Shown: positions 1 to 64,000 of the stretch, piece after piece | How the letters are laid out: every line of letters starts with the position of its first letter | Position numbering within the stretch: the first letter of the stretch is position 1 | NCBI GenBank assembly: GCA_918026815.1 | Contig: CAKJVC010000143.1 | Coordinates: 248,001-312,000 of the forward strand | Origin: Chalara sp. BL73 | Lineage: Eukaryota > Ascomycota > Leotiomycetes > Helotiales | Direction of reading: 5' to 3' | Length of the DNA stretch: 64,000 nucleotides | Made by a program: the position numbers and the translations under genes | The notes under the pieces: model-generated | Told to the model about the DNA's origin: nothing | The model's input: only the letters and a program-made list of their open reading frames with translations | The model's database searches: none

Positions 1-121
1 AGCATGACATGCATGCGAGAAATTTGGTCTCATAGTCATTAAAAACGCACGACAGAACTCACTGGGCTTGAGATAATATCCTAAAATCCGTTCGGAAGAT
101 CTTTGAATTCTAGCTTGCACT

Positions 122-1611
<1,490 letters not shown>

Positions 1612-2266
1612 ACGAATGAACACAATCGTTCGAGCTTTCGCATAGAGGATATACTGACACCCGGATCTCCACAAAAGGTTGGCTCATGGTATTTGCGTTT
1701 GGAGTGTGGCGTCTAAGACAATCCGTTTGCCCTGATCAAGGGCCTAGATACTACTCAAAAGTGGAAAAGTTAATTCTATATGTAAAACTAAAGAGATTAT
1801 GTCTCAAGATCTAGCAATGCCAACGTAAGGCGAGAAAACTTCGCGGATTGCAGTTAAGATATCGAAGTGGCTGTTGCAGGTGTTTCCAACTTCCATTCCT
1901 TGATAGCATTCCTACCATCACCTTAAGCGGCGCAATTTTAAGCCTAGTTGGGTCGGAAACGGTGAGCTAGGAGCAACGCCTAACAAAGAACTTCAATGCA
2001 TGCAAGCTGTACCAGCTAGGACGGCCCTCCCGAGACAACAAAGACATCAGTGCAATAATGGCACCTCCAGCTCCTGACTATAGTGTTGTTGACAGAAATA
2101 TCATTGTCTTCCGGTCCATCAATGGGCAATGTGTACAAAGAATTTCAACAAGGAGAAGAAGCCCATTCATATCTTTCTACTATCTCCCATTTTATGTTCA
2201 TTCTCCCAAATTCTCTGAAGTAGCTACTACTTCCCTCAATATCATTCGATATTAGCGAGGAACACC
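1612..2266. other. intergenic, 3' flank of RVB1 and 5' flank of the HMG-box gene
   Basis: No convincing gene. A short open frame at 2058-2255 is not followed by a splice path into the next gene and is best read as leader sequence. Confidence 0.6.
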
Positions 2267-4532
2267 ATGCCAGATATTGTTGGCCTAAGGTCTTCAAATT
2301 TGGTTGCACCTCGATCCCCCGTGAGCATTTCAACAGACTCCAGCAGGCGTGGCTCATTGAAGTTGGCACATTCAGAGAAGCATTTGGAGCTACAAAGTCC
2401 TGTCCCCCCCCTTCTTCGTTTGACAAGAAAGAGAGCAGCTTCATTGAACACAGAAAGTGCGAATCTTCCTCCCAGGATTGGAGATCTTGCACTCAACAGT
2501 GCAGCTAGTAGTGAGCCTCCAACAACTGACTTAGCAAGAGAACAAGTTTGTCTTTGTCAGCCAGATCCCAAGATACCTCGTCCGCGAAATGGTGTGTGAT
2601 ATATGCATATCTCTCCTTTGATCGATCAATGTTGTGATTGGTGTTTTCACGGATCTGCATCATTTCTTCCTTTATACCCACCTCAAGGCTCTTTGACTAG
2701 CTCCAAGGCTAAAACCTCTTTATAGCATTTATCCTCTTCCGTCAACACTACCAAGCACAGGTTGCCGCTCAACATCCTGGTCTTGCAAATCCCGAGATTT
2801 CTAAAATTATTGGCGAGCAGTGGAGAGAGCAGGCCCCTGGAGTGAAGGACAATTGGAAGAGACTTGCTGAGGTGAGCGATAGCCACCATAACCTCAATAT
2901 GAAGCCTAATCCCATCAAACTTAGGAAGAGAAACAACGACACCAACGACAGTACCCAGGGTACCGGTACCAACCTCGGAGAGCTGGTAAACCACAAAATG
3001 CGCGTCTGGTATCAACATCTTCAACTGATGATTTAACACGCTGTCCGAAGTGCAACGGTCGTTACATTTCTACACCTATTACACCTCTTACACCATTTAC
3101 ACCGTATTCACCAGCCTTTGGTGCCAGTCAGCGAAACGAACATCTTCTGCCTCTGTTTACACCCACTACCCAAACACAGGCCTCAGCATTAGAACGATTA
3201 CGACATTCATCTCAAAAGCAAAACAGCAGAATGGACAGCCCATGTATTCCTCCACCGCACCAACAAAGTCATAGGCGCCCACCACATCCTAGAGCGCAGC
3301 CTCCGCATACTCATCATGAACAAGAGGAAGACATGGAGCTTTTGAGCCCATCACCAGATCAGAAGCGTCGACGATTTACAAATGAACCACCACCTCAGCG
3401 TAGCTATGCCACTTCTCCCATATCATTCTCCCCACCGCAGCCATTCTCTCGGAATAGACCTCCCATGTCCGCCACCTACAGACAACAACTGCCAGGACCT
3501 GGAATGCTTGTCCGAGCAGGAAATATAGGTCCTCTTCCGCAATCACCTATGACGCAGCAGTCACGATATCAGTACTCTACGCGTTCAGGAGTCTTTGATG
3601 AGTCACTACGTTTACCTCCGTTACAGACACAAATGGTAAGGTCAATAGAACATCGTGATAGCCAGGCGCTTGGAGTTGAGGCGATGGTAATGACGATCCC
3701 CTTCTTGAATAAGATCAGAATGTTACACAAAATAGCTCCCCCTTTGCGGACCCCTGGACTAGCTAGCCCATCTCCGGAAGTTCGTGGCGCTGTTGTTGCG
3801 ATTGAAGGCACCGAAAAGGCGCTTTTGGCGGAAATCGGAAACTTCCTTATAGAATACCTCAATAAAGACCCTTCTTGTGCGGTCCAGACTTGGACTACAT
3901 CCAAACCTCCATCGAAAAACACACCGTCGCCTGCAGGCGATACTGAGATGAGTGATGCTGCAACATCCTCCTCAAAATCTTTAACATCATATAATGAGTC
4001 GTCTCAGGACCCCTTCGTCGAATATCTGTCTGTTGTCTTAGATTGGCACAGCAAATCGCAAGATATCGCGAGATATATCCTAACCCCTCCGACCACTTCC
4101 TTTTCCATGCCTCTCGATTCGGCTATTACTTCCACTACGATTGACCCTAAAATTCATAAACCAAAAATCCTTCCAATAGCGCTGTTACCGTACGGCTTCT
4201 CCATCACCACATCCAACGACTTCGCCAAGCGTGTTCCAATCAACGATGAGTATTCGCCTGTAGATCACTGGCAATGGATGGCCACGCTTTGGCGAGGGAT
4301 TATCGGGCCAGATGTCACAGTGTACACCATGAGAGCGGATAGAATGGAGATTGAGAACTTTGGCAGTGTGCAGGTCATTAGGGAACACTGGAGCATTATT
4401 CTTAGGCTATCTGAGAGTGGGAAAATGGATGAGACGACAGCGCGTAGGCTGGGCTTTGAAGTGCTAGAAATGGCGATTAAGGTTGAAGAAAGACAAAGGA
4501 AACTTGTGGAAAGAAGAGCGGCTGAGGCTTGA
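2267..4532 (+). CDS. HMG-box transcription factor
   Basis: Probable nuclear DNA-binding regulator with one SOX/ROX1-like HMG box. Three exons (2267-2591, 2726-2871, 2925-4532) join in frame to 692 aa. The introns are 134 nt (GTGTGT..TATAG) and 53 nt (GTGAGC..CTTAG). The box (about 104-175) appears only after splicing: it opens with 'PRPRNAFILFRQH' and continues through 'NPEISKIIGEQWR' and 'WKRLAEEEKQRHQ' to a basic tail. Downstream is a CPKC doublet, then a Thr-Pro-rich stretch, a long low-complexity Pro/Ser region with basic nuclear-localisation-like clusters such as 'QKRRRF', and a conserved-looking C-terminal domain (about 480-690). The start sits in a good context (cacc-ATG). MAT1-2-1 mating-type proteins also carry HMG boxes, but the length and flanking genes do not suggest a mating-type locus. 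The target genes cannot be told from sequence. Confidence 0.87.
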
Positions 4533-5858
4533 GGGAGTGTTATTTGCAGGCAAACTCTGGAATTTTCTCATTCAGACCTCGGAGAATGGTCAGTGGTGTA
4601 TCTATGGAATATAATATAATAATCATCACAGCACTCAATGTTGAAACAGTAAGTGTTGAGTCATGCATATTGTGTCTCTTATGAGGTGATGCTTGGGCCT
4701 AGCCTTAAAATGGTCTACAAAGTGCCAGTGGAGTAACAGAGCCTGTATGCTTGGTCAGTCTCGATCGAAATACAAGCACATGACGACTGCAAATTACTGA
4801 TCAGTTGGCCGTTGATTTCACCTATCTGTAAGTGCTGCTTACCCGGAACTTGTTTGCCACTGAGCTGCCGATAAGCAGCAGCTCTCAGGCTCTTGGATAC
4901 ATGACAACATGCCTTTAATAAATGAGCATGATTGGTAGTATATGAGTTGTCTTTTCAGTTTCTCTTGAGGAAGACCACAGACCAGAACTAAGGTGGTACG
5001 GCATTTATTTGCAGGGTGGGGGGTTCAATCCCTCACTGGAAGACACAAGCCAGCGGGCCGGGCACGCCACCACCCCACCAACAGGGCAATCCCTCACTAT
5101 TTACGCGCGGGCTGGGAGGTAGTGAGCAGTGGGTACGACTAATACAATAGTACACCACTTTAGGTCCTCATTTATACTTTTGCACACTGGGTCCACGCCC
5201 CCCCCCCCCAAGTCATCACCACTGTCCCCGTAGCATATGGTGTATAGAAGTAGATGCCTACTGCACCTACATCCTTTATCAACACCTCCATCTAAGTCTC
5301 CCTGAGGCTGCTCTTGCATGCTCAAGATTGCACGATCTAGCTATCCTCCTTGCAATCATTACCATTAATACACGTTTGGAAATGACATAAGCGCAGCACG
5401 TGAGCTTTGTCGGAGTCAAAGAAACCTGCTGCTCCGCCAAAAAGCCAATGCTTGGCCCTGTTCCGTATGAGTTCACTCCAAGACTCCCGAGCCATTGGCT
5501 ATTGCATGGCTCCAGTCATTAGGATGTCTCAGTGTGGTGATTTGTTTCTCAAAAGCGTGCCATGCAACCATTATCTCTTGGGACTCACGGCAAAGCGGGG
5601 TCATGACACAACCGGAAGGTAAGTATTACTGCAAAGCTGTGATTCTACCACTCATTTCTGGGTTGTTGCATGCCATTCGTACACTCGCAAGAGTGCATTC
5701 AGTGCACCTCCGATGCTCCGTTTGCAGTACAAGAGTCCCCTGCCTCCTCGGAACTCGGCTTCCTTTCTCTCTCCTTCTATCATCTCTTCTGATTTTTACC
5801 TGAACAAGTTTAATCCTTTTCAGACCTACTACACTTTTCAAAGTCTTAGTCTAAACGA
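4533..5858. other. intergenic, 1.3 kb
   Basis: No gene seen. It holds a 12-base C run (about 5198-5209) and two copies of a CAATCCCTCACT motif about 58 bp apart (near 5027 and 5085). The right part is C/T-rich and is probably the promoter and leader of the ATPase gene. Confidence 0.6.
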
Positions 5859-8800
5859 ATGGTGAATACTACTCTCCAAATCGATGGCCAGACCGCCAGC
5901 CAAACCCAGATCGATGGTCAAGACAGCACTCAGAAGGGCAGTCAAGACGCGGACGAACCTCCGTTACCACGGCCCCCTATATCTAGGGGAAGCACAACCA
6001 AAAATGAAGAGCCTCACAATATCAATGGTGGGGTCTCCACAGCAAACGTCAGCCTCTCCGAGACCCAGGTTGAGGAGACACTCCCAGTATCATGGGATGG
6101 CGACACAAAATCTGCCCATATGTTCGATGCCAAGGATATCACTGCCTTCCTAGGAGTAGATCCCAAGTATGACCGTTCCAAGTCTCTCCAAATATCGTTA
6201 ATCTACTAACACACAGTATCCAGGCTAGGACACTCGACAGAGAAAGCGGTATCTCTTCTTGAGAAAAATGGACCAAACAGACTGGAAGATGCCGGCAAGG
6301 TCTCCATTGGAGAAATCCTGCTCAGACAAGTGTCAAACAGTCTTACGATCGTAAGGGATAGGGCCAAAAGCCAATGTATCAGCAACAAAATAAAGCTTAC
6401 AGAATTCAGGTCCTGGTCATTGCAATGGCTCTTTCTTATGGGACCTTGGACTTTATAGAAGGTGCCGTCATATCAGCCGTGATCTTGCTCAACATTGTAC
6501 TTGGATTCGTTCAGGATTTCAAAGCTGAAAAGTCCATGCAATCCCTGCTTAGCTTAGCTGCACCATCCGCCGTAGTACTTCGTAATAATGGCCGGCTCGA
6601 GACTGTAAAGGCCGAATCTCTTGTAGTGGGAGATATCGTCGTCCTGGCCAACGGGGCAATGGTTCCCGCTGACCTACGGCTACTTGAGAGCGTTAATCTC
6701 GAGATTAATGAGGCGTCGCTCACTGGGGAATCTATGCCATCAGCAAAACACACGGAATCTCTAGGTATTGGTCTTGACGTGGCTGTCGGGGATCGAGTAA
6801 ACATCGCATTCTCTGCAACCACTGTGTCTAAAGGCAGAGGATCCGGAGTCGTCATTTCCACTGGAATGAACACCCAGATTGGAAACGTTGCAAATCTTCT
6901 TCGTGGTGGTGGTCAGGAATCCAAGAAAGTTGGTCCTTTCTTGAGGTTCTGGAGAAAGTTTGTGGGTGGCATCAAGAGCATTCTTGGTCTGGTTGGAACA
7001 CCAATGCAGATCAAGTTGAGCAAATTCGCCATCATGCTTTTTGGACTGGCTATTCTGCTAGCAATTATCGTGTTTTCTGCAAACAAATGGGACCTCGACA
7101 ACGAAGTCGTTTTATATGGAATATGTGTCGCAGTCGCCGTTATTCCAGAATCACTCATTGCTGTCATGACCCTCACAATTGCTGTAGGCGTCAAAGCAAT
7201 GGCTCAAGGTAATGTCATTGTCCGCAAGATGGCATCTCTTGAAGCTATCGGTGGTGTTACAAATATTTGCTCTGATAAGACTGGAACATTGACTCAAGGC
7301 AAGATGGTAGTTCATAAAGTATGGACTCCTGAGTTGGGAACAATGTCTATCAGTAATACGACCAATATTCTGGACCCTGAAAATGGACTATTGTCCATCA
7401 ATGGCAAAGATATTGAGGTATCAGACTTCATTGCTCATAAGCAATTCCACTCGCTGTTGCCTCTCATTGATGCTGTAGCTCTTTGCAATTCTGCCTCTGT
7501 CAGCCGAAAGTCTCTGGGGTCTACAGGGAGTAGTGAGAAATCATCTTCCCCCGGCGAATGGGAGTCACATGGAGACCCAACTGAGGTTGCGCTACGGGTT
7601 CTGGCCAATAGATTCCATCGAGAAAACGATGTTATTCTTGAAGGACATCCAAAGCAAGCGGTTGTGGAGCATCAATTCGACTCAAGCTTGAAAAGAATGT
7701 CAATGGCATATGAGATGGGCGGGAATGGGCAGATCAGCGTTTTGGCGAAGGGTGCTAGTGAGGCCATTCTACCAATTCTCATGATCTCCGAGAACGAGAG
7801 ATCATTGCTTGAGAATCAATTAGAAACACTAGCAAGTGATGGCCTTCGTGTTCTATGTGTTGCCAGTAAAACGGTTGAGGCAGCAGATAAAGATATCTTG
7901 TTAGATCGCCCGTTTGCAGAGTCAGGACTCAGACTTCTAGGATTGGTCGCGCTTTATGATCCTCCTAGAGTTGAAACTCTTGGAGCTGTACAAAAGTGTC
8001 ATCAAGCTGGAATCCAAGTTCACATGCTGACTGGTGATCATTTAAGCACTGCTAAAGCAATCGCGAGACAAGTCGGCATCTTGCGGCGTGAGAACGTCAA
8101 TGAAGATGTGATGCAAGCGACAGATTTCGATAAACTTACCGATGCCGAGATAGATGATATGAAAGATCTCCCTGTTGTTCTTGCCCGCTGCAGCCCAACT
8201 ACAAAAGTTCGCATGGTTGAAGCATTGGATAGACGCCACGCATTTTGTGTGATGACTGGCGACGGGGTCAATGATGCTCCCGCTCTGAAACGTGCTCACG
8301 TTGGGATAGCTATGGGACTAACCGGTACGGATGTTGCGAAGGATGCAGCAGATATGGTTCTTACGGATGACAACTTCTCTTCTATTGTCAAAGCGGTTGA
8401 GGAAGGGAGGAGACTATTTGACAATATCCAGAAGGTTAGTACTTGCAACCATTAATTTGCTCTGCAATATGCTTACATAGAATAGTTCCTGTTACATCTC
8501 CTAGTATCGAATATCGCTCAAGTTATTCTTCTTTTGATTGCCCTTGCTTTTAAAGATAACGATGGCAGCTCTGTCTTTCCGCTCTCGCCACTCGAGATTT
8601 TGTGGGTAAACATGATCACGTCTTCCTTCCTGGCCCTTGGTCTCGGCCTAGAGGAAGCACAAGCAGATATCATGCTTCGACCACCACGTGACCTCAAAGC
8701 CGGCGTCTTTACTTGGGAGCTGATCATAGACAAAATGGTCTACGGGACTATCGCTGGCGTGCTCTGCCTAGTCAGCTTCGTCATCGTAGTCTTCGGCGCC

Positions 8801-9244
8801 GGCAACGGTAATCTCGGCCAGGAATGCAACGAAGAGTTTCACGAAAGCTGCGGCGACGTCTTTCGCGCACGCTCTACAGTCTTCGCTGTGTTATCATTCT
8901 TACTTCTCGTTACCGCATGGGAGGTCAAGCACTTTTCTAGATCGCTTTTTAACCTGGATCCTTCACGATATACTGGAAAGGGGGCGGTGTTCAAGGCCCT
9001 GACATACAACCGATTCCTGCTATGGGCGGTTGTCGCAGGCTTCATCATTACCTTTCCAGTAATTTATATCCCTACATTCAACACAGTCGTATTCAAGCAT
9101 ACTTCTATCAGCTGGGAATGGGGGGTCATCCTTGGTTGCCTGATCACCTACATTGCTTTGATCGAGGTTTGGAAGGCGTGCAAGCGCTACTTTGGTATCT
9201 ATTCTGGCAAACTTCTTAAACATGATGCAGCTACAATTGTGTAG
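5859..9244 (+). CDS. ENA: ENA-type (type IID) Na+/K+ efflux P-type ATPase
   Basis: Plasma- or endomembrane cation pump that exports Na+/K+ at the cost of ATP. Four exons (5859-6166, 6224-6350, 6410-8434, 8486-9244; introns 57, 59 and 51 nt) give 1072 aa. Landmarks: polar N-tail; M1-M2 hairpin starting at about residue 145; actuator loop with TGES at 250-253; M4 with IPES at 390-393 (type II pumps typically have PEGL/PESL here); phosphorylation motif DKTGTLTQGKM with Asp at 434; nucleotide-binding domain; hinge TGDGVNDAPALK at about 761-772; six further membrane spans in the last 290 residues. The 'SDKTGTLTQGKMVV' context and the long M3-M4 linker fit ENA pumps better than Ca2+-ATPases. Exon 2 and both flanking introns are needed to keep the N-terminus. 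No damage is visible. Exact ion preference is inference. Confidence 0.93.
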
Positions 9245-9955
9245 TGCGATTGGCGGACTGAATGCATATTGCACTCAGCCTGAACGACAAGAGGATTTTA
9301 AGATATCCTTTGGCTTAGAGGGAAGGGAATGGTTGGACGAAGCACAGTCACTCTTTAACTCGCGTGAATTTTTGGTTGTTGGAATGATATTTTGGCTGGC
9401 CTACTGAATCCTGGCCCGATTCTTTCTCTTCTTACATTCGTTAAGCAAAATATTCGGATCGTGGTTGGGTGTTATATCTTCATCTCTACTGCCTTTCCTG
9501 AAGGATTCCCAGTATCGGGAAAGTAGTAACTTAGCCAATGGACATATTATGTGTCATCACCTGCTTTCTTTATGTGCTCTCGAAAAACCAAATAAGATGA
9601 AATATTACAAATATTATTTTCTAATCGGTAAATGAATCAGTCTTATTAATACATGTCGATACTGCAATAATATAAGGAAAGCTAGCCAAAGTTGACTCTT
9701 CTAAGCGAGCTTGGAAAGGAGATTTAGTCTGCCAGAAGTTTGAGGCCGACACAAAAGTGGGTCTCGAAAATCAATCCCGAGCCTCAAGCTTCAGCGACTC
9801 TAAAAACCAGCTGGACACATGTCACAGCGCAGTGATAACCACGAAGGCCAGACAATTCGGCTCGGATTCTGCAGCCTTCGAGAACAGCTATATATATCAT
9901 TCTGCAATATTCATCGAGTTCATCCAGTGCTAATTGGCGCACCGCCAAAGCCACC
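9245..9955. other. intergenic between ATPase and MRPL24
   Basis: AT-rich 3' flank of the ATPase gene followed by the MRPL24 promoter. No gene, RNA or repeat recognised. Confidence 0.6.
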
Positions 9956-10654
9956 ATGTCCTTCCTAATGCCTACTCACCCATCCATCACCCATCTTCGC
10001 GCGTTCTCCCACACCACACGCACCCTCGCAAAGTCTACAAAGCAGCGCCTCCTCGCCGAACACACCGCCGTGCCAACCTATCCCTATGGGCCCTCGCAAA
10101 TCTACAAGCAGTCCAATTTCGGTCTGTACGGCACGCAAAAAATCCGCTTTGGGAACATGGTCTCCGAGAAGAACGAGATCAAGACAAGGCGATTCTGGCG
10201 GCCGAACGTGCATAGCAAGCGATTGTGGAGCTCGGCGTTGAATACCTTTGTGAGGATTCGGGTTACGACGAGGGTGCTGCGGACGATAGATAAAGTCGGC
10301 GGGTTGGATGAGTATTTGTTGGGGGAGAAGAGGGCGAGGATCAAGGAGCTGGGGATGGCGGGGTGGAAGCTCAGGTGGAGGATTATGCAGACGAAAGCTG
10401 TGAAGAGGAGGTTTGCTGCCCAGAGGGTGAGCTTGGGTCTGCCGCCGGTAAAGGAGCCTCCCACGAACGCGGAGGGTAATCTGGTTAGCGAGGCGCAGGT
10501 CGCGCAAGAGATCAAGGTCTATGATAAGATGCTAGAAACGGGTGCGGAGATTGATGTTGGAGACGAAGCCGATTTCAAGGGAGCGGAAACGGAAATTGAA
10601 CCTGGGTTCATGGAGGAACAATCAGCGTCGAAACCAGGAAAAATTGTGTTGTAA
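9956..10654 (+). CDS. MRPL24: mitochondrial large ribosomal subunit protein bL28m
   Basis: Nuclear-encoded component of the mitochondrial 54S subunit. Single exon, 232 aa, with the start in an ideal Kozak context (gccaccATGt). The first ~40 residues are Ser/Thr/Arg/His-rich and lack acidic residues before the Glu at position 35, as expected for a mitochondrial presequence. The L28 core follows: 'GLYGTQKIRFGNMVSEK', 'KTRRFWRPNVHSKRLWS' and 'RIRVTTRVLRTIDKVGGLDEYLL', where the last segment is the most diagnostic. The acidic C-terminal tail (about 180-232) is typical of fungal mitoribosomal extensions. No intron or disruption is seen. Confidence 0.92.
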   Translation: MSFLMPTHPSITHLRAFSHTTRTLAKSTKQRLLAEHTAVPTYPYGPSQIYKQSNFGLYGTQKIRFGNMVSEKNEIKTRRFWRPNVHSKRLWSSALNTFVRIRVTTRVLRTIDKVGGLDEYLLGEKRARIKELGMAGWKLRWRIMQTKAVKRRFAAQRVSLGLPPVKEPPTNAEGNLVSEAQVAQEIKVYDKMLETGAEIDVGDEADFKGAETEIEPGFMEEQSASKPGKIVL

Positions 10655-10865
10655 CATAATTGGGATGAAATCTCGGCTTGTATTATATATGTACGACCAT
10701 ATATTGTAATAGTATTATGGTGTTCAATGTACAAGAGGCTTTTGATATTTCTCTGTGCGGCTCTTTGGTTAGGGACCACTGCCCGTTACAAGCCATATTT
10801 CTTGCAGAACTAAATGACAGCATATTATTGATATTACCCGATGGCCTTCATCCAATATGGCCATC

Positions 10866-13377
10866 TCATCTTAGCTCTAATCTGCCCAAGAACTCCTGAG
10901 CTTCCCCATCATCTGGCAATACTTGCCCTTCAGTCTTTACACCAACCACAATCCAGTTCTCAATGATCGCCGTCCCATTCTTCACCGTCTCATACTGCTC
11001 ATCCGTACACGTTTCCGGATTCAAGATATAACAAACAGGATCGGGGCTCTCCGGAACCTCATTCTTGATATGCCAAGTGTTATCTGGGCCTGTAGTTTTA
11101 TACTCGTCATTTATGTTGAGCAATCCTGTAGCAAGGTCCTTATTGAAGAGAGAGCGCATGAAAAGGTTGTATGCCACCTCGGGCTGATATGAAGGCACTA
11201 ATTTTGTTAAATCTCGCCTCCGAAATCTACTACATGTGAGGTTACATACCTAAATGGCCAGCCTGATACACCCTCGAGAACGAGTAGTTGCCGAACTGTC
11301 TCACCTGACCACGTTCCACAGCATCATCTGTGAAGATCGGCGTGTACCCTGCTGAAGAAAAGTTCGCGCTCCCAGTATAGTTTACCTTCAAGGAGCTGCG
11401 CTCGCCGCCGATCCAGTTGCATATGAAGTCCCGGTCGCCGTACACTAAGGCGACTTTGACGCCGCGTTCTAGGACGGCGGAGAGTTGGGTGAGAGGGCCT
11501 TCTTTGGCACCGTCGCCTTGATCGTTGAAGGCGCTGGACACAGACCAAGATGAAGGCTAAGGAAGCAGAAAGTTAATGTTATTTAATCTTGGGGAACGAC
11601 CCGCACGGACTCGGTCAAACGGGAATGTTGATTTTGGAGGGTTGGACTTACGGTATAGTTGACAGGGACACCAAGAGCGCCTTGAACCCAATGCTGATTT
11701 AAGTACCCAATGAGATATTGCGGCGGGAAGGGATCGGCTCCCGGATGGGTAATGTCATACCAGCCATACTATCATCGATTAGTCGCAGACAACATCAGTT
11801 TTTCTAAATAGCTTAAGAATACTTTTCTGGTCTCCATGTAGGGCTCGATTAGCTCGAACAAAGCATCTCCCGATGCTTTACAAGCAGCGGTGACTTCGTC
11901 GTTATTCCCAATATTCTTAGGATCTTTCTCAACAGCCAGGGCTCGGCACTTCTGGAATTTGTCTTTGCCCCCTCCCGGCTTCTCCCAATTATGAGTGACA
12001 TTTTTGTACTGCGTCTCATTATATGCTTGGATGCCGTACGTGTTCTATGTTTGTCAACCTAAATCTCGTGCTGCATCAACATTTAATACTCACGTTATAT
12101 GCAAAATCAGGATACGCAGAGCCAGATTCATACCAATCCGGGCATCCGTTTACGATACCCAAGGTATCTATATGGAGATAGTGTGCGCCTGGGGTGGTGA
12201 TGATACCATTTGCAATCTTGTCATTTTGCTCTTCGAAGAAGGAGGCGAACCATGGTCCGTATTTACCTCCGTAACTTTCGGTCCAGATACTTATCTTTTC
12301 GTCGTTTGGCTTGTAGAAAGGGAATTCTTCAAACCACGTTTGAGCAAAGTGCCATATAGCATGTGCTAAAACATGATCAGTAAACAAGCCATCAAAAAGT
12401 GATGCTTTAGATACGGATGTGAAACAAACTCAATGTTGTTACTACTATATGATTCTACCAAGTTACTCACCTGCGTGCGCTGTCGAATTGGCGGTGTACT
12501 TCGGGTTCTGGCTGCCCACCGTTCCAACAAAGAATGTATTGTTCTGAGCTGGAATATCGACTCCAGGAGGAATTGGTCGCGCCTGACCAAGTAGATCATC
12601 CTCGGGTATTGCCAAGTCTATAGTACAATTTGTAGGTGTATCGCTGGATGGCATCGAAATCAGTTTGTTTCGGCTATCGAAGAAAGGAATTCTTCAATTA
12701 GGAGAAAGACAATTCCGAAAAGGAAAAGAGAAAACGGCTGAACTCACTAAGAGAATCCCACTTGAACGGGCTGGTCAATGTAGAGCATGTTGACTTCATT
12801 ATTCCAGGACCATTCGTTCAAATAAGTAGAGTTCGAATCGCTGCTGACAAAACAGGGTCCATTTTCTTGCAGAAGACCCATCATGGAAGATCCTCCTGGT
12901 CCTACATATCTAATTTAAGCATCTGTCATGGCCGTCAGAGCAGCATTGAGACAGCCGTACCTCCATTTAACCAGATAGACAATGGCGCGTTGGCGGGATC
13001 TTTCCGAGACTCGAAAAACCAGAAGAACCTTGCCGACATTAGTACTTGGATGCTATATATGGAGACTTGATGGCGCTTACGTGTTGATTGGATAGTCCTG
13101 TACATCCTCCCATTCTCCTAACAGAAACTTGGGTGGGAGATGGACATATCCTGAGTACGATTTCACTCCAGGTGTCGTCTCACAGATTCCGGGCTGGGAG
13201 GGCAATGCAATTAGTCAGGAGCACCAATTGATTCCGCAGATCAAGGTTTACCTCTTTATATGAGATTTTGACATCTTTATGAAATTTTGAAGTTATTGTA
13301 GTGACACCTTCAGGCTTGGGAGGGAATTGCGCATTGACTCCTAGAAAAAGGGCCGCGGACCACAGTATCAGAATCAT
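10866..13377 (-). CDS. secreted serine carboxypeptidase (peptidase family S10)
   Basis: Extracellular or vacuolar exopeptidase removing C-terminal residues. Ten exons on the minus strand: 13377-13252, 13193-13081, 13028-12961, 12901-12748, 12643-12471, 12365-12094, 12044-11823, 11768-11652, 11556-11250, 11197-10866. All nine introns (49-105 nt) are GT-AG and all phases agree, giving 627 aa. An N-terminal signal peptide ends near 'GVNAQ' (about residue 16). The catalytic triad is complete: Ser242 in ESYGGKYGP, Asp458 in GDRDFICNW, His516 in QAGHLVP. The oxyanion loop reads LNGGPGGSS where yeast CPY-type enzymes have GPGCSS. Several NxT/NxS glycosylation sites are present. There is no sign of decay. 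It ends about 0.2 kb from MRPL24 (convergent). Substrate preference cannot be read from sequence. Confidence 0.93.
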
Positions 13378-14644
13378 ACTGACGGCGTCCAGGTAATGAA
13401 TTCTTCTAGAGAGGACAAGAAATCATGAGGTACCGAGAAGAATGAATTTATATTGTGGGAACTGGGGAACTGCTACGGATATCATCGACATTAGCGCTCA
13501 GTAAGCGCATGTTGTGCATGGATTCGTCAAATAGACAAAACAAATCATGTCAACATCAAAGATGTTTGATAATCTTTACCAAATGGGCTCTCCTTCCATT
13601 TCGGCTCTAGTTCCCCAATCAAATCGGTGTAATCTATATGATCCAGAGTGGAGTTCCAATCGTAACGAAAGCTTTCGTCATTTAGGCAACCATATGTTGG
13701 AGCTTCAATGTGATGTCTGGCGTGGCATCTAGCACAACTAAGCAAGCAAAGTGTTCAACCTCTTCAGACCAAAAGTTCAGGTACCAATATTTGCCTTTAT
13801 TATGTGAAACATATTCATCTCAACACTACATATCCGGTGGGCCGTGAAGACAAAGCTAAATCACGTGAGGCATCCACTGTTTCTCACGACCTCTTTTGCT
13901 TTCTTGCAATGTCTAACTGCTGTTCGAAATCTTTGCCATAATAACATTGCATGCAATCTCTTGCCAATTCATCCGTTGTATGGTTGCAGCCAGGGTACCG
14001 GTTGAACCCAAAGGCCATTCTACCGCTATCTTCATCATACATTCTTTGTCCTAATTTGGATATCTCGGCAATATGCAAATCGCGATGTCCTCTTCCTCAT
14101 TCTCATCCTTGCTTAAATCCACGACTTCACTCGCTCGAAGTTGAAAACTGCAGGTGGCTCAAGTGAGTCAATGACAGGATTCCCCTCCTGAAGAGAGCAT
14201 GATGTCAAATATACCAGCAGGTTCGAGTCGATGTAAATGTACGGAAGCTATGAAGTTTAATGCTTAGCTTTGCTGCCATGTTGTTAAGCTGCTTTTCTAT
14301 ATCTTACGATATAATTATTGCTAAGTTTTGCAAAATCTGAGCACTTTGCGATCCGTTGCTTTGATGCTGTTAATGTAAAGTCCTCAAATAGTACTACAGT
14401 CATACCCCTGCAAAGGAACAAACGAAAGTATAAGACTTCTCATGATTTCCTTAGCCCGAGCACTATACATAGATATTGTTATTTCGATAACTATTCTACG
14501 ACTGGCTGAATGCAAGAAAACTCCGGGCCTGGAGACTGCAGAATACCCGCAAACCTTCCTACCGCTACCCTATCTGTCTATAACCCATATTTTATTATAC
14601 ATCAATAAGTTACCCCATCATCACCCATGGTTCCACGTTACATT
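13378..14644. other. intergenic, 1.27 kb
   Basis: Promoter side of the carboxypeptidase gene and 3' flank of the next minus-strand gene. Two short minus-strand frames (13884-14078 and 13545-13745) do not join convincingly and match nothing I recognise. Confidence 0.5.
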
Positions 14645-16155
14645 TCATCTGAAGTCCTTTTCTACCATCCAAGCATCATCTGGCCTCAAACCCACCTGTG
14701 GGAGATCGCAATCTTTATGTCCCCATTTTGCTTGGTAGGTCTTGACGCCAGTATCGATCATCATCTGCAGTGCCTGCTCGAACCCATCAGGGTCTCGATA
14801 GAAAGGCTCCCCTTTCCCACCAGTTTGCCTGTATTGCCACTTATTTCGCTCTCCCTGTTTCTTCACATCTTTCTGCTCCTCAACAGCCGCAAGTAGTTTT
14901 TCGAAGCCGAGGCCTCCGCGCTCATCCTCAGGCATGGCATCTAGTTCCGCTATAGTTTTGGGTGGATTCGCTAAATCGATCTTCTTACGAAAGAGCAAGC
15001 TCAGGTCAATGGAACCCCCCACATCGTTTATCCTTCCAGCGTCTACTACCGGCATTTTTATATTATTCATGGTAAAACGGCCATGCATATCTACGAACTA
15101 TTAGTTGATGGTCGTCTATCATTCACATAGAAGAGGTCGGCTTCTTAGTGGAAACGGCAACATATACGAAGGAGACTGGAAACATACCACAATCAGTCGT
15201 GTAGAAGCTCACAAAGGTGTCCCATGCTCCAACCTTTAAGAAACTCTTTACATTGTTCAACGCCAGCCAATCATACGCGAAAAATTGGATTCCCCATTCA
15301 TCTTTTACACCTGTTTCTGGATTCTTCAAATAGTCGGGGCTGGAGACCTCCTTTAACTTGTCTAAGGCACGAACATAGAGTGATTTGTAGGGATTGCCCT
15401 CGTATGCTTCCTCTGCTATCGGCAATACATCCATATGGCTCCAAAAGAAGTAATCCCATCCTTTATCCATTGAAGTCGAGATGTAAAAATTCTGAAGCTG
15501 CGCGAAAGTTAAAAGCGTGGGTGTTGATATAACATTCACGCCAAAGACGTTGGTGAGGCGCTGAACATTGAGGAAGAACGGATTTTGAAGAGTAATTTTC
15601 GGATTTGGAGGGAAGTTCGACTTCATAGTACCCGTGTTATCTACAACATAAATATCTTCTGGAGGCCATCCAGCCGCGATATATCCAAGCACGCATTGCT
15701 GCAGCATAGGCCAGTTCCGAGTAAACCCAATGAAGAGTGGTGTTTTCTCCTCAGCATGAGGCGTGGGAGGTTGATTCCACTATGTCGACATAGTTAGCAA
15801 CTGATTTTTGCCTTTGGATTAGTATCTTCAGATTGCATCGAGGAAAATTCCCCGCGAAACACTAGTTGAAGAATTCCCATTCCTAAGGCTGCTCAGCATC
15901 TCCACAATTACTCACTGACGGAATAGCGGGCAATTTTCCCGTCACAACACCATCGAGAAGGGGAAAGTTGTCATTAATAGGCTGTACAGGCTTCGCTTTT
16001 GACTTGTGTTTGTATATAGGTCCTGGGGCGCGTGCAGGCTCCTTAAAGCCAACGACAGATCCGAGGTTTGGGACACCATGCGACCAAAAGAAGAGCAATG
16101 AGATGGAAAGGATGGCAGCAATTACGAACAAGTTCCAAAGACGCTTCGATATCAT
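14645..16155 (-). CDS. type II membrane protein, possible GT-A-fold glycosyltransferase
   Basis: Three exons (16155-15916, 15779-15188, 15090-14645; introns 136 and 97 nt) join in frame to 425 aa. A second ATG at 16182 would add 9 residues. Residues about 6-24 form a hydrophobic signal anchor after a short basic N-tail, then a Pro/Lys-rich stem, so the main domain should be lumenal (Golgi). That domain begins 'EKTPLFIGFTRNWPML' and contains an acidic Asp/His motif 'FFWSHMDVLPI' and a 'TTDCDMHGRF' segment that exists only after intron 2 is removed. These resemble metal- and nucleotide-sugar-binding motifs of GT-A enzymes, but I cannot place the family, so the transferase role is inference. No disruption is seen. 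Confidence 0.55.
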
Positions 16156-17859
16156 AATGGCAGAGGGTGATGTAAAAGTCATAAGCGGGTGCAGCAGTCC
16201 GCCATTGAATAAAAGAAGTGCAGTCAGGCGAAATTGAGAATTCACCACTCATGATAAAAATGCCTCCTATCCTGGAACGCGTCTGGGACTGCGCCCCTCC
16301 CTCGCCTTGTGGAATGGCATGTCAGATATAGTGACAGTCTGGGGAATATTAGTGGAGAAGGGTTCCTGTTCCCTGTGCACAAGCAAATTGGCGGCATGTG
16401 ATATACTCTGCACTTACCCGTCGGCGAAAAAAAAATTAATAAAAATAATTGGAAGCATTGGCCAAAATATTTTAATTTCGGTAACTTCAACATACACAGA
16501 AATAATTGTGTTAAATCGCATTTTGTCTCTTTTGTCTTCTCTTTTTTTGCTTCTCTTTGCGGAGGGGAAGCTTGATACGAGGTGTAAGCGCGGTTGTTGC
16601 ATTCGGATGGTGTCGGCCTTTGATTGGTTGACATTCCCGGGCTGCGTTGGGATGCTGGTGTCGCTCATGCCACTTCAGGACAAAAGCAACTTTCCAATTT
16701 ACTAGATTGAGCGACCACTTTGTGTATAATTCAATACGCCTTCTAGACAATACACCCTATTAAGCCTAGTTGTATCCTATATCGTGTAGTCTCTTGATAC
16801 CATACTACAAGACCTTGAAGCAGAGAAAATCGCGTAGTACGAAGTTTTATCCCTTTGATACAATTAAGCGGGCTATTTTTTATATCTTCCCAGGTCGCTG
16901 TTTGACTGTCTTCCCAGCCAGTGAATGTTCCGAGCATTCTGGGCAAGACCGCACCACCCGTGCGCTACCCGATCCAGTTCTTTCCCGCGGCCGTCCGAGA
17001 TAACCGACCGGCGTGAAGGTTAACGACCAAGCCGAGGCTCGTGATCAAGCACCAAAGTACCAGAGTCATCTTTCTTGATCGATTAGCCTCTATTCATAAG
17101 GTTTCGCTTAACCTATGCTTCGGTCAATCGAGGCTCATTAAATTCTTTCCCTTCGTCAGCCAGAAGTCAGTCTAGAGCATAAGTAGAGCTCAGATATTTC
17201 AATAGCATCCGCATCGTGGTTCCTCCATCTTCCTAAAGGCCACCAGCACCAACAAGATTTCGAAGGAAGGATCCAGGAGTATGTGTACCATGAGCGCTGG
17301 CTGAGGCTGATCGCTGTTCCGTATCCGGAAGAGAAGGAAGTTGCATACAAACTTGCAGTGAATATTCCAACTCGCCGGCAGGAATCGCCAACTAATTTCA
17401 CATTAGTTGCGAGTGGTAATGGCGGTTTCCAGATCTCGGAAGGCACCCAGACCCGGAGTAGATGAGCCAAAAGAGCGTTAGAAAGTGTATAAGTTTACAA
17501 CACGGTTCTGAAACGGTCCTGGTATAACGAATAAATACCCTCTCAGTATATTGAAAGATAATATGCTATGAAATGGGAAGAATAGAGCTATTTTGAGTAT
17601 TTTTGAGAACTTTGATGAGGAAATTACTGAACAAACTCGATATCTCCTTATGGATATGTTGGTGAAAGTTGCTAACGCAATTCGGAAAGCTATCGAATCT
17701 CCCTCATGATCTCCGCCCGCCGTCCATGAAATACATTAGTACTAAGTCCCCAGGAGTAGGTGAGGTCGCGGTGTGACGACGTCTCAGATCGTCTCCGGAA
17801 TCGAGTTTGTAGTTACAACGCTTTGGACGAGCGTCGGTGAGTTTCCTATAGGAAATTGA
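16156..17859. other. intergenic, 1.7 kb
   Basis: No supported gene. A reading frame ending at 17465 on the plus strand codes a protein-like stretch ('YVYHERWLRLIAVPYPEE') but is closed upstream by a stop and has no recognisable family. It may be a gene fragment. Confidence 0.45.
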
Positions 17860-19375
17860 TTAGTTTACCAAAAGATATAAATGCAGAGAAAGTCCATACT
17901 CGTGATCGTGCCTCGATTCCGTTGGCTGGTAGAGAGGGCCCGAAACAGTATTGTTAACATTAGGAGTCGAGTGATCATCATGCTTTTCGGTTATAATACG
18001 AACCCGTTTGAAAGCAGATATCGGTTGATCTTCCAAAATTTCAGCTTCCCGTCTTTGTCTTTTTCGGGTATTAAAACCATGCAATTTTGTCTCATACTTG
18101 TTGTCAGAGGGTACCGCAGAGCCCTCAAAGCCAGTTGGAAGTTCTATAACCCGGTGGTAATAATGTATGCCACATAAAGTACTATTCTATGTCAGCTTTG
18201 AACCATTCTACTTGAAATACTAGCCAACCATATTATCCCATCAGTGCACATCTCTTCTGATGGGGCTTTACAGCTTGGGCAAATATTGACTGCAGTATCG
18301 CCATTTCGCCTTGGGAATATCACGTCCATTCCGATTCTCTGCCCTGGTAAGAAGGCTGCTGCCCAAGGTGTTGACCGGCTTATATCCCTACTCGCTGCCA
18401 TCTGTTGAAGAGCCCAAAGCTTCTCAAGGATCATCTCATGGCCTTGAAACCCACGGAAACGATGCTCGATTACATCATCGAAAGCATCCCAAGATGATAT
18501 AAACTGGAGATGTACGGGTACTATTCTCCCGATCGCATCTTCTAGGATAAAGGGCTCTTGTATCAATGCCCTCTCAAGATAACTAGGAAGAAGCCCTTGA
18601 ATAGATGTCATAGTTTTATACATAGCGATGTTGACCAGATAAGTCTTTTGCATCAGCTGCCGTAGGTCACTGCCCATATTTTGCAGCCACCGGAATCTCA
18701 CAGCTTCAAAAATACTTGTTAATTTGCTACTCTTCGCTGCTGATATTAGTAAAAAATTGTTGTCTTCTACTTGTTTCTGAACTTTCGCGATGGCGACGCT
18801 ATGACTCTCGGCCACATTTGCACCACGCACTGCTTCTTCTGTCAGTTTTTCCTTGAGTTGCTTATCCTTTAGCTCTAGGAGGTGGCTAGTTTGGGGGTAT
18901 CTCAGTATTTAGTCGCTCACACACTGAAGGGTGCTTACAGCTGAGCTGTTGCAACCAAACTGTTGATCGACGAATAATGCGCAATAACCTCAACCCTGAA
19001 CTTCGCAAGTTCGTTACTCTGGGACCATTGCCACTGTACTTTCCTTGCAGTATCTTTCACGAGGCTTCCACTTCCAGTGTCCCTCAACGAAATTTCATAT
19101 TTCCTGATCTTGGACTGAAAAGCCTCCACGGACTTTTGGCACTTCTCAACGATTTGCTGCGCCGTCACACTCAACGCTTGAAGCTCAGATGAGGAGGAAA
19201 ATTCGCGAGACAACCTCTCGACTTCAATCAACGACCGATCGAGGCATCGGAGCTCACGAATGATGTCCTGGTACTCAGCTGCAGCGCCGCGGCTTCTATC
19301 TAAGGCTTCAACTAGATCTTTAACTACCAGAACGACGGCGATGATGTCGCCCACACTTCCAAACGTAACGGGCAT
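17860..19375 (-). CDS. fungal regulatory-N-terminus protein with C-terminal zinc-ribbon-like CxxC pair
   Basis: Three exons (19375-18939, 18885-18229, 18181-17860; introns 53 and 47 nt) give 471 aa. The N-terminus 'MPVTFGSVGDIIAV' and the following helical region (about 1-145) are the common fungal module found in front of ubiquitin-like (ULD-type) domains and STAND receptors. The middle (about 220-370) carries a ubiquitin-like-domain type segment ('WDAFDDVIEHRFRGF', 'PGQRIGMDVIF'). Intron 2 is the informative one: without it the frame ends at 18192, with it the protein reads CPSCKAPSEEMCTDGIIC then TLC, completing a CxxC..CxxC zinc-binding pattern, followed by a basic tail 'NTRKRQRRE'. Function is unknown; such proteins are often linked to signalling or incompatibility, which is inference. 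Confidence 0.7.
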
Positions 19376-20281
19376 GACTACTGAGAATTTCGGCTTTCAT
19401 GAACTGGTTGTGATATGACTTTGCAACGTTCGCAGGCTCATGAGGTCTATGAAGTGTTTGCTACAAGGCTGAGCACAAGGCATAATTGACGGCTCAATCT
19501 TTGATGATTGGCTACAGCTTTTGTTTTTTATAATTCGCCGAACTATCGAGAGGGCTACTTGGCAAACGATATTATTTTTGGAATCCCTGTAATGCAAAGC
19601 GGCCATCCTATCATCTTAATATATAAAAAACCATTCTATCTTATCTAGAACGCCTGTTTTCTTCCCTCCGGTAAAGCACACTTTATGGAAGGATGCCTTC
19701 GCACTAAGTATTAAAACAAAGATGACCAACTAGTCGGCCCTCTTGCAATGTGATAAGTCTCTATGTTGGTTAAGATAATGAGCATACGTTCCACATTCTA
19801 CGGTACTTGGCATCAGAGAGAAGAGACGGGCTTAGAGGGACAATATGTCGGAGTAATTAGAGATCACCTAGATTTGAGCGAGGAGATAGAACTAAGTCAT
19901 CCAGGGCAGCAACTTGAAAATTAGACTGTTAATCTGACTTGCTTATAATCTGCCTATAGGTGACATTTGTACAAAGACCATGTCATGTGATTTTGACATG
20001 ATTCAAAAAAATATGGTGATAGGGTTTGATAAAGATGTTTCATACATCATGTATAGGATGAAGTATGCAATTCATCACCTTTGTTGAACAATTTTAACAC
20101 TCGTTGAATGTATCCAACGTACCCTTATGCTGGTGTGCTGCCTGAATGCTGCCTGGTTCCTCTTCGACAACCACAAGATTTTCTTAACTCCAATGAAGTG
20201 TCTGCCTTTTAAGCCCATAAACTCCCTCACTTCAAAAACACAAAAACTTACACTGCAAGGCGACGACTATAGTCCACTACC
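19376..20281. other. intergenic, 0.9 kb
   Basis: AT-rich region between divergent genes. Nothing recognised beyond possible promoters on both sides. Confidence 0.55.
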
Positions 20282-21097
20282 ATGCCTCCAAAGAAAAAGA
20301 GACATGTCTCAATGTCAACTTCTGAGCAGCATCCCTGGTTGGACCCCTATAAATTCCATCGTCGACCATATGTCCAAAAATCTCCTCTCAGTCGCCTACC
20401 CGCCGAGATCCGTCTCACTATCTACCTGCATATATTCCCAGTCTCTTTCTTCAAGCCAGATGTTCCTCAGCTCTTCGCTTCTGCCAAGGCTCACGAGGAA
20501 GGCAGCCCGTTTCCGACCCATGATAGAGTCCTCGGTCTGGCCCGCACCTGCCAGCAGTTCTATGGGGAAATAATCCCAGTCTATTTCCATACGATGACTT
20601 TCGCTTTCAGCAACGTATATGACATGTATCGCTACCTATACATGATCGGCGACTATCGACGCCCACTCATCAAAAGCATTGCTTTCTGGCTAAGGAAGGA
20701 TAATTACGATCACACGCTAACTAGGAGGCATAATTCGGTCCCACTCTTGTATCGGCTAGGATTCAAAATTTTAAGTAAGTGCACTGGCTTAGAGAGATTA
20801 TGGGTTGCTGTTTCCAGCGACACGAGAAGAAACGATGAGGTGCATGACTCCCATGATTTGTTTCGAGTGGAGAATATTGAGATGTTATTTGGTATTTGTC
20901 GAGGGCGGAATCTGGATGTGCGGGTTAGGGAGTTGTACCCATTGCAGGATTTAGAGCAGGATATTTTTGAGGCAGAAGAGAGGCTAGCTTTGCCGTGGCC
21001 ATCGCCCATGCCTAGGCGGAGGGCTTGGTTTGAGGCTAAGCATCTTGCTGCTTTCGAGACGGCTTTGGTGGAGGGTATCATGCCAAAGAGTGGTTAG
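20282..21097 (+). CDS. F-box-like (LPAEIR-type) fungal protein
   Basis: Single-exon gene of 271 aa. A basic N-terminus (MPPKKKRH) is followed at about residues 38-55 by 'LSRLPAEIRLTIYLHIF', the start of a short F-box-like helix bundle shared by a large, often expanded family of filamentous-fungal proteins (DUF7730-type). The rest fits that family: an early 'VLGLARTCQQFYGEIIPVYF' helix pair and a later leucine-rich part. Such proteins could act as substrate adaptors of SCF ligases, but no partner or substrate can be named. The ATG directly precedes the conserved basic tail. No disruption is seen. Confidence 0.75.
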   Translation: MPPKKKRHVSMSTSEQHPWLDPYKFHRRPYVQKSPLSRLPAEIRLTIYLHIFPVSFFKPDVPQLFASAKAHEEGSPFPTHDRVLGLARTCQQFYGEIIPVYFHTMTFAFSNVYDMYRYLYMIGDYRRPLIKSIAFWLRKDNYDHTLTRRHNSVPLLYRLGFKILSKCTGLERLWVAVSSDTRRNDEVHDSHDLFRVENIEMLFGICRGRNLDVRVRELYPLQDLEQDIFEAEERLALPWPSPMPRRRAWFEAKHLAAFETALVEGIMPKSG

Positions 21098-23049
21098 ATA
21101 GCTTTGGATCCAATTTGATCAGACCAAACCCCTAGAGGCGACTGCTTAATGTACCGAACAAGCGGATGCCGTAGTAAAGGAAATGAGAGGAATGCGTAAC
21201 TTAGATTACATAATCTAAAGTGGACGCGTATATTATTTTGGAGTAGCCTTACCATCATGTGTGTAAATATATATACTGGAGTAAGCTTAACCAGGTTGTT
21301 TTTCATACCCAATGTCACTAACCCTCCATAAACATTATCTTTTCCTCAACGTTGTTGAGGCTTCTATTTATGAAGATGATTCATCTTCATCACCGGCATA
21401 ATTGAATATTGTACAACATAGGCTATACAATAAGCAAGAACTGCCATCTCCTTCATCCACAAAAAAAAATCGCTCACGGTATTCTCGACCCTTTGTGGCC
21501 TTGACACTACAGCTACTATTGTACGGATTCTACAGCCTATTGTTATGCCTAACAGTCCACTAATAATTGACTCTGGCGTCCGAATTCTACCCTTTGCGGC
21601 TGTAATGGCCCTCTCATCTGCTTTAACATCCATCCTCATTAGCGCCACCGAACTTCCCATTGCGTCTCTATTGTGATCCGTGCCTCCAGTCCCCGTTTAA
21701 GACATAATATGGAAGCTATGTTTATTTCAACATAGGCCGATCTCCATCTTCACAGGGCCGAGAAGCTCTCCTTGCTGTGGCCGAAATGTCAAGTAATAGC
21801 TCGTCCCGTGTTTAGGGGAAGCTACAATCTGCAAATGAGCATATTAGTAGGATTTGCAGCCACGACAGTGCCTGCATGTGCTCTGATGTGGGAGCGCAAG
21901 CAGTCATTTTACGAAAACATAATTTTCAAGTCTAGGCCAGAGGAAAGGCATGAAGCTTTAACATAGTATATATATCTTACTCCAAGACCACGTATAATAT
22001 CTTTCATTATAGAATTTGACCTGCTATTATTCAAAACTGTGCATCTCTTGCGAATTTCCATACCTCTAGTGGAGCACTTAAAGTAGCCCGACGGACCGAT
22101 TTGGCAATTCCTAGGACACTGGTCTGAATTCCAACACCAGGTATCTCATATGCACCCTCACGCATAAACATAGAGAGTACTTGAGAGCTACATACCACGA
22201 TCAAAGCTCCACTTTCCTGTTTCCTAAGATCTGCTGTGTCATAAACCATTGCAGATGGGATGTTGGTAACTGGCTGGCGACCCTTGGCCGGACGTAGCAC
22301 GTGTAACAAATTTGCTTGTTGACTTTGCATAAGTTTTCAAGATGCAAATAGGTAATGGGGTGGCCCTCGAATCGTCAAATCACGAATAAAGCCAACATAT
22401 CGTTACAGCTGCACTACGATGTGAGCTGTCCGACGGACAATCATATGAATTTGTTCAGGGTGTTGTACCTTGAAAGATGGCCGAGAGTCAGCTAGAGACT
22501 CATGGGAGGCGCCAAGTGTTGGTACTTTATTTATCCGGCTCAAGAGCCAACGGTTCGTGCATGCAGGCCTGGAGTCATTTCCAACGCCGTAACCAACAAA
22601 TCTCCAATATTTGGCACACTGTGGTCAAGAGGCCATTAGTTCTGTAACATCTGTTGGTCGTGATTCTTTCGACAGGGTTATAGCCTTTATCCATGCTTTC
22701 AATAGCCTAGCCAAAAAGAGAAAAAAATTGCTGAAGCCGAGTGCTGGCCTACCAAAAATGAGACAGTAACGTAAGCTGCATCTAGATTGGAGATGTTGGT
22801 AAAGTGAATGATATGGCATAATCAAGGTGGACATTGATTGCAATGTAGCGTAGCAGACAGATTACGTAAATACTACGGCGACAGGCCACTTTACGATTGA
22901 GATTTGCATATAATATGCAGTTCCAAAAATATAGGGACAAAGAATCTCCTGTGTTCGAAGAGGTATGCGCATCATGGTCCTGCAGAGCAGGCACTAGAGT
23001 ATCCATTAGTTTTTTCTCCTCCGAAATTGCAAAATTGGTCCTTCTAGAA
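21098..23049. other. gene-poor interval, about 2 kb
   Basis: No gene supported. Open frames at 21364-21660 and 22031-22330 (minus, both with ATG) match no family I know. Bases 21411-21458 resemble 27961-28009 (see findings). Confidence 0.45.
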
Positions 23050-24560
23050 GTGATATATAGGCATCGCGCATTTGAAAAATGTTACAATCTCTCTGCCCCA
23101 TTGCTGGTTCAAAGATCCTTCACCTAGAGTGTCCCCTATTACCTTGCGGACATCGAGGCAATGTAACACCCTTCTGTCAGCATCGTCTCTAGAAGTGCCA
23201 TACTTTTCCCAGGGCACGAGCCAGACCCTCTTGAAAAGGAATGAAAATTCGATCGACAGAGAGCAATATTTTCTGCGGTCACCCCATTGGCTTCATCAAC
23301 AATCCATCGCTCTGGACGGAACACATATGGATCTCGGTAAACTTCATTACGTGATTGTGTCCAGCTTGCTGCTCCTACGATTACTCCTGCCGGATAGCGT
23401 TCACCATTGATTGTGATGCCTCCTTGTCTAACCTCTCTGTTCATTTCACTCGGCCCCGGAGGGGTAAGTCGCATGCCTTAAGATAAGTGCAAGACTGGAG
23501 TTTGGGACCAGGGATAATATCACCAATAGACGTAAACATAGATCGAATCTCGCGTACGAGCTTTTGGAAACAAACATGATAACGCACCAAGTAGAAGAAG
23601 ATACCAGAAAGGCTGGTCGCAGTAGTATCGGCTCCTGCTACTGTAAGCATATTGGCTTCAGCCCAAAGTTCGTTCTCATCGTGGGCAGGATGGCCAGTAT
23701 CCGGGTCCTTGGCTTCACTAAGGAAGTGGCACATGTCAAGACGCTGCTGACTCTCTGGCTTCCATTTAGTTCCTCTTCTAGCGTAATCCGCCTGCTAATG
23801 CTGTCTTTGACAAATTGATAGTAATTTTTGATCTCAGGAAGGGTAACTACCTCCATCAGAGCATCAAAACCCTTTGGTCTTAGCCAAAGGACGAAGTCGC
23901 GAAGAGGCGAACGAGTAATCTGCGACCTGATGAGAAGGATATCTGCACACACCCAGATACACTTACTGGATACCAAAACTTCAAATACTGTGCGATATTA
24001 TGTGGCATTGTCTTGAAAGGATTATGCCCCGGCTCTTTAATGCCAAGTGATTTGCCAAAACAAAGATCTCCCGTAACGTCGAAAGCCAGAACATGTGCAA
24101 GATTAGAGAAATCTTTTGGTGCTGTCCACCCACCATCGCCTCCACATTCATCAGCTATAAGCTCAATCCAGCGATTGGTATGTGCTATCATGAAAGCTGA
24201 AGCTGCCCGAAGAGACATTTTGGCAAAAGAGAGATTGAGTAACTTCCTTTTCCTTGCATGAACTTTTGGATCAACAGTAGTAAATGTGCTTCGCTCTTTG
24301 TGGTTTTTTTTGGAACGCTGTATAGAAGGAGCTCCTCTGTACATTTGCTATCATACTATAGATGTCGTTGTATGACACGGGATCACAGAAAATGACGGTG
24401 TTTGGTTCAATACGAAACTTGATTCCGTATATTTGATATTTGATTGAGTTGCCAGATCCATATATGACGGTCCCCTCGTATTGCATGGTACGACGATGGT
24501 CCGGGGACTTTGGCCAAAGCATGAAGCAAAAGGTTATACACCATACGAATGAAGAGCTAT
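23050..24560 (-). pseudogene. cytochrome P450 pseudogene (TRI11/benzoate-hydroxylase-like group)
   Basis: Remains of an ER-bound haem-thiolate monooxygenase on the minus strand. Recognisable in order: 'LAKVPGP' hinge (near 24505), 'IEPNTVIFCDPVSYNDIYS', 'NHKERSTFTTVDPKVHARK', 'DVTGDLCFGKSLGIKEPG', a 47-nt intron (23966-23920), 'LWAEANMLTVAGADTTATS' (I-helix with AGADTT), 'RLTPPGPSEMNREV', 'VFRPERWIVDEANGV' and the haem loop FHSFSRGSGSCPGK. The parts lie in different frames: breaks at about 24470-24500, an A8 run on the minus strand (24304-24311), 23761-23772, 23471-23477 (a few codons also missing), 23168-23185 and 23074-23080. The reading frame upstream of the hinge contains stops. Several independent breaks make a single sequencing error unlikely. 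It is probably a relic of a metabolic gene cluster. Confidence 0.9.
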
Positions 24561-25657
24561 ATTGGTTAGACGGAAACACAAACATTATTGAGAGGGAAGC
24601 TTCCTACAAGCAATAAGGACAACACCACCATGAGTGAGATCCAGCGCCATAGCGTGCGGAGTGAGAACAGAAACGCCATTACAAAAGCTACGAAGCATGG
24701 ATATCTGACCAATCGAGCCCGTCGAACAGTGGGAGTCGAAGTGAAGGATCATCATTAATCAAAATGGACATAAGTTACGTAGAACAATCCAGAGTGCTAC
24801 GTGACGTAGCAGTGTTGGTTTCCTGCTTATACTTGATTTCCTTGGTCAGCTGTAAGTGATAAAGGTTATGCACTATGCGAGTGCTAACCTCTCCACCTAA
24901 TAATGGCAGTCCTCACAGAACAACAAGGGTAATGGCGTAAGGCTGTGTATTAATCAAAGTGGAGAAAAAGTAACTACCTTTGCCATATGTGTAAAAGCCT
25001 CAGTGCAGGCATTTGAAGTGTATACTGAGTAGGAGGGCGAAATTGCGTTGGATACCTGGCTTGCTTCCACCGGCCCTGTGTGGCTTGGTGGTATCGGATA
25101 TCTAGGATATTATAAACAAAGATTATTCGGCAGGTTCTGTAGATACAGCCAAGGCTGTTGAGCTAAGGACTCACCAATAAAAGTGTTTATATTCTTTTGT
25201 TATTAAGGGTTAGAATCCTAGGCTGCTGCCAGCTTGTGCAAGAAAGCGGAGCTTGAAAAGGAGCAAGGGTCTTAGACCATTTGGGAGATCACTTGCACTG
25301 TTTGTTCCAACAACACCGGCCCAAATGACCCTTCACTTATGAAAAGGCGGGGATAGCGTATGCATGGTTTAATGTACACCCACCTTCTTTGTCACTAATG
25401 CATTTCCAAACCCGATAATCTTCGAGAAAATTATTCAAAGACCATGAGCAACTTTCATAATAAAACCTTTCAATACTAGTCTAATCAAGGCACCTGCAGA
25501 CACTCTTTCAAGCCTTGCTTAGCTGCAGTATATATCCATACTCATTCCAGAGAAACACTCCTCAATTTCTCCTAAGGCGAGCTGTTCTTGAAGCCTCTAA
25601 TAGCATTCTATATTCCACAGTTCACAAGTTGTTGTTTAACTGCAAGAAAATAAAACT
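24561..25657. other. intergenic, 1.1 kb
   Basis: No open frames of note; presumed promoter region of the beta-lactamase-like gene. The similar strings ATTAATCAAAATGGA and ATTAATCAAAGTGGA occur near 24755 and 24950. Confidence 0.5.
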
Positions 25658-27283
25658 ATGTTGTCAGAAAAAGTTTTTGAACAGATTGAGCAACATAGAC
25701 CTCTGTTGCAACAGCTTTTTGACGTTAGTAGCTCTCCAGGCCTGTCCATTGGAGTCCTTCACCAAGGGAGCCCGATATACACGGCTCATTTCGGTCGCCG
25801 AGCTGCAGACAGGCCTGACCCTCCAGACGATAACACTCTATATAACCTCGCTTCTTTTACCAAACTAACAGCTGCGAGCATAGTAGCGAGTTTCGTTCAT
25901 GATGGATTACTTGGTTGGGACGTGCCTATCCATGAATATTTGCCTCAATTTCGACAACGCCAAGATGAGCTTGGCCAAAAGGTCACACTGGCGGATCTCC
26001 TCTCCAACCGTTCTGGATTATCCGCTCAAACCACATTCATAGGACAGATGTTCGATGATTGGTTATTGAAGAAACAAGATATCGTCCATATGGCCTGCGA
26101 TGTGGAGGCTGTTCGGCCATTTCGTAAGGAATTCATATACTCAGCCTGGGGCTATGGACTTATCACATCCGTTATTGAAGAGATCTCTGGCAAGCCATTC
26201 AGTGTTTGTGCCAGAGAGCGAACCTTTGATCCGCTTGGCATGAGCCGCAGTACTATGAACGTCCCGCTGACCGAAAATTCTGTCGAGATGCATGGCATCA
26301 CCACATCTGGAGAAGCTCACATCTTCCCTTGGAACCCAGGATGGACGGATGATACAGGATTTGGGGCGGCGGCTGGAGCTCATAGCTCAGTTAAAGAGCT
26401 GCTCGTGATGTACAAGGCGATGGTCCATGCTTATAAGCACCAGATTACCAACAACGTGAACTTAACTCCTGGATCTCCTTTCAAGTATATGCGGAGAGTC
26501 TTTGAGCCTCACATAGGCGTTCAAGGGAATCCGAAAGAAAAGGTTGGCTATTGCCTTGGAACATATCGTACATTACTTCCAGGAAATTTATCGACATCAA
26601 CTATCAATATGATATTGTTGGGGAAAAGCCAAAAGGTTGTATTTGGTCTTCAGTCAGCGGGGGTTGAGATATTTCACCAGAATGGAGCGCGGCCCGGTGC
26701 ATTTGGCGCGTTACACCTCGTTCCCTCGATTGACAGCGCTGTTTTCGTTCTGGCTAACTCTCTCCCACTCTACGATGTTTGCGATTACATAGGACAACTC
26801 GTGCTTGCTATTCTTCTAGGTGAACATCGTTTACCAGACTATCTTACCCTAGCTAAGACAGCAAAAAGTGTCCATGTTTCGCTTTATGACAAAATTGGCG
26901 CGTTCCTTGATATGGGGAAAACCAATACGCCTCCCGACTTCCCTCTTACTAGCTACGAAGGAGACTACTACAATAAACGCGGTTCTTTCTATTTTTCCGT
27001 TAAGCTTGAAAAAGGAAAGCTAGCGCTGTCTTGCTTAGGTCGTCCGTTGACAAAATACATGCTAGAGCCCTATGGTGGGAATACTTTCTACTGGCCACCA
27101 AATCACACTCAAGAAGTCTGCCAACAAGGCATGTGGCCATTTTTGCCACCCAAAACTCGGATTATAGCGTTTAACGGCAATGCCAAGGGGGAAGTGACAA
27201 GTTTTAGCTACCACCACGATTTCTCTGCACGAGACCCAGGGTTTTTCACCAAAGCCCTAGCAGGATCCAGTGCAAAAATTTAG
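25658..27283 (+). CDS. serine beta-lactamase-like protein (class C/esterase type, PF00144)
   Basis: Single-exon, 541-aa member of the serine beta-lactamase/penicillin-binding fold, which in fungi includes esterases, transesterases such as LovD, and lactam hydrolases. The SxxK nucleophile motif is SFTK at 66-69 within 'YNLASFTKLT'. The second motif reads YSA at 161-163 ('EFIYSAWGYGL'), where class C enzymes and most relatives have YxN. An HQNG at 340-343 can serve as the third (KTG/HxG-like) motif. A C-terminal beta domain (about 430-541) is typical of the larger fungal members. There is no signal peptide, so the protein is likely cytosolic. It sits between a dead P450 and a methyltransferase, suggesting a former secondary-metabolism setting. 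Substrate is unknown. Confidence 0.88.
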   Translation: MLSEKVFEQIEQHRPLLQQLFDVSSSPGLSIGVLHQGSPIYTAHFGRRAADRPDPPDDNTLYNLASFTKLTAASIVASFVHDGLLGWDVPIHEYLPQFRQRQDELGQKVTLADLLSNRSGLSAQTTFIGQMFDDWLLKKQDIVHMACDVEAVRPFRKEFIYSAWGYGLITSVIEEISGKPFSVCARERTFDPLGMSRSTMNVPLTENSVEMHGITTSGEAHIFPWNPGWTDDTGFGAAAGAHSSVKELLVMYKAMVHAYKHQITNNVNLTPGSPFKYMRRVFEPHIGVQGNPKEKVGYCLGTYRTLLPGNLSTSTINMILLGKSQKVVFGLQSAGVEIFHQNGARPGAFGALHLVPSIDSAVFVLANSLPLYDVCDYIGQLVLAILLGEHRLPDYLTLAKTAKSVHVSLYDKIGAFLDMGKTNTPPDFPLTSYEGDYYNKRGSFYFSVKLEKGKLALSCLGRPLTKYMLEPYGGNTFYWPPNHTQEVCQQGMWPFLPPKTRIIAFNGNAKGEVTSFSYHHDFSARDPGFFTKALAGSSAKI

Positions 27284-28374
27284 CTCGATCATCATTGCCA
27301 GGGATGAAACTATGTATATTGTCTCTAAGATAGGCCCAAAGTACATTTGATTAACTTCAGAGGCTTCGTCGGTAATTCTGCAGCATCGTCTATCACAATG
27401 TGTCACGCTCTGCAGGGAGCATCACTCTTGCCTTTCCATAACTAGCTAGCGATCTCTCTCTCTATATATATATCCATTCCACTGTTCGTAACTAGCAATT
27501 TTATGCCTTTCCCACTGAGTTCCAAGTCGGTTCCTCCTCTATGGTAGTACGTCTACAAGGTCCTAGGATCAAGGGAAGCCAGCCTCTAAGAAACCGAACC
27601 ATCTCACAATTATCAAGGACCCTCATTTTTTCGCACCCGCTATAATTCCAACCACCAATACCACTATCAAACCCACCCTCGCGTTATCAAGCACTAACCA
27701 CTCCGCTCCATGAGGCATGGACGAGACCGCGCCAACTCCGGAACATCTAAAAAGAGATACGAGCGTAGGGGGAATGTTGGTAACAGCCGAGGGATATCAG
27801 CAGCATCCTGGGAGAATCTCACGGGAGACCAACACCGGAGAACCCTCAAACATGCAGATAACAAATCGAGAGGGCCTCCATATGCGCGCTGATATCAGCC
27901 TGCACACAATAAGGGCAATACCGTAATTCGCCCATGCCAATCACATTCGAGATTTAACCTATACAACATAAGCTATACAAACGAGTCGGAAGTACCATCT
28001 TCTTCATCCTGTTAGGAATCGGTATACATAAGTAGGCCAAGGAGCTAGAGAACCTCACACAAACACATTACAGCCGTAATTGTAGGAAATTGAAGAACTG
28101 CAACGCTCCGTATTTGGCCCGTATTCTATTGCTGTGATATCTTCGCAGATCCTCCAATTGATTCTATTGCGGAGAGATCCACTTTCTGGCACATCCACAG
28201 AGGCAAGCACGTCACGATACTCGCATACTCTCCCCACACAGCCAAGCCACATCTCCATAAATTGCTCGCTTCCCGTATCCCTGCCAGGGGTTAAAAAAAA
28301 TCTGCCGCCAATTTTTTTTATTCGCTTTATGTAAAATTATAAGCATCAGCTTTTTCATCAACAGCAATCTCTCT
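27284..28374. other. intergenic, 1.1 kb, upstream of tRNA-Lys
   Basis: No gene supported. It contains a (CT)n-(TA)n microsatellite near 27455-27475 and a short ATG frame at 27717-27926 of unknown meaning. A 48-bp segment at 27961-28009 resembles 21411-21458. T-rich runs lie just before the tRNA gene. Confidence 0.5.
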
Positions 28375-28497
28375 GCCCGGCTAGCTCAATCGGTAGAGCG
28401 TGAGACTCTTAATCTCAAGGTTGCGGGTTCGGTGAGTAATACTTGGATTTCTCCCACGAGCTGCAAGCTAATAATTAACAGACCCCCGCGTTGGGCT
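28375..28497 (+). tRNA. tK(CUU): tRNA-Lys(CUU) split in the T-loop by a 50-nt insert
   Basis: Bases 28375-28431 plus 28482-28497 make a complete 73-nt cloverleaf. Acceptor stem GCCCGGC/GTTGGGC (two G-U pairs); D-stem GCTC/GAGC; anticodon stem TGAGA/TCTCA with loop CTCTTAA, anticodon CUU; variable loop AGGTT; T-stem GCGGG/CCCGC; T-loop TTCGACC; discriminator U, as I recall for yeast tRNA-Lys(CUU). The insert (28432-28481) lies between G57 and A58, inside the B box. No intron is present at the canonical 37/38 site. A short T5 run follows about 36 nt after the 3' end and could terminate Pol III. Without removal of the insert the T-arm cannot fold normally. The joined sequence is so regular that the insert is either spliced out or recent. 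Confidence 0.88.
28432..28481 (+). other. spliceosomal-type intron-like insert inside tRNA-Lys
   Basis: Fifty nucleotides starting GTGAGT and ending AACAG, with a CTAAT motif at 28468-28472 whose second A is 10 nt before the terminal G. Length, donor, branch-like motif and acceptor match mRNA introns of neighbouring genes. Removing it restores an exact 7-nt T-loop. Confidence 0.75.
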
Positions 28498-29214
28498 CAA
28501 TTCCCTCCGCAGTGAGCAGTTGCTCTCTTCCTTCTTTTTGGTTTTGGGCTCTTTGTTGTTCACCTTGAGTTATGGAGAAGTAAGGGGGCATGCATGCTAA
28601 TTTGAGGGAGACCCGATACTTGAAAGAGATTGCGTTAACTAAAGTTGGTGTTTTCCTACTTTTTGCGCTTCCCGAGACTTGTAGGATCCGCCTGAGTAAG
28701 CATGTACCCATGAAGGAGAACCAAGGAAGTTGATTGTTTGTTATATATAAGATTTATACTAGTATGCAAACGCGTCAAAAAGATGAAGAAGGGGTATACT
28801 TCATTGACTACAGGGGAGAAGTGATAAGTAATGGGAGTGCTCTTTTGTATAGATAGATTGTCGAATACATCGTGGACTTCCTCCTTATCTGGGAGTTTGT
28901 CAGTCGTTTCAGCGACAGAAGACAGTATCCTTGAGTGGATTCCCGTCCATGAGTTTGAGTTGTTTCTGAGACGTTTAATTCATACTTTTAAGAAGCTAGA
29001 TGTTCATGTCAATTCGTGCATCCAAAGTCAAATGACTAGTATACATGCCAATCACAAAAACGCTTGTGAATGTCAGCTCTCTTTCCAAACATTCACTACC
29101 CCGTCGGTTCCAATCCTTGCTATCAAAACCGAAGAGTCCTCCTAGTGGATGTAGTTCTCGAGGACGTTTCCTTTTGATATTTGAAAGCCTCTCATTATCA
29201 ATTCTACATGCCTG
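28498..29214. other. intergenic between tRNA-Lys and methyltransferase
   Basis: Contains a possible Pol III terminator (CTTCTTTTTGG near 28534). Open frames here, such as 28831-29145, match nothing known and may be leader sequence or noise. Confidence 0.45.
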
Positions 29215-30468
29215 ATGTATCAATTTATTATGAGGCAATTGACAAAACTAGACCTGAACAAAGCCCTTCCTCCACCACCTCCTAACGAGAAGCCTCTCCC
29301 TCTGGTGCCCTTATCAGCACCTTCGTCACTCAAATCCTTCGAAAGCACCTGTCCACCCTCGTGCCAACTCCCCATAACGCCTAGTACCAGCGACGTAAAG
29401 CCTCCTACTCCTACATAAGATTGTGATACTAAGCCCCTCGGTAGAACTGGTACATCCATACCATTCCAGAACAGAAGCTGCAAACCGCAAAGCTTTTTCT
29501 TGCAAAGTACGCTAATTATCCAGAAGATGAGATCGAGGCTCGCATACTTGCCATCGTATGTCCTCAGGCCGTTTAGCAAGGGTCGAAATAGCTAATCTGA
29601 TCAAGAGAGACATAGCATGGAAAATATCTCAAGACCCGTGTATCGGCCTTTTCGATTTTCTTGTTCCTCGTATTAATGAGAATCTGCATTATCACCAACT
29701 CCTGCAACGATTGAAAGCTGGAGAAGCTTTCTTGCATATTGGGTTATCAATATTTCCAGATCTTAGACAGTTGGTCGAGGACGGCGTTCCGTCCGAGAAC
29801 CTGTATTGGTACTTGACGATGCCGTTAATAGTTTGTTTGGATTCTGTGCTTGAATTGCTGATCATGTTACTATAGCCTCGAGTATTTTGATTCAAGGTTT
29901 ATTGATCTTAGCTACGTGCTCTTCAACGACAGAGATAAACTCAAGAGCGTGTTTCTCTCCGGGAACTTGCTCCATTCTAGTGCGTCTGTGGGGCTCAGAC
30001 AACTGAATGGGAGAATGGATGTTGTGTATGCCCCGTCCATACCACTATCGACATACCAGGAACAAATCGTTTTCGCAAAGCGCATGGTAAAACTCCTTCG
30101 TGGAAAGGGATCGATGCTTCTGGGGTTGCAAATTGGACATGTTGAATCTGGTGAAATGGTAGGAGCTCACCCCAGCCTCCTCACGACAATGTCTCAACAT
30201 TGCTCAGATGTGCCGATTTATGCCCCTCCTGACACTGATCTAGAAATGGCAGCCCAAGAAGGGCCTTAACATATACCGCCACAACGCGAACACTTTCGAG
30301 AAGCTCTGGTCAGATATCGGATGCTGGACAGGCACAAAATGGAAGGTTGCTGTGGCAATGTGGCCATACTTGCCTGATGACCCTGAGGAATCGAGGGCGG
30401 TAGAGGCTTTGTGTGGATGGGCAGACCCGGGGTTGAGATGGTTAAGTTATGAGGTTGTGAGGGAGTAA
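29215..30468 (+). CDS. meroterpenoid-type class I methyltransferase with degenerate SAM motif
   Basis: Five exons (29215-29394, 29445-29555, 29606-29808, 29876-30158, 30244-30468; introns 50, 50, 67 and 85 nt) join in frame to 333 aa. Family features: 'PCIGLFDFLVPRI' (108-120), 'LLQRLKAGEAFL' (129-140), 'LVEDGVPSENLY', 'RQLNGRMDVVYA', 'AKRMVKLLRGKGSMLLG', 'NIYRHNANTFEKLWSDIG' and 'TGTKWKVAVAMW'. This is the small fungal methyltransferase family that includes AusD-like enzymes of meroterpenoid pathways. Motif I should read close to FLDVGCCxGQD but here is 'FLHIGLSIFPD' (139-149): the acidic residue and most glycines are gone. The N-terminal poly-Pro stretch is unusual. Frame and splice sites are intact, so it may be a dead or repurposed enzyme. 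The exon 1 assignment is the weakest part. Confidence 0.72.
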
Positions 30469-31296
30469 GAAGAATGTTTTAATTTCTACGATGAGAACTG
30501 AATAGGCTAATCATTCCGGATGAGAAAAGAAATATACTGAAAGTCAAAATCAACTGCAATAGAACAGGCTGGCCTCTAAATATTAAGGATACATCAATGC
30601 CAATACCATGTATCTCACCACTTCAATTCAAAAAAGATTAACGAGCCAAAAGTGCCTCAAAAGCTCGCGCTCAAAAAGCTTGGGCAAGCCCACGTATCGT
30701 TCCATGTCGTCTTCTCAAAGAAGTCATCCCTATAAGTCCCTCTCCCTTCTCCTTATAACAATCTATACTGAAATTGAGTCATCCGATCTAGCTGATTCTT
30801 AAAATAATATTGCATTTTGTAACCTGTAGGAGGTAGCCTCAAGGGAATTATGGAATGCCTAAGCTGACACTAAAAATGCATTCCACGCCCTCGCGAAATG
30901 GGGAAATCTTCACCAGAATCAACTTACCAGCAGACTGCGTCACTGCCCATCCTAAAAGACCTGCAGTGCATCACCCACCTGCAGAGACCCAACTCCCGAG
31001 CTCCGCATTTGATAAGATGCCAGAAACAAATATGGTGCCTTCTTTGCTGCTTGGCAACTTGATAGGATAAAGGGTTCTTAGGCCTATTCTGATAGAAAAC
31101 ATAACATTAACTAGCGGATCATTAAATGCCCCACAAGTATATCATAACGGTTCATTACCTATAACTTTCATTGTAACTAAACAATATGCATGCCTCCGAA
31201 TTCCATGGTCGATACCATATGCTAATTGTCCCAATCCCATGCAATGACGCTCACAAAACCCCTAACGCCTCACGATGCCCGGCGTCAGAAGTCCTT
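30469..31296. other. intergenic, 0.8 kb
   Basis: 3' flanks of two converging genes. A 71-codon ATG frame (30855-31070) has no recognisable family. Confidence 0.5.
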
Positions 31297-31840
31297 CTAT
31301 GACTTCCCCTCTTTCGCCCCGCCACTCTTAGGCTTCGGCTGCCTCTCATACGCATTTGGGCTCGGCGCTCTGCCCTTTCCCTTCCCATGATCATGACTAT
31401 GTCCATGTCCCCGATGTCCACCCCTCCTCCCGCCAACCGGCCGCGCACTCCCATCATCACCACTATCACTCTCATCACTACTGCTATCGCTTGAGCTGTC
31501 ATCGCTGCTATCATCGATGTTCTGCTTCGGCGCGTGGTATATGCAGCACACTATTCTTGTTAGCCTCTTTTATTCCTTCTCCCATTCGCAAATACGGGTA
31601 CGAACCTTTGCTCTTTTTCCGTCCTAACCCCTCATTATTCACCACATCCTCCGCCCACTGCACATGTCTTTCACTCCCTTCACCCTCCACCAGCGGCGCG
31701 CCTCGTAATCTCAGCACCGGTGCGGTCGTTTGTGTAAGCGTTACTGTGGCGGAAGGAGTGGAGGTATTGCGCGGATTTCGAGATTGAGGTTCGCGCCGCC
31801 TGGGAGATGCTACTGGTCGTTGACTTGTGGATGTTGACAT
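31297..31840 (-). CDS. YPI1: type 1 protein phosphatase inhibitor Ypi1 (PPP1R11 family)
   Basis: Small nuclear regulator that binds the PP1 catalytic subunit Glc7. Two exons (31840-31606, 31550-31297; 55-nt intron GTTCGT..AATAG with a GCTAAC branch motif) give 162 aa. The diagnostic block is 'LRLRGA', then 'RHVQWAEDVVNNEGLGRKKS', then KVCCIYH across the splice junction. RHVQW is the RVxF-type PP1-docking motif. After it comes an acidic Asp/Ser tract (possible CK2 sites), then a Gly/His/Lys-rich tail (GHRGHGHSHDHGKGKGR) and a Pro/Lys-rich end. The intron is needed to put the CCIYH motif in frame. The disordered composition is normal for this family. Confidence 0.93.
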
Positions 31841-32337
31841 TATGTGTTCTGTCCGCTGGTGTCTTGCTTCTGGAAGTTGTGCTGTATAAACTCTAAGGCT
31901 CGAGATGTGGCGAGGCTGAATGTGGGGTGATTATCTATTTGTGATATTGTAAAGCCGAGGGAATACGGAAGTTCATTGACGGGTGAAGGTTCACACAGAA
32001 TATGGGTGCGGAATGGACATCGCTCGAAGACAAGTTCTGACAGAGGTGTGATGATGTCAGAGAGAGAGAGAGAGATGTTTTTATGTTTAAGTTTCAAAAA
32101 GCCGGTTGGTTGTTTGAGTTGAGCGGTTCCCCCACATCTTGGTTTTCAGGAACCAGCCAGCGTTCCCCTCCTATCCAGGAAACCGCATAATCCGCCAATC
32201 ACTTACGATGTAGATTGATTCGGCAAGCTCGAAAACGTACATATTCATTTTTTCAAGGCAAAAAACTTCGTGTTATGAAAACAAGAATATTGTACTCTTA
32301 GTAAATATTTACATTGAAAGAATGTCTAGTGTTAATA
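31841..32337. other. intergenic, 0.5 kb
   Basis: YPI1 promoter and 3' flank of the next minus-strand gene. It holds a (GA) microsatellite near 32058-32074. Confidence 0.6.
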
Positions 32338-33870
32338 TCATAACATAACCAGGAGGGCAATAAGAACTAGCATCAAGCAAGCAGGGCCGCCTCTCGCCCT
32401 TTGACTTATGTGTGCTCCACTAGGACTTCCCTTCTGCACGACCGCGGTCTGCGTAGGAGATAAGTATGAGCAGCTAGCCGTCCCACAGGCATAACCTTCA
32501 GGACAGCAATTCCCCCCTAAACTAGCCGCACAGCTGCTCCAGCCCGTAGCACACTGCCCTGTCGGCACAGCAGAACTAGCTCCTGCTCCAACAGGCACAA
32601 CAACAGTTACCGAACCATCGATAACAGTGGTTGAGCTGGTAGCTGGGCAATCCGTGGTCTGACAATCCCTTCCTGTCCTGCAGCATCCACCACGATAAAA
32701 TGCTGAGCATGCATAGAAACCAGTTGGACAACTACCTCCATTGACGGGCGAGGAAGAAGTTGTGGGGAACAAAAATGACGAGCTATCGGTAGTTGGACGG
32801 ATGGCACCAACTCCAGTTCCAGAAGTTGTTGCGGCCGTTGTTGTGGGTGAAAATCCTGATATAGGACTACACGAAGTATTTGGAGCACAGTTGTAGCCGT
32901 TCTCGCAACATCCGCCTCCGAAGTTCACTGGGCATGCGTGCCAATTCTGGGAACATGCTTGGGTGGTTTGGAGTGCTGTATTGGCGTCCGAGCTTCTCGA
33001 AGAGCTGATGGTGGTAACTCTTGTACTGGTTTGGACTGAGGATGAGGTTCCAACAGTGAAGGTTTGTGTGACTATCACCGTGACTATAAGAGCTGGGTTG
33101 AAGATACCTATATGAACAAACTTAGGATACATGCTTATTAGATTTTTGGAAGTTGACTTACACCCAACTCCAGCACACACATAATTCGGGATGCAACAAC
33201 CTCCATACTCATAACTTCCACCTCCAGCAGCACAAGGCGTATTTGGTACCGCACAAGCTGTGATCGTGCCACCACAAGTACGGCCCTTCTCACAGCATCC
33301 CACAGAACCCAAGCCCGTATCTGTAATCGGAAAACATGTCTCGTCCGTACCACAGCATGAATTTGGAGCCCCGATCGCAGAACAATCTGAAGTCCCGACT
33401 GGGCATACAAATGCTCGTTTCTGCAGAGCAGCAAGTGCCCCAGCCGCATCCCGAGCTCGAAGCTCTTGAGACAGAATCCGGTCTTTGTTATGTAGCGCAA
33501 ACGGAGGTCGGAATGATATAGGCGTCGAAGCGTTTGCTGATAATCTAAGCTCCTCTTTCAAGTCTCGCGGCCGTATATGCTGCGCTAAAAGGACTTCTGC
33601 CTCTGGTTGTGCCAAACTACCCTGAAACTGCCAGTACTCCAGATAGAATTTCTCGTTTGGGTCGTCACTCATTTTCATGACTCCAACTGGATTTCTCTTG
33701 TTTTTCTCCCGTCCGTCTGCTGCAGCCTCCACCGCGCGGTGCCCAAATTGTGACCAGCTGGGACGATACCATTGTGCTTGCGCTAGTGAAGCGCTATCGG
33801 TACTCATATAGGACGTAATAAGAAGTATGAGTGAAGCCGGGAGGCCGAGGAGCTCTGAGCCGACTCGCAT
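32338..33870 (-). CDS. secreted Cys-rich, probably GPI-anchored cell-wall protein
   Basis: Two exons (33870-33162 and 33107-32338) give 492 aa. The 54-nt intron has GTAAGT, a CTAAT motif and ATATAG, but its length is a multiple of three and it has no stop, so an unspliced mRNA would still read through (510 aa). It starts with a signal peptide (about 1-32) and ends in a hydrophobic stretch ('ACLMLVLIALLVML') preceded by small residues, the layout of a GPI-anchor signal. The body has repeated cysteine modules of the form C..C..GGxCC..GxxC: 'GGCCIPNYVC', 'GGGCCENGYNC', 'RGGCCRTGRDC' and 'GGNCCPEGYAC', separated by Ser/Thr-rich linkers likely to be O-mannosylated. A wall or surface role is inference. 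Confidence 0.85.
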   Translation of the reverse strand: MRVGSELLGLPASLILLITSYMSTDSASLAQAQWYRPSWSQFGHRAVEAAADGREKNKRNPVGVMKMSDDPNEKFYLEYWQFQGSLAQPEAEVLLAQHIRPRDLKEELRLSANASTPISFRPPFALHNKDRILSQELRARDAAGALAALQKRAFVCPVGTSDCSAIGAPNSCCGTDETCFPITDTGLGSVGCCEKGRTCGGTITACAVPNTPCAAGGGSYEYGGCCIPNYVCAGVGCKSTSKNLISMYPKFVHIGIFNPALIVTVIVTQTFTVGTSSSVQTSTRVTTISSSRSSDANTALQTTQACSQNWHACPVNFGGGCCENGYNCAPNTSCSPISGFSPTTTAATTSGTGVGAIRPTTDSSSFLFPTTSSSPVNGGSCPTGFYACSAFYRGGCCRTGRDCQTTDCPATSSTTVIDGSVTVVVPVGAGASSAVPTGQCATGWSSCAASLGGNCCPEGYACGTASCSYLSPTQTAVVQKGSPSGAHISQRARGGPACLMLVLIALLVML

Positions 33871-35191
33871 CTTGGAGTTGAGATTTGGGTTTGTTTGCAG
33901 ACGAGTGTGATCGCCTTTTGAGGCGATACGAAATTAGCAGATATTACTATAGGATATCCTTAATGTGAAGTCTAGTCTCACACGTTCACTGCACCGAAAG
34001 CGCAATGTCTCTTGGTGTCGATGTTTGTGGGAGATAGTTCCCAGTATTCAAACTCGAACCAGAGCCAGCAATCAAATTATTGCGAACTTGGGAGGCAGAC
34101 AGAAAATATTGTCGCATACAGATACAACAAAATACTATACAGCAATAGTATCGTTCCCAATGATGAGTGACAAAGAAAGTAAATGCTTATCCATAAACTT
34201 GATGGCGGGGCTTACAGATATCTTGCTGTGCCAGGTCATAAACAGATGGCTGGTAAATTGAAAAAGGAACAATCAACAGGGATAGATACTCAACTACTGG
34301 TTTTACAGACCAAATATTTGCATGTTATCTCCATTTTGGAAGCGGCAAGCAGATAAAAAAGATAACTTGACCAGAATTGACCTTGAGAGGTTGTCACTGA
34401 GGGTGGTGAATGTTAGACATGAATGTATATTATGTCAGCAACCCGCCCCCACCTGCCAAGGGTGTACATCCAATTAAGGTTAGCAGTATAGGCAAGAATC
34501 TCAACTCTCTGTGCATAAACTGTTCCTATTAAACCTTTCCTTTCAAGAGTAAAGACGATTCAAGAAGTGAATTTTCCGCTAGAGTCTCGTCTAGATTGTG
34601 ACGTGATGTCTTTCTGACGTCTGGCGACTCATGCTGTGACGCATTGGCATTGTAAGGTCAATATTTGCAGTCTAGCTAAGCATTGTTTCTACTTAGGACC
34701 ATTTTGTTACATATGAGACACTGCGGCTTGTGACTTCAAGATGAAAATATCACATCAAAGGTCAAGAATCAAAACAAGTCTTATCCCTAAAAGAAAATCT
34801 TCGACAGTTGACAACATGTTGGTGATCGTGTTTCGAGACTCCTTGAGGAAGGCTTCAAGCATCGATGGGCGAGAAAGTCCACAAAGCGTCACTCGCAAAT
34901 TCTTTGTTCTAAAAGCCAACGCATGCACACACGATGAGATAGGTAAAGCTACAGCATGAATAGACCGTAAGAAACACATGTATCACTTCACAGCAATCTA
35001 AAACAAGGGTAACGGAAAGCGTATTTAACGAGGTCTATGCTCTACGACAATACAACGCATTGATTAACTCTTTGTGCAGAAAGTCTGTAATAGAGCGTGT
35101 TCTGTTCGACTCCAAGAAGTACAATACATCTGCTTAAGATTTACAGGTATCGCTGAGTCCAATTTTTTGAATGTTCCCAGGTCGAGTCGCC
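33871..35191. other. intergenic, 1.3 kb
   Basis: No gene supported. A 72-codon ATG frame at 34741-34959 has no relatives I know. The sequence just before 35171-35192 (T-rich then CCCAG) looks like a 3' splice site, so the next gene may have a leader intron. Confidence 0.5.
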
Positions 35192-37360
35192 ATGGCAAAC
35201 CCAACCACAGGCATTGATTTCTTCTGCAAGATCAGCAGCCAACACTGGAATTTTGAGCAACTGTATTCTGCCTACAACTCGAATCCCAAGCGTTATATGC
35301 AGGATCACACATCAGCCGCCATCCAGCTTCGCGCTATCTTCTATCAAAACACCTATGGCAGCACAGATTCAGAAGTTGTGTCCGAGATTGCAAAGAGCGA
35401 GGGGTTACTAAAAGCTTTCTGTCTAGCAAGATTCGTGGAGTTGCGCAAATATGGCGTTGAAGGAGTGATATCTCTCCGGTCCGTAATTGAGGATGCGTAC
35501 AAGTACGCGGAGCAGTGGGAAGACGCTGAATTTCTTCGTTCGGTTTCGAAGTACTCGATGGACATGATACCCAGCGCTTATCTTGAGCACGATTACGTTG
35601 AGGTGTGCGAGCGTTGTCACACCGACCCTAATTACGCCTTAAGCAGATATCAGGCTCGTCAACAAGCTCTACCTCGACGACCGATGCCAAAGCGCGGTAA
35701 CGACTTTCTTTTGTCAACCTACTACCGCCGGAAGCGTGACATTGTTAATTACTGTTGGACGCGTTTAGTTGAGTTGTGTCTTTTTACTGGCCAAGCCCTC
35801 GAAGAAGGGATGCAGCAGATACAAAAAGAGGTGACGGGGAGAAGCAGATGGAACAATGACGAGTTTCGGGCTACAATGGCGGCGCCATCGGGTCCATTTT
35901 CAATACTCAGCTCTATCCGCAGCAAGGCTCAGTCTGCATTGAGTCATCTTCGGTGGTCCTATCAGCAACACCCAGCCTACCTTCGACAAGCGATCTCGTG
36001 GGAGTACAGATTTTTGTTATGGTCGTTGCTGTTTGCGACCGTCCTATGGGCTCTTGCTTATGTCTGGGATTGGGTATATTACACAGCGTGGAAACGTGTG
36101 GCTTATCATGTGCCAATTTTTGGCACAGTATTTCAACAGTGGTTTGGACCTGCGAAGCCTCCTTCCTGGGGATTTGAATGTCTCCGATCCAAGTTTTCAG
36201 ATACAACAGCACCCATCTACGACGCTGATCCTGAATGGAACAAGGACTTCCTGAGTTTCATGAACCAGACGCTGGACCTAGCGAAGATAGGAATGACCGA
36301 GGTTGCCCTCGTACCTATGATCACTACATCTCGGCATAATTTGGAATACGCTAGTGACTACATTAGTACGAGCCCCAAAATTCCCAAGTCTGACAGGAAG
36401 CGAATCGAGAGAGAACTTGAAACACTCATTGAAACGACTAGGGACCTGGAGCAACACTGCAAAAAATATGAAAACATGGTAGAGATTTTGTTGGCAAATC
36501 TTGAACTGCACCTTGAGACGACGTTACATAAAGTCTCGTCCATTGTTAACCTTACTATTAAGCTCAACCGCCAGCTCCCGCGCTGGGTAGAATATCTCAT
36601 TGAAGTAGGGGCAGATCTTTGCCTCGGTAGCATCACACAATCGAGGCCTGTAGCAGTTTTGTACTGTCTAATAACAATCTCGGTGGATTACATTTTAAAT
36701 TGCCAGTATACCGAACAAGACGAGCACTGCGTTCGATATAACTCGATTAGTCTTGACGAAGACATTGCCTTCAGACTAAATTTCGTAGATAACGGCAGTG
36801 GAGGATATAATCTTTCACAGATATCTGCTGAGTGGGGGTACTTCTTTGCGATCGTTAAGGCTGATGCCACGGAGCTTCAAATCAAGGCGACGCAAGGGGA
36901 GGAAATGATAAATTCGATTGAACGGGGCTTTAGGAAAGTTCAGCCACTGGCCTGGAAGGTATACGAGAGCGCTGGAAGGAAGGGCAAATATTTGCCCGAA
37001 GTTCCCTGGCCTTGCGGATGGGGATTGGATGCGTGGTGCAAGTCTAGCAAGCTAAAGGCAATAATGGAAGAGGAAGACTGGAAAAAGATAAGAAGCGACA
37101 TACAAAATTCGATGCAGGCTTATAGTCGGGCAAAGGTACATTTTGAGAGCACTGCGTACATCCTTGAAAATATGGATCGCCAGGTGGATAGGATGCGCAG
37201 GAAGACGGACAGTTTTCACCTCTGGACCAAAGGGAATTCGGACGCGGCGTCGCTGCGTGACTGGCTTATCGTCAGGAAGCTACTCTCCAAGGATCTACGA
37301 CCTGCCCTTCAGCTCCTTAATACTGCCCGTCGTCGAGTTGCAACTAAGGAAAGGATTTAG
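35192..37360 (+). CDS. large hypothetical protein with one hydrophobic segment
   Basis: Not recognised. Single open frame of 722 aa from the ATG at 35192, which has a strong context (gccATGg). An upstream in-frame ATG at 35171 would add seven residues but overlaps a probable acceptor site. Visible parts: a helical N-terminal region rich in aromatic and charged residues (about 1-230), a paired cysteine 'CERCH' near 140, a hydrophobic segment at about 273-297 ('LLWSLLFATVLWALAYVW') that could be a membrane span or deep hairpin, a coiled-coil-like stretch (about 370-450) with Lys/Glu-rich heptads, and a Trp/Cys-rich loop 'PWPCGWGLDAWCKS'. The sustained frame and codon pattern support a real protein. 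No function is proposed. Confidence 0.75.
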   Translation: MANPTTGIDFFCKISSQHWNFEQLYSAYNSNPKRYMQDHTSAAIQLRAIFYQNTYGSTDSEVVSEIAKSEGLLKAFCLARFVELRKYGVEGVISLRSVIEDAYKYAEQWEDAEFLRSVSKYSMDMIPSAYLEHDYVEVCERCHTDPNYALSRYQARQQALPRRPMPKRGNDFLLSTYYRRKRDIVNYCWTRLVELCLFTGQALEEGMQQIQKEVTGRSRWNNDEFRATMAAPSGPFSILSSIRSKAQSALSHLRWSYQQHPAYLRQAISWEYRFLLWSLLFATVLWALAYVWDWVYYTAWKRVAYHVPIFGTVFQQWFGPAKPPSWGFECLRSKFSDTTAPIYDADPEWNKDFLSFMNQTLDLAKIGMTEVALVPMITTSRHNLEYASDYISTSPKIPKSDRKRIERELETLIETTRDLEQHCKKYENMVEILLANLELHLETTLHKVSSIVNLTIKLNRQLPRWVEYLIEVGADLCLGSITQSRPVAVLYCLITISVDYILNCQYTEQDEHCVRYNSISLDEDIAFRLNFVDNGSGGYNLSQISAEWGYFFAIVKADATELQIKATQGEEMINSIERGFRKVQPLAWKVYESAGRKGKYLPEVPWPCGWGLDAWCKSSKLKAIMEEEDWKKIRSDIQNSMQAYSRAKVHFESTAYILENMDRQVDRMRRKTDSFHLWTKGNSDAASLRDWLIVRKLLSKDLRPALQLLNTARRRVATKERI

Positions 37361-38087
37361 GCTAGCAGGATTGCCATTTTTCAGGGTCGCAAATGCTGTA
37401 TTCCTGAGTCTGAATTGAAGGTGCAAGTATGTACCTGGACAAATGCATCGATTAGTTTACATGACAATCAAACAAGCGATGCTTTACGCATTTCCTTTCT
37501 AAGAACTTACGGCAGTTCTTGGCTCTATTTCAATGCCTCTTGAAATCCTGAACTCCGCAGCTCCGAACTGCGCCTTTGTGTGGAGAGCAAATTAATAGAT
37601 GCTCCCAAAAGCAGTTCTGGCCAGCCACAATTGGTTGGGAGGGTGTCCTCAGAAACATACAATTCGTTAAATACTGTAGGTCTACAGTGCAATTTTTGCG
37701 TTGTACAGCCACAGAAGGCATTTTGATCACCGATGCTGAGCAAGCAGTGCAATGTTATCAACAACAATGATACGTACACATCTTTGCAGCAACCTTGGTT
37801 AGGCACGTCGCCATGACTAAAGGTGGACACCAAGACAATCACATGACAATATAAATAGTTCAGCGTCATAGTCATCTTCTGTCGCAACCCCACTCTTTTG
37901 ATCTTCCCGTAGCATAACCATAAAAAGTAAATCCCATCCTTGTTTGAAAAAAATAAAAAAATTAAGGGGGGAAATTACCAATCTCGATTATTGCGCGTGA
38001 TCCCGTGATCGGGCCTCAGCTCCTGACGACGCCGAAAAAGCTCCCCAGGAAACATCTCCGCAAATCACATAGCGCAAAGGAAGAAGC
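37361..38087. other. intergenic, 0.7 kb
   Basis: No gene recognised. The A/G-rich run before 37980 and the following GC-richer stretch are likely ATL1 promoter. Confidence 0.55.
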
Positions 38088-38804
38088 ATGGCGCGTACCG
38101 ACGAGGCCGAGGCCTTCTTTCACGCCGTTTATAGCGCGATCCAGGAGATACCGTATGGGAAAGTGACCAGCTACGGGCACATTGCGAAGCTAGTGGGTAC
38201 TCGTAAGTTTGATCAGCGCTCTGCCGGTGCCTGCCAGATTCGGCGTCGAGTTCTGGGCTGGTATCGTTTCTAATGATGGGTTTTACTTTATTTCATAAAA
38301 AAATATAAATATATATGAAGCAATATTTACAGGTGCTTGCTCATTCAGGGTTTCAGAGGGGAGGGGGGTGGTGTTAAATTGGTGTCGAAATCAGAGGACC
38401 AAAGCCCAAGATTGATGCAAGACTAATTAATGCCTCGTCACAGCACAGAGACCGAGACAAGTTGGCGTCTGCCTTAAGCATCTTCCATCGGACCCTTCCC
38501 ACACGTTCCACAATGGTAATGTTCCTTGGCAGCGAGTGATCAACTCACAAGGCATTATCTCGCCCCGGTATACCGCTTAATCGTCCACCCAACCCTCTAC
38601 TTGAACTGACAACTTCCCAGGGGACATCCGTCCGGAGCCGCTCACCAAGCTCAAGTGTTACGAGGTGAAGGTGTAACCGTCAACACCAGCGCGATGGGTG
38701 AATTGAGAATAGATTTAGGCGAGCACGGTTGGTTTCCAAGACAGCTTCCGAGCGAGGAAGCTGCTGGCTTGGCTCCCCATATCGAATCAGACGAAGAACA
38801 CTAA
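38088..38804 (+). CDS. ATL1: alkyltransferase-like DNA repair protein (ATL)
   Basis: Non-enzymatic relative of O6-methylguanine-DNA methyltransferase that binds O6-alkylguanine and hands it to nucleotide excision repair. Three exons (38088-38202, 38444-38567, 38621-38804; introns 241 and 53 nt) give 140 aa. Key segments: 'IQEIPYGKVTSYGHIAKLVG' at about 18-37, 'PQRPRQVGVCLKHLPSDP' directly after the first splice, and 'VPWQRVINSQGIISPRG' around 65-81. In methyltransferases the last motif is PCHR with the acceptor cysteine; here Trp67 takes its place, which defines ATL proteins. The first intron is unusually long for this window, but its ends (GTAAGT, CTAAT, CACAG) and the restored family sequence support it. 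Without splicing only a 61-codon frame would be seen. Confidence 0.92.
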
Positions 38805-39385
38805 TAGACAAAACGGTGAGATGGCAATCACAGGTGAAAATAGTGGCTGGTGGAAAAGGCAATTGAAGACTTAAAAGCTATGAAGTAGGATAGAAGAAGC
38901 ATCTATCACAACCTTTTGAAACCCTTCAGAAGCCACTCCCTCTAATGTAATAACCATGGTCCAAATCTCTGCCACTCTCTCAGCTTCGCCACTCCATTGT
39001 GTCTTCCAATGAGAATTGGCCCCTCCCGTCCTCCCATGCTGATTGGCGAAGTGTCAGATGTCCAATCTTATTGAAAGCAGGTATCGAGCGATTGTTGACT
39101 AGATCTGTTGATTTGATATCAGATATGTTCAGAAGTGTAGTACACGTACCCACAGCAAGTAAATTCCGAGTTGTCTACCGAATGACTTAGCTATGTGGGA
39201 CGTGTCATAATGTAACTCTTTGGCTTCTCATCTTTCCACCGCAACGTGGAGCACTGGGATCCCTTGCCATATAGTCACCCAGAATAAAGCATTGGGCAGG
39301 AACCCAGAGAGTGCTAAACTAATTCCTGCATGATGCATGTGCATCGGCGCTGTAATTCTTCGCCTTTGGTCTTCAAATTGACGGC
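38805..39385. other. intergenic, 0.6 kb, converging 3' ends
   Basis: Lies between the ends of ATL1 and PBP1. Nothing further recognised. Confidence 0.6.
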
Positions 39386-42301
39386 TCATTTAGTCTCCTC
39401 CACCCCGTCTGTCCCTCGCGACTGGGGTCCGTTTGGATTGTTTGGAGGTCCGCTCTGCGCATGCTGTGAAAAGTTCTTATTATAGTTGCCGTTCGGATGA
39501 TTGCTCCTTGGTTGCTGTGGTTGAAATTGGCCCATTTGCTGTTGAGGACTGGTGCCAAATTGGTTTGGCCCAGGATAGTTTCCTCTCATTGGCACTGCGC
39601 CTATGTTAGCACGAGCTACAGAAATTGATGTCAAGCAGAACCTACTTTGTTGTGGTTGACCATAAACTTGATTAACATTTCCATATGTAGGGCCTGGGCT
39701 CATACCAGGGTTCATTCCCCCATACATTTGCTGTTGATGGCCTTGCTGCGATCCTTGGCTCATCATCATTGGTGCACCTCTGCCTGGACTTGGGTAGCCA
39801 TTGACTCCCGGCATCACAGGTGGCCCATTTCCAGGTGGGATGAAGTGTCCCTGTCCCTGAGGATATACCATGTGAGGGGCAGGTGCCATTCCTTGAGATG
39901 TCATAAAACCAGGCCCAGGATTCTGCATCATAATGTGTTGGCCCATGTGCGGCTGCTGTGGCATGAATTGGTGGCTTTGTGACAGAGATCTATATTGTTG
40001 CATTGGCGGGGCACCTGGGTACATCATTTGAGGGTTGTAAGCCATCTGGGCGGCCCCATTCATCGATGGGGACGGGAATGCCAATGGTGCGTTCTGCATG
40101 CGCGGCGATGTATAGGATTGTGCAGATTGCGATGGAACCATTCGATGGTCATCTGCTCCATTGAAAGAGGCATTCGGACCGTGTTGAGCATGTAAGTTCA
40201 TATGTGGCGGACGAGGTGAAGGTCTCGGTCCTCCGCCATGTTGTAGATGAGGTGGAAGCTGATACTGATGCGCAGCCTGTGGGACGGCATGTGGCGGGAT
40301 AGGTGACAAGGTCTGTGGTGGAAATGGGGTCATCTCGAAGAGCTTGGCATAGTTCATATGTATGGTTGAACTTTCAGTATCGTCTTTTGCAGCAATCCTC
40401 CACACTGGTGGTGTTTCGTATGCAGGCTTCAATCCGCCCGTAGCCTTCCAATCCTTTCCTGCGGGTGGCTTCAAAGAAATGATGTATTCCATGGCATTGA
40501 ACTTTCCTGCGATGGATGGTCGCTCTGAATCCGCGACAGGCTTGCTTCCGCCCTTGAGCAATGACTTGACCACTGGCGGTGCTGATTCTGCTACGGTTGC
40601 AGCTGATCGTGGGCTGGATCCTGTGCTAGGATTGCCATTTGGATTGAAAGTCGGAGCGTGTGGGCTAGGGCGGAACTCGCTACTGTTTGGGTTCAATCTT
40701 CCCTGTGCACTTCCTACACCACTCGATCTGCGTGAGAAGTTAGGATCGACCAAGTTGGATGGTCCAGTGGGCGGGGGTCTAGGATCATGAACTGGAATAG
40801 GATTCAACTGCATTTGTCCTTGCTTGTTGTCCCACTGCCTTGACCTGTTGTTGGGATTTCCAGGTTGTGGCCTGAATTGCTGGTGAGGTAGGTTCTGTTG
40901 GCCTTGTGGTAGGGGTCTGTCATTAGGTCTGTAAGACTGCAAGTGATTTGGCTGGTAATTCGGGTTACGACCATTGCCCTGGCGATTTGGCAAGTTAGAT
41001 GGTGGTGTTCCATGAGTTGTGCCGGTAGGACGCTGTGATGCTTTATTGTCTGCAGCAGGCGCCGGGATTTTCACGGCTTCAGTTGCTTGAGCTGTAGCTT
41101 CTTCAGCGTTGCGCTTGGCCTTTTCTTGTATCGCCTTTTGCTTCTGAGGGTCTTTTGCGATAATGGAGATAAGATCCGAAGGGACCGGTGTGTGAAGCTT
41201 GAAGCTATCAGCAAACTTCTTCAGGTCATTCAGCTTGATCTCTTTATCACTGCGAGCTTTGGCTGAGCGATGCTGCTGAACATTTTTTCTCTCATTGTTG
41301 GCAAACGTCTTGAATGCTGAGGCTACATCCCGCTCCACCGTCGCAGTGTGATTTGGCACACCATCAGGCTTCACATGCGGCGAGGCTGTCCGGCTAGTAT
41401 TCGCTGCAGGTGGATCTACTGGCTTGGGCTTTAAATCAGTCGTAGTAGTTGATCCAGCCGTGGTTGAAGGTATAGGTGCTTCTGTTTTGAGCTCTTTTGG
41501 AGTGGGTGTTGCGGCAGGCTTGGCTTTATCTGCAGGTTTTGAAAGTGATATGATCGCAGGATCAATCGGCGCTCCGGCCACTGTTGCCTGCCCGGGCCCG
41601 GTGGGAGGTCGCTTGGCAGGCGGTGTATACTTATTGTTATTCGACGAGCTTAGAGGAGGAAAATCCTGTCTGCGAACACCACTATATCTTCTATAAGTTA
41701 GCAAAGACTGATATCTGCCAGAACAAAGCAAGCTCACCTATCTTCTTCATCAAGGCCGTTATCGCCTTTCGACAGATTGTCTCTGATGCGTTCCTCTGCG
41801 ACATGTGAATTGGTAGCCACGCTACGCTCAATCTCCTTCGCCTTTCTGTCTGCGTCGGCCAATCTTTGCTTGTATTGTGGATGGCTCTTGTCAATTGCCG
41901 TGGTATAAATTTCATCGCGATAGTCGGTGGTTATACCAAATCGCTTCTCGTTCTCCGCAAATTGGTCCCACCCGCTAGTGCTACTTGTTGATTTTATGTT
42001 GCTAGATTCCAGTGAGCCATCAACGTCTCCTTGAGCGTCTGGAACCCATCGTTGAAGGGTACGCTCCCCTTGGATTCTTCCTCCCGAAATTGCACTGTCC
42101 GTACGAAACGAGTTATTATTGCCTACTATCATTAGAACATGTAGCTTTCAAGGTAGTGTGTGATGTACCATTCTGGGACTTTCCATCGGCCTTGTTTATG
42201 CTGCCTGCTGCCATAGCTCTTCCCTGAAATGACATGCTTTGTTGATCTTTAAGTTTGGCCGTACCGTTCGACAGCTCGTTGGGCTTCTTCCCCGACACCA
42301 T
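39386..42301 (-). CDS. PBP1: Pbp1/ataxin-2 homologue lacking the LSm domain
   Basis: Cytoplasmic RNA-granule scaffold that binds poly(A)-binding protein. Four exons (42301-42169, 42125-41738, 41690-39646, 39594-39386; introns 43, 47 and 51 nt) give 924 aa. After a short N-tail ('GSINKADGKSQN') comes 'NNSFRTDSAISGG', then the LsmAD domain at about 100-150 ('FGITTDYRDEIYTTAIDKSH'), 'DEEDRRYSGVRR', a PAM2-like motif 'RLNPNSSEFRP' at about 505-515, and a long Gln/Pro/Met-rich low-complexity C-terminus. The LSm fold that precedes LsmAD in canonical members is absent: only a 43-nt intron separates the N-tail from the LsmAD side, and no LSm-like coding stretch is visible upstream. Intron 3 is a multiple of three without a stop. 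Confidence 0.88.
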
Positions 42302-43144
42302 ATTCAAAATTAAATAAACAATTCTTCCTTCCGAAAGATTATATCAAGAACCGCTGAAGTTGGAGAAAGCTATCTGTGATCATGATTAGTGTTTGTGAAG
42401 CAGAATAAGAACGGGGGGGTGAAAGACTTTGGGACCCAGCCCGTGTTCCCAAACATGAAAGTGTGGTCAAAACAACGGTTGAGCGAACACCGTTTCGGGA
42501 AAATGTAAAATAGGGAATTCTTACCTATTACTTCACAACAGCAGCGCGCCTGATCTGCTGAATTGATGCGGTCTGATGGATGAATGACACTTTTTGATTG
42601 TGGAGTGATGAATTCCGGCTTGTATGGAAAAGTGAACAGTTGGCACTGAAAAAACGCTGTCAACTATAGACCAAGGAATATTAGCTTTGCTGCATTGTGA
42701 GTGATCGACTGCAGCATGCTCCTGATCGTGGAGGTCGATGGAGGAAGCTGTGGTGGATGCTCAAAGGTGTTGAGAGGCTGGGCCGGTCTGGGGTGCTTAC
42801 CTCAAAAGATTGGAGAACGAAACCTCCTCTGCCCCAAATGCGCAACCACAACCGATTAAACGGAAGCCTCTCCTTTTCGCGCAAGCGTGTGAGGAGAAAG
42901 GGAGGTATCGAGGGGATGAGGTGGTGGATTGCAAAAGAGAAAAGGGTGCTGGATCTGAAGCGAAACGAAATGTTCCCAGAGCCAAAGAAGGAAAGGAACA
43001 CGCGCGATGCCAAAGAAACTACGCTCCTAATCTGCCGTCGCACTCTCTTGCCATCGACCCTCCAAGGCTCGGGAGGCTAGCAAGAAGAGAATGAGAAGAC
43101 AAAGATGACACAATTGGACTGGAGGTACTGCAGTCAACAAGTAC

Positions 43145-43155
43145 GGGGGGGGGGG
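43145..43155. repeat. poly-G run
   Basis: Eleven consecutive G in a purine-rich stretch upstream of PBP1. Confidence 0.85.
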
Positions 43156-43329
43156 AGGGTGAATGGGGGAGGAAGGAGGAAGTTGTTAGTTTAACTGTAG
43201 CCGTAGCAGTAGTGACTACTAGCAGTTCGGTTCAGAAAGGTGAGAAAGATGGTGGTTCGGTAGTGGATTTTTAGTCAGAACAGGATGGCTGGCTCTGACT
43301 GGCTACAGCCTTTTTTGGTTTTGGGTTGT

Positions 43330-43349
43330 GGGGGGGGGGGGGGGGGGGG
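43330..43349. repeat. G20 homopolymer
   Basis: Twenty consecutive G on the plus strand, immediately left of a CT-rich microsatellite. Its length in the assembly is unreliable by nature. Confidence 0.85.
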
Positions 43350-43369
43350 CCGCTACGGATACATCGTAC

Positions 43370-43425
43370 TTCTTCTCCCTCTCTCTCCTTCTCTCTCTCG
43401 CTCTCTCTGTCTCTCTCCCTGGCCT
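43370..43425. repeat. imperfect (CT)n microsatellite
   Basis: Pyrimidine-rich tract of CTCTCTC units; its complement is a GA tract upstream of PBP1. Confidence 0.8.
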
Positions 43426-43519
43426 GACTACTGCCCGAGCGCACTTTTCCTAAAGAGGTAGAGTGGATCTCTTCCCGAAACCACCCCAGCTTTTCCTTTC
43501 TTTTTCGAAACTCAAGAGT

Positions 43520-43552
43520 TAAAATAAAAATAAATAAATAAATAAATAAAAA
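43520..43552. repeat. (AAAT)n microsatellite
   Basis: Run of about seven AAAT/TAAA units. Confidence 0.8.
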
Positions 43553-44989
43553 TTGTCGCGATGGGATATGGTTCAAGGAAATCGAGATGAAATAATAGAT
43601 AGCAATCACCGTCCCTCCAAATGCTAGTTCGAGATCCCGATTGCATGTCCTTGGAAACGGGAACTACGATAATTTGCTACGTGGTGTTCAAGCAGGCACC
43701 TGTTGTTCGAACAAAGCCGGCCAATTTTATTTCTTCAATTTATTCGGGCACAAAGTGTGGTGCTCTTTGCAGCCTGTTAGAGATTCTTGGGAGGCCCCGT
43801 TTTGCGTGCGTGCCCTACGATTGAAACTGGATATTCCTCATCGAGAGCACGATTTAATTTGCCCAAGCAATATTATCACTTTACCGGTCCCCCTCAGCAA
43901 TGCAAATGCGCATCTCCAAATTTGGGCTCGTAGGTGGTGAATTCCTCGAAACCCAGGCTCTGGATGAAATGATCTACGCGGCAGCGGGCACCGGTCGCTA
44001 GGCGTTTTTAGCTCTGGGGCTGCTGAGGCTATTGCAACACAATCCTGTTTACGATGCCTTAATACCCACGTAGGGCGAGATTAAAATATGGCTGGCTAAA
44101 TGTCATTTGCCTCATGGATTCCGTTGGCAATGAAAAAGAAAATCATAGACAGCGAGATGGTAGAGCTGATTCATTTAATCATTGTTCCCGAGGATTCACT
44201 CTTTTGGTTGAGATCCAATCTTTCCAAAAAAAAAAAAATCCAAAAAAACCGAGAAAAATGCGGAGATTATCCATCAGGTGCTGTATTTGCCTTGAAGGAC
44301 AATACGAAACCAGACACCATGGCCAGTAAGAAGGGCTCGGAAACCATCATGTTACACAAGTAGGATGTTTCTGTTGGATGTGGCTGTTCTCCTGCCTCAG
44401 CCTCATCTGATGTGAGTTCACTAAGAACAAATTATTGGATAAAGGCCTATCATTTGCTTAGTACATTGCAATGACTAGAATTCTAGCTGGGTAGAATGGC
44501 AAGTCTCATATCATAGACACCTTTCCCTCAGTACACACAAGCATGTATAATATACATGGCACTTCGATCGCAGCAATGAAGCCCTCCTTGCGCAAACTAG
44601 CCAAGCCTAGCCCTGAAATCCTTACCCCATGAAGAATAGACAAAATGTCTCCCCCAGGCGCTATTTATATCAACAAGCCGGAAATACTGATGAAGATAGT
44701 GTATGAATGATTGGGTTGATGGAAACCTGAGCTTAGTTCTGGCACTTTCCTGTCTGGTTGTCTAACTACGTCTTGCGCGAATGGTATTGACAGGGTCTGC
44801 ACGTTTCAGTCGTTACCAGCCATCGATAAAGTACCTGTCCCTGTATCGACAGTATCTTCACATTTTAGCGAGGTTCAAACTGATGAGGCAACCCGAACTT
44901 ATCACATCCAACCCAACACTTCACCTTGATCCCGAACTGATCCTCAATGTGGCTATGAGGCCATTTTCCACCCTGAGTCAACACTGCAC

Positions 44990-47900
44990 ATGAACGATAG
45001 CCATATTTTAGCGACGAAGAGAGGAAACACAGAAATGCAGAACACTGCGTCGCAACGATCAATTCAACGACGATCACCAGTACCAGCCGATCAAGCATCA
45101 GACATGCCGTCACGATCGATGTCACCACCAAATAATGTCCCGCATCCTCGGGCATCAAACGCATCCTCAAGATCGGCGCCAAATGGAAGCACAAGCAAGA
45201 GGCAGAACGTACGTGCAATGCCCGGAGACTCAACTTTATCCATCCATCCCCTCCCTCTTTTGCACGTTCGCTATTTGACACCAGTACTGATGCTTGATAG
45301 AATGGCCAAACCTCCCAGCCAGCCCAAAGCTCCACCCCATTATCACAGATCGAAAAGAGTGTCACGCATCTTCTCGTAGCTACGAAGCAGCTCTTGGAAA
45401 CCCTCACCCAATGGTCTCGACATCAGGCAACAGATGGGCAGGTATCTGACGTATACGTGAGGCTCGGATATGAGTTTAATATCGCTTGCAGAGCTTTTAC
45501 TGCAATTAATGTAGATACGTCAGATTTGGGTAATGTACCTGAAGCGCTACGACACATCCTCGAGTCAACACTGAGCCAAGAGGCTAGCCCAGAAAGTTTG
45601 GACAAATATCTACCTCAAATTAGGGATATTATTATCAAGTTACTGCATGGCCTCAAACGAAAGCAACAGAAACTTCGGCAGAAGCAAGCAAGGGAAGGGC
45701 AATCTTCGAATGGAGATGTGGCACAACCACGAAACAGCAGCATCAGTAGCGCTAGCAGCACAAGCACTGGATTGTCAACACTACTGGACCAAGGAATGAA
45801 CAATAACTTTCGTGGCGATAGTGACCGAGATAGCACGATCGTTTCAATAAATGATGGGCCTCCACGGGTGTCTTCCGCATCCTCCAGCCGGAGAACGGAG
45901 GCTCCTAGGGCACGCTCTCGCGAATCGACAACCTCAGACCACTCCACAATATCTAGTAATACTATGCAGAATATGCCGGTTCTTCCTCCTTATCCTGGAG
46001 ATGAACTACCATTGCCCCAAGGCGCAGCCGAACTCAGCGTGGACAACTTTCCACCCCCACCCCCACCACCGAAACAACAAAATGCACTCGCGGCATTACA
46101 GCGAGGTGGGGACCTTGAAAGGCGGGCTTCGAGGAGATACTCAGCATATCAGGTAGCCAAGCATTTGGGGGCCTCTCCTAACGGAATACCCATGCTTCCA
46201 CCAGCACAGAACTCACCTATTCCCAATAGAGGTCGCAATGATGCCAGAGAGTCGATGAGAGCAGTACAGCTTAGAGATCAACGTCATAGTCGTCAGAACT
46301 CAAGTCGTTTTGCAACAGAAACATCACCAGCTCGAATCCCAAGCCGCATTTCCGAGGGAAGCTCAGAAACTCCAACATTAGACCCTCCAGCAGATGTAGG
46401 AAGCGAAGACAGCCCGACTGCGCCGACCTCTGAGGACAAGATTCGACAGCCGCCAGGTGATTTTGGGGCCACTTTGCAAGGCCCACCGACGGACTCCCTG
46501 CCAATTCTTTCAGCAGCATCTCCGCAAGAGCCACTACCTGGTGCTCAATCCACTGGCAAGCAACAACCACCAACCTCTTCAACGCGAGAATCTGCATCAT
46601 ATACCGGCCAGGATAGACAGTTTACACCTGAGCAATCTCCTCCTCTAGACAAAGAGTTGACAATATTTCTCCAATACAAGACGAAAGTGAAGAAGTTCAT
46701 ATTGACTGATGGGTATAAGGACCTTTCAATTGCAAGATTACAACTTGCATTCATTGAGAAGTTTGCGTGGAATACACACAATAATGGCGTTGATTTACCC
46801 GAAATATACATACAAGACCCAGTGTCCGGGGTGCGACACGAGCTTGAGGATCTAAACGACATCAAAGATCGATCAGTCTTAGTTTTAAACGTTGAGGTGT
46901 TAGATGAGGTGAAACGACATATAGATGAAGGCCTTGGAGGATTGAAGAGGATTGTTGAGGGTGTGAAGACTGCAGTCGAAGACCAGCAGATTTCTATACA
47001 AAGAGTTTCAGATCGCCAGCAGGATACTGCTAAAGAGATGGCACGATTGGCGACGGCTCCCGTGTCAAGCAAATTTACCTCTGGAAATACAGCAGGATTA
47101 AACGGAGCCATAATGAGCCCTGTTAAAGTAGGCGGGCAAGCTCAATTGAGTGAGGTCCAGAGCTTGCGGCGAGACCTTGCCGTCTTGCGACAAACATATT
47201 CGAGTTTTCAGTCTGACATACAGAGCTCTATGTCCCTTATACGTGCTAAAGCATCGTCAGTCAAGGATACTGCAGTCAAGGCTGCGGTTCCAAGCATCGA
47301 AGGAGAATCTGGGCGTGCCTATGTTAATGCCGGGAAGAAGACGCTACAAGGTGATTCAGATAAGCTTGTCGCCAACGTTGATGACCTCCAAGATATCGTT
47401 GAAGATCTTCGCAAAGATGTGGTCTTGCGCGGTGTTCGCCCGCTTCCTCGCCAACTTCAGACCGTTGCCAAGGATATCTCACAAGCCACAAATGAACTTA
47501 AGAGACTACAAGAGTTTTTGAAGCGCGAGAAGCCAGTCTGGACTAAAGTCTGGGAGAAGGAGCTAGACACAGTATGTAGTGATCGCGAAGAATTCACTAT
47601 CCAAGAAGACATTGCTATGGATTTACAGGACGACCTTGAGAAAGCTACCCAAATTTTTGCCCTCGTGGAAGAGGCAACTAAGGAGCAAATGAAGGATTCT
47701 CCAAACGGAGCCGTTGGCACAGGCCGGCCAACAAAGGGGCTAAATCATATCACTACCACTGACCCAACGGTAGCAAAGGAGGGTGTATTGGACGAGGTCC
47801 GCGCTCTGCAGCCAAATCATGAAAATAGGCTAGAAGCGATAGAGCGCGCGGAGAAGTTACGACAGAAGGAACTCGAAGGCCGCCGTGGAGGCGAGTTTCA

Positions 47901-48123
47901 AAAGGAACTTGGTTCATTTGTCGAGGAGGGCAAGCTGAAGAAATCGGGTGGCTATGAGGAAGCGGAGCGAGCACGGAAGGCAAAAGATGACCGAGCCCGA
48001 CGAGAAATCTGGGAAAGACAGAACGGTATGACACAAGCGGACAGCGCCGCATACGACGCAGTTGCTCTAGACCCTCCTCGGGAAAATGATGGAATGGAGA
48101 ATACGCCTCCTGCTGAAGTTTAG
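44990..48123 (+). CDS. BUD6: Bud6/Aip3 actin- and formin-binding polarity protein
   Basis: Polarity factor that binds formin and actin monomers at growth sites and septa. Two exons (44990-45208 and 45301-48123, 92-nt intron GTACGT..GATAG) give 1013 aa; a second ATG at 45035 would shorten it by 15. The N-terminus is basic and Ser/Pro-rich. Exon 2 opens with 'QIEKSVTHLLVATKQLLETL', a conserved helical N-terminal element. A long disordered region with a proline run (PPPPPPP near 295) follows. The AIP3 domain begins around 500 ('LTIFLQYKTKVKKFIL'), through 'LPEIYIQDPVSGVRHELEDL', then long coiled coil ('LDEVKRHIDEGLGGLKRIVE') to about 830. The tail is charged and repetitive. The intron is required to connect the basic N-terminus with the helical element. 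Confidence 0.93.
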
Positions 48124-48416
48124 GGATGGAGGAACGGGTCTGGGATTTCGATTCTAGTTATATGTTTTTACTAGCAGAACTTCATAACCTTGCTTCGTTG
48201 TACATGGCTAAGTTGTCATGGAACTTTCTAAATGGCTGTTGTTAAGCATGGCGTTTGGGACAGGGCATTTTCAATTCAAGACAAGAGAGCATTGTACGGA
48301 CAAGCAGCTCTTTGTGAGGCTTTAAATTATTCATCTTGGGGGTTAGCATCGTCCTACTACGGAACGAGAAACCAATGAATTATATGCTATGCTTCCGGTC
48401 AATATGATTATCATTT
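48124..48416. other. short intergenic, converging BUD6 and SnoaL-like genes
   Basis: 3' flanking sequence only. Confidence 0.6.
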
Positions 48417-49051
48417 TCAGTTAAATACGTCCCAATTACCATTAGCCCACACGAAGTCTGTCACCAGCGAGGAGATTCTCCAGGGATTCCCTCTAACATT
48501 GGTTTTACTGAGCTCTAAGATATATCTTCCCCCATTTGATGTTCGTGGATCGCCTTTGGCAGCTTTCTTTTCCAGATTCACCAAGCAATTGGCTACTACC
48601 CCAGCACTCGTCGGAACTTTGACTCCTTCGCCGGGTTGAGGCAGCTCGATCAAGATGCTCCTGCCAAATCTCAGCCCGTTTCAATCCCAACACAGAACAA
48701 AGTACAAAGGGCATGGACGAGTAAAGACTAACGTGGAAACATGCTGCCAGCTATCAAGCTTCACGACCGTGGTCTTCCACCAGTCTACCAGGTCGGTCAC
48801 GGCTTGCACCTGGGCTTCACCACCGAACATGGATGTGTAATCTACTCTTATATCCTTGGCGAAGACTTCGGATACTAGGTCGTCAAAGCGGGACATATCG
48901 AGGTACAACGACTTTTTGACCCGCAATAATCAGCATGTATATCAGGTTTCCGAAGCTCATAGACTAGGAACATCGAATGTACCATTTTAGTGACGGTGTC
49001 ATGGATATTGGCTCTATCGAGCAGGTAGTTTTGGATATCGTATGCCGCCAT
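48417..49051 (-). CDS. SnoaL-like / NTF2-fold small protein
   Basis: Three exons (49051-48983, 48911-48733, 48660-48417; introns 71 and 72 nt, GTACAT..AAAAG and GTTAGT..GGCAG) give 163 aa. The order of elements fits the SnoaL-like branch of the NTF2-like superfamily: 'IQNYLLDRANIHDTVTKM' first helix, 'FDDLVSEVFAKDIRVDYTSM', 'VTDLVDWWKTTVVKLDSWQH' with a central His, and 'RWRISSLVTDF'-type last strands ('NPWRISSLVTDFVWANGNWD'). In fungi such proteins range from dehydratase- or cyclase-like enzymes to proteins without known activity. No partner biosynthetic gene adjoins. The start is the ATG giving the family-typical N-terminus. Divergent from RFC5 with about 0.5 kb between. Confidence 0.8.
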
Positions 49052-49584
49052 GTCCGCCTGGATCAAGGGATGTGTGGCTGAAATGAGGACTGGTAGTGGT
49101 ATGAATATGGAAACGTACCTAGAGGGCACGGTGCTTTTGTATGTATACATGCTTACATGCTTAATTGTCCGTACGTAACTTGATGCATGCCGGAGTTTGC
49201 GTTGCGGCCAAGAGGGTTAAGTCCTGGTCTTATGGCCGAGTCTTGAACGAGGTGCATATGAGACGGCTTATTTCAATGAAAGTTGTGGAGCGTAGCTTTT
49301 TTTTCAATGTTCTTTTGTGGCACAGTGAAGCATTTTAATAGTGAAGGAGTTAGGATCGGCTGATTTGGCTCTGCTCAGCATAAACACAAGTTATGACTTG
49401 GTAGCGAGCAGCCGAAGGAGGAAAGGGGCTGAAGCGAAGTAAAGCGAGCGAGGTTAAAGGCATGGATGGCACGGATGCACTTTACGCGGTCGCGACTTCT
49501 TACACCTCAAAAGATAATTTCAACGCGTCAACGAAAGAGCCTATACTGCACCTTTCAACTCAACACTCACTACAACTCAATATC
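49052..49584. promoter_or_regulatory. divergent promoter region, SnoaL-like gene / RFC5
   Basis: About 0.53 kb separates two divergent start codons. No specific binding site is claimed. An ATG at 49462 opens a short frame ahead of the RFC5 start in leader sequence. Confidence 0.5.
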
Positions 49585-50744
49585 ATGGCGCTTCTCGTTG
49601 ATAGGCATCGCCCTCGATCCCTCGATCAACTCACATACCACAATGATCTCTCCGAGCGGCTCCGTTCTCTGGTAAATATCTTCCTGCTATCTCACAGCCT
49701 CCATTAACCACAGAACAGGCCCAAAGCGGCGACTTCCCTCATCTCCTTGTCTACGGCCCCTCCGGCGCCGGCAAGAAAACTCGCATCGTCGCAACCCTCA
49801 AAGAGCTCTACGGGCCGGGCGTGGAAAAGATAAAGATCGACTCACGAGTCTTCCAGACGACGTCGAACCGGAAGCTCGAATTCAACATCGTTGCCTCGGT
49901 CTACCACCTCGAGATCACGCCCTCGGATGTCGGCAACTACGACCGCGTCGTCGTGCAGGACCTACTCAAAGAAGTCGCGCAAACGCAGCAGGTCGACCAG
50001 TCCGCCAAACAAAAATTCAAAGTCGTGGTGATTAACGAGGCGGACCACCTAACGCGGGATGCGCAGGCGGCGCTGAGACGGACAATGGAAAAATATAGTC
50101 CAAATCTAAGGTTGATCTTGCTAGCGAACAGTACCGCGAATATCATTGCACCGATTAGGAGCCGGACGTTGTTGGTGCGGGTGGCGGCGCCGACAGAGCG
50201 GGAGATTTGCGAGGTCCTGGGGAGGAGCGGGAAGAAGGAGGGGTGGCCGCTGTCGGAGGGGTTGAATGAGAGGATTGCGAAGGAGAGCGGGAGGAATTTG
50301 AGGAGGGCGCTTTTGATGTTTGAGGCAGTGCATGCGCAGAAGTATATTCCCCTGTCCTCCTTCAATCTGTAAAAATGGTAGCTGACAATGAACAGCGACA
50401 AAGTATCAGATAGCACGCCTATTCCTCCTCCCGACTGGGAAGCTCTCATCGCACAAGTCGCCGGTGAAATCATGGCGGAGCACTCCCCAGCTCGCATCCT
50501 ACAAGTTCGAGCGAAACTCTATGATCTCCTCACGCATTGCATACCTCCAACTACAATTCTCAAGACACTTACATTTAAATTGGTGCCGCTGGTAGATGAT
50601 GTGCTAAAAGCCGATGTTATCAAGTGGTCCGCATTCTATGAGCATCGAATCCGGAACGGCACGAAAGTTATCTTCCATTTGGAGGCTTTTGTATGCAAAT
50701 TTATGAGGATCTTGGAGGAGCATCTTATGGAGATGGATTTCTAG
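49585..50744 (+). CDS. RFC5: replication factor C subunit 5
   Basis: Small subunit of the RFC clamp loader that opens PCNA, also shared with the Rad24, Ctf18 and Elg1 loaders. Three exons (49585-49671, 49719-50341, 50396-50744; introns 47 and 54 nt) give 352 aa, close to yeast Rfc5. Features: 'LLVDRHRPRSLDQLTYH' N-terminus, P-loop GPSGAGKKT at 42-50, 'YHLEITPSDVGNYDR', Walker B-like NEAD at 135-138, 'QAALRRTMEKYSPNLRLILL', and the C-terminal collar domain 'ILQVRAKLYDLLTHCIPP'. The GKKT loop and 'HLEITPSD' mark Rfc5 rather than Rfc2-4. The conserved SRC motif reads SRT (177-179). It converges with REX3 about 0.4 kb downstream. Confidence 0.96.
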
Positions 50745-51157
50745 ATTAATGAATAATGGGAAAGGGGTTGCATGGCACTGGCGTTATGTGATATAAGGTG
50801 TTGGTAATCAATGGCAATGCATTTCAGGAAGATGATGCACTTTTTTTGTTGCATTTACTACAAAAATACTTATGTGCTGTGGAGGAGAGGACCGTAGAGC
50901 GATTTAAGCCGCCATATTGAGTACCGTAACATACACCGACTGTCTTGCAGAATAGTCTGGGTGTTGTTTAGATCCAAGGCATAGGATATGTGAATAACGG
51001 CGGCCTGGAGCGCTCAATGGATTTCCCTTTCCGGGACTTGCAGAACCACCATCAATGCCAACCTTGTCAAATCTATCCAAGCATGTTTGATTCTCTTATT
51101 GGCTAGGAGTTGTTGGCGCCGGAGGCGTGTGCGTGCTTTCGTTGGAGCGGGCAAGTC
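50745..51157. other. intergenic, converging 3' ends of RFC5 and REX3
   Basis: Nothing recognised besides 3' flanking sequence. Confidence 0.6.
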
Positions 51158-53134
51158 TCAGCCATAATTGATCTCGATCTCCTTGTCCTCGTTCTCCATC
51201 CTCTCCCGATCTCTCTTCCTCTCCCGCCGTCCCACTTGGGCCAGCGGCGTGTTCGGCAGCGGCGCCGCAAAGATGCCGAACTCGACCGTCCACCCGTCCC
51301 TCTTCATCTTGGCCCATTCCTTCGCCAGCGCTAGCTTCACCAGCTCCCCCGCGGCGTTAGCGTCCTCTTTGCTGTCGTGCCCGTTCATCTGGCCGTTTTC
51401 GACAACCTGGATGTCGCGGTTCAGGTGGGTGGCCATGAGGGCCTTGAGGCTGTTGCGGTAGGGCAGGCCAGCGGGATGTGGATACAAGAGAGCGGTGTCG
51501 ATGATGGTGGAGTGGATGATGCGGGTTGCGTTGAGGTCGTTTTCGAGGCCGTGGCCGATCAGGGGTGTGAGTGGTGTTAGGTGGGAGAAGAGCAGCGCTC
51601 GTGCTACGGCCGGGGAGTCGACGATGCGGAGGGGCGATGGAGAGGATTTAGAAGACGGCATTCCTGTTGCGGAGGCGGCGTATCGAAGAGCGTTTGCCAT
51701 GTCTTTTGGCCAGACGCCTGAATATCTAGAGTTCAAGTCGAGAACCTCGCCGAATGGACGGACCAGGACATCAAAGAGGGACTCTCCACTTGGCCAGGAT
51801 GTTGCTGTTAGTCGGATGAGCTCCATACCGTAGACTGTGTAACCCATCTCTCCGTCGATGCAAACCGGGCGATCGGATATCTTCTCAATGTTGACGGGCG
51901 TCTTCTCAAAGTTTAAAACGGTGGCCATTCTCTTAACCTCTGAAACTTTGAAGACATGATTGGGGCTTTGTGTGCAGCCTATCGAGTCCGCCATTGATTG
52001 CCCACAGCAGCGGAATCGTTTCTCGCGTTTTGCTTTAGGGTCTAACGGGTTCCGATCTGACCAGAATGGCTTGCCGAAATGATACGTGCATGTGCCGCCG
52101 CTTTGGAGAGCGCCATCTTCTTCGCGGCGCCCAGGGAATACCTGGAATCGGGTCTTGCATCTGTCGCAGTTTTCCCATCCCTGAGCAGCTTCGATGCCTT
52201 TTCTGGCCGCTTCTACATCTTCTGGTGATGGGATCTTTGTGACATAACCATGCTTTTCTAACCCAGAGATGTCTGTATAGAGTTTGTGCAGTAAATTGAG
52301 CTCATCGTCAGGGGATAATCCAGTCTCAACCTTAATGGGAGGTCCCTTTGGCTTTGATGGTGTCTTGTCGCTTATGAGAGCTTTTGTCGCCGCCTCTGCT
52401 TGCTCAATGGCTTTTGACCTCTCCTCCTTCCATTGCGGGACGGTCATACGCTTATATACCATGATTTTGTTCTTCACCACATTCCCATAAATACTCGGCG
52501 TTTTCGTTGCGTCCTCTTCCATGTCGAGGGCCTTGGTGATCAGCTCTTGAGCTGATAATACCAAATTTTCTTCTTCATCATTTGCATCCTTTACAAGTTC
52601 CGAGTTGAGACGAACAAATTGCTCATGCAACGCCTTTAACAAGCGAAGTCTAATATCAAATGTCGCGGGTTGAGCCTTCAAAGGACGGGGATTCAGCGCT
52701 TCCTTTTTGATAGGCTGCTTCACGGGTGTCTTGGTAGTTGCTTGGGGGAGTAGTCTCGAGACAGGTACGGATTTATTATCAAGAGGTTTCCTTCGGAGTG
52801 GCGGAGGCGAGAGGGGGGCACCGACGAAGACCTTCTTTGGTCTCACTTCTGAAGTATTTGACGAAATTGTTGCCTCTTGTGGCAGTTTCGCAACTTCTAG
52901 CCTCTCCGCTTCTAGGGCATTCCCTTTGGACTGAAGTAAATTACTCTCAATTTGAGACTGGATTTGACTATTTGACTTCTCGTCACCTCCAATAATCATT
53001 CCATCCTTGTTGACTGCTGTGGATGCTGGCGTATCCTGCTCGCACTGTGAATGTGAAAAGATACAACCAGGTAGCATGCAGCTTTGCTGATAAGGGCAGA
53101 CAATGTCTGAAAATAGTCCTTTCGAGGTGAACAT
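51158..53134 (-). CDS. REX3: RNA exonuclease 3 (DEDDh family)
   Basis: 3'-5' exoribonuclease for snoRNA, RNase MRP RNA and other RNA 3'-end trimming. Single exon, 658 aa. An N-terminal Cys/His cluster 'CPYQQSCMLPGCIFSHSQ' forms a CCCH-type zinc finger; a second Cys-rich block lies in the middle ('CDRCKTRFQVF', 'RCCGQSM', 'CTQSPNHVF'). The exonuclease domain holds DxE in 'CIDGEMGYTVYGMELIRLT', the second Asp in 'GHGLENDLNATRI' and the C-terminal HDSKEDANAAG carrying the catalytic His and Asp. 'DVLVRPFGEVLDLNSRYSGV' is typical of the Rex3 group. A charged C-tail ends the protein. No intron or break is seen. Confidence 0.93.
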   Translation of the reverse strand: MFTSKGLFSDIVCPYQQSCMLPGCIFSHSQCEQDTPASTAVNKDGMIIGGDEKSNSQIQSQIESNLLQSKGNALEAERLEVAKLPQEATISSNTSEVRPKKVFVGAPLSPPPLRRKPLDNKSVPVSRLLPQATTKTPVKQPIKKEALNPRPLKAQPATFDIRLRLLKALHEQFVRLNSELVKDANDEEENLVLSAQELITKALDMEEDATKTPSIYGNVVKNKIMVYKRMTVPQWKEERSKAIEQAEAATKALISDKTPSKPKGPPIKVETGLSPDDELNLLHKLYTDISGLEKHGYVTKIPSPEDVEAARKGIEAAQGWENCDRCKTRFQVFPGRREEDGALQSGGTCTYHFGKPFWSDRNPLDPKAKREKRFRCCGQSMADSIGCTQSPNHVFKVSEVKRMATVLNFEKTPVNIEKISDRPVCIDGEMGYTVYGMELIRLTATSWPSGESLFDVLVRPFGEVLDLNSRYSGVWPKDMANALRYAASATGMPSSKSSPSPLRIVDSPAVARALLFSHLTPLTPLIGHGLENDLNATRIIHSTIIDTALLYPHPAGLPYRNSLKALMATHLNRDIQVVENGQMNGHDSKEDANAAGELVKLALAKEWAKMKRDGWTVEFGIFAAPLPNTPLAQVGRRERKRDRERMENEDKEIEINYG

Positions 53135-54709
53135 CTTGAGAATCCTGGTCTAGAACAAAGAGGATACTGCGTGGTCAACGAAGCAAAATAAGTATGGTCA
53201 CGTGGTTGTGGTCATCATTCGAAGGCGCTTCGCTGGAAGCAAATAGTGAGAGTAACGGGCAATTGGGCGTGTGAATGACGGTAGTTCCGCTGTTTATCGA
53301 GAATCGGGAAAGAGGCTAAGCTCAATTTATTAGGCTCAGCAAGATGAGACAGGTGGGCAAGCAAATGCCATCAGCTAATCTCATGTTTTCAAACTGAGAA
53401 CTGTTCAGGTCAATGAGTATCGTCATCGAACAAATAAACAAACGAATATGAGTATTAGGCTGTGAGCTATTGATGGTGCCTTATCAGAGCTGAACATTAA
53501 CCAAGTACTGTACATTGTGGTAAAGGCAAGACAAAGAACTTTAATGTGCTCATTCATCAAGATGATGGGGATGAAAATGATCATGGGCTTACTGACCAGT
53601 TATGCCAGCGAGAACTGTGCCCGTGTCTCTCTGTATCCAGTAGAGGGTAATGTTTGATAGTTTCCTCTTCAGGAATGGCTGGATAAGGAGGTTGAGATGT
53701 TGGGCAGAGAATGAGGTGAGGTCCAGAGCAGCCTATCAGATGCGATATCCAACCCAAGGCCGTGCACCCCCCTCACCACTTGCACTGTGCACTACTATAC
53801 TTGTGTCCCGAGAAATAAACCGTTAAACTTTGGGGGCCACAGGGGTTGCCGCGCTCGCATGGCTACGAGAGGCTGCGTAGGGGGTCTGAAGAATCTTTGG
53901 TCGCGTGCATCAACATCAGTCGCCTCAACACCAACAAAGAATGGTCAATCAACGGGTACTGTACCAGTGTTTGATAGATTCCTGTATCATATCGCTTTCT
54001 ATGGTATCGAATCAACTGTGACTAGGGGATGATCAACTACCCGATACGATAAGGCCTGAGCATAATGATACGATGCGGTGTTTGGGGCTTCCAGGTCATT
54101 CACCGCCCCCTCCCGATGTTCCGGTACTAGCAACTAGATTTTGGTACCTGAAATGCTCCATCCTTCGGTTTTTCTGCCCTGCATTGTCATTGCCTTGGCC
54201 CCCTTTCCCTTTGCCTTTGCCTTACCTCATACATTCACTTATCTCAGATTCCCTTGGTGTTATGCCCTTATCTCTGTGATTTCACTGACACTAGTCTGCG
54301 TCACTGGTAATTCACCTTGTCCCACTCACTCACTTCCCTTTTCTCCTACCAAAACTCTCCCACACTTTCCTTTGTTCACAATTCTTCAATTATCATCATT
54401 ATTTCTCCTTGCGGAGCATTTGCATCCCACAAAAAAAAGAGGCACGGCACCTACTAGTAGTACCTACGTAGGGTTGCAGGGTGCATACAGCCTTGCCACA
54501 CTAACTCTGCAGCAATACCCCCGCCAAACCACCAGCCTTACAGCACCACGCCACCTCGACATCACTGTACGCGAAGGTTCCGACCTCCGAGCTTTCTTAG
54601 TGATCAAGTTGTGGCTCAAGGCACAACTTGATTACTGTCATCGATCACATTCGCATTGTTACCGTTTTCCTTTTCTTCGTTGGACCGCGCCTTCTTCTCG
54701 ACCGAAGCA
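53135..54709. other. intergenic, 1.6 kb, divergent REX3 / lipase promoters
   Basis: No gene supported. The right 500 bp are strongly C/T-rich, as in many fungal leaders. The 192-codon frame at 54141-54719 starts with a non-ATG codon, is Pro/Phe/Leu/Ser-biased and runs into the lipase start. Confidence 0.6.
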
Positions 54710-56587
54710 ATGGCGTTAAATGGTTCCAGTCGAGATGTATGTTCCTCCCCTACTTATCTTTCGCCTCAAAGATTCTACACCATGATGCGTTCGGGCTACA
54801 TGTTTCCTCCGGGCAATCGGAATACTGATGCTCTTTTAGGCCCAGCATCTCTGCGTCCTTGTGCATGGACTATGGGGCAACCCGCAACATCTGAAAGTCA
54901 TGGCTCAAATGTTACGAGAGAAATATACTGAGGAAAATCTACATCTCTTAGTCGCGAAGCGGAACTCGAACAGCTTTACATATGATGGTATTGAAGTGGG
55001 TGGCGAGCGCGTTTGCGAAGAGGTTTTAGAAGAAGTCCAGAAACTCGAAAAGGCAGGACAGGCGATCAAGCGCATATCTTTCGTGGGATACTCCTTAGGA
55101 GGGCTTGTTGCCCGATATTGTGTTGGCTTACTATTTTCAAAAGGTTTCTTTGAGAAGATATCAGCTGTGGTATGCAACTCTTAAGGTTAAGAACAGCACG
55201 TATACTAATCTGGCCAGAATTTTACAGTATGTCAATTGCTTTATTAAACGGGATCATAGTTGATTACCCGAAGAGTTACGTCATTCAAAGAGCTGTACGG
55301 AACGAAACTAATCTATGCTTCAGACCTTTGCCTCGCCGCATCTCGGCGTGCGCACTCCACTCCGTGGTTGGCACAATCAGTAAGTGGGATACACCCATTG
55401 CGGGCTGTTTCATGAGCAAATCTGCTTGTATCGGAAAGAAAATATCCTAACCGGAGTTTCCATCCCAGCAATATTAGCAGAAACAAGAACACAGCTCATG
55501 ATCCATGTTTGAAGATCCAAGTCTTTTTTTTTATTGGGCAAAACTAATACTTTGTCTGGTAGTATTTGGAATGTTCTTGGGGCACGAACTCTCTCAGCGT
55601 CAGGACGCCAGCTCTTTACGATTGACAAGTTTCGTGATACTGGTAAACCGCTACTTGAAATCCTAGCTGACCCCGAGTCTATATTCATCAAAGGACTGTC
55701 ACAATTCCAGCGAAGAACCTTGTATGCCAATATCGTACGTTAATCCTCAGATCGCTCTTGGACAAGCATTAAGCGCCATCATGAATACCTTTAAATGCTT
55801 ACTGCCCTATCTATAGGTTAACGATCGTTCGGCGGTATATTACACGACAGGCATTTCGTCGACTGATCCGTACACAAACCCTGATAAAGTTAAAATCAAA
55901 TACCTTAGAGGGTACGAGGATGTAATCATAGACCCATCTGCACCTGTAGCCCCCAACGATCCAGACGAATCAGAGTCAACCTTTTATGGGAGATTTATCA
56001 AGAGCAGCCAGACTAGTATAGGGAGATTGCCATTCTTTCTGGCCATGATACTGTTCATTCCGTTAGGTGTTCTCGCTTTTCTTCTCAACTCTGGAGTTCA
56101 ATCCTTTAGAAGCAATAGAAGAATTCGTCTTCACGAACGAGGATTAGCTGGCATCCAGCCTGGAAACTACCGTGTACCACTGCTAATTACAGGCATGAGA
56201 GAGGCAGTGGAGGACGTTTACGAAAACCTCAACAGTGCTCAGAGCCACGAGTATCTGGTTGCTGGAACTGAAGATGAAGCAGCCCATGAAGAACCAAGCG
56301 CAGCACGAATGGATTGTCTCTCAGCTTCGCTAGAGGCTCAAGTTGATGGATTAACTCCAGAAAAGCAGTTTGAGGTCCGTCAACATGATGTACCTACCCT
56401 TGCTCTCGCGCCATACCAGTTCCGAATGATTCAGGCTCTCGACAAGCTAGGTTGGCGGAAGTATCCGGTCTACATCCACAAAGTAATGCACAGCCACGCA
56501 GCCATTATTCAGCGTATCGAGAGACCGAGTCTAGACGAGGGCAGAATTGTGCTCTCTCACTGGCTCAATGAAGAGTTTATTCTCTAA
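54710..56587 (+). CDS. DUF676-type serine lipase/esterase (Rog1/YOR059c group)
   Basis: Lipid-droplet or membrane alpha/beta hydrolase. Six exons (54710-54736, 54840-55169, 55218-55226, 55324-55379, 55563-55734, 55817-56587) give 454 aa; introns 103, 48, 97, 183 and 82 nt. Motifs: 'HLCVLVHGLWGNPQHL' from residue 12, nucleophile elbow GYSLGG with Ser94, 'NFTTFASPHLGVRTP' assembled from three exons, 'GARTLSASGRQLF', and a hydrophobic segment at about 270-292 that may anchor the protein. 'HSHAAIIQR' near the C-terminus is typical of the family. Exon 3 is only 9 nt (NFT); skipping it keeps the frame but loses part of a conserved motif. The first exon codes just nine residues. Phases agree throughout. 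Confidence 0.88.
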
Positions 56588-56950
56588 GGCCTTAATGGAT
56601 GGAGAATGTTACCAAATCATATAGATGATTGAGGCGTTGTTTTCAAGCGAGCTTGCTTTGAGCATGCAGCGATCGCGATGTCCACACTTTATGAATCTTT
56701 GAGCGCGGTGTTTTTAGAGCGGTTTGCTTTTTCCTATTACTTTGTACAACAGCCAGAATATGTTCTGTCCTAGACATCGTTCCTACTCTATTCCCTGCAG
56801 CCTCGTTGAGCATATAGTTATCTGAAATCGTGACAATGCGTTGTACGTTTTTTGCATATGTTTTGTAGGCTACAAGCTCGTGCACTACAAGGGGAGAAGA
56901 TTACATTTTTATATTGATACAGCGGTCATGACTCTTTTTGTTCACGCCAT
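56588..56950. other. intergenic, converging lipase and PHB1 ends
   Basis: 3' flanking sequence; nothing else seen. Confidence 0.6.
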
Positions 56951-57860
56951 TCATCTTCCTCCCAACCCAAGCAAGAACTTTCCACCACCACCGCCCTCCT
57001 TACTCTCTCCACCCGGTAAGTACGTCACATTCGGATTACCTGCCAACGTCTGAGCAATCTCCCTACTCGCCTCAATCCTACGAATCATAATGAGGCCATC
57101 ACCAGCTCTCGCCACCGCCTTGCTAATCGTATCCGCGCTCTCCGCCTCTCCTTCCGCCCGGATAACATTCGCCTGTCTCTCTTGCTCCGCCTTCTCAACG
57201 ATAAACCGTGCTCGTTCGGCGTCTTGTTGAGCAATTTGTTTCTGCTCAACTGCTTTTGTGAATTCCTTGCCAAAGGTCATGTGTGTAATGGAGACATCTT
57301 CGAGAGCGATGTTGAATTCTTGCGCGCGTTTCAGGAGGTCGGTACGGATCCGGCTGGAGACGGCTTCTCGCTGGGTGATCAGCTCGGCGGCGTCGAATTG
57401 GGCGACGATGGATTTGAGGACTTCGTTGCCGATGGAGGGAAGGACACGCTCATCGTAGTCTTGGCCGAGGTTCTGTTTTATCATGTCAGTATATGTGCTA
57501 ATAGCACGAATAGATAGTTAGGTATAGAAATCAACGTACCTGGTAGATCTTGGGCAGCTGCTGGACCTCTGGCCGGTGCAAGACTCTCAGCGTTAAGCTC
57601 ACCATCTGCAGATCCTTGCTTCCGGTCGTCGTCGATATGTTTCTAGGCTTTGTTCGCACATCATAGATAATGCTCTTTTGCAGCCATGGAATCAGGAAAT
57701 GCGTGCCCTCGTTGACCACCTTGTCCTTCACTCCCGAATACCTATCAAAGATGACCGCTCTGCTTCCTCCCTTGACATCATACATAGAGGCTTGCACGAA
57801 GGACGCACCAACCGCAAGAGGGATAGCCGCCGCGTAAACACCCCTTAATACATTCGCCAT
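56951..57860 (-). CDS. PHB1: prohibitin-1
   Basis: Inner-membrane ring subunit that, with Phb2, chaperones respiratory proteins and regulates m-AAA protease. Two exons (57860-57540, 57472-56951; 67-nt intron GTACGT..AACAG) give 280 aa, the family length. Features: N-terminal hydrophobic anchor (about 5-25), '[18 protein letters not shown]', '[20 protein letters not shown]', the PHB core up to '[20 protein letters not shown]' across the splice, and the coiled-coil region '[18 protein letters not shown]'. The C-terminus is Gly/Lys-rich. The upstream frame extends to 58082, but the conserved protein starts at the ATG at 57860. It shares its promoter interval with QCR8 on the other strand. Confidence 0.97.
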
Positions 57861-58084
57861 GGTGCGGTGTTTGGTAAGAAACTGTGTGGGAGAGATTGTT
57901 GATGGCCGCTGCTGTACAAAAGTCAAGCTTGAGGTTGACGAACCTTTAACAATTCGAGCTAGCGAGACAGGGGTCCGAAGGCCTTGGCGACGCTCTACCC
58001 GACAAATTCCAGTTGACGAAAGCTTGCTCCAACTTTCCCTTCCATCGACAATTGAACGATTGATCACACAGCGACTTAGCAATC
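57861..58084. promoter_or_regulatory. bidirectional promoter PHB1 / QCR8
   Basis: Only 224 bp lie between two divergent start codons, both of mitochondrial inner-membrane proteins, so one compact control region must serve both. I do not assign specific sites. Confidence 0.75.
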
Positions 58085-58832
58085 ATGGTCAGACCTACTC
58101 AGATTATGCGCAGCGGCGGTGGTGGAGAGGTTGGCAAATATGGATTGTGAGTTTTCCCTCTTGCGGATAGTGAAAGCTATGGTGTGAAGGGTCGGGCGAC
58201 TTCGTCCTTTTCCGCCTCCGGCTTTTGCTATTAGCTTTTACGAGTTGCAATGGGAACTTTATACTAATTGTCGTCTTCTACAGGTGGATAGGAGGATGGG
58301 GTAACTTTGGTGAGTTTATTCGCCCACGTTCAGACTAGCAGTTTGCCCTTTCGCGACCTTGGACTGGTTGAGGAGCTGAGAGGATTGATCACTGGGAGAA
58401 ACATGGAAGCATACATGCATACAGATGAGATGGGATGGGATTTCCGGTATTCACGAATGTTGCTGAAGGACGTGATTGATGGATTTATCAGAGACGATTG
58501 ACTCAAAAGTGTATGGAACGCAGGGCTGACGGGATATCTCGCAGGTGGCCAAAAGCAAAAGGGAGTCAACTCGTATGCTCTCAGCGCCAACAGACAACGC
58601 CCTCTCGCCGGCACTCTGAATGCAGCTATCTTCAATGTCTGGAGACGATTCAGCCACCAGGTTCTATACTTCGCGCCACCTCTTATCATCGCATATTCTG
58701 CTATGCATTGGGCCATTGAGAGGTGTGTCACGTAGAGTGTAGTCCTCTGAGGATTCTTGCTAATCTTGCAATAGAAACGAGTACTTGAACTCCAAGGAGG
58801 GACGATTAGAATTTGATGAAAGCGAAGAGTAA
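58085..58832 (+). CDS. QCR8: ubiquinol-cytochrome c reductase subunit 8 (complex III)
   Basis: Small membrane subunit of the bc1 complex next to the quinone sites. Four exons (58085-58146, 58284-58309, 58545-58722, 58775-58832; introns 137, 235 and 52 nt) give 107 aa. Conserved pieces: 'MVRPTQIMRSGGGG', 'WIGGWGNFGG', 'GVNSYALSANRQRPLAGTL', membrane helix 'VLYFAPPLIIAYSAMHWAIE' and the end 'RNEYLNSKEGRLEFDESEE'. Exon 2 is only 26 nt. No single reading frame longer than about 70 codons exists, so the gene is easily missed. The family match across every junction and consistent phases make the model strong. Confidence 0.95.
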
Positions 58833-59320
58833 TTTGCTCTGCTCGGACTGAGCAGAGGTGCATTGGATCGTCAGCCGAACTCTTAATTCGATGATGTGCA
58901 ATGGACGGTAGGAGGATGAATGTACAGTATTAGACTAAGATGTCAATAAATAGCATTGTGGTTCTCTACTCTCTTCATGTTTGCGTGATATCATGTTTTG
59001 TGGCAGTATCGTGGGAAAGGTCAGTTGCTTTTGCCATTGGATCATGGAATCCTTTTGAAACATCTTTCTAGTGTAGCAATTACGGATGATATCAGTTCCT
59101 ACACCTTAAAATAACATATTCTACTCATGCATTACAAATCCCAATCATTTGGATATTCATTGGCTGGCAGCCATTACTTGCCGCCAAGATTTTAGCGTGG
59201 TGTGCTGTGCGGCCGCATCCTCTTTTTTTCTCGAGCGAAATACAGAAATATTTCAAGCTCAGGAAGGAACCATATCCCCGCACCATACTCCCCCAGAGCT
59301 CCTTCCCATTCGATTTCAAA
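58833..59320. other. intergenic, NHP2 promoter
   Basis: An ORF upstream of and in frame with NHP2 (from 59207) lacks conservation and is taken as leader. Confidence 0.6.
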
Positions 59321-60053
59321 ATGGGCAAAGACAAGTCAGAGAAGAAGGAGCGGAAGGAGAAGAAAGAGAAGCGCAGCGAGGTTGACGGCGTCAAAAAGTC
59401 AAAGAAGGAAAAGAAGTCCAAGCTCAATGAGAACAATATCGCTGCTGCGGTAGAGGAGGTGAGCAAGGCTGCGCCTGAGGTGGAGAGTAAGGTGGTGGAG
59501 GCCACGCAGGATGCGGGTGGTGAGCCGAAGCCTGTTGGTGCTTTGGTTCCGTTTGCGAATCCGTTGGCCGATGAGAAGGTTACCAAGAAGGTGCTTAAGG
59601 GTGTGAAGAAAGGTATGCCTTTTGCGCTGGAAAGGAACTGAATACTCTTGAAAGGTATCGGGGCGCTAACATAATTCTGCAGCGGCGAAGAACAAGACGC
59701 TGAAGCGCGGGGTGAAGGAGGTTGTTAAGGCTCTGCGAAAATCACCAAGCGGTGCCACAAATATCGATATCCCAGGCATTGTCATCCTTGCGGCGGATAT
59801 CTCGCCAATGGATGTCATCTCCCATATCCCGGTCCTTTGCGAGGACCACAACGTACCGTATATCTTCGTCACCAGCAGAGCGGAGCTCGGCGCGGCAGGA
59901 AACACCAAGAGACCCACGAGTGTAGTCATGGTGTCGGAGTCGAGAGTCGGTGCGAAGAAATCGGAGAAGATTGAGGGGGATGACGAGTTTGGTGAGGTGT
60001 ATAAGGACTTGCTGAAGGTTGTCAAGAAGGAAGGGGAGAATGTTAGACGTTGA
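59321..60053 (+). CDS. NHP2: H/ACA snoRNP protein Nhp2
   Basis: Core protein of H/ACA snoRNPs, guiding pseudouridylation of rRNA. Two exons (59321-59612, 59683-60053; 70-nt intron GTATGC..CTGCAG) give 220 aa. The Lys/Glu-rich N-tail (about 1-75) is longer than in yeast. The L7Ae fold begins near 'LVPFANPLADEKVTKKVLK' and continues over the splice: 'KNKTLKRGVKEVVKALRKS', 'PGIVILAADISPMDVISHIP', 'LCEDHNVPYIFVTSRAELG', 'AAGNTKRPTSVVMV'. These are the RNA-binding loop residues of Nhp2 rather than Snu13. The start ATG lies in an excellent context (aaaATGg). Confidence 0.95.
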
Positions 60054-60355
60054 ATAGAGGATTACGACTCTCTTGGATTGGCTTTCCTGGATATGGGGAG
60101 GCGTGCAGATACGAAAATGGGTTTTGTAATATACTGCATGGTGCATGCGTTTCTCGCAAGGGCAGTTTCACGGAGTTTATAGGCGTAGGGAATTGCCCAA
60201 AAAAAGTCAAAGAATTCTTATAACAAGGACTTATTCTTGGAAAGTTTAAGGAATGCATCGATTGTGAGAACAGTACAGTAAAAGTTTGAATCCCAAGTTT
60301 TCTTACAGTTCTCCCCTTTTAGTCCTGAGAATTTTGGACTCAGGCTCTCTGTTCT
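60054..60355. other. intergenic, converging ends
   Basis: Nothing recognised. Confidence 0.6.
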
Positions 60356-62121
60356 CTAGAGCTCTACTTTCCTCATCTCCTGCCATTGTGACTCTTCTTC
60401 GGGAGACGGGGCTGGGCTGGAAACAAAGCACCGTTCTGGCCCTGTCTCGGAGGCTGTAAATATGCTTTCCCAGTCATTTTCATCCTCGCTTGGCTCGCCT
60501 ATGTCTTCATGTTTCTTGGAGATGTCATATAGATTAGAAAAGCTTCCAGAGCCACGGCTAGACGGAGTAAGCACGTCGCGGATAGTAAAATCTTCACCAT
60601 GGCTCTGCTTTTGGTTCGAGCTAATCGTCTTTGTATCGAGTGTTTCCTCTCTTTCTTCGATTTCCGAATGAATCTCGTGGGTATCGCTATCGAAATATTC
60701 TTCAGCGAACCCTTCTTCTTCCAGATCACTAGCACTGTCTACCACTTGATAAATATGCCGCTTGATATTCTTGGGATAGTCTTGAGACTTTTCTCCGGTC
60801 ACTTTAGCCCATGTAGGCAAAGGCGGTGGACAAGAGGCCAGGGAGGATACTTCAGATGGCATTGTTGTTGGCGAGTTACTACCGGATTTTGGGCAAGTAA
60901 ATTCTTGTAGGTCCGGCGAAAGGTGTTGTTCGGCGGTTCGATGTTTGTGAGGATTCGAAAGCGATATCTGAGCCAGGTTTTCCGCTAGCCATTGACTTAG
61001 TACGCTAGGATCTAGCATACCAGCCGCTTGCTCCAGCATAGCCTGCGCCCAGACCCAGTCTCGATGGAAACCAGGGTGATCTGGAGTGAGTTTTTCTAGA
61101 AGTGCCTGGACGCTATTGAGCAGCATAATTATTTCCATTGTAGCTCGCTGGTTTTGCTTTGGCACCAAAGTCCTCATCGCGATGATGCTTTCAAAGGCAG
61201 CATGCCATTGCCGCGAAAGATAGTATAGAGGATCCTGGAACAACTTACCAATGTCCTCGCCCTTCCCCATATATGCCTGGACATGAGCCAACCACCACTT
61301 TGAGGCCCATTTACATTTACATCCCTCCTGCCACTTCACTCTAGCCGGGTAGTCCCAAGCAAATTCCATTGTGTCTCTCAATCTCTTCAAGGCGTCATAT
61401 GTCTCTGCGAGAAGCTCCCCAGTAGCATAAGAGCCGTCTCTGTCAGCAGTAAATAGTGTGCATCCTACCGAGCGAGACAATACTTTGTTTCTTCCATCCG
61501 CATTATGCTCGTTTGCCAGAAGAGGACCACCCCAGACGTCAAAGTAGGTGTCTTCCTGGAGCATCTCGGTGAAATAGATCAACTTCTCCTCTAGATACTC
61601 AAGTCTGGTCGGGCATCCGTATTGAGTACTTAAGCCAGATGAGAGATAATTGGCAGATTGGATATACCTACGGATAGCCACCTCAACACCTTCCCCTTAT
61701 CATTTATAGTTAGCAAGAAGCGACCGAAAGTTTGCTAGACCTTACAGGCAGCAAAGACACCAAATGTCTTCAACAGCCACCGCAGCAGCTTAGTATCCTC
61801 TTTCCTTACATCATTGACACTAATGGACCTTACACACTTGGCAAACACCTCTTTTAGCCGATGATGTATGGTAGCATGAAGGACAGGAGCTATCTCAGAA
61901 GTTCTCAAAGCCTTGCTAATGTTGTCGAAGAGGAAATCGAAGTCCGTGTTTTTCAGGAGAATATTGATAGTCTCTATATCTCTCTGCTCATTAATCTTCT
62001 TTGAAATACTAACGATGTGTTCTGAAGGACGAAGATAAGTGTGTATGCGGCGTCCGAAGTCTTGCTCCTCCTGCACCGTCTGCAGAGTAAGCGGTATTAT
62101 GGAGTGTTTTTTATCGCTCAT
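60356..62121 (-). CDS. hypothetical protein, mostly helical with acidic tail
   Basis: Not recognised. Two exons (62121-61746 and 61695-60356; 50-nt intron GTAAGG..ATAAG) give 571 aa in one frame. The N-terminal half (about 1-300) is predicted helical from composition and includes 'DFDFLFDNISKALRTSE' and 'GVEVAIRRYIQSANYLSS', the latter formed across the splice, and a Cys/Trp-rich patch 'WQEGCKCKWASKWWLAHV'. From about residue 380 it becomes Ser/Pro/Glu/Asp-rich and disordered. No catalytic motif, signal peptide or membrane span is visible. The layout resembles orphan fungal regulatory or STAND-associated proteins, but this is only an impression. The coherent frame argues for a real gene. Confidence 0.7.
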
Positions 62122-63478
62122 TATGGAGGTGATGATATATCTTTAAGATATTAAAGACTTCGGGAGTGTCTTGAGATAATATATGAGGTGCTTGCGGTTG
62201 CCGAGAAGAAGGAAGGCTCCGAAGGGAGGTAGTTAACAAATATATGCACGAAATGACCCAGTGATTGTGTGACTGTTTATTCTGAGTTGCATCAAGCATA
62301 GCTCTACTATCTGATTATTGCTTTCTACGCCAATTCTGGAGAATGATTGATTCACAAATATAACGTTGACGCAATAAGGGAACTATATGTTGATTCAAAA
62401 TTCTCTACCTGACTGTCCAAAATCTTGTCACGATGGGAGGAAGTAGATCTTTGGACACTCATCACGTCCTTTACTCCATCGCAGCCAGTACCAATGCACT
62501 TTTTTGCCATGTATTCTTCCTTTTGATTTATAGCACTTTGTTCTTGATGTTGAGCCTATAGTTTGCTTTGACAATGACAATTGGGCTTTATTCTCGCTTA
62601 ATTCAAGGGTTCGCTGGAATCATACATAAGCGGCTTTGATTTTAGCAGTCAGATCTGTATTATAAGGAGCGGGACCTAATAAGCTTAGTTGTCTGTCATA
62701 ATATGAAATCGCAATTAAGCGAACATAAGATCATGTAATGTCCCGCTTGAACTAATCGGCGTGCAAGTCAAAGCATCCATTGCCTTCCGGCCATTTGACG
62801 ATAACAATGATCATATCTCAGAAATAGGAAGCTTGAGCTCTCGGATAGTGGTAATTGTAATTTTGATAAATTCATCGCTACTCTTAGCCTACGCTTCAAA
62901 GTCAGTAACGGAAAGTTCCTCTAGACAGGACCCATGGTCCCAACTACCTATTTCTCCGAAAGTGAAATTTAGTAAATTCATCAGTTTCAATACATATACC
63001 CTTGACATTGTTTCTAGATATTCAATAGCAAATTTCAGCACCAATATTGAGAAAGTTACCATACTGTTCGTGGAGATTATCGTCTACACTTCACGTGATG
63101 GAGGCTATACCAGTGTTCAGCTTCAGGAACTTACTGAAAATATGATGACTCAACTCAGGTCTATTGAAGGTGTGAGTGAAATTAGCTTAGCGCAGCAGTA
63201 AGACCCTGAACACGATATAATGAAGATTGAGATGAAATCCAATCCAACAAGCGATCTTGAAAAGCCATAGCGGATAGATATATCTATTAAATCAAACAGT
63301 CGGCCACTAACAAGGGTGTTGGGTTTAAAATAATACAGTTATCGTTGAAATGGCAAGTCGATTCTTGAACTAATATCAAAAGTAGCATTGACACGACAAT
63401 GCTTTCACTCGCGTCAAATGCTTGTGAAATGAACCGAGATTTCCCGTCCAGCAAGCATTCAAGCCATATTCTCGGATC
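62122..63478. other. intergenic, 1.36 kb, AT-rich
   Basis: No supported gene. A frame at 62761-63201 starts with GTG and has no relatives I know. Confidence 0.55.
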
Positions 63479-64000
63479 TTATTTCGAATCGGCGCGCACC
63501 ATTGGCCCCTTCGCCTCTGCGATGCTGTCATCGTTCCCCGAGATTGAGTCAGCAAGTGCGGCCTCGATCATCTGAGGGCCCTCAAAGAAGCGTGCGATCT
63601 CCTCAAGGGGGAGACCCTTTGTCTCAGGGAAGAAAAAGAAAACTATAGCACCAAATACTACGTTCCACGAAGCGTTGATAAGGTAGAACTTCCAGCCGAG
63701 GTTTGCCATTGCATATGACATAGCGAATGAGAAGCAGAGGCTATTTAATAATTCTAATGGTTAGTGCTGAGGCTTGTTTCGGGCTAGCGCATGTAGAGAA
63801 CCCACCCAAAGCCGCTATCGAAGAAGCGAAATACCGCAATGCCTGCGGTGCGGAGCTTGTACTGGGAGATTTCAGTGGGATACAGGCTCGTCATTGGCGT
63901 GATGGCGAAAGAGTAGAAGCCCTGGAAGAGGAAGATGGCCGCAATCGTACCATAGATCCCCGGTTCATTTTTGCTAGTGCCATAGGCTAGGCGAATTTAT
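63479..64000 (-). CDS. MFS sugar transporter, C-terminal part (runs off the window)
   Basis: 3' end of a plasma-membrane hexose/disaccharide permease. Two exons are visible: from the window edge to 63806, and 63740-63479 (intron 65 nt, GTGGGT..AATAG). They code 'FYSFAITPMTSLYPTEISQY' (TM10-11 with the YPTEI element), 'RTAGIAVFRFFDSGFG', a last membrane span 'FYLINASWNVVFGAIVFFFF' and the diagnostic PETKG motif followed by 'LPLEEIARFFEG'. The cytosolic tail is acidic. In frame, a TAA lies at 63999-63997, so an additional intron with its acceptor just downstream (for example CGCCTAG) is expected; this cannot be settled at the edge. Substrate is not determinable. Confidence 0.85.

Follow-up and report, generated by a model that had tools for sequence, protein, structure and literature searches.

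The window analysed here is a stretch of 64,000 nt from the genome of Chalara sp. BL73 (C122:248001-312000). At positions 28375-28497 of its forward strand lies a tRNA-Lys(CUU) gene interrupted by 50 nt that resemble a spliceosomal intron. The 5' exon (28375..28431, nt 1-57 of the tRNA) was delimited from a partial Rfam match, comparison with paralogues and pairing by hand, and the 3' exon (28482..28497, nt 58-73) ends in a discriminator T at 28497. Between them, at tRNA positions 57/58, sits the putative intron (28432..28481), recognized from an insert-free paralogue and from its signals. It begins with a 5' splice site, GTGAGT (28432..28437), the same in four tRNA-Lys(CUU) inserts (three loci and one allele), and ends with a 3' splice site, CAG (28479..28481), which is TAG in the copies on contigs C62, C57 and C169. 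A short hairpin, AGCT-GCA-AGCT (28459..28469), reads AGCC-GCA-GGCT in the C169 copy, a single compensated pair, and a candidate branch site, CTAAT (28468..28472), assigned from the sequence and from comparison of copies, places its branch A 10 nt from the insert end. The 5' leader, AGCAATCTCTCT (28363..28374), has 11 of 12 nt in common with the paralogues on C62 and C141; further upstream is TTATAAG (28337..28343), a possible TATA-like element of the kind that occurs in fungal Pol III genes. A 3' trailer of 32 nt (28498..28529), which the paralogues on C62 and C141 have without a change, precedes TTTTT (28535..28539), a Pol III-type terminator by its sequence. All these features are on the forward strand. 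The insertion site can slide by one G, reading either TTCG/GTGAGT..CAG/ACC or TTC/GGTGAG..CA/GACC. Upstream of the tRNA gene, at 1.1 kb, lies a protein gene whose best named relative, with 69% identity, is in the helotialean fungus Tricladium varicosporioides (the closest match being at 71%), which makes a Leotiomycetes ascomycete the most likely source of the DNA, and a scan for viral contigs gave no match.

With the T arm interrupted by the insert, ARAGORN called no tRNA on the window and Rfam gave only a partial match to this gene (31.5 bits). The initial annotation had read 28375-28497 as a tRNA-Lys(CUU) gene with a 50-nt insert at 28432-28481, with arms that pair once the insert is taken out, a GTGAGT start, a CTAAT 10 nt from a terminal CAG and a site in the T loop at 57/58. 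The sequence is as it described; all four stems of the joined tRNA are paired, with zero non-standard pairs. Of the 127,880 positions on both strands of the window, 12 show the full signature, defined as a GT[AGT][AGT][AG] start, a terminal AG with the A of a CTAAY 10-14 nt before it, and a length of 48-55 nt. Given this frequency and the presence of such inserts in 15 tRNA loci (below), the finding exceeds what chance would give.

Other copies of the gene, which the initial annotation had proposed to compare, were sought throughout the genome (58,659,784 bases, 199 contigs) with a 32-nt piece of the 5' half, allowing up to three mismatches. Five places were found, all with 0 mismatches. The insert is present in the window copy and in those on C62, C57 and C169, and absent from that on C141 (115914-115996). 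C57 matches C62 at 99.5% over 5.8 kb and is, from this similarity, probably its allele; on that count the insert interrupts three loci out of four. The C141 gene has the same exons as the window gene and thereby fixes the ends of the insert; its existence also means that the window gene need not be essential. Compared with C62, the C57 copy has one C fewer in the T arm (four rather than five) and a trailer 7 nt shorter, differences that may reflect decay of this copy, polymorphism or an error of assembly. The C169 gene, on the minus strand, has a 9-nt insert at 37/38 in addition to the T-loop intron; pairing between this short insert and some of the anticodon loop is possible. The exons of the C169 gene have a single substitution, located in the variable region.

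The tRNA-Lys(CUU) copies differ in their inserts rather than in their exons. Between the window gene and C62, 11 of 50 insert sites differ as against 0 of 73 exon sites (Fisher p 2.4e-5; 1.3e-8 for exons evolving at the rate of the insert). Nine of the 11 differences fall in the 27 middle nucleotides and two in the 23 nt of the 5' splice site and of the branch and 3' region, and GTGAGT, CTAAT and the terminal AG are preserved in every copy of the insert. Among C122, C62 and C141 the 32-nt trailer is identical and the leader differs at 1 of 12 positions, while the flanking DNA can hardly be aligned. A SINE was considered as the source of this common leader and trailer and set aside, only five copies having been found. 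A special role of the long conserved trailer was likewise discarded, the tRNA-Ala(AGC) and tRNA-Trp genes having trailers of similar length. In those genes (L044-L047, L064, L065) 24-41 nt precede the T5 run, some with a possible hairpin; the trailers of most other tRNA genes compared are unlike these. In the C122 and C169 inserts a segment around CTGCAA or CCGCAG is able to pair with the 5' strand of the T stem, which is not seen in the C62 fold, and the T to C exon change of C169 preserves this pairing, a possible precursor fold.

The phenomenon extends well beyond tRNA-Lys(CUU). In the genome as a whole, 20 GT-AG inserts were found in 15 tRNA loci representing 10 isoacceptors, mostly in the D arm and also in the anticodon loop, the variable region and the T arm. 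An artefact of one locus was rejected on the strength of these 15 loci, and the pairs C62/C57 and C51/C187 hold the same inserts; the alleles C57 and C187 were left out of the counts, as was a partial candidate for tRNA-Thr(UGU), L181. The latter (C14:804330-804450) has a tRNA-like 5' half, possibly of tRNA-Thr(UGU), followed in the anticodon stem by GTATGT...CTCTAACACTTATCCAG. Three of the loci came from separate searches: tRNA-Lys(UUU) on C121, split after nt 9, from among 35 nuclear tRNA control loci; tRNA-Pro(UGG) on C139, split after nt 45, from a search with 16 joined tRNA families; and the initiator tRNA on C86, split after nt 15, from a search with 11 yeast tRNAs. Nine more came from a T-arm pattern representing one class of T stem only, which gave 74 matches as against 19 with the reversed control. 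Seventeen matches on contigs taken as mitochondrial and six in genes already known were set aside (23 of the 74); the remaining 51 records comprised 27 ordinary tRNAs, 10 insert-bearing records at nine loci and 14 chance or degenerate matches. For the 27 ordinary records ARAGORN reported either no intron or one near the anticodon, and no GT-AG insert of this type was seen in them. The nine loci encode tRNA-Gln(UUG) (two), tRNA-Ala(CGC) (two), tRNA-Arg(UCU), tRNA-Pro(AGG), tRNA-Pro(CGG) (two) and tRNA-His(GUG). A census of the genome with the tRNA model RF00005 scored 63 of 2,453 candidates and is incomplete. On C115 (98,774 bases) high-scoring tRNA matches recur at an offset of about 43.7 kb; this contig is probably a mitochondrial genome assembled about twice. 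The genome also contains degenerate tRNA-like loci (L151, L167) and tRNA genes with long anticodon introns (L141, L156).

Several genes are interrupted more than once. The 72-nt tRNA-Pro(AGG) is split by three GT-AG inserts and a canonical intron, and both tRNA-Pro(CGG) genes and tRNA-His carry two GT-AG inserts each and a canonical intron. A canonical intron at 37/38 is retained in seven of the 15 insert-bearing genes. None of the 20 inserts lies at 37/38, the closest being at 33/34 in the tRNA-Pro(CGG) gene on C75.

All 20 inserts begin with GT and end with AG, a figure that is not fully independent as, where an insert-free copy is lacking, most ends were chosen to give both a cloverleaf and GT-AG. 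The ends are fixed independently, to within a slide of one base, by an uninterrupted copy for tRNA-Lys(CUU), tRNA-Lys(UUU), tRNA-Pro(UGG), the initiator tRNA and the D-loop insert of tRNA-His, and those of the tRNA-Gln(UUG) inserts by the two genes jointly, each being uninterrupted at the site of the other's insert. Nineteen inserts are 48-55 nt long and one is 175 nt; in 19 of 20 there is a CTAAY or TTAAY whose A lies 10-14 nt from the insert end, and position +5 is G in 18 of the 19 short ones. As a control, the signature was sought in 31 introns placed by ARAGORN near the anticodon, 13 of them of at least 24 nt, and was present in none.

The initial annotation had likened the insert to nearby mRNA introns, and the likeness holds on a small sample. 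Nine junctions in conserved protein genes yielded seven frame-keeping introns of 46-67 nt with GT..YAG ends, picked by reading frame and protein sense, and two cases without a credible intron. A CTRAY-like motif lies 9-21 nt from the end in six of the seven and at 30 nt in the other. The tRNA inserts look tighter (48-55 nt, with one of 175; branch at 10-14 nt) than these seven mRNA introns (46-67 nt; 9-30 nt), again on a small sample. Branch-site distances of 6-36 nt are given for fungi in the relevant passages of PMC5832005, and both the tRNA inserts and the mRNA introns of this genome fit the fungal consensus set out there.

Introns of this anatomy have precedents in small structured RNAs. 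In Schizosaccharomyces pombe the U6 snRNA, likewise a small structured Pol III RNA, contains an mRNA-type intron according to the account in PMC10484740. U6, however, belongs to the core of the spliceosome, where reverse splicing is easily pictured, whereas tRNAs are outside that core, and the tRNA case differs again in that many unrelated sites and ten isoacceptors have been hit. In the present genome, where 47 of 3,925 candidates were scored, the six U6 matches listed (C5, C164, C121, C185, C82 and C179) cover model positions 1-105 in 97-110 nt without a large insert. The fungal U3 snoRNA introns, as presented in the parts of PMC5832005 concerned with them, are similarly GT-AG introns with an RCTRAY branch site in a small structured RNA, and intron-bearing and intron-free paralogues occur in one genome, two Leotiomycetes included; they average 92 nt in the same account, longer than the 48-55 nt of 19 of the 20 tRNA inserts. 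That 2017 paper names U3 and U6, in the passage concerned, as the only small structured RNAs known to be often interrupted by introns. Elsewhere in the literature covered, tRNA introns are treated as archaeal-type, with no spliceosomal example, and none appears in the available portion of PMC4494063. The matches listed for the open-access literature included no account of spliceosomal introns in tRNA genes, subscription papers and preprints being outside the scope of that search.

The canonical introns of the same genes are of another kind. As summarized in sections of PMC3978253, nuclear tRNA introns lie exclusively at 37/38 and are cut by the tRNA endonuclease, the exceptions in position being Cyanidioschyzon and the Guillardia nucleomorph. 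The canonical introns here occupy that position, belong to that other enzyme and, unlike the inserts, show GT, AG and branch signals in none of the 31 examined. Could the endonuclease also remove the inserts, recognizing a bulge-helix-bulge at unusual sites as in Cyanidioschyzon? Such a motif consists of a 4-bp helix between two 3-nt bulges placed at the splice sites. Cyanidioschyzon and the Guillardia nucleomorph provide a model of introns at positions other than 37/38, of which one C. merolae gene can have several, and many of the nucleomorph introns have no defined motif in the account of PMC3978253, so far as its relevant sections go; parts of the C122 and C169 inserts, although not the C62 fold, do pair with the 5' T-stem strand. 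The ectopic introns of C. merolae use a bulge-helix-bulge (same source and limits), whereas none was seen in the six of the 15 genes tested here, a weak test in which only the central helix sets most of the inserts apart from the controls, and spliceosomal signals are present instead. In the arrangement that scores best, the central helix has one of four pairs in each of the three tRNA-Lys(CUU) genes and one, three and two in tRNA-Lys(UUU), tRNA-Pro(UGG) and the initiator tRNA, as against three and four of four in two canonical introns. The totals are no better than those of shuffled inserts (fractions 0.41-0.98), although the control totals of 8 and 7 of 10 overlap the 5-7 of the inserts. An endonuclease route would also leave the GT, AG and branch signals unexplained, and we regard it as highly improbable.

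A further possibility is that the inserts are a mobile introner or transposon that resembles an intron by chance. Introner bursts produce insertions of uniform length, several to a gene, and the present inserts recall them in both respects. The initial annotation had proposed that a dispersed repeat would favour a transposon; this was examined for the tRNA-Lys(CUU) insert and no dispersed repeat family emerged, the 3' half of the insert occurring in the genome only in tRNA-Lys(CUU) genes and in one match with three mismatches. When all 20 inserts were compared pairwise, those of different tRNA families were alike only in an 11-nt match at the branch site. We give a chance resemblance of this sort very little credence, and inserts born as introners could in any event still be spliced as introns.

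Which polymerase makes the transcripts is less plain. Each of the 15 genes is followed at 3-37 nt by a run of T5 or more, whereas 4.6% of 45-nt stretches taken at random from the window contain one. This points to Pol III, and the interrupted nuclear tRNA gene in the window is most likely a Pol III gene. In tRNA genes the A box comprises nt 8-19 and the B box nt 52-62. The inserts split the B box in the three tRNA-Lys(CUU) loci and the A box in seven others, so that 10 of the 15 genes lack intact boxes and normal transcription from the internal promoter is in doubt; an upstream TATA-like element could help. Two of the 19 short inserts contain T5 runs of their own, at which Pol III could terminate. 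Splicing is coupled to Pol II. The split boxes, the internal T5 runs and this coupling all favour spliceosomal introns in Pol II or mRNA-like precursors. Against such precursors are the T5 terminators of all 15 genes, the leader and trailer held in common with the insert-free C141 gene, and the example of S. pombe U6, a Pol III RNA that is spliced of its mRNA-type intron in the text available from PMC10484740. Pol II transcription seems rather unlikely; it differs from Pol III transcription of the same introns in one step, so the probabilities we attach to the readings overlap and sum to more than one.

The joined sequences resemble functional tRNAs. With the inserts removed ARAGORN recognized a tRNA in all 15 cases, although for five joined sequences with a canonical 37/38 intron it gave a wrong anticodon label; unspliced, and at its default setting without introns, it recognized none of the 15. 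Allowed introns of up to 150 nt, it called five of the 10 insert-bearing T-arm records and misplaced their introns. Thirteen mature sequences were paired by hand, and of 21 pairs each the number of non-standard ones is zero in six, one in six and two in tRNA-His. Where copies can be compared, many differences are compensated. The initiator tRNA on C86 differs from the insert-free copy on C11, the only one used among several insert-free copies, at eight sites that make up four compensated pairs, three of which span the insert. There are three compensated pairs and one one-sided change between the tRNA-Gln(UUG) copies, three and two respectively between those of tRNA-Ala(CGC), and six compensated pairs, two one-sided changes and one breaking change between those of tRNA-Pro(CGG). 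The tRNA-Pro(CGG) of C75 differs from tRNA-Pro(AGG) by two compensated pairs, one one-sided change and one breaking change, and tRNA-His on C13, whose acceptor stem includes an A-C mismatch, from that on C113 by one compensated pair and one breaking change. Patterns of compensated pairs are what would be expected if the joined tRNA were under selection.

For five isoacceptors, tRNA-Arg(UCU), tRNA-Gln(UUG), tRNA-Ala(CGC), tRNA-Pro(AGG) and tRNA-Pro(CGG), a genome search with pieces of the genes found no insert-free copy. A pattern for the D arm of tRNA-Arg matched only tRNA-Arg(CCU), two tRNA-Trp genes and six places with two mismatches (three in the reversed control), none of the six being an insert-free tRNA-Arg(UCU). 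To our knowledge no tRNA other than tRNA-Arg(UCU) and tRNA-Gln(UUG) reads AGA and CAA, respectively, under the standard decoding rules, and both codons are used in the four window ORFs that were counted. That these two tRNAs appear to be encoded only by interrupted genes is the strongest argument for removal of the introns, within limits that apply to every such claim of an only copy: the search was heuristic, and the assembly may be incomplete.

These results bear directly on whether the genes work at all, a choice that the initial annotation had left between a working intron and an intron-like insertion that has put the tRNA gene out of action. Were the inserts intron-like sequences in surplus tRNA genes, never spliced, the genes would be pseudogenes, and much could be fitted to this: insert-free copies exist for tRNA-Lys(CUU), tRNA-Lys(UUU), tRNA-Pro(UGG), the initiator tRNA and tRNA-His(GUG), the promoter boxes are split in 10 of the 15 genes, the C57 allele has two deletions, tRNA-His on C13 has its acceptor mismatch, and the genome does contain the degenerate tRNA-like loci mentioned above. 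Pseudogenes do not account for an insert that has diverged between identical exons in tRNA-Lys(CUU), for the compensated pairs of the initiator tRNA, tRNA-Gln(UUG), tRNA-Ala(CGC) and tRNA-Pro(CGG), or for five isoacceptors with no insert-free copy found, two of them needed for AGA and CAA. Disabled copies are in our judgement improbable, and 20 inserts in 15 tRNA loci favour a working intron. It is very probable, on the sequence evidence, that the inserts are spliceosomal introns and are removed in the cell, whichever polymerase transcribes the genes.

The ends of the insert, its splice signals, the intact mature cloverleaf, the conservation and the terminators can be read from the sequence; the polymerase, splicing by the spliceosome and the order of the steps we infer. 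The following pathway is proposed for the window gene. Transcription would run from the leader to the T5 run at 28535-28539. With the 50-nt intron in place the T arm could not close normally, and for that reason the precursor should lend itself poorly to end processing. The spliceosome would read GTGAGT, CTAAT and CAG and join G57 to A58, after which the spliced tRNA-Lys(CUU) would fold and mature. The same pathway would serve at least 15 tRNA loci, seven of which would also need the tRNA endonuclease for their 37/38 intron.

By their anatomy the tRNA introns described here appear to be spliceosomal introns in Pol III-type genes, a variant of what is known from U6 and U3, in genes of a class for which no precedent was found. 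On balance it seems probable that whole isoacceptors, tRNA-Arg(UCU) (AGA) and tRNA-Gln(UUG) (CAA) among them, are made only by way of the spliceosome, that translation in this organism relies on a second pathway of tRNA splicing in addition to the tRNA endonuclease, that some pre-tRNAs, such as tRNA-Pro(AGG) with three spliceosomal-type introns and one canonical intron, need both machines, and that Pol III genes have repeatedly acquired spliceosomal introns. The search for noncanonical introns in tRNAscan-SE 2.0 is described for its archaeal mode in the portion of PMC8450103 that deals with it, so such genes may have been missed or called pseudogenes in other fungi. If splicing is what the sequences suggest, pre-tRNAs are substrates of the spliceosome and the supply of tRNA is tied to pre-mRNA splicing; intron gain would then be open to study in a 72-nt gene in which every site is understood.
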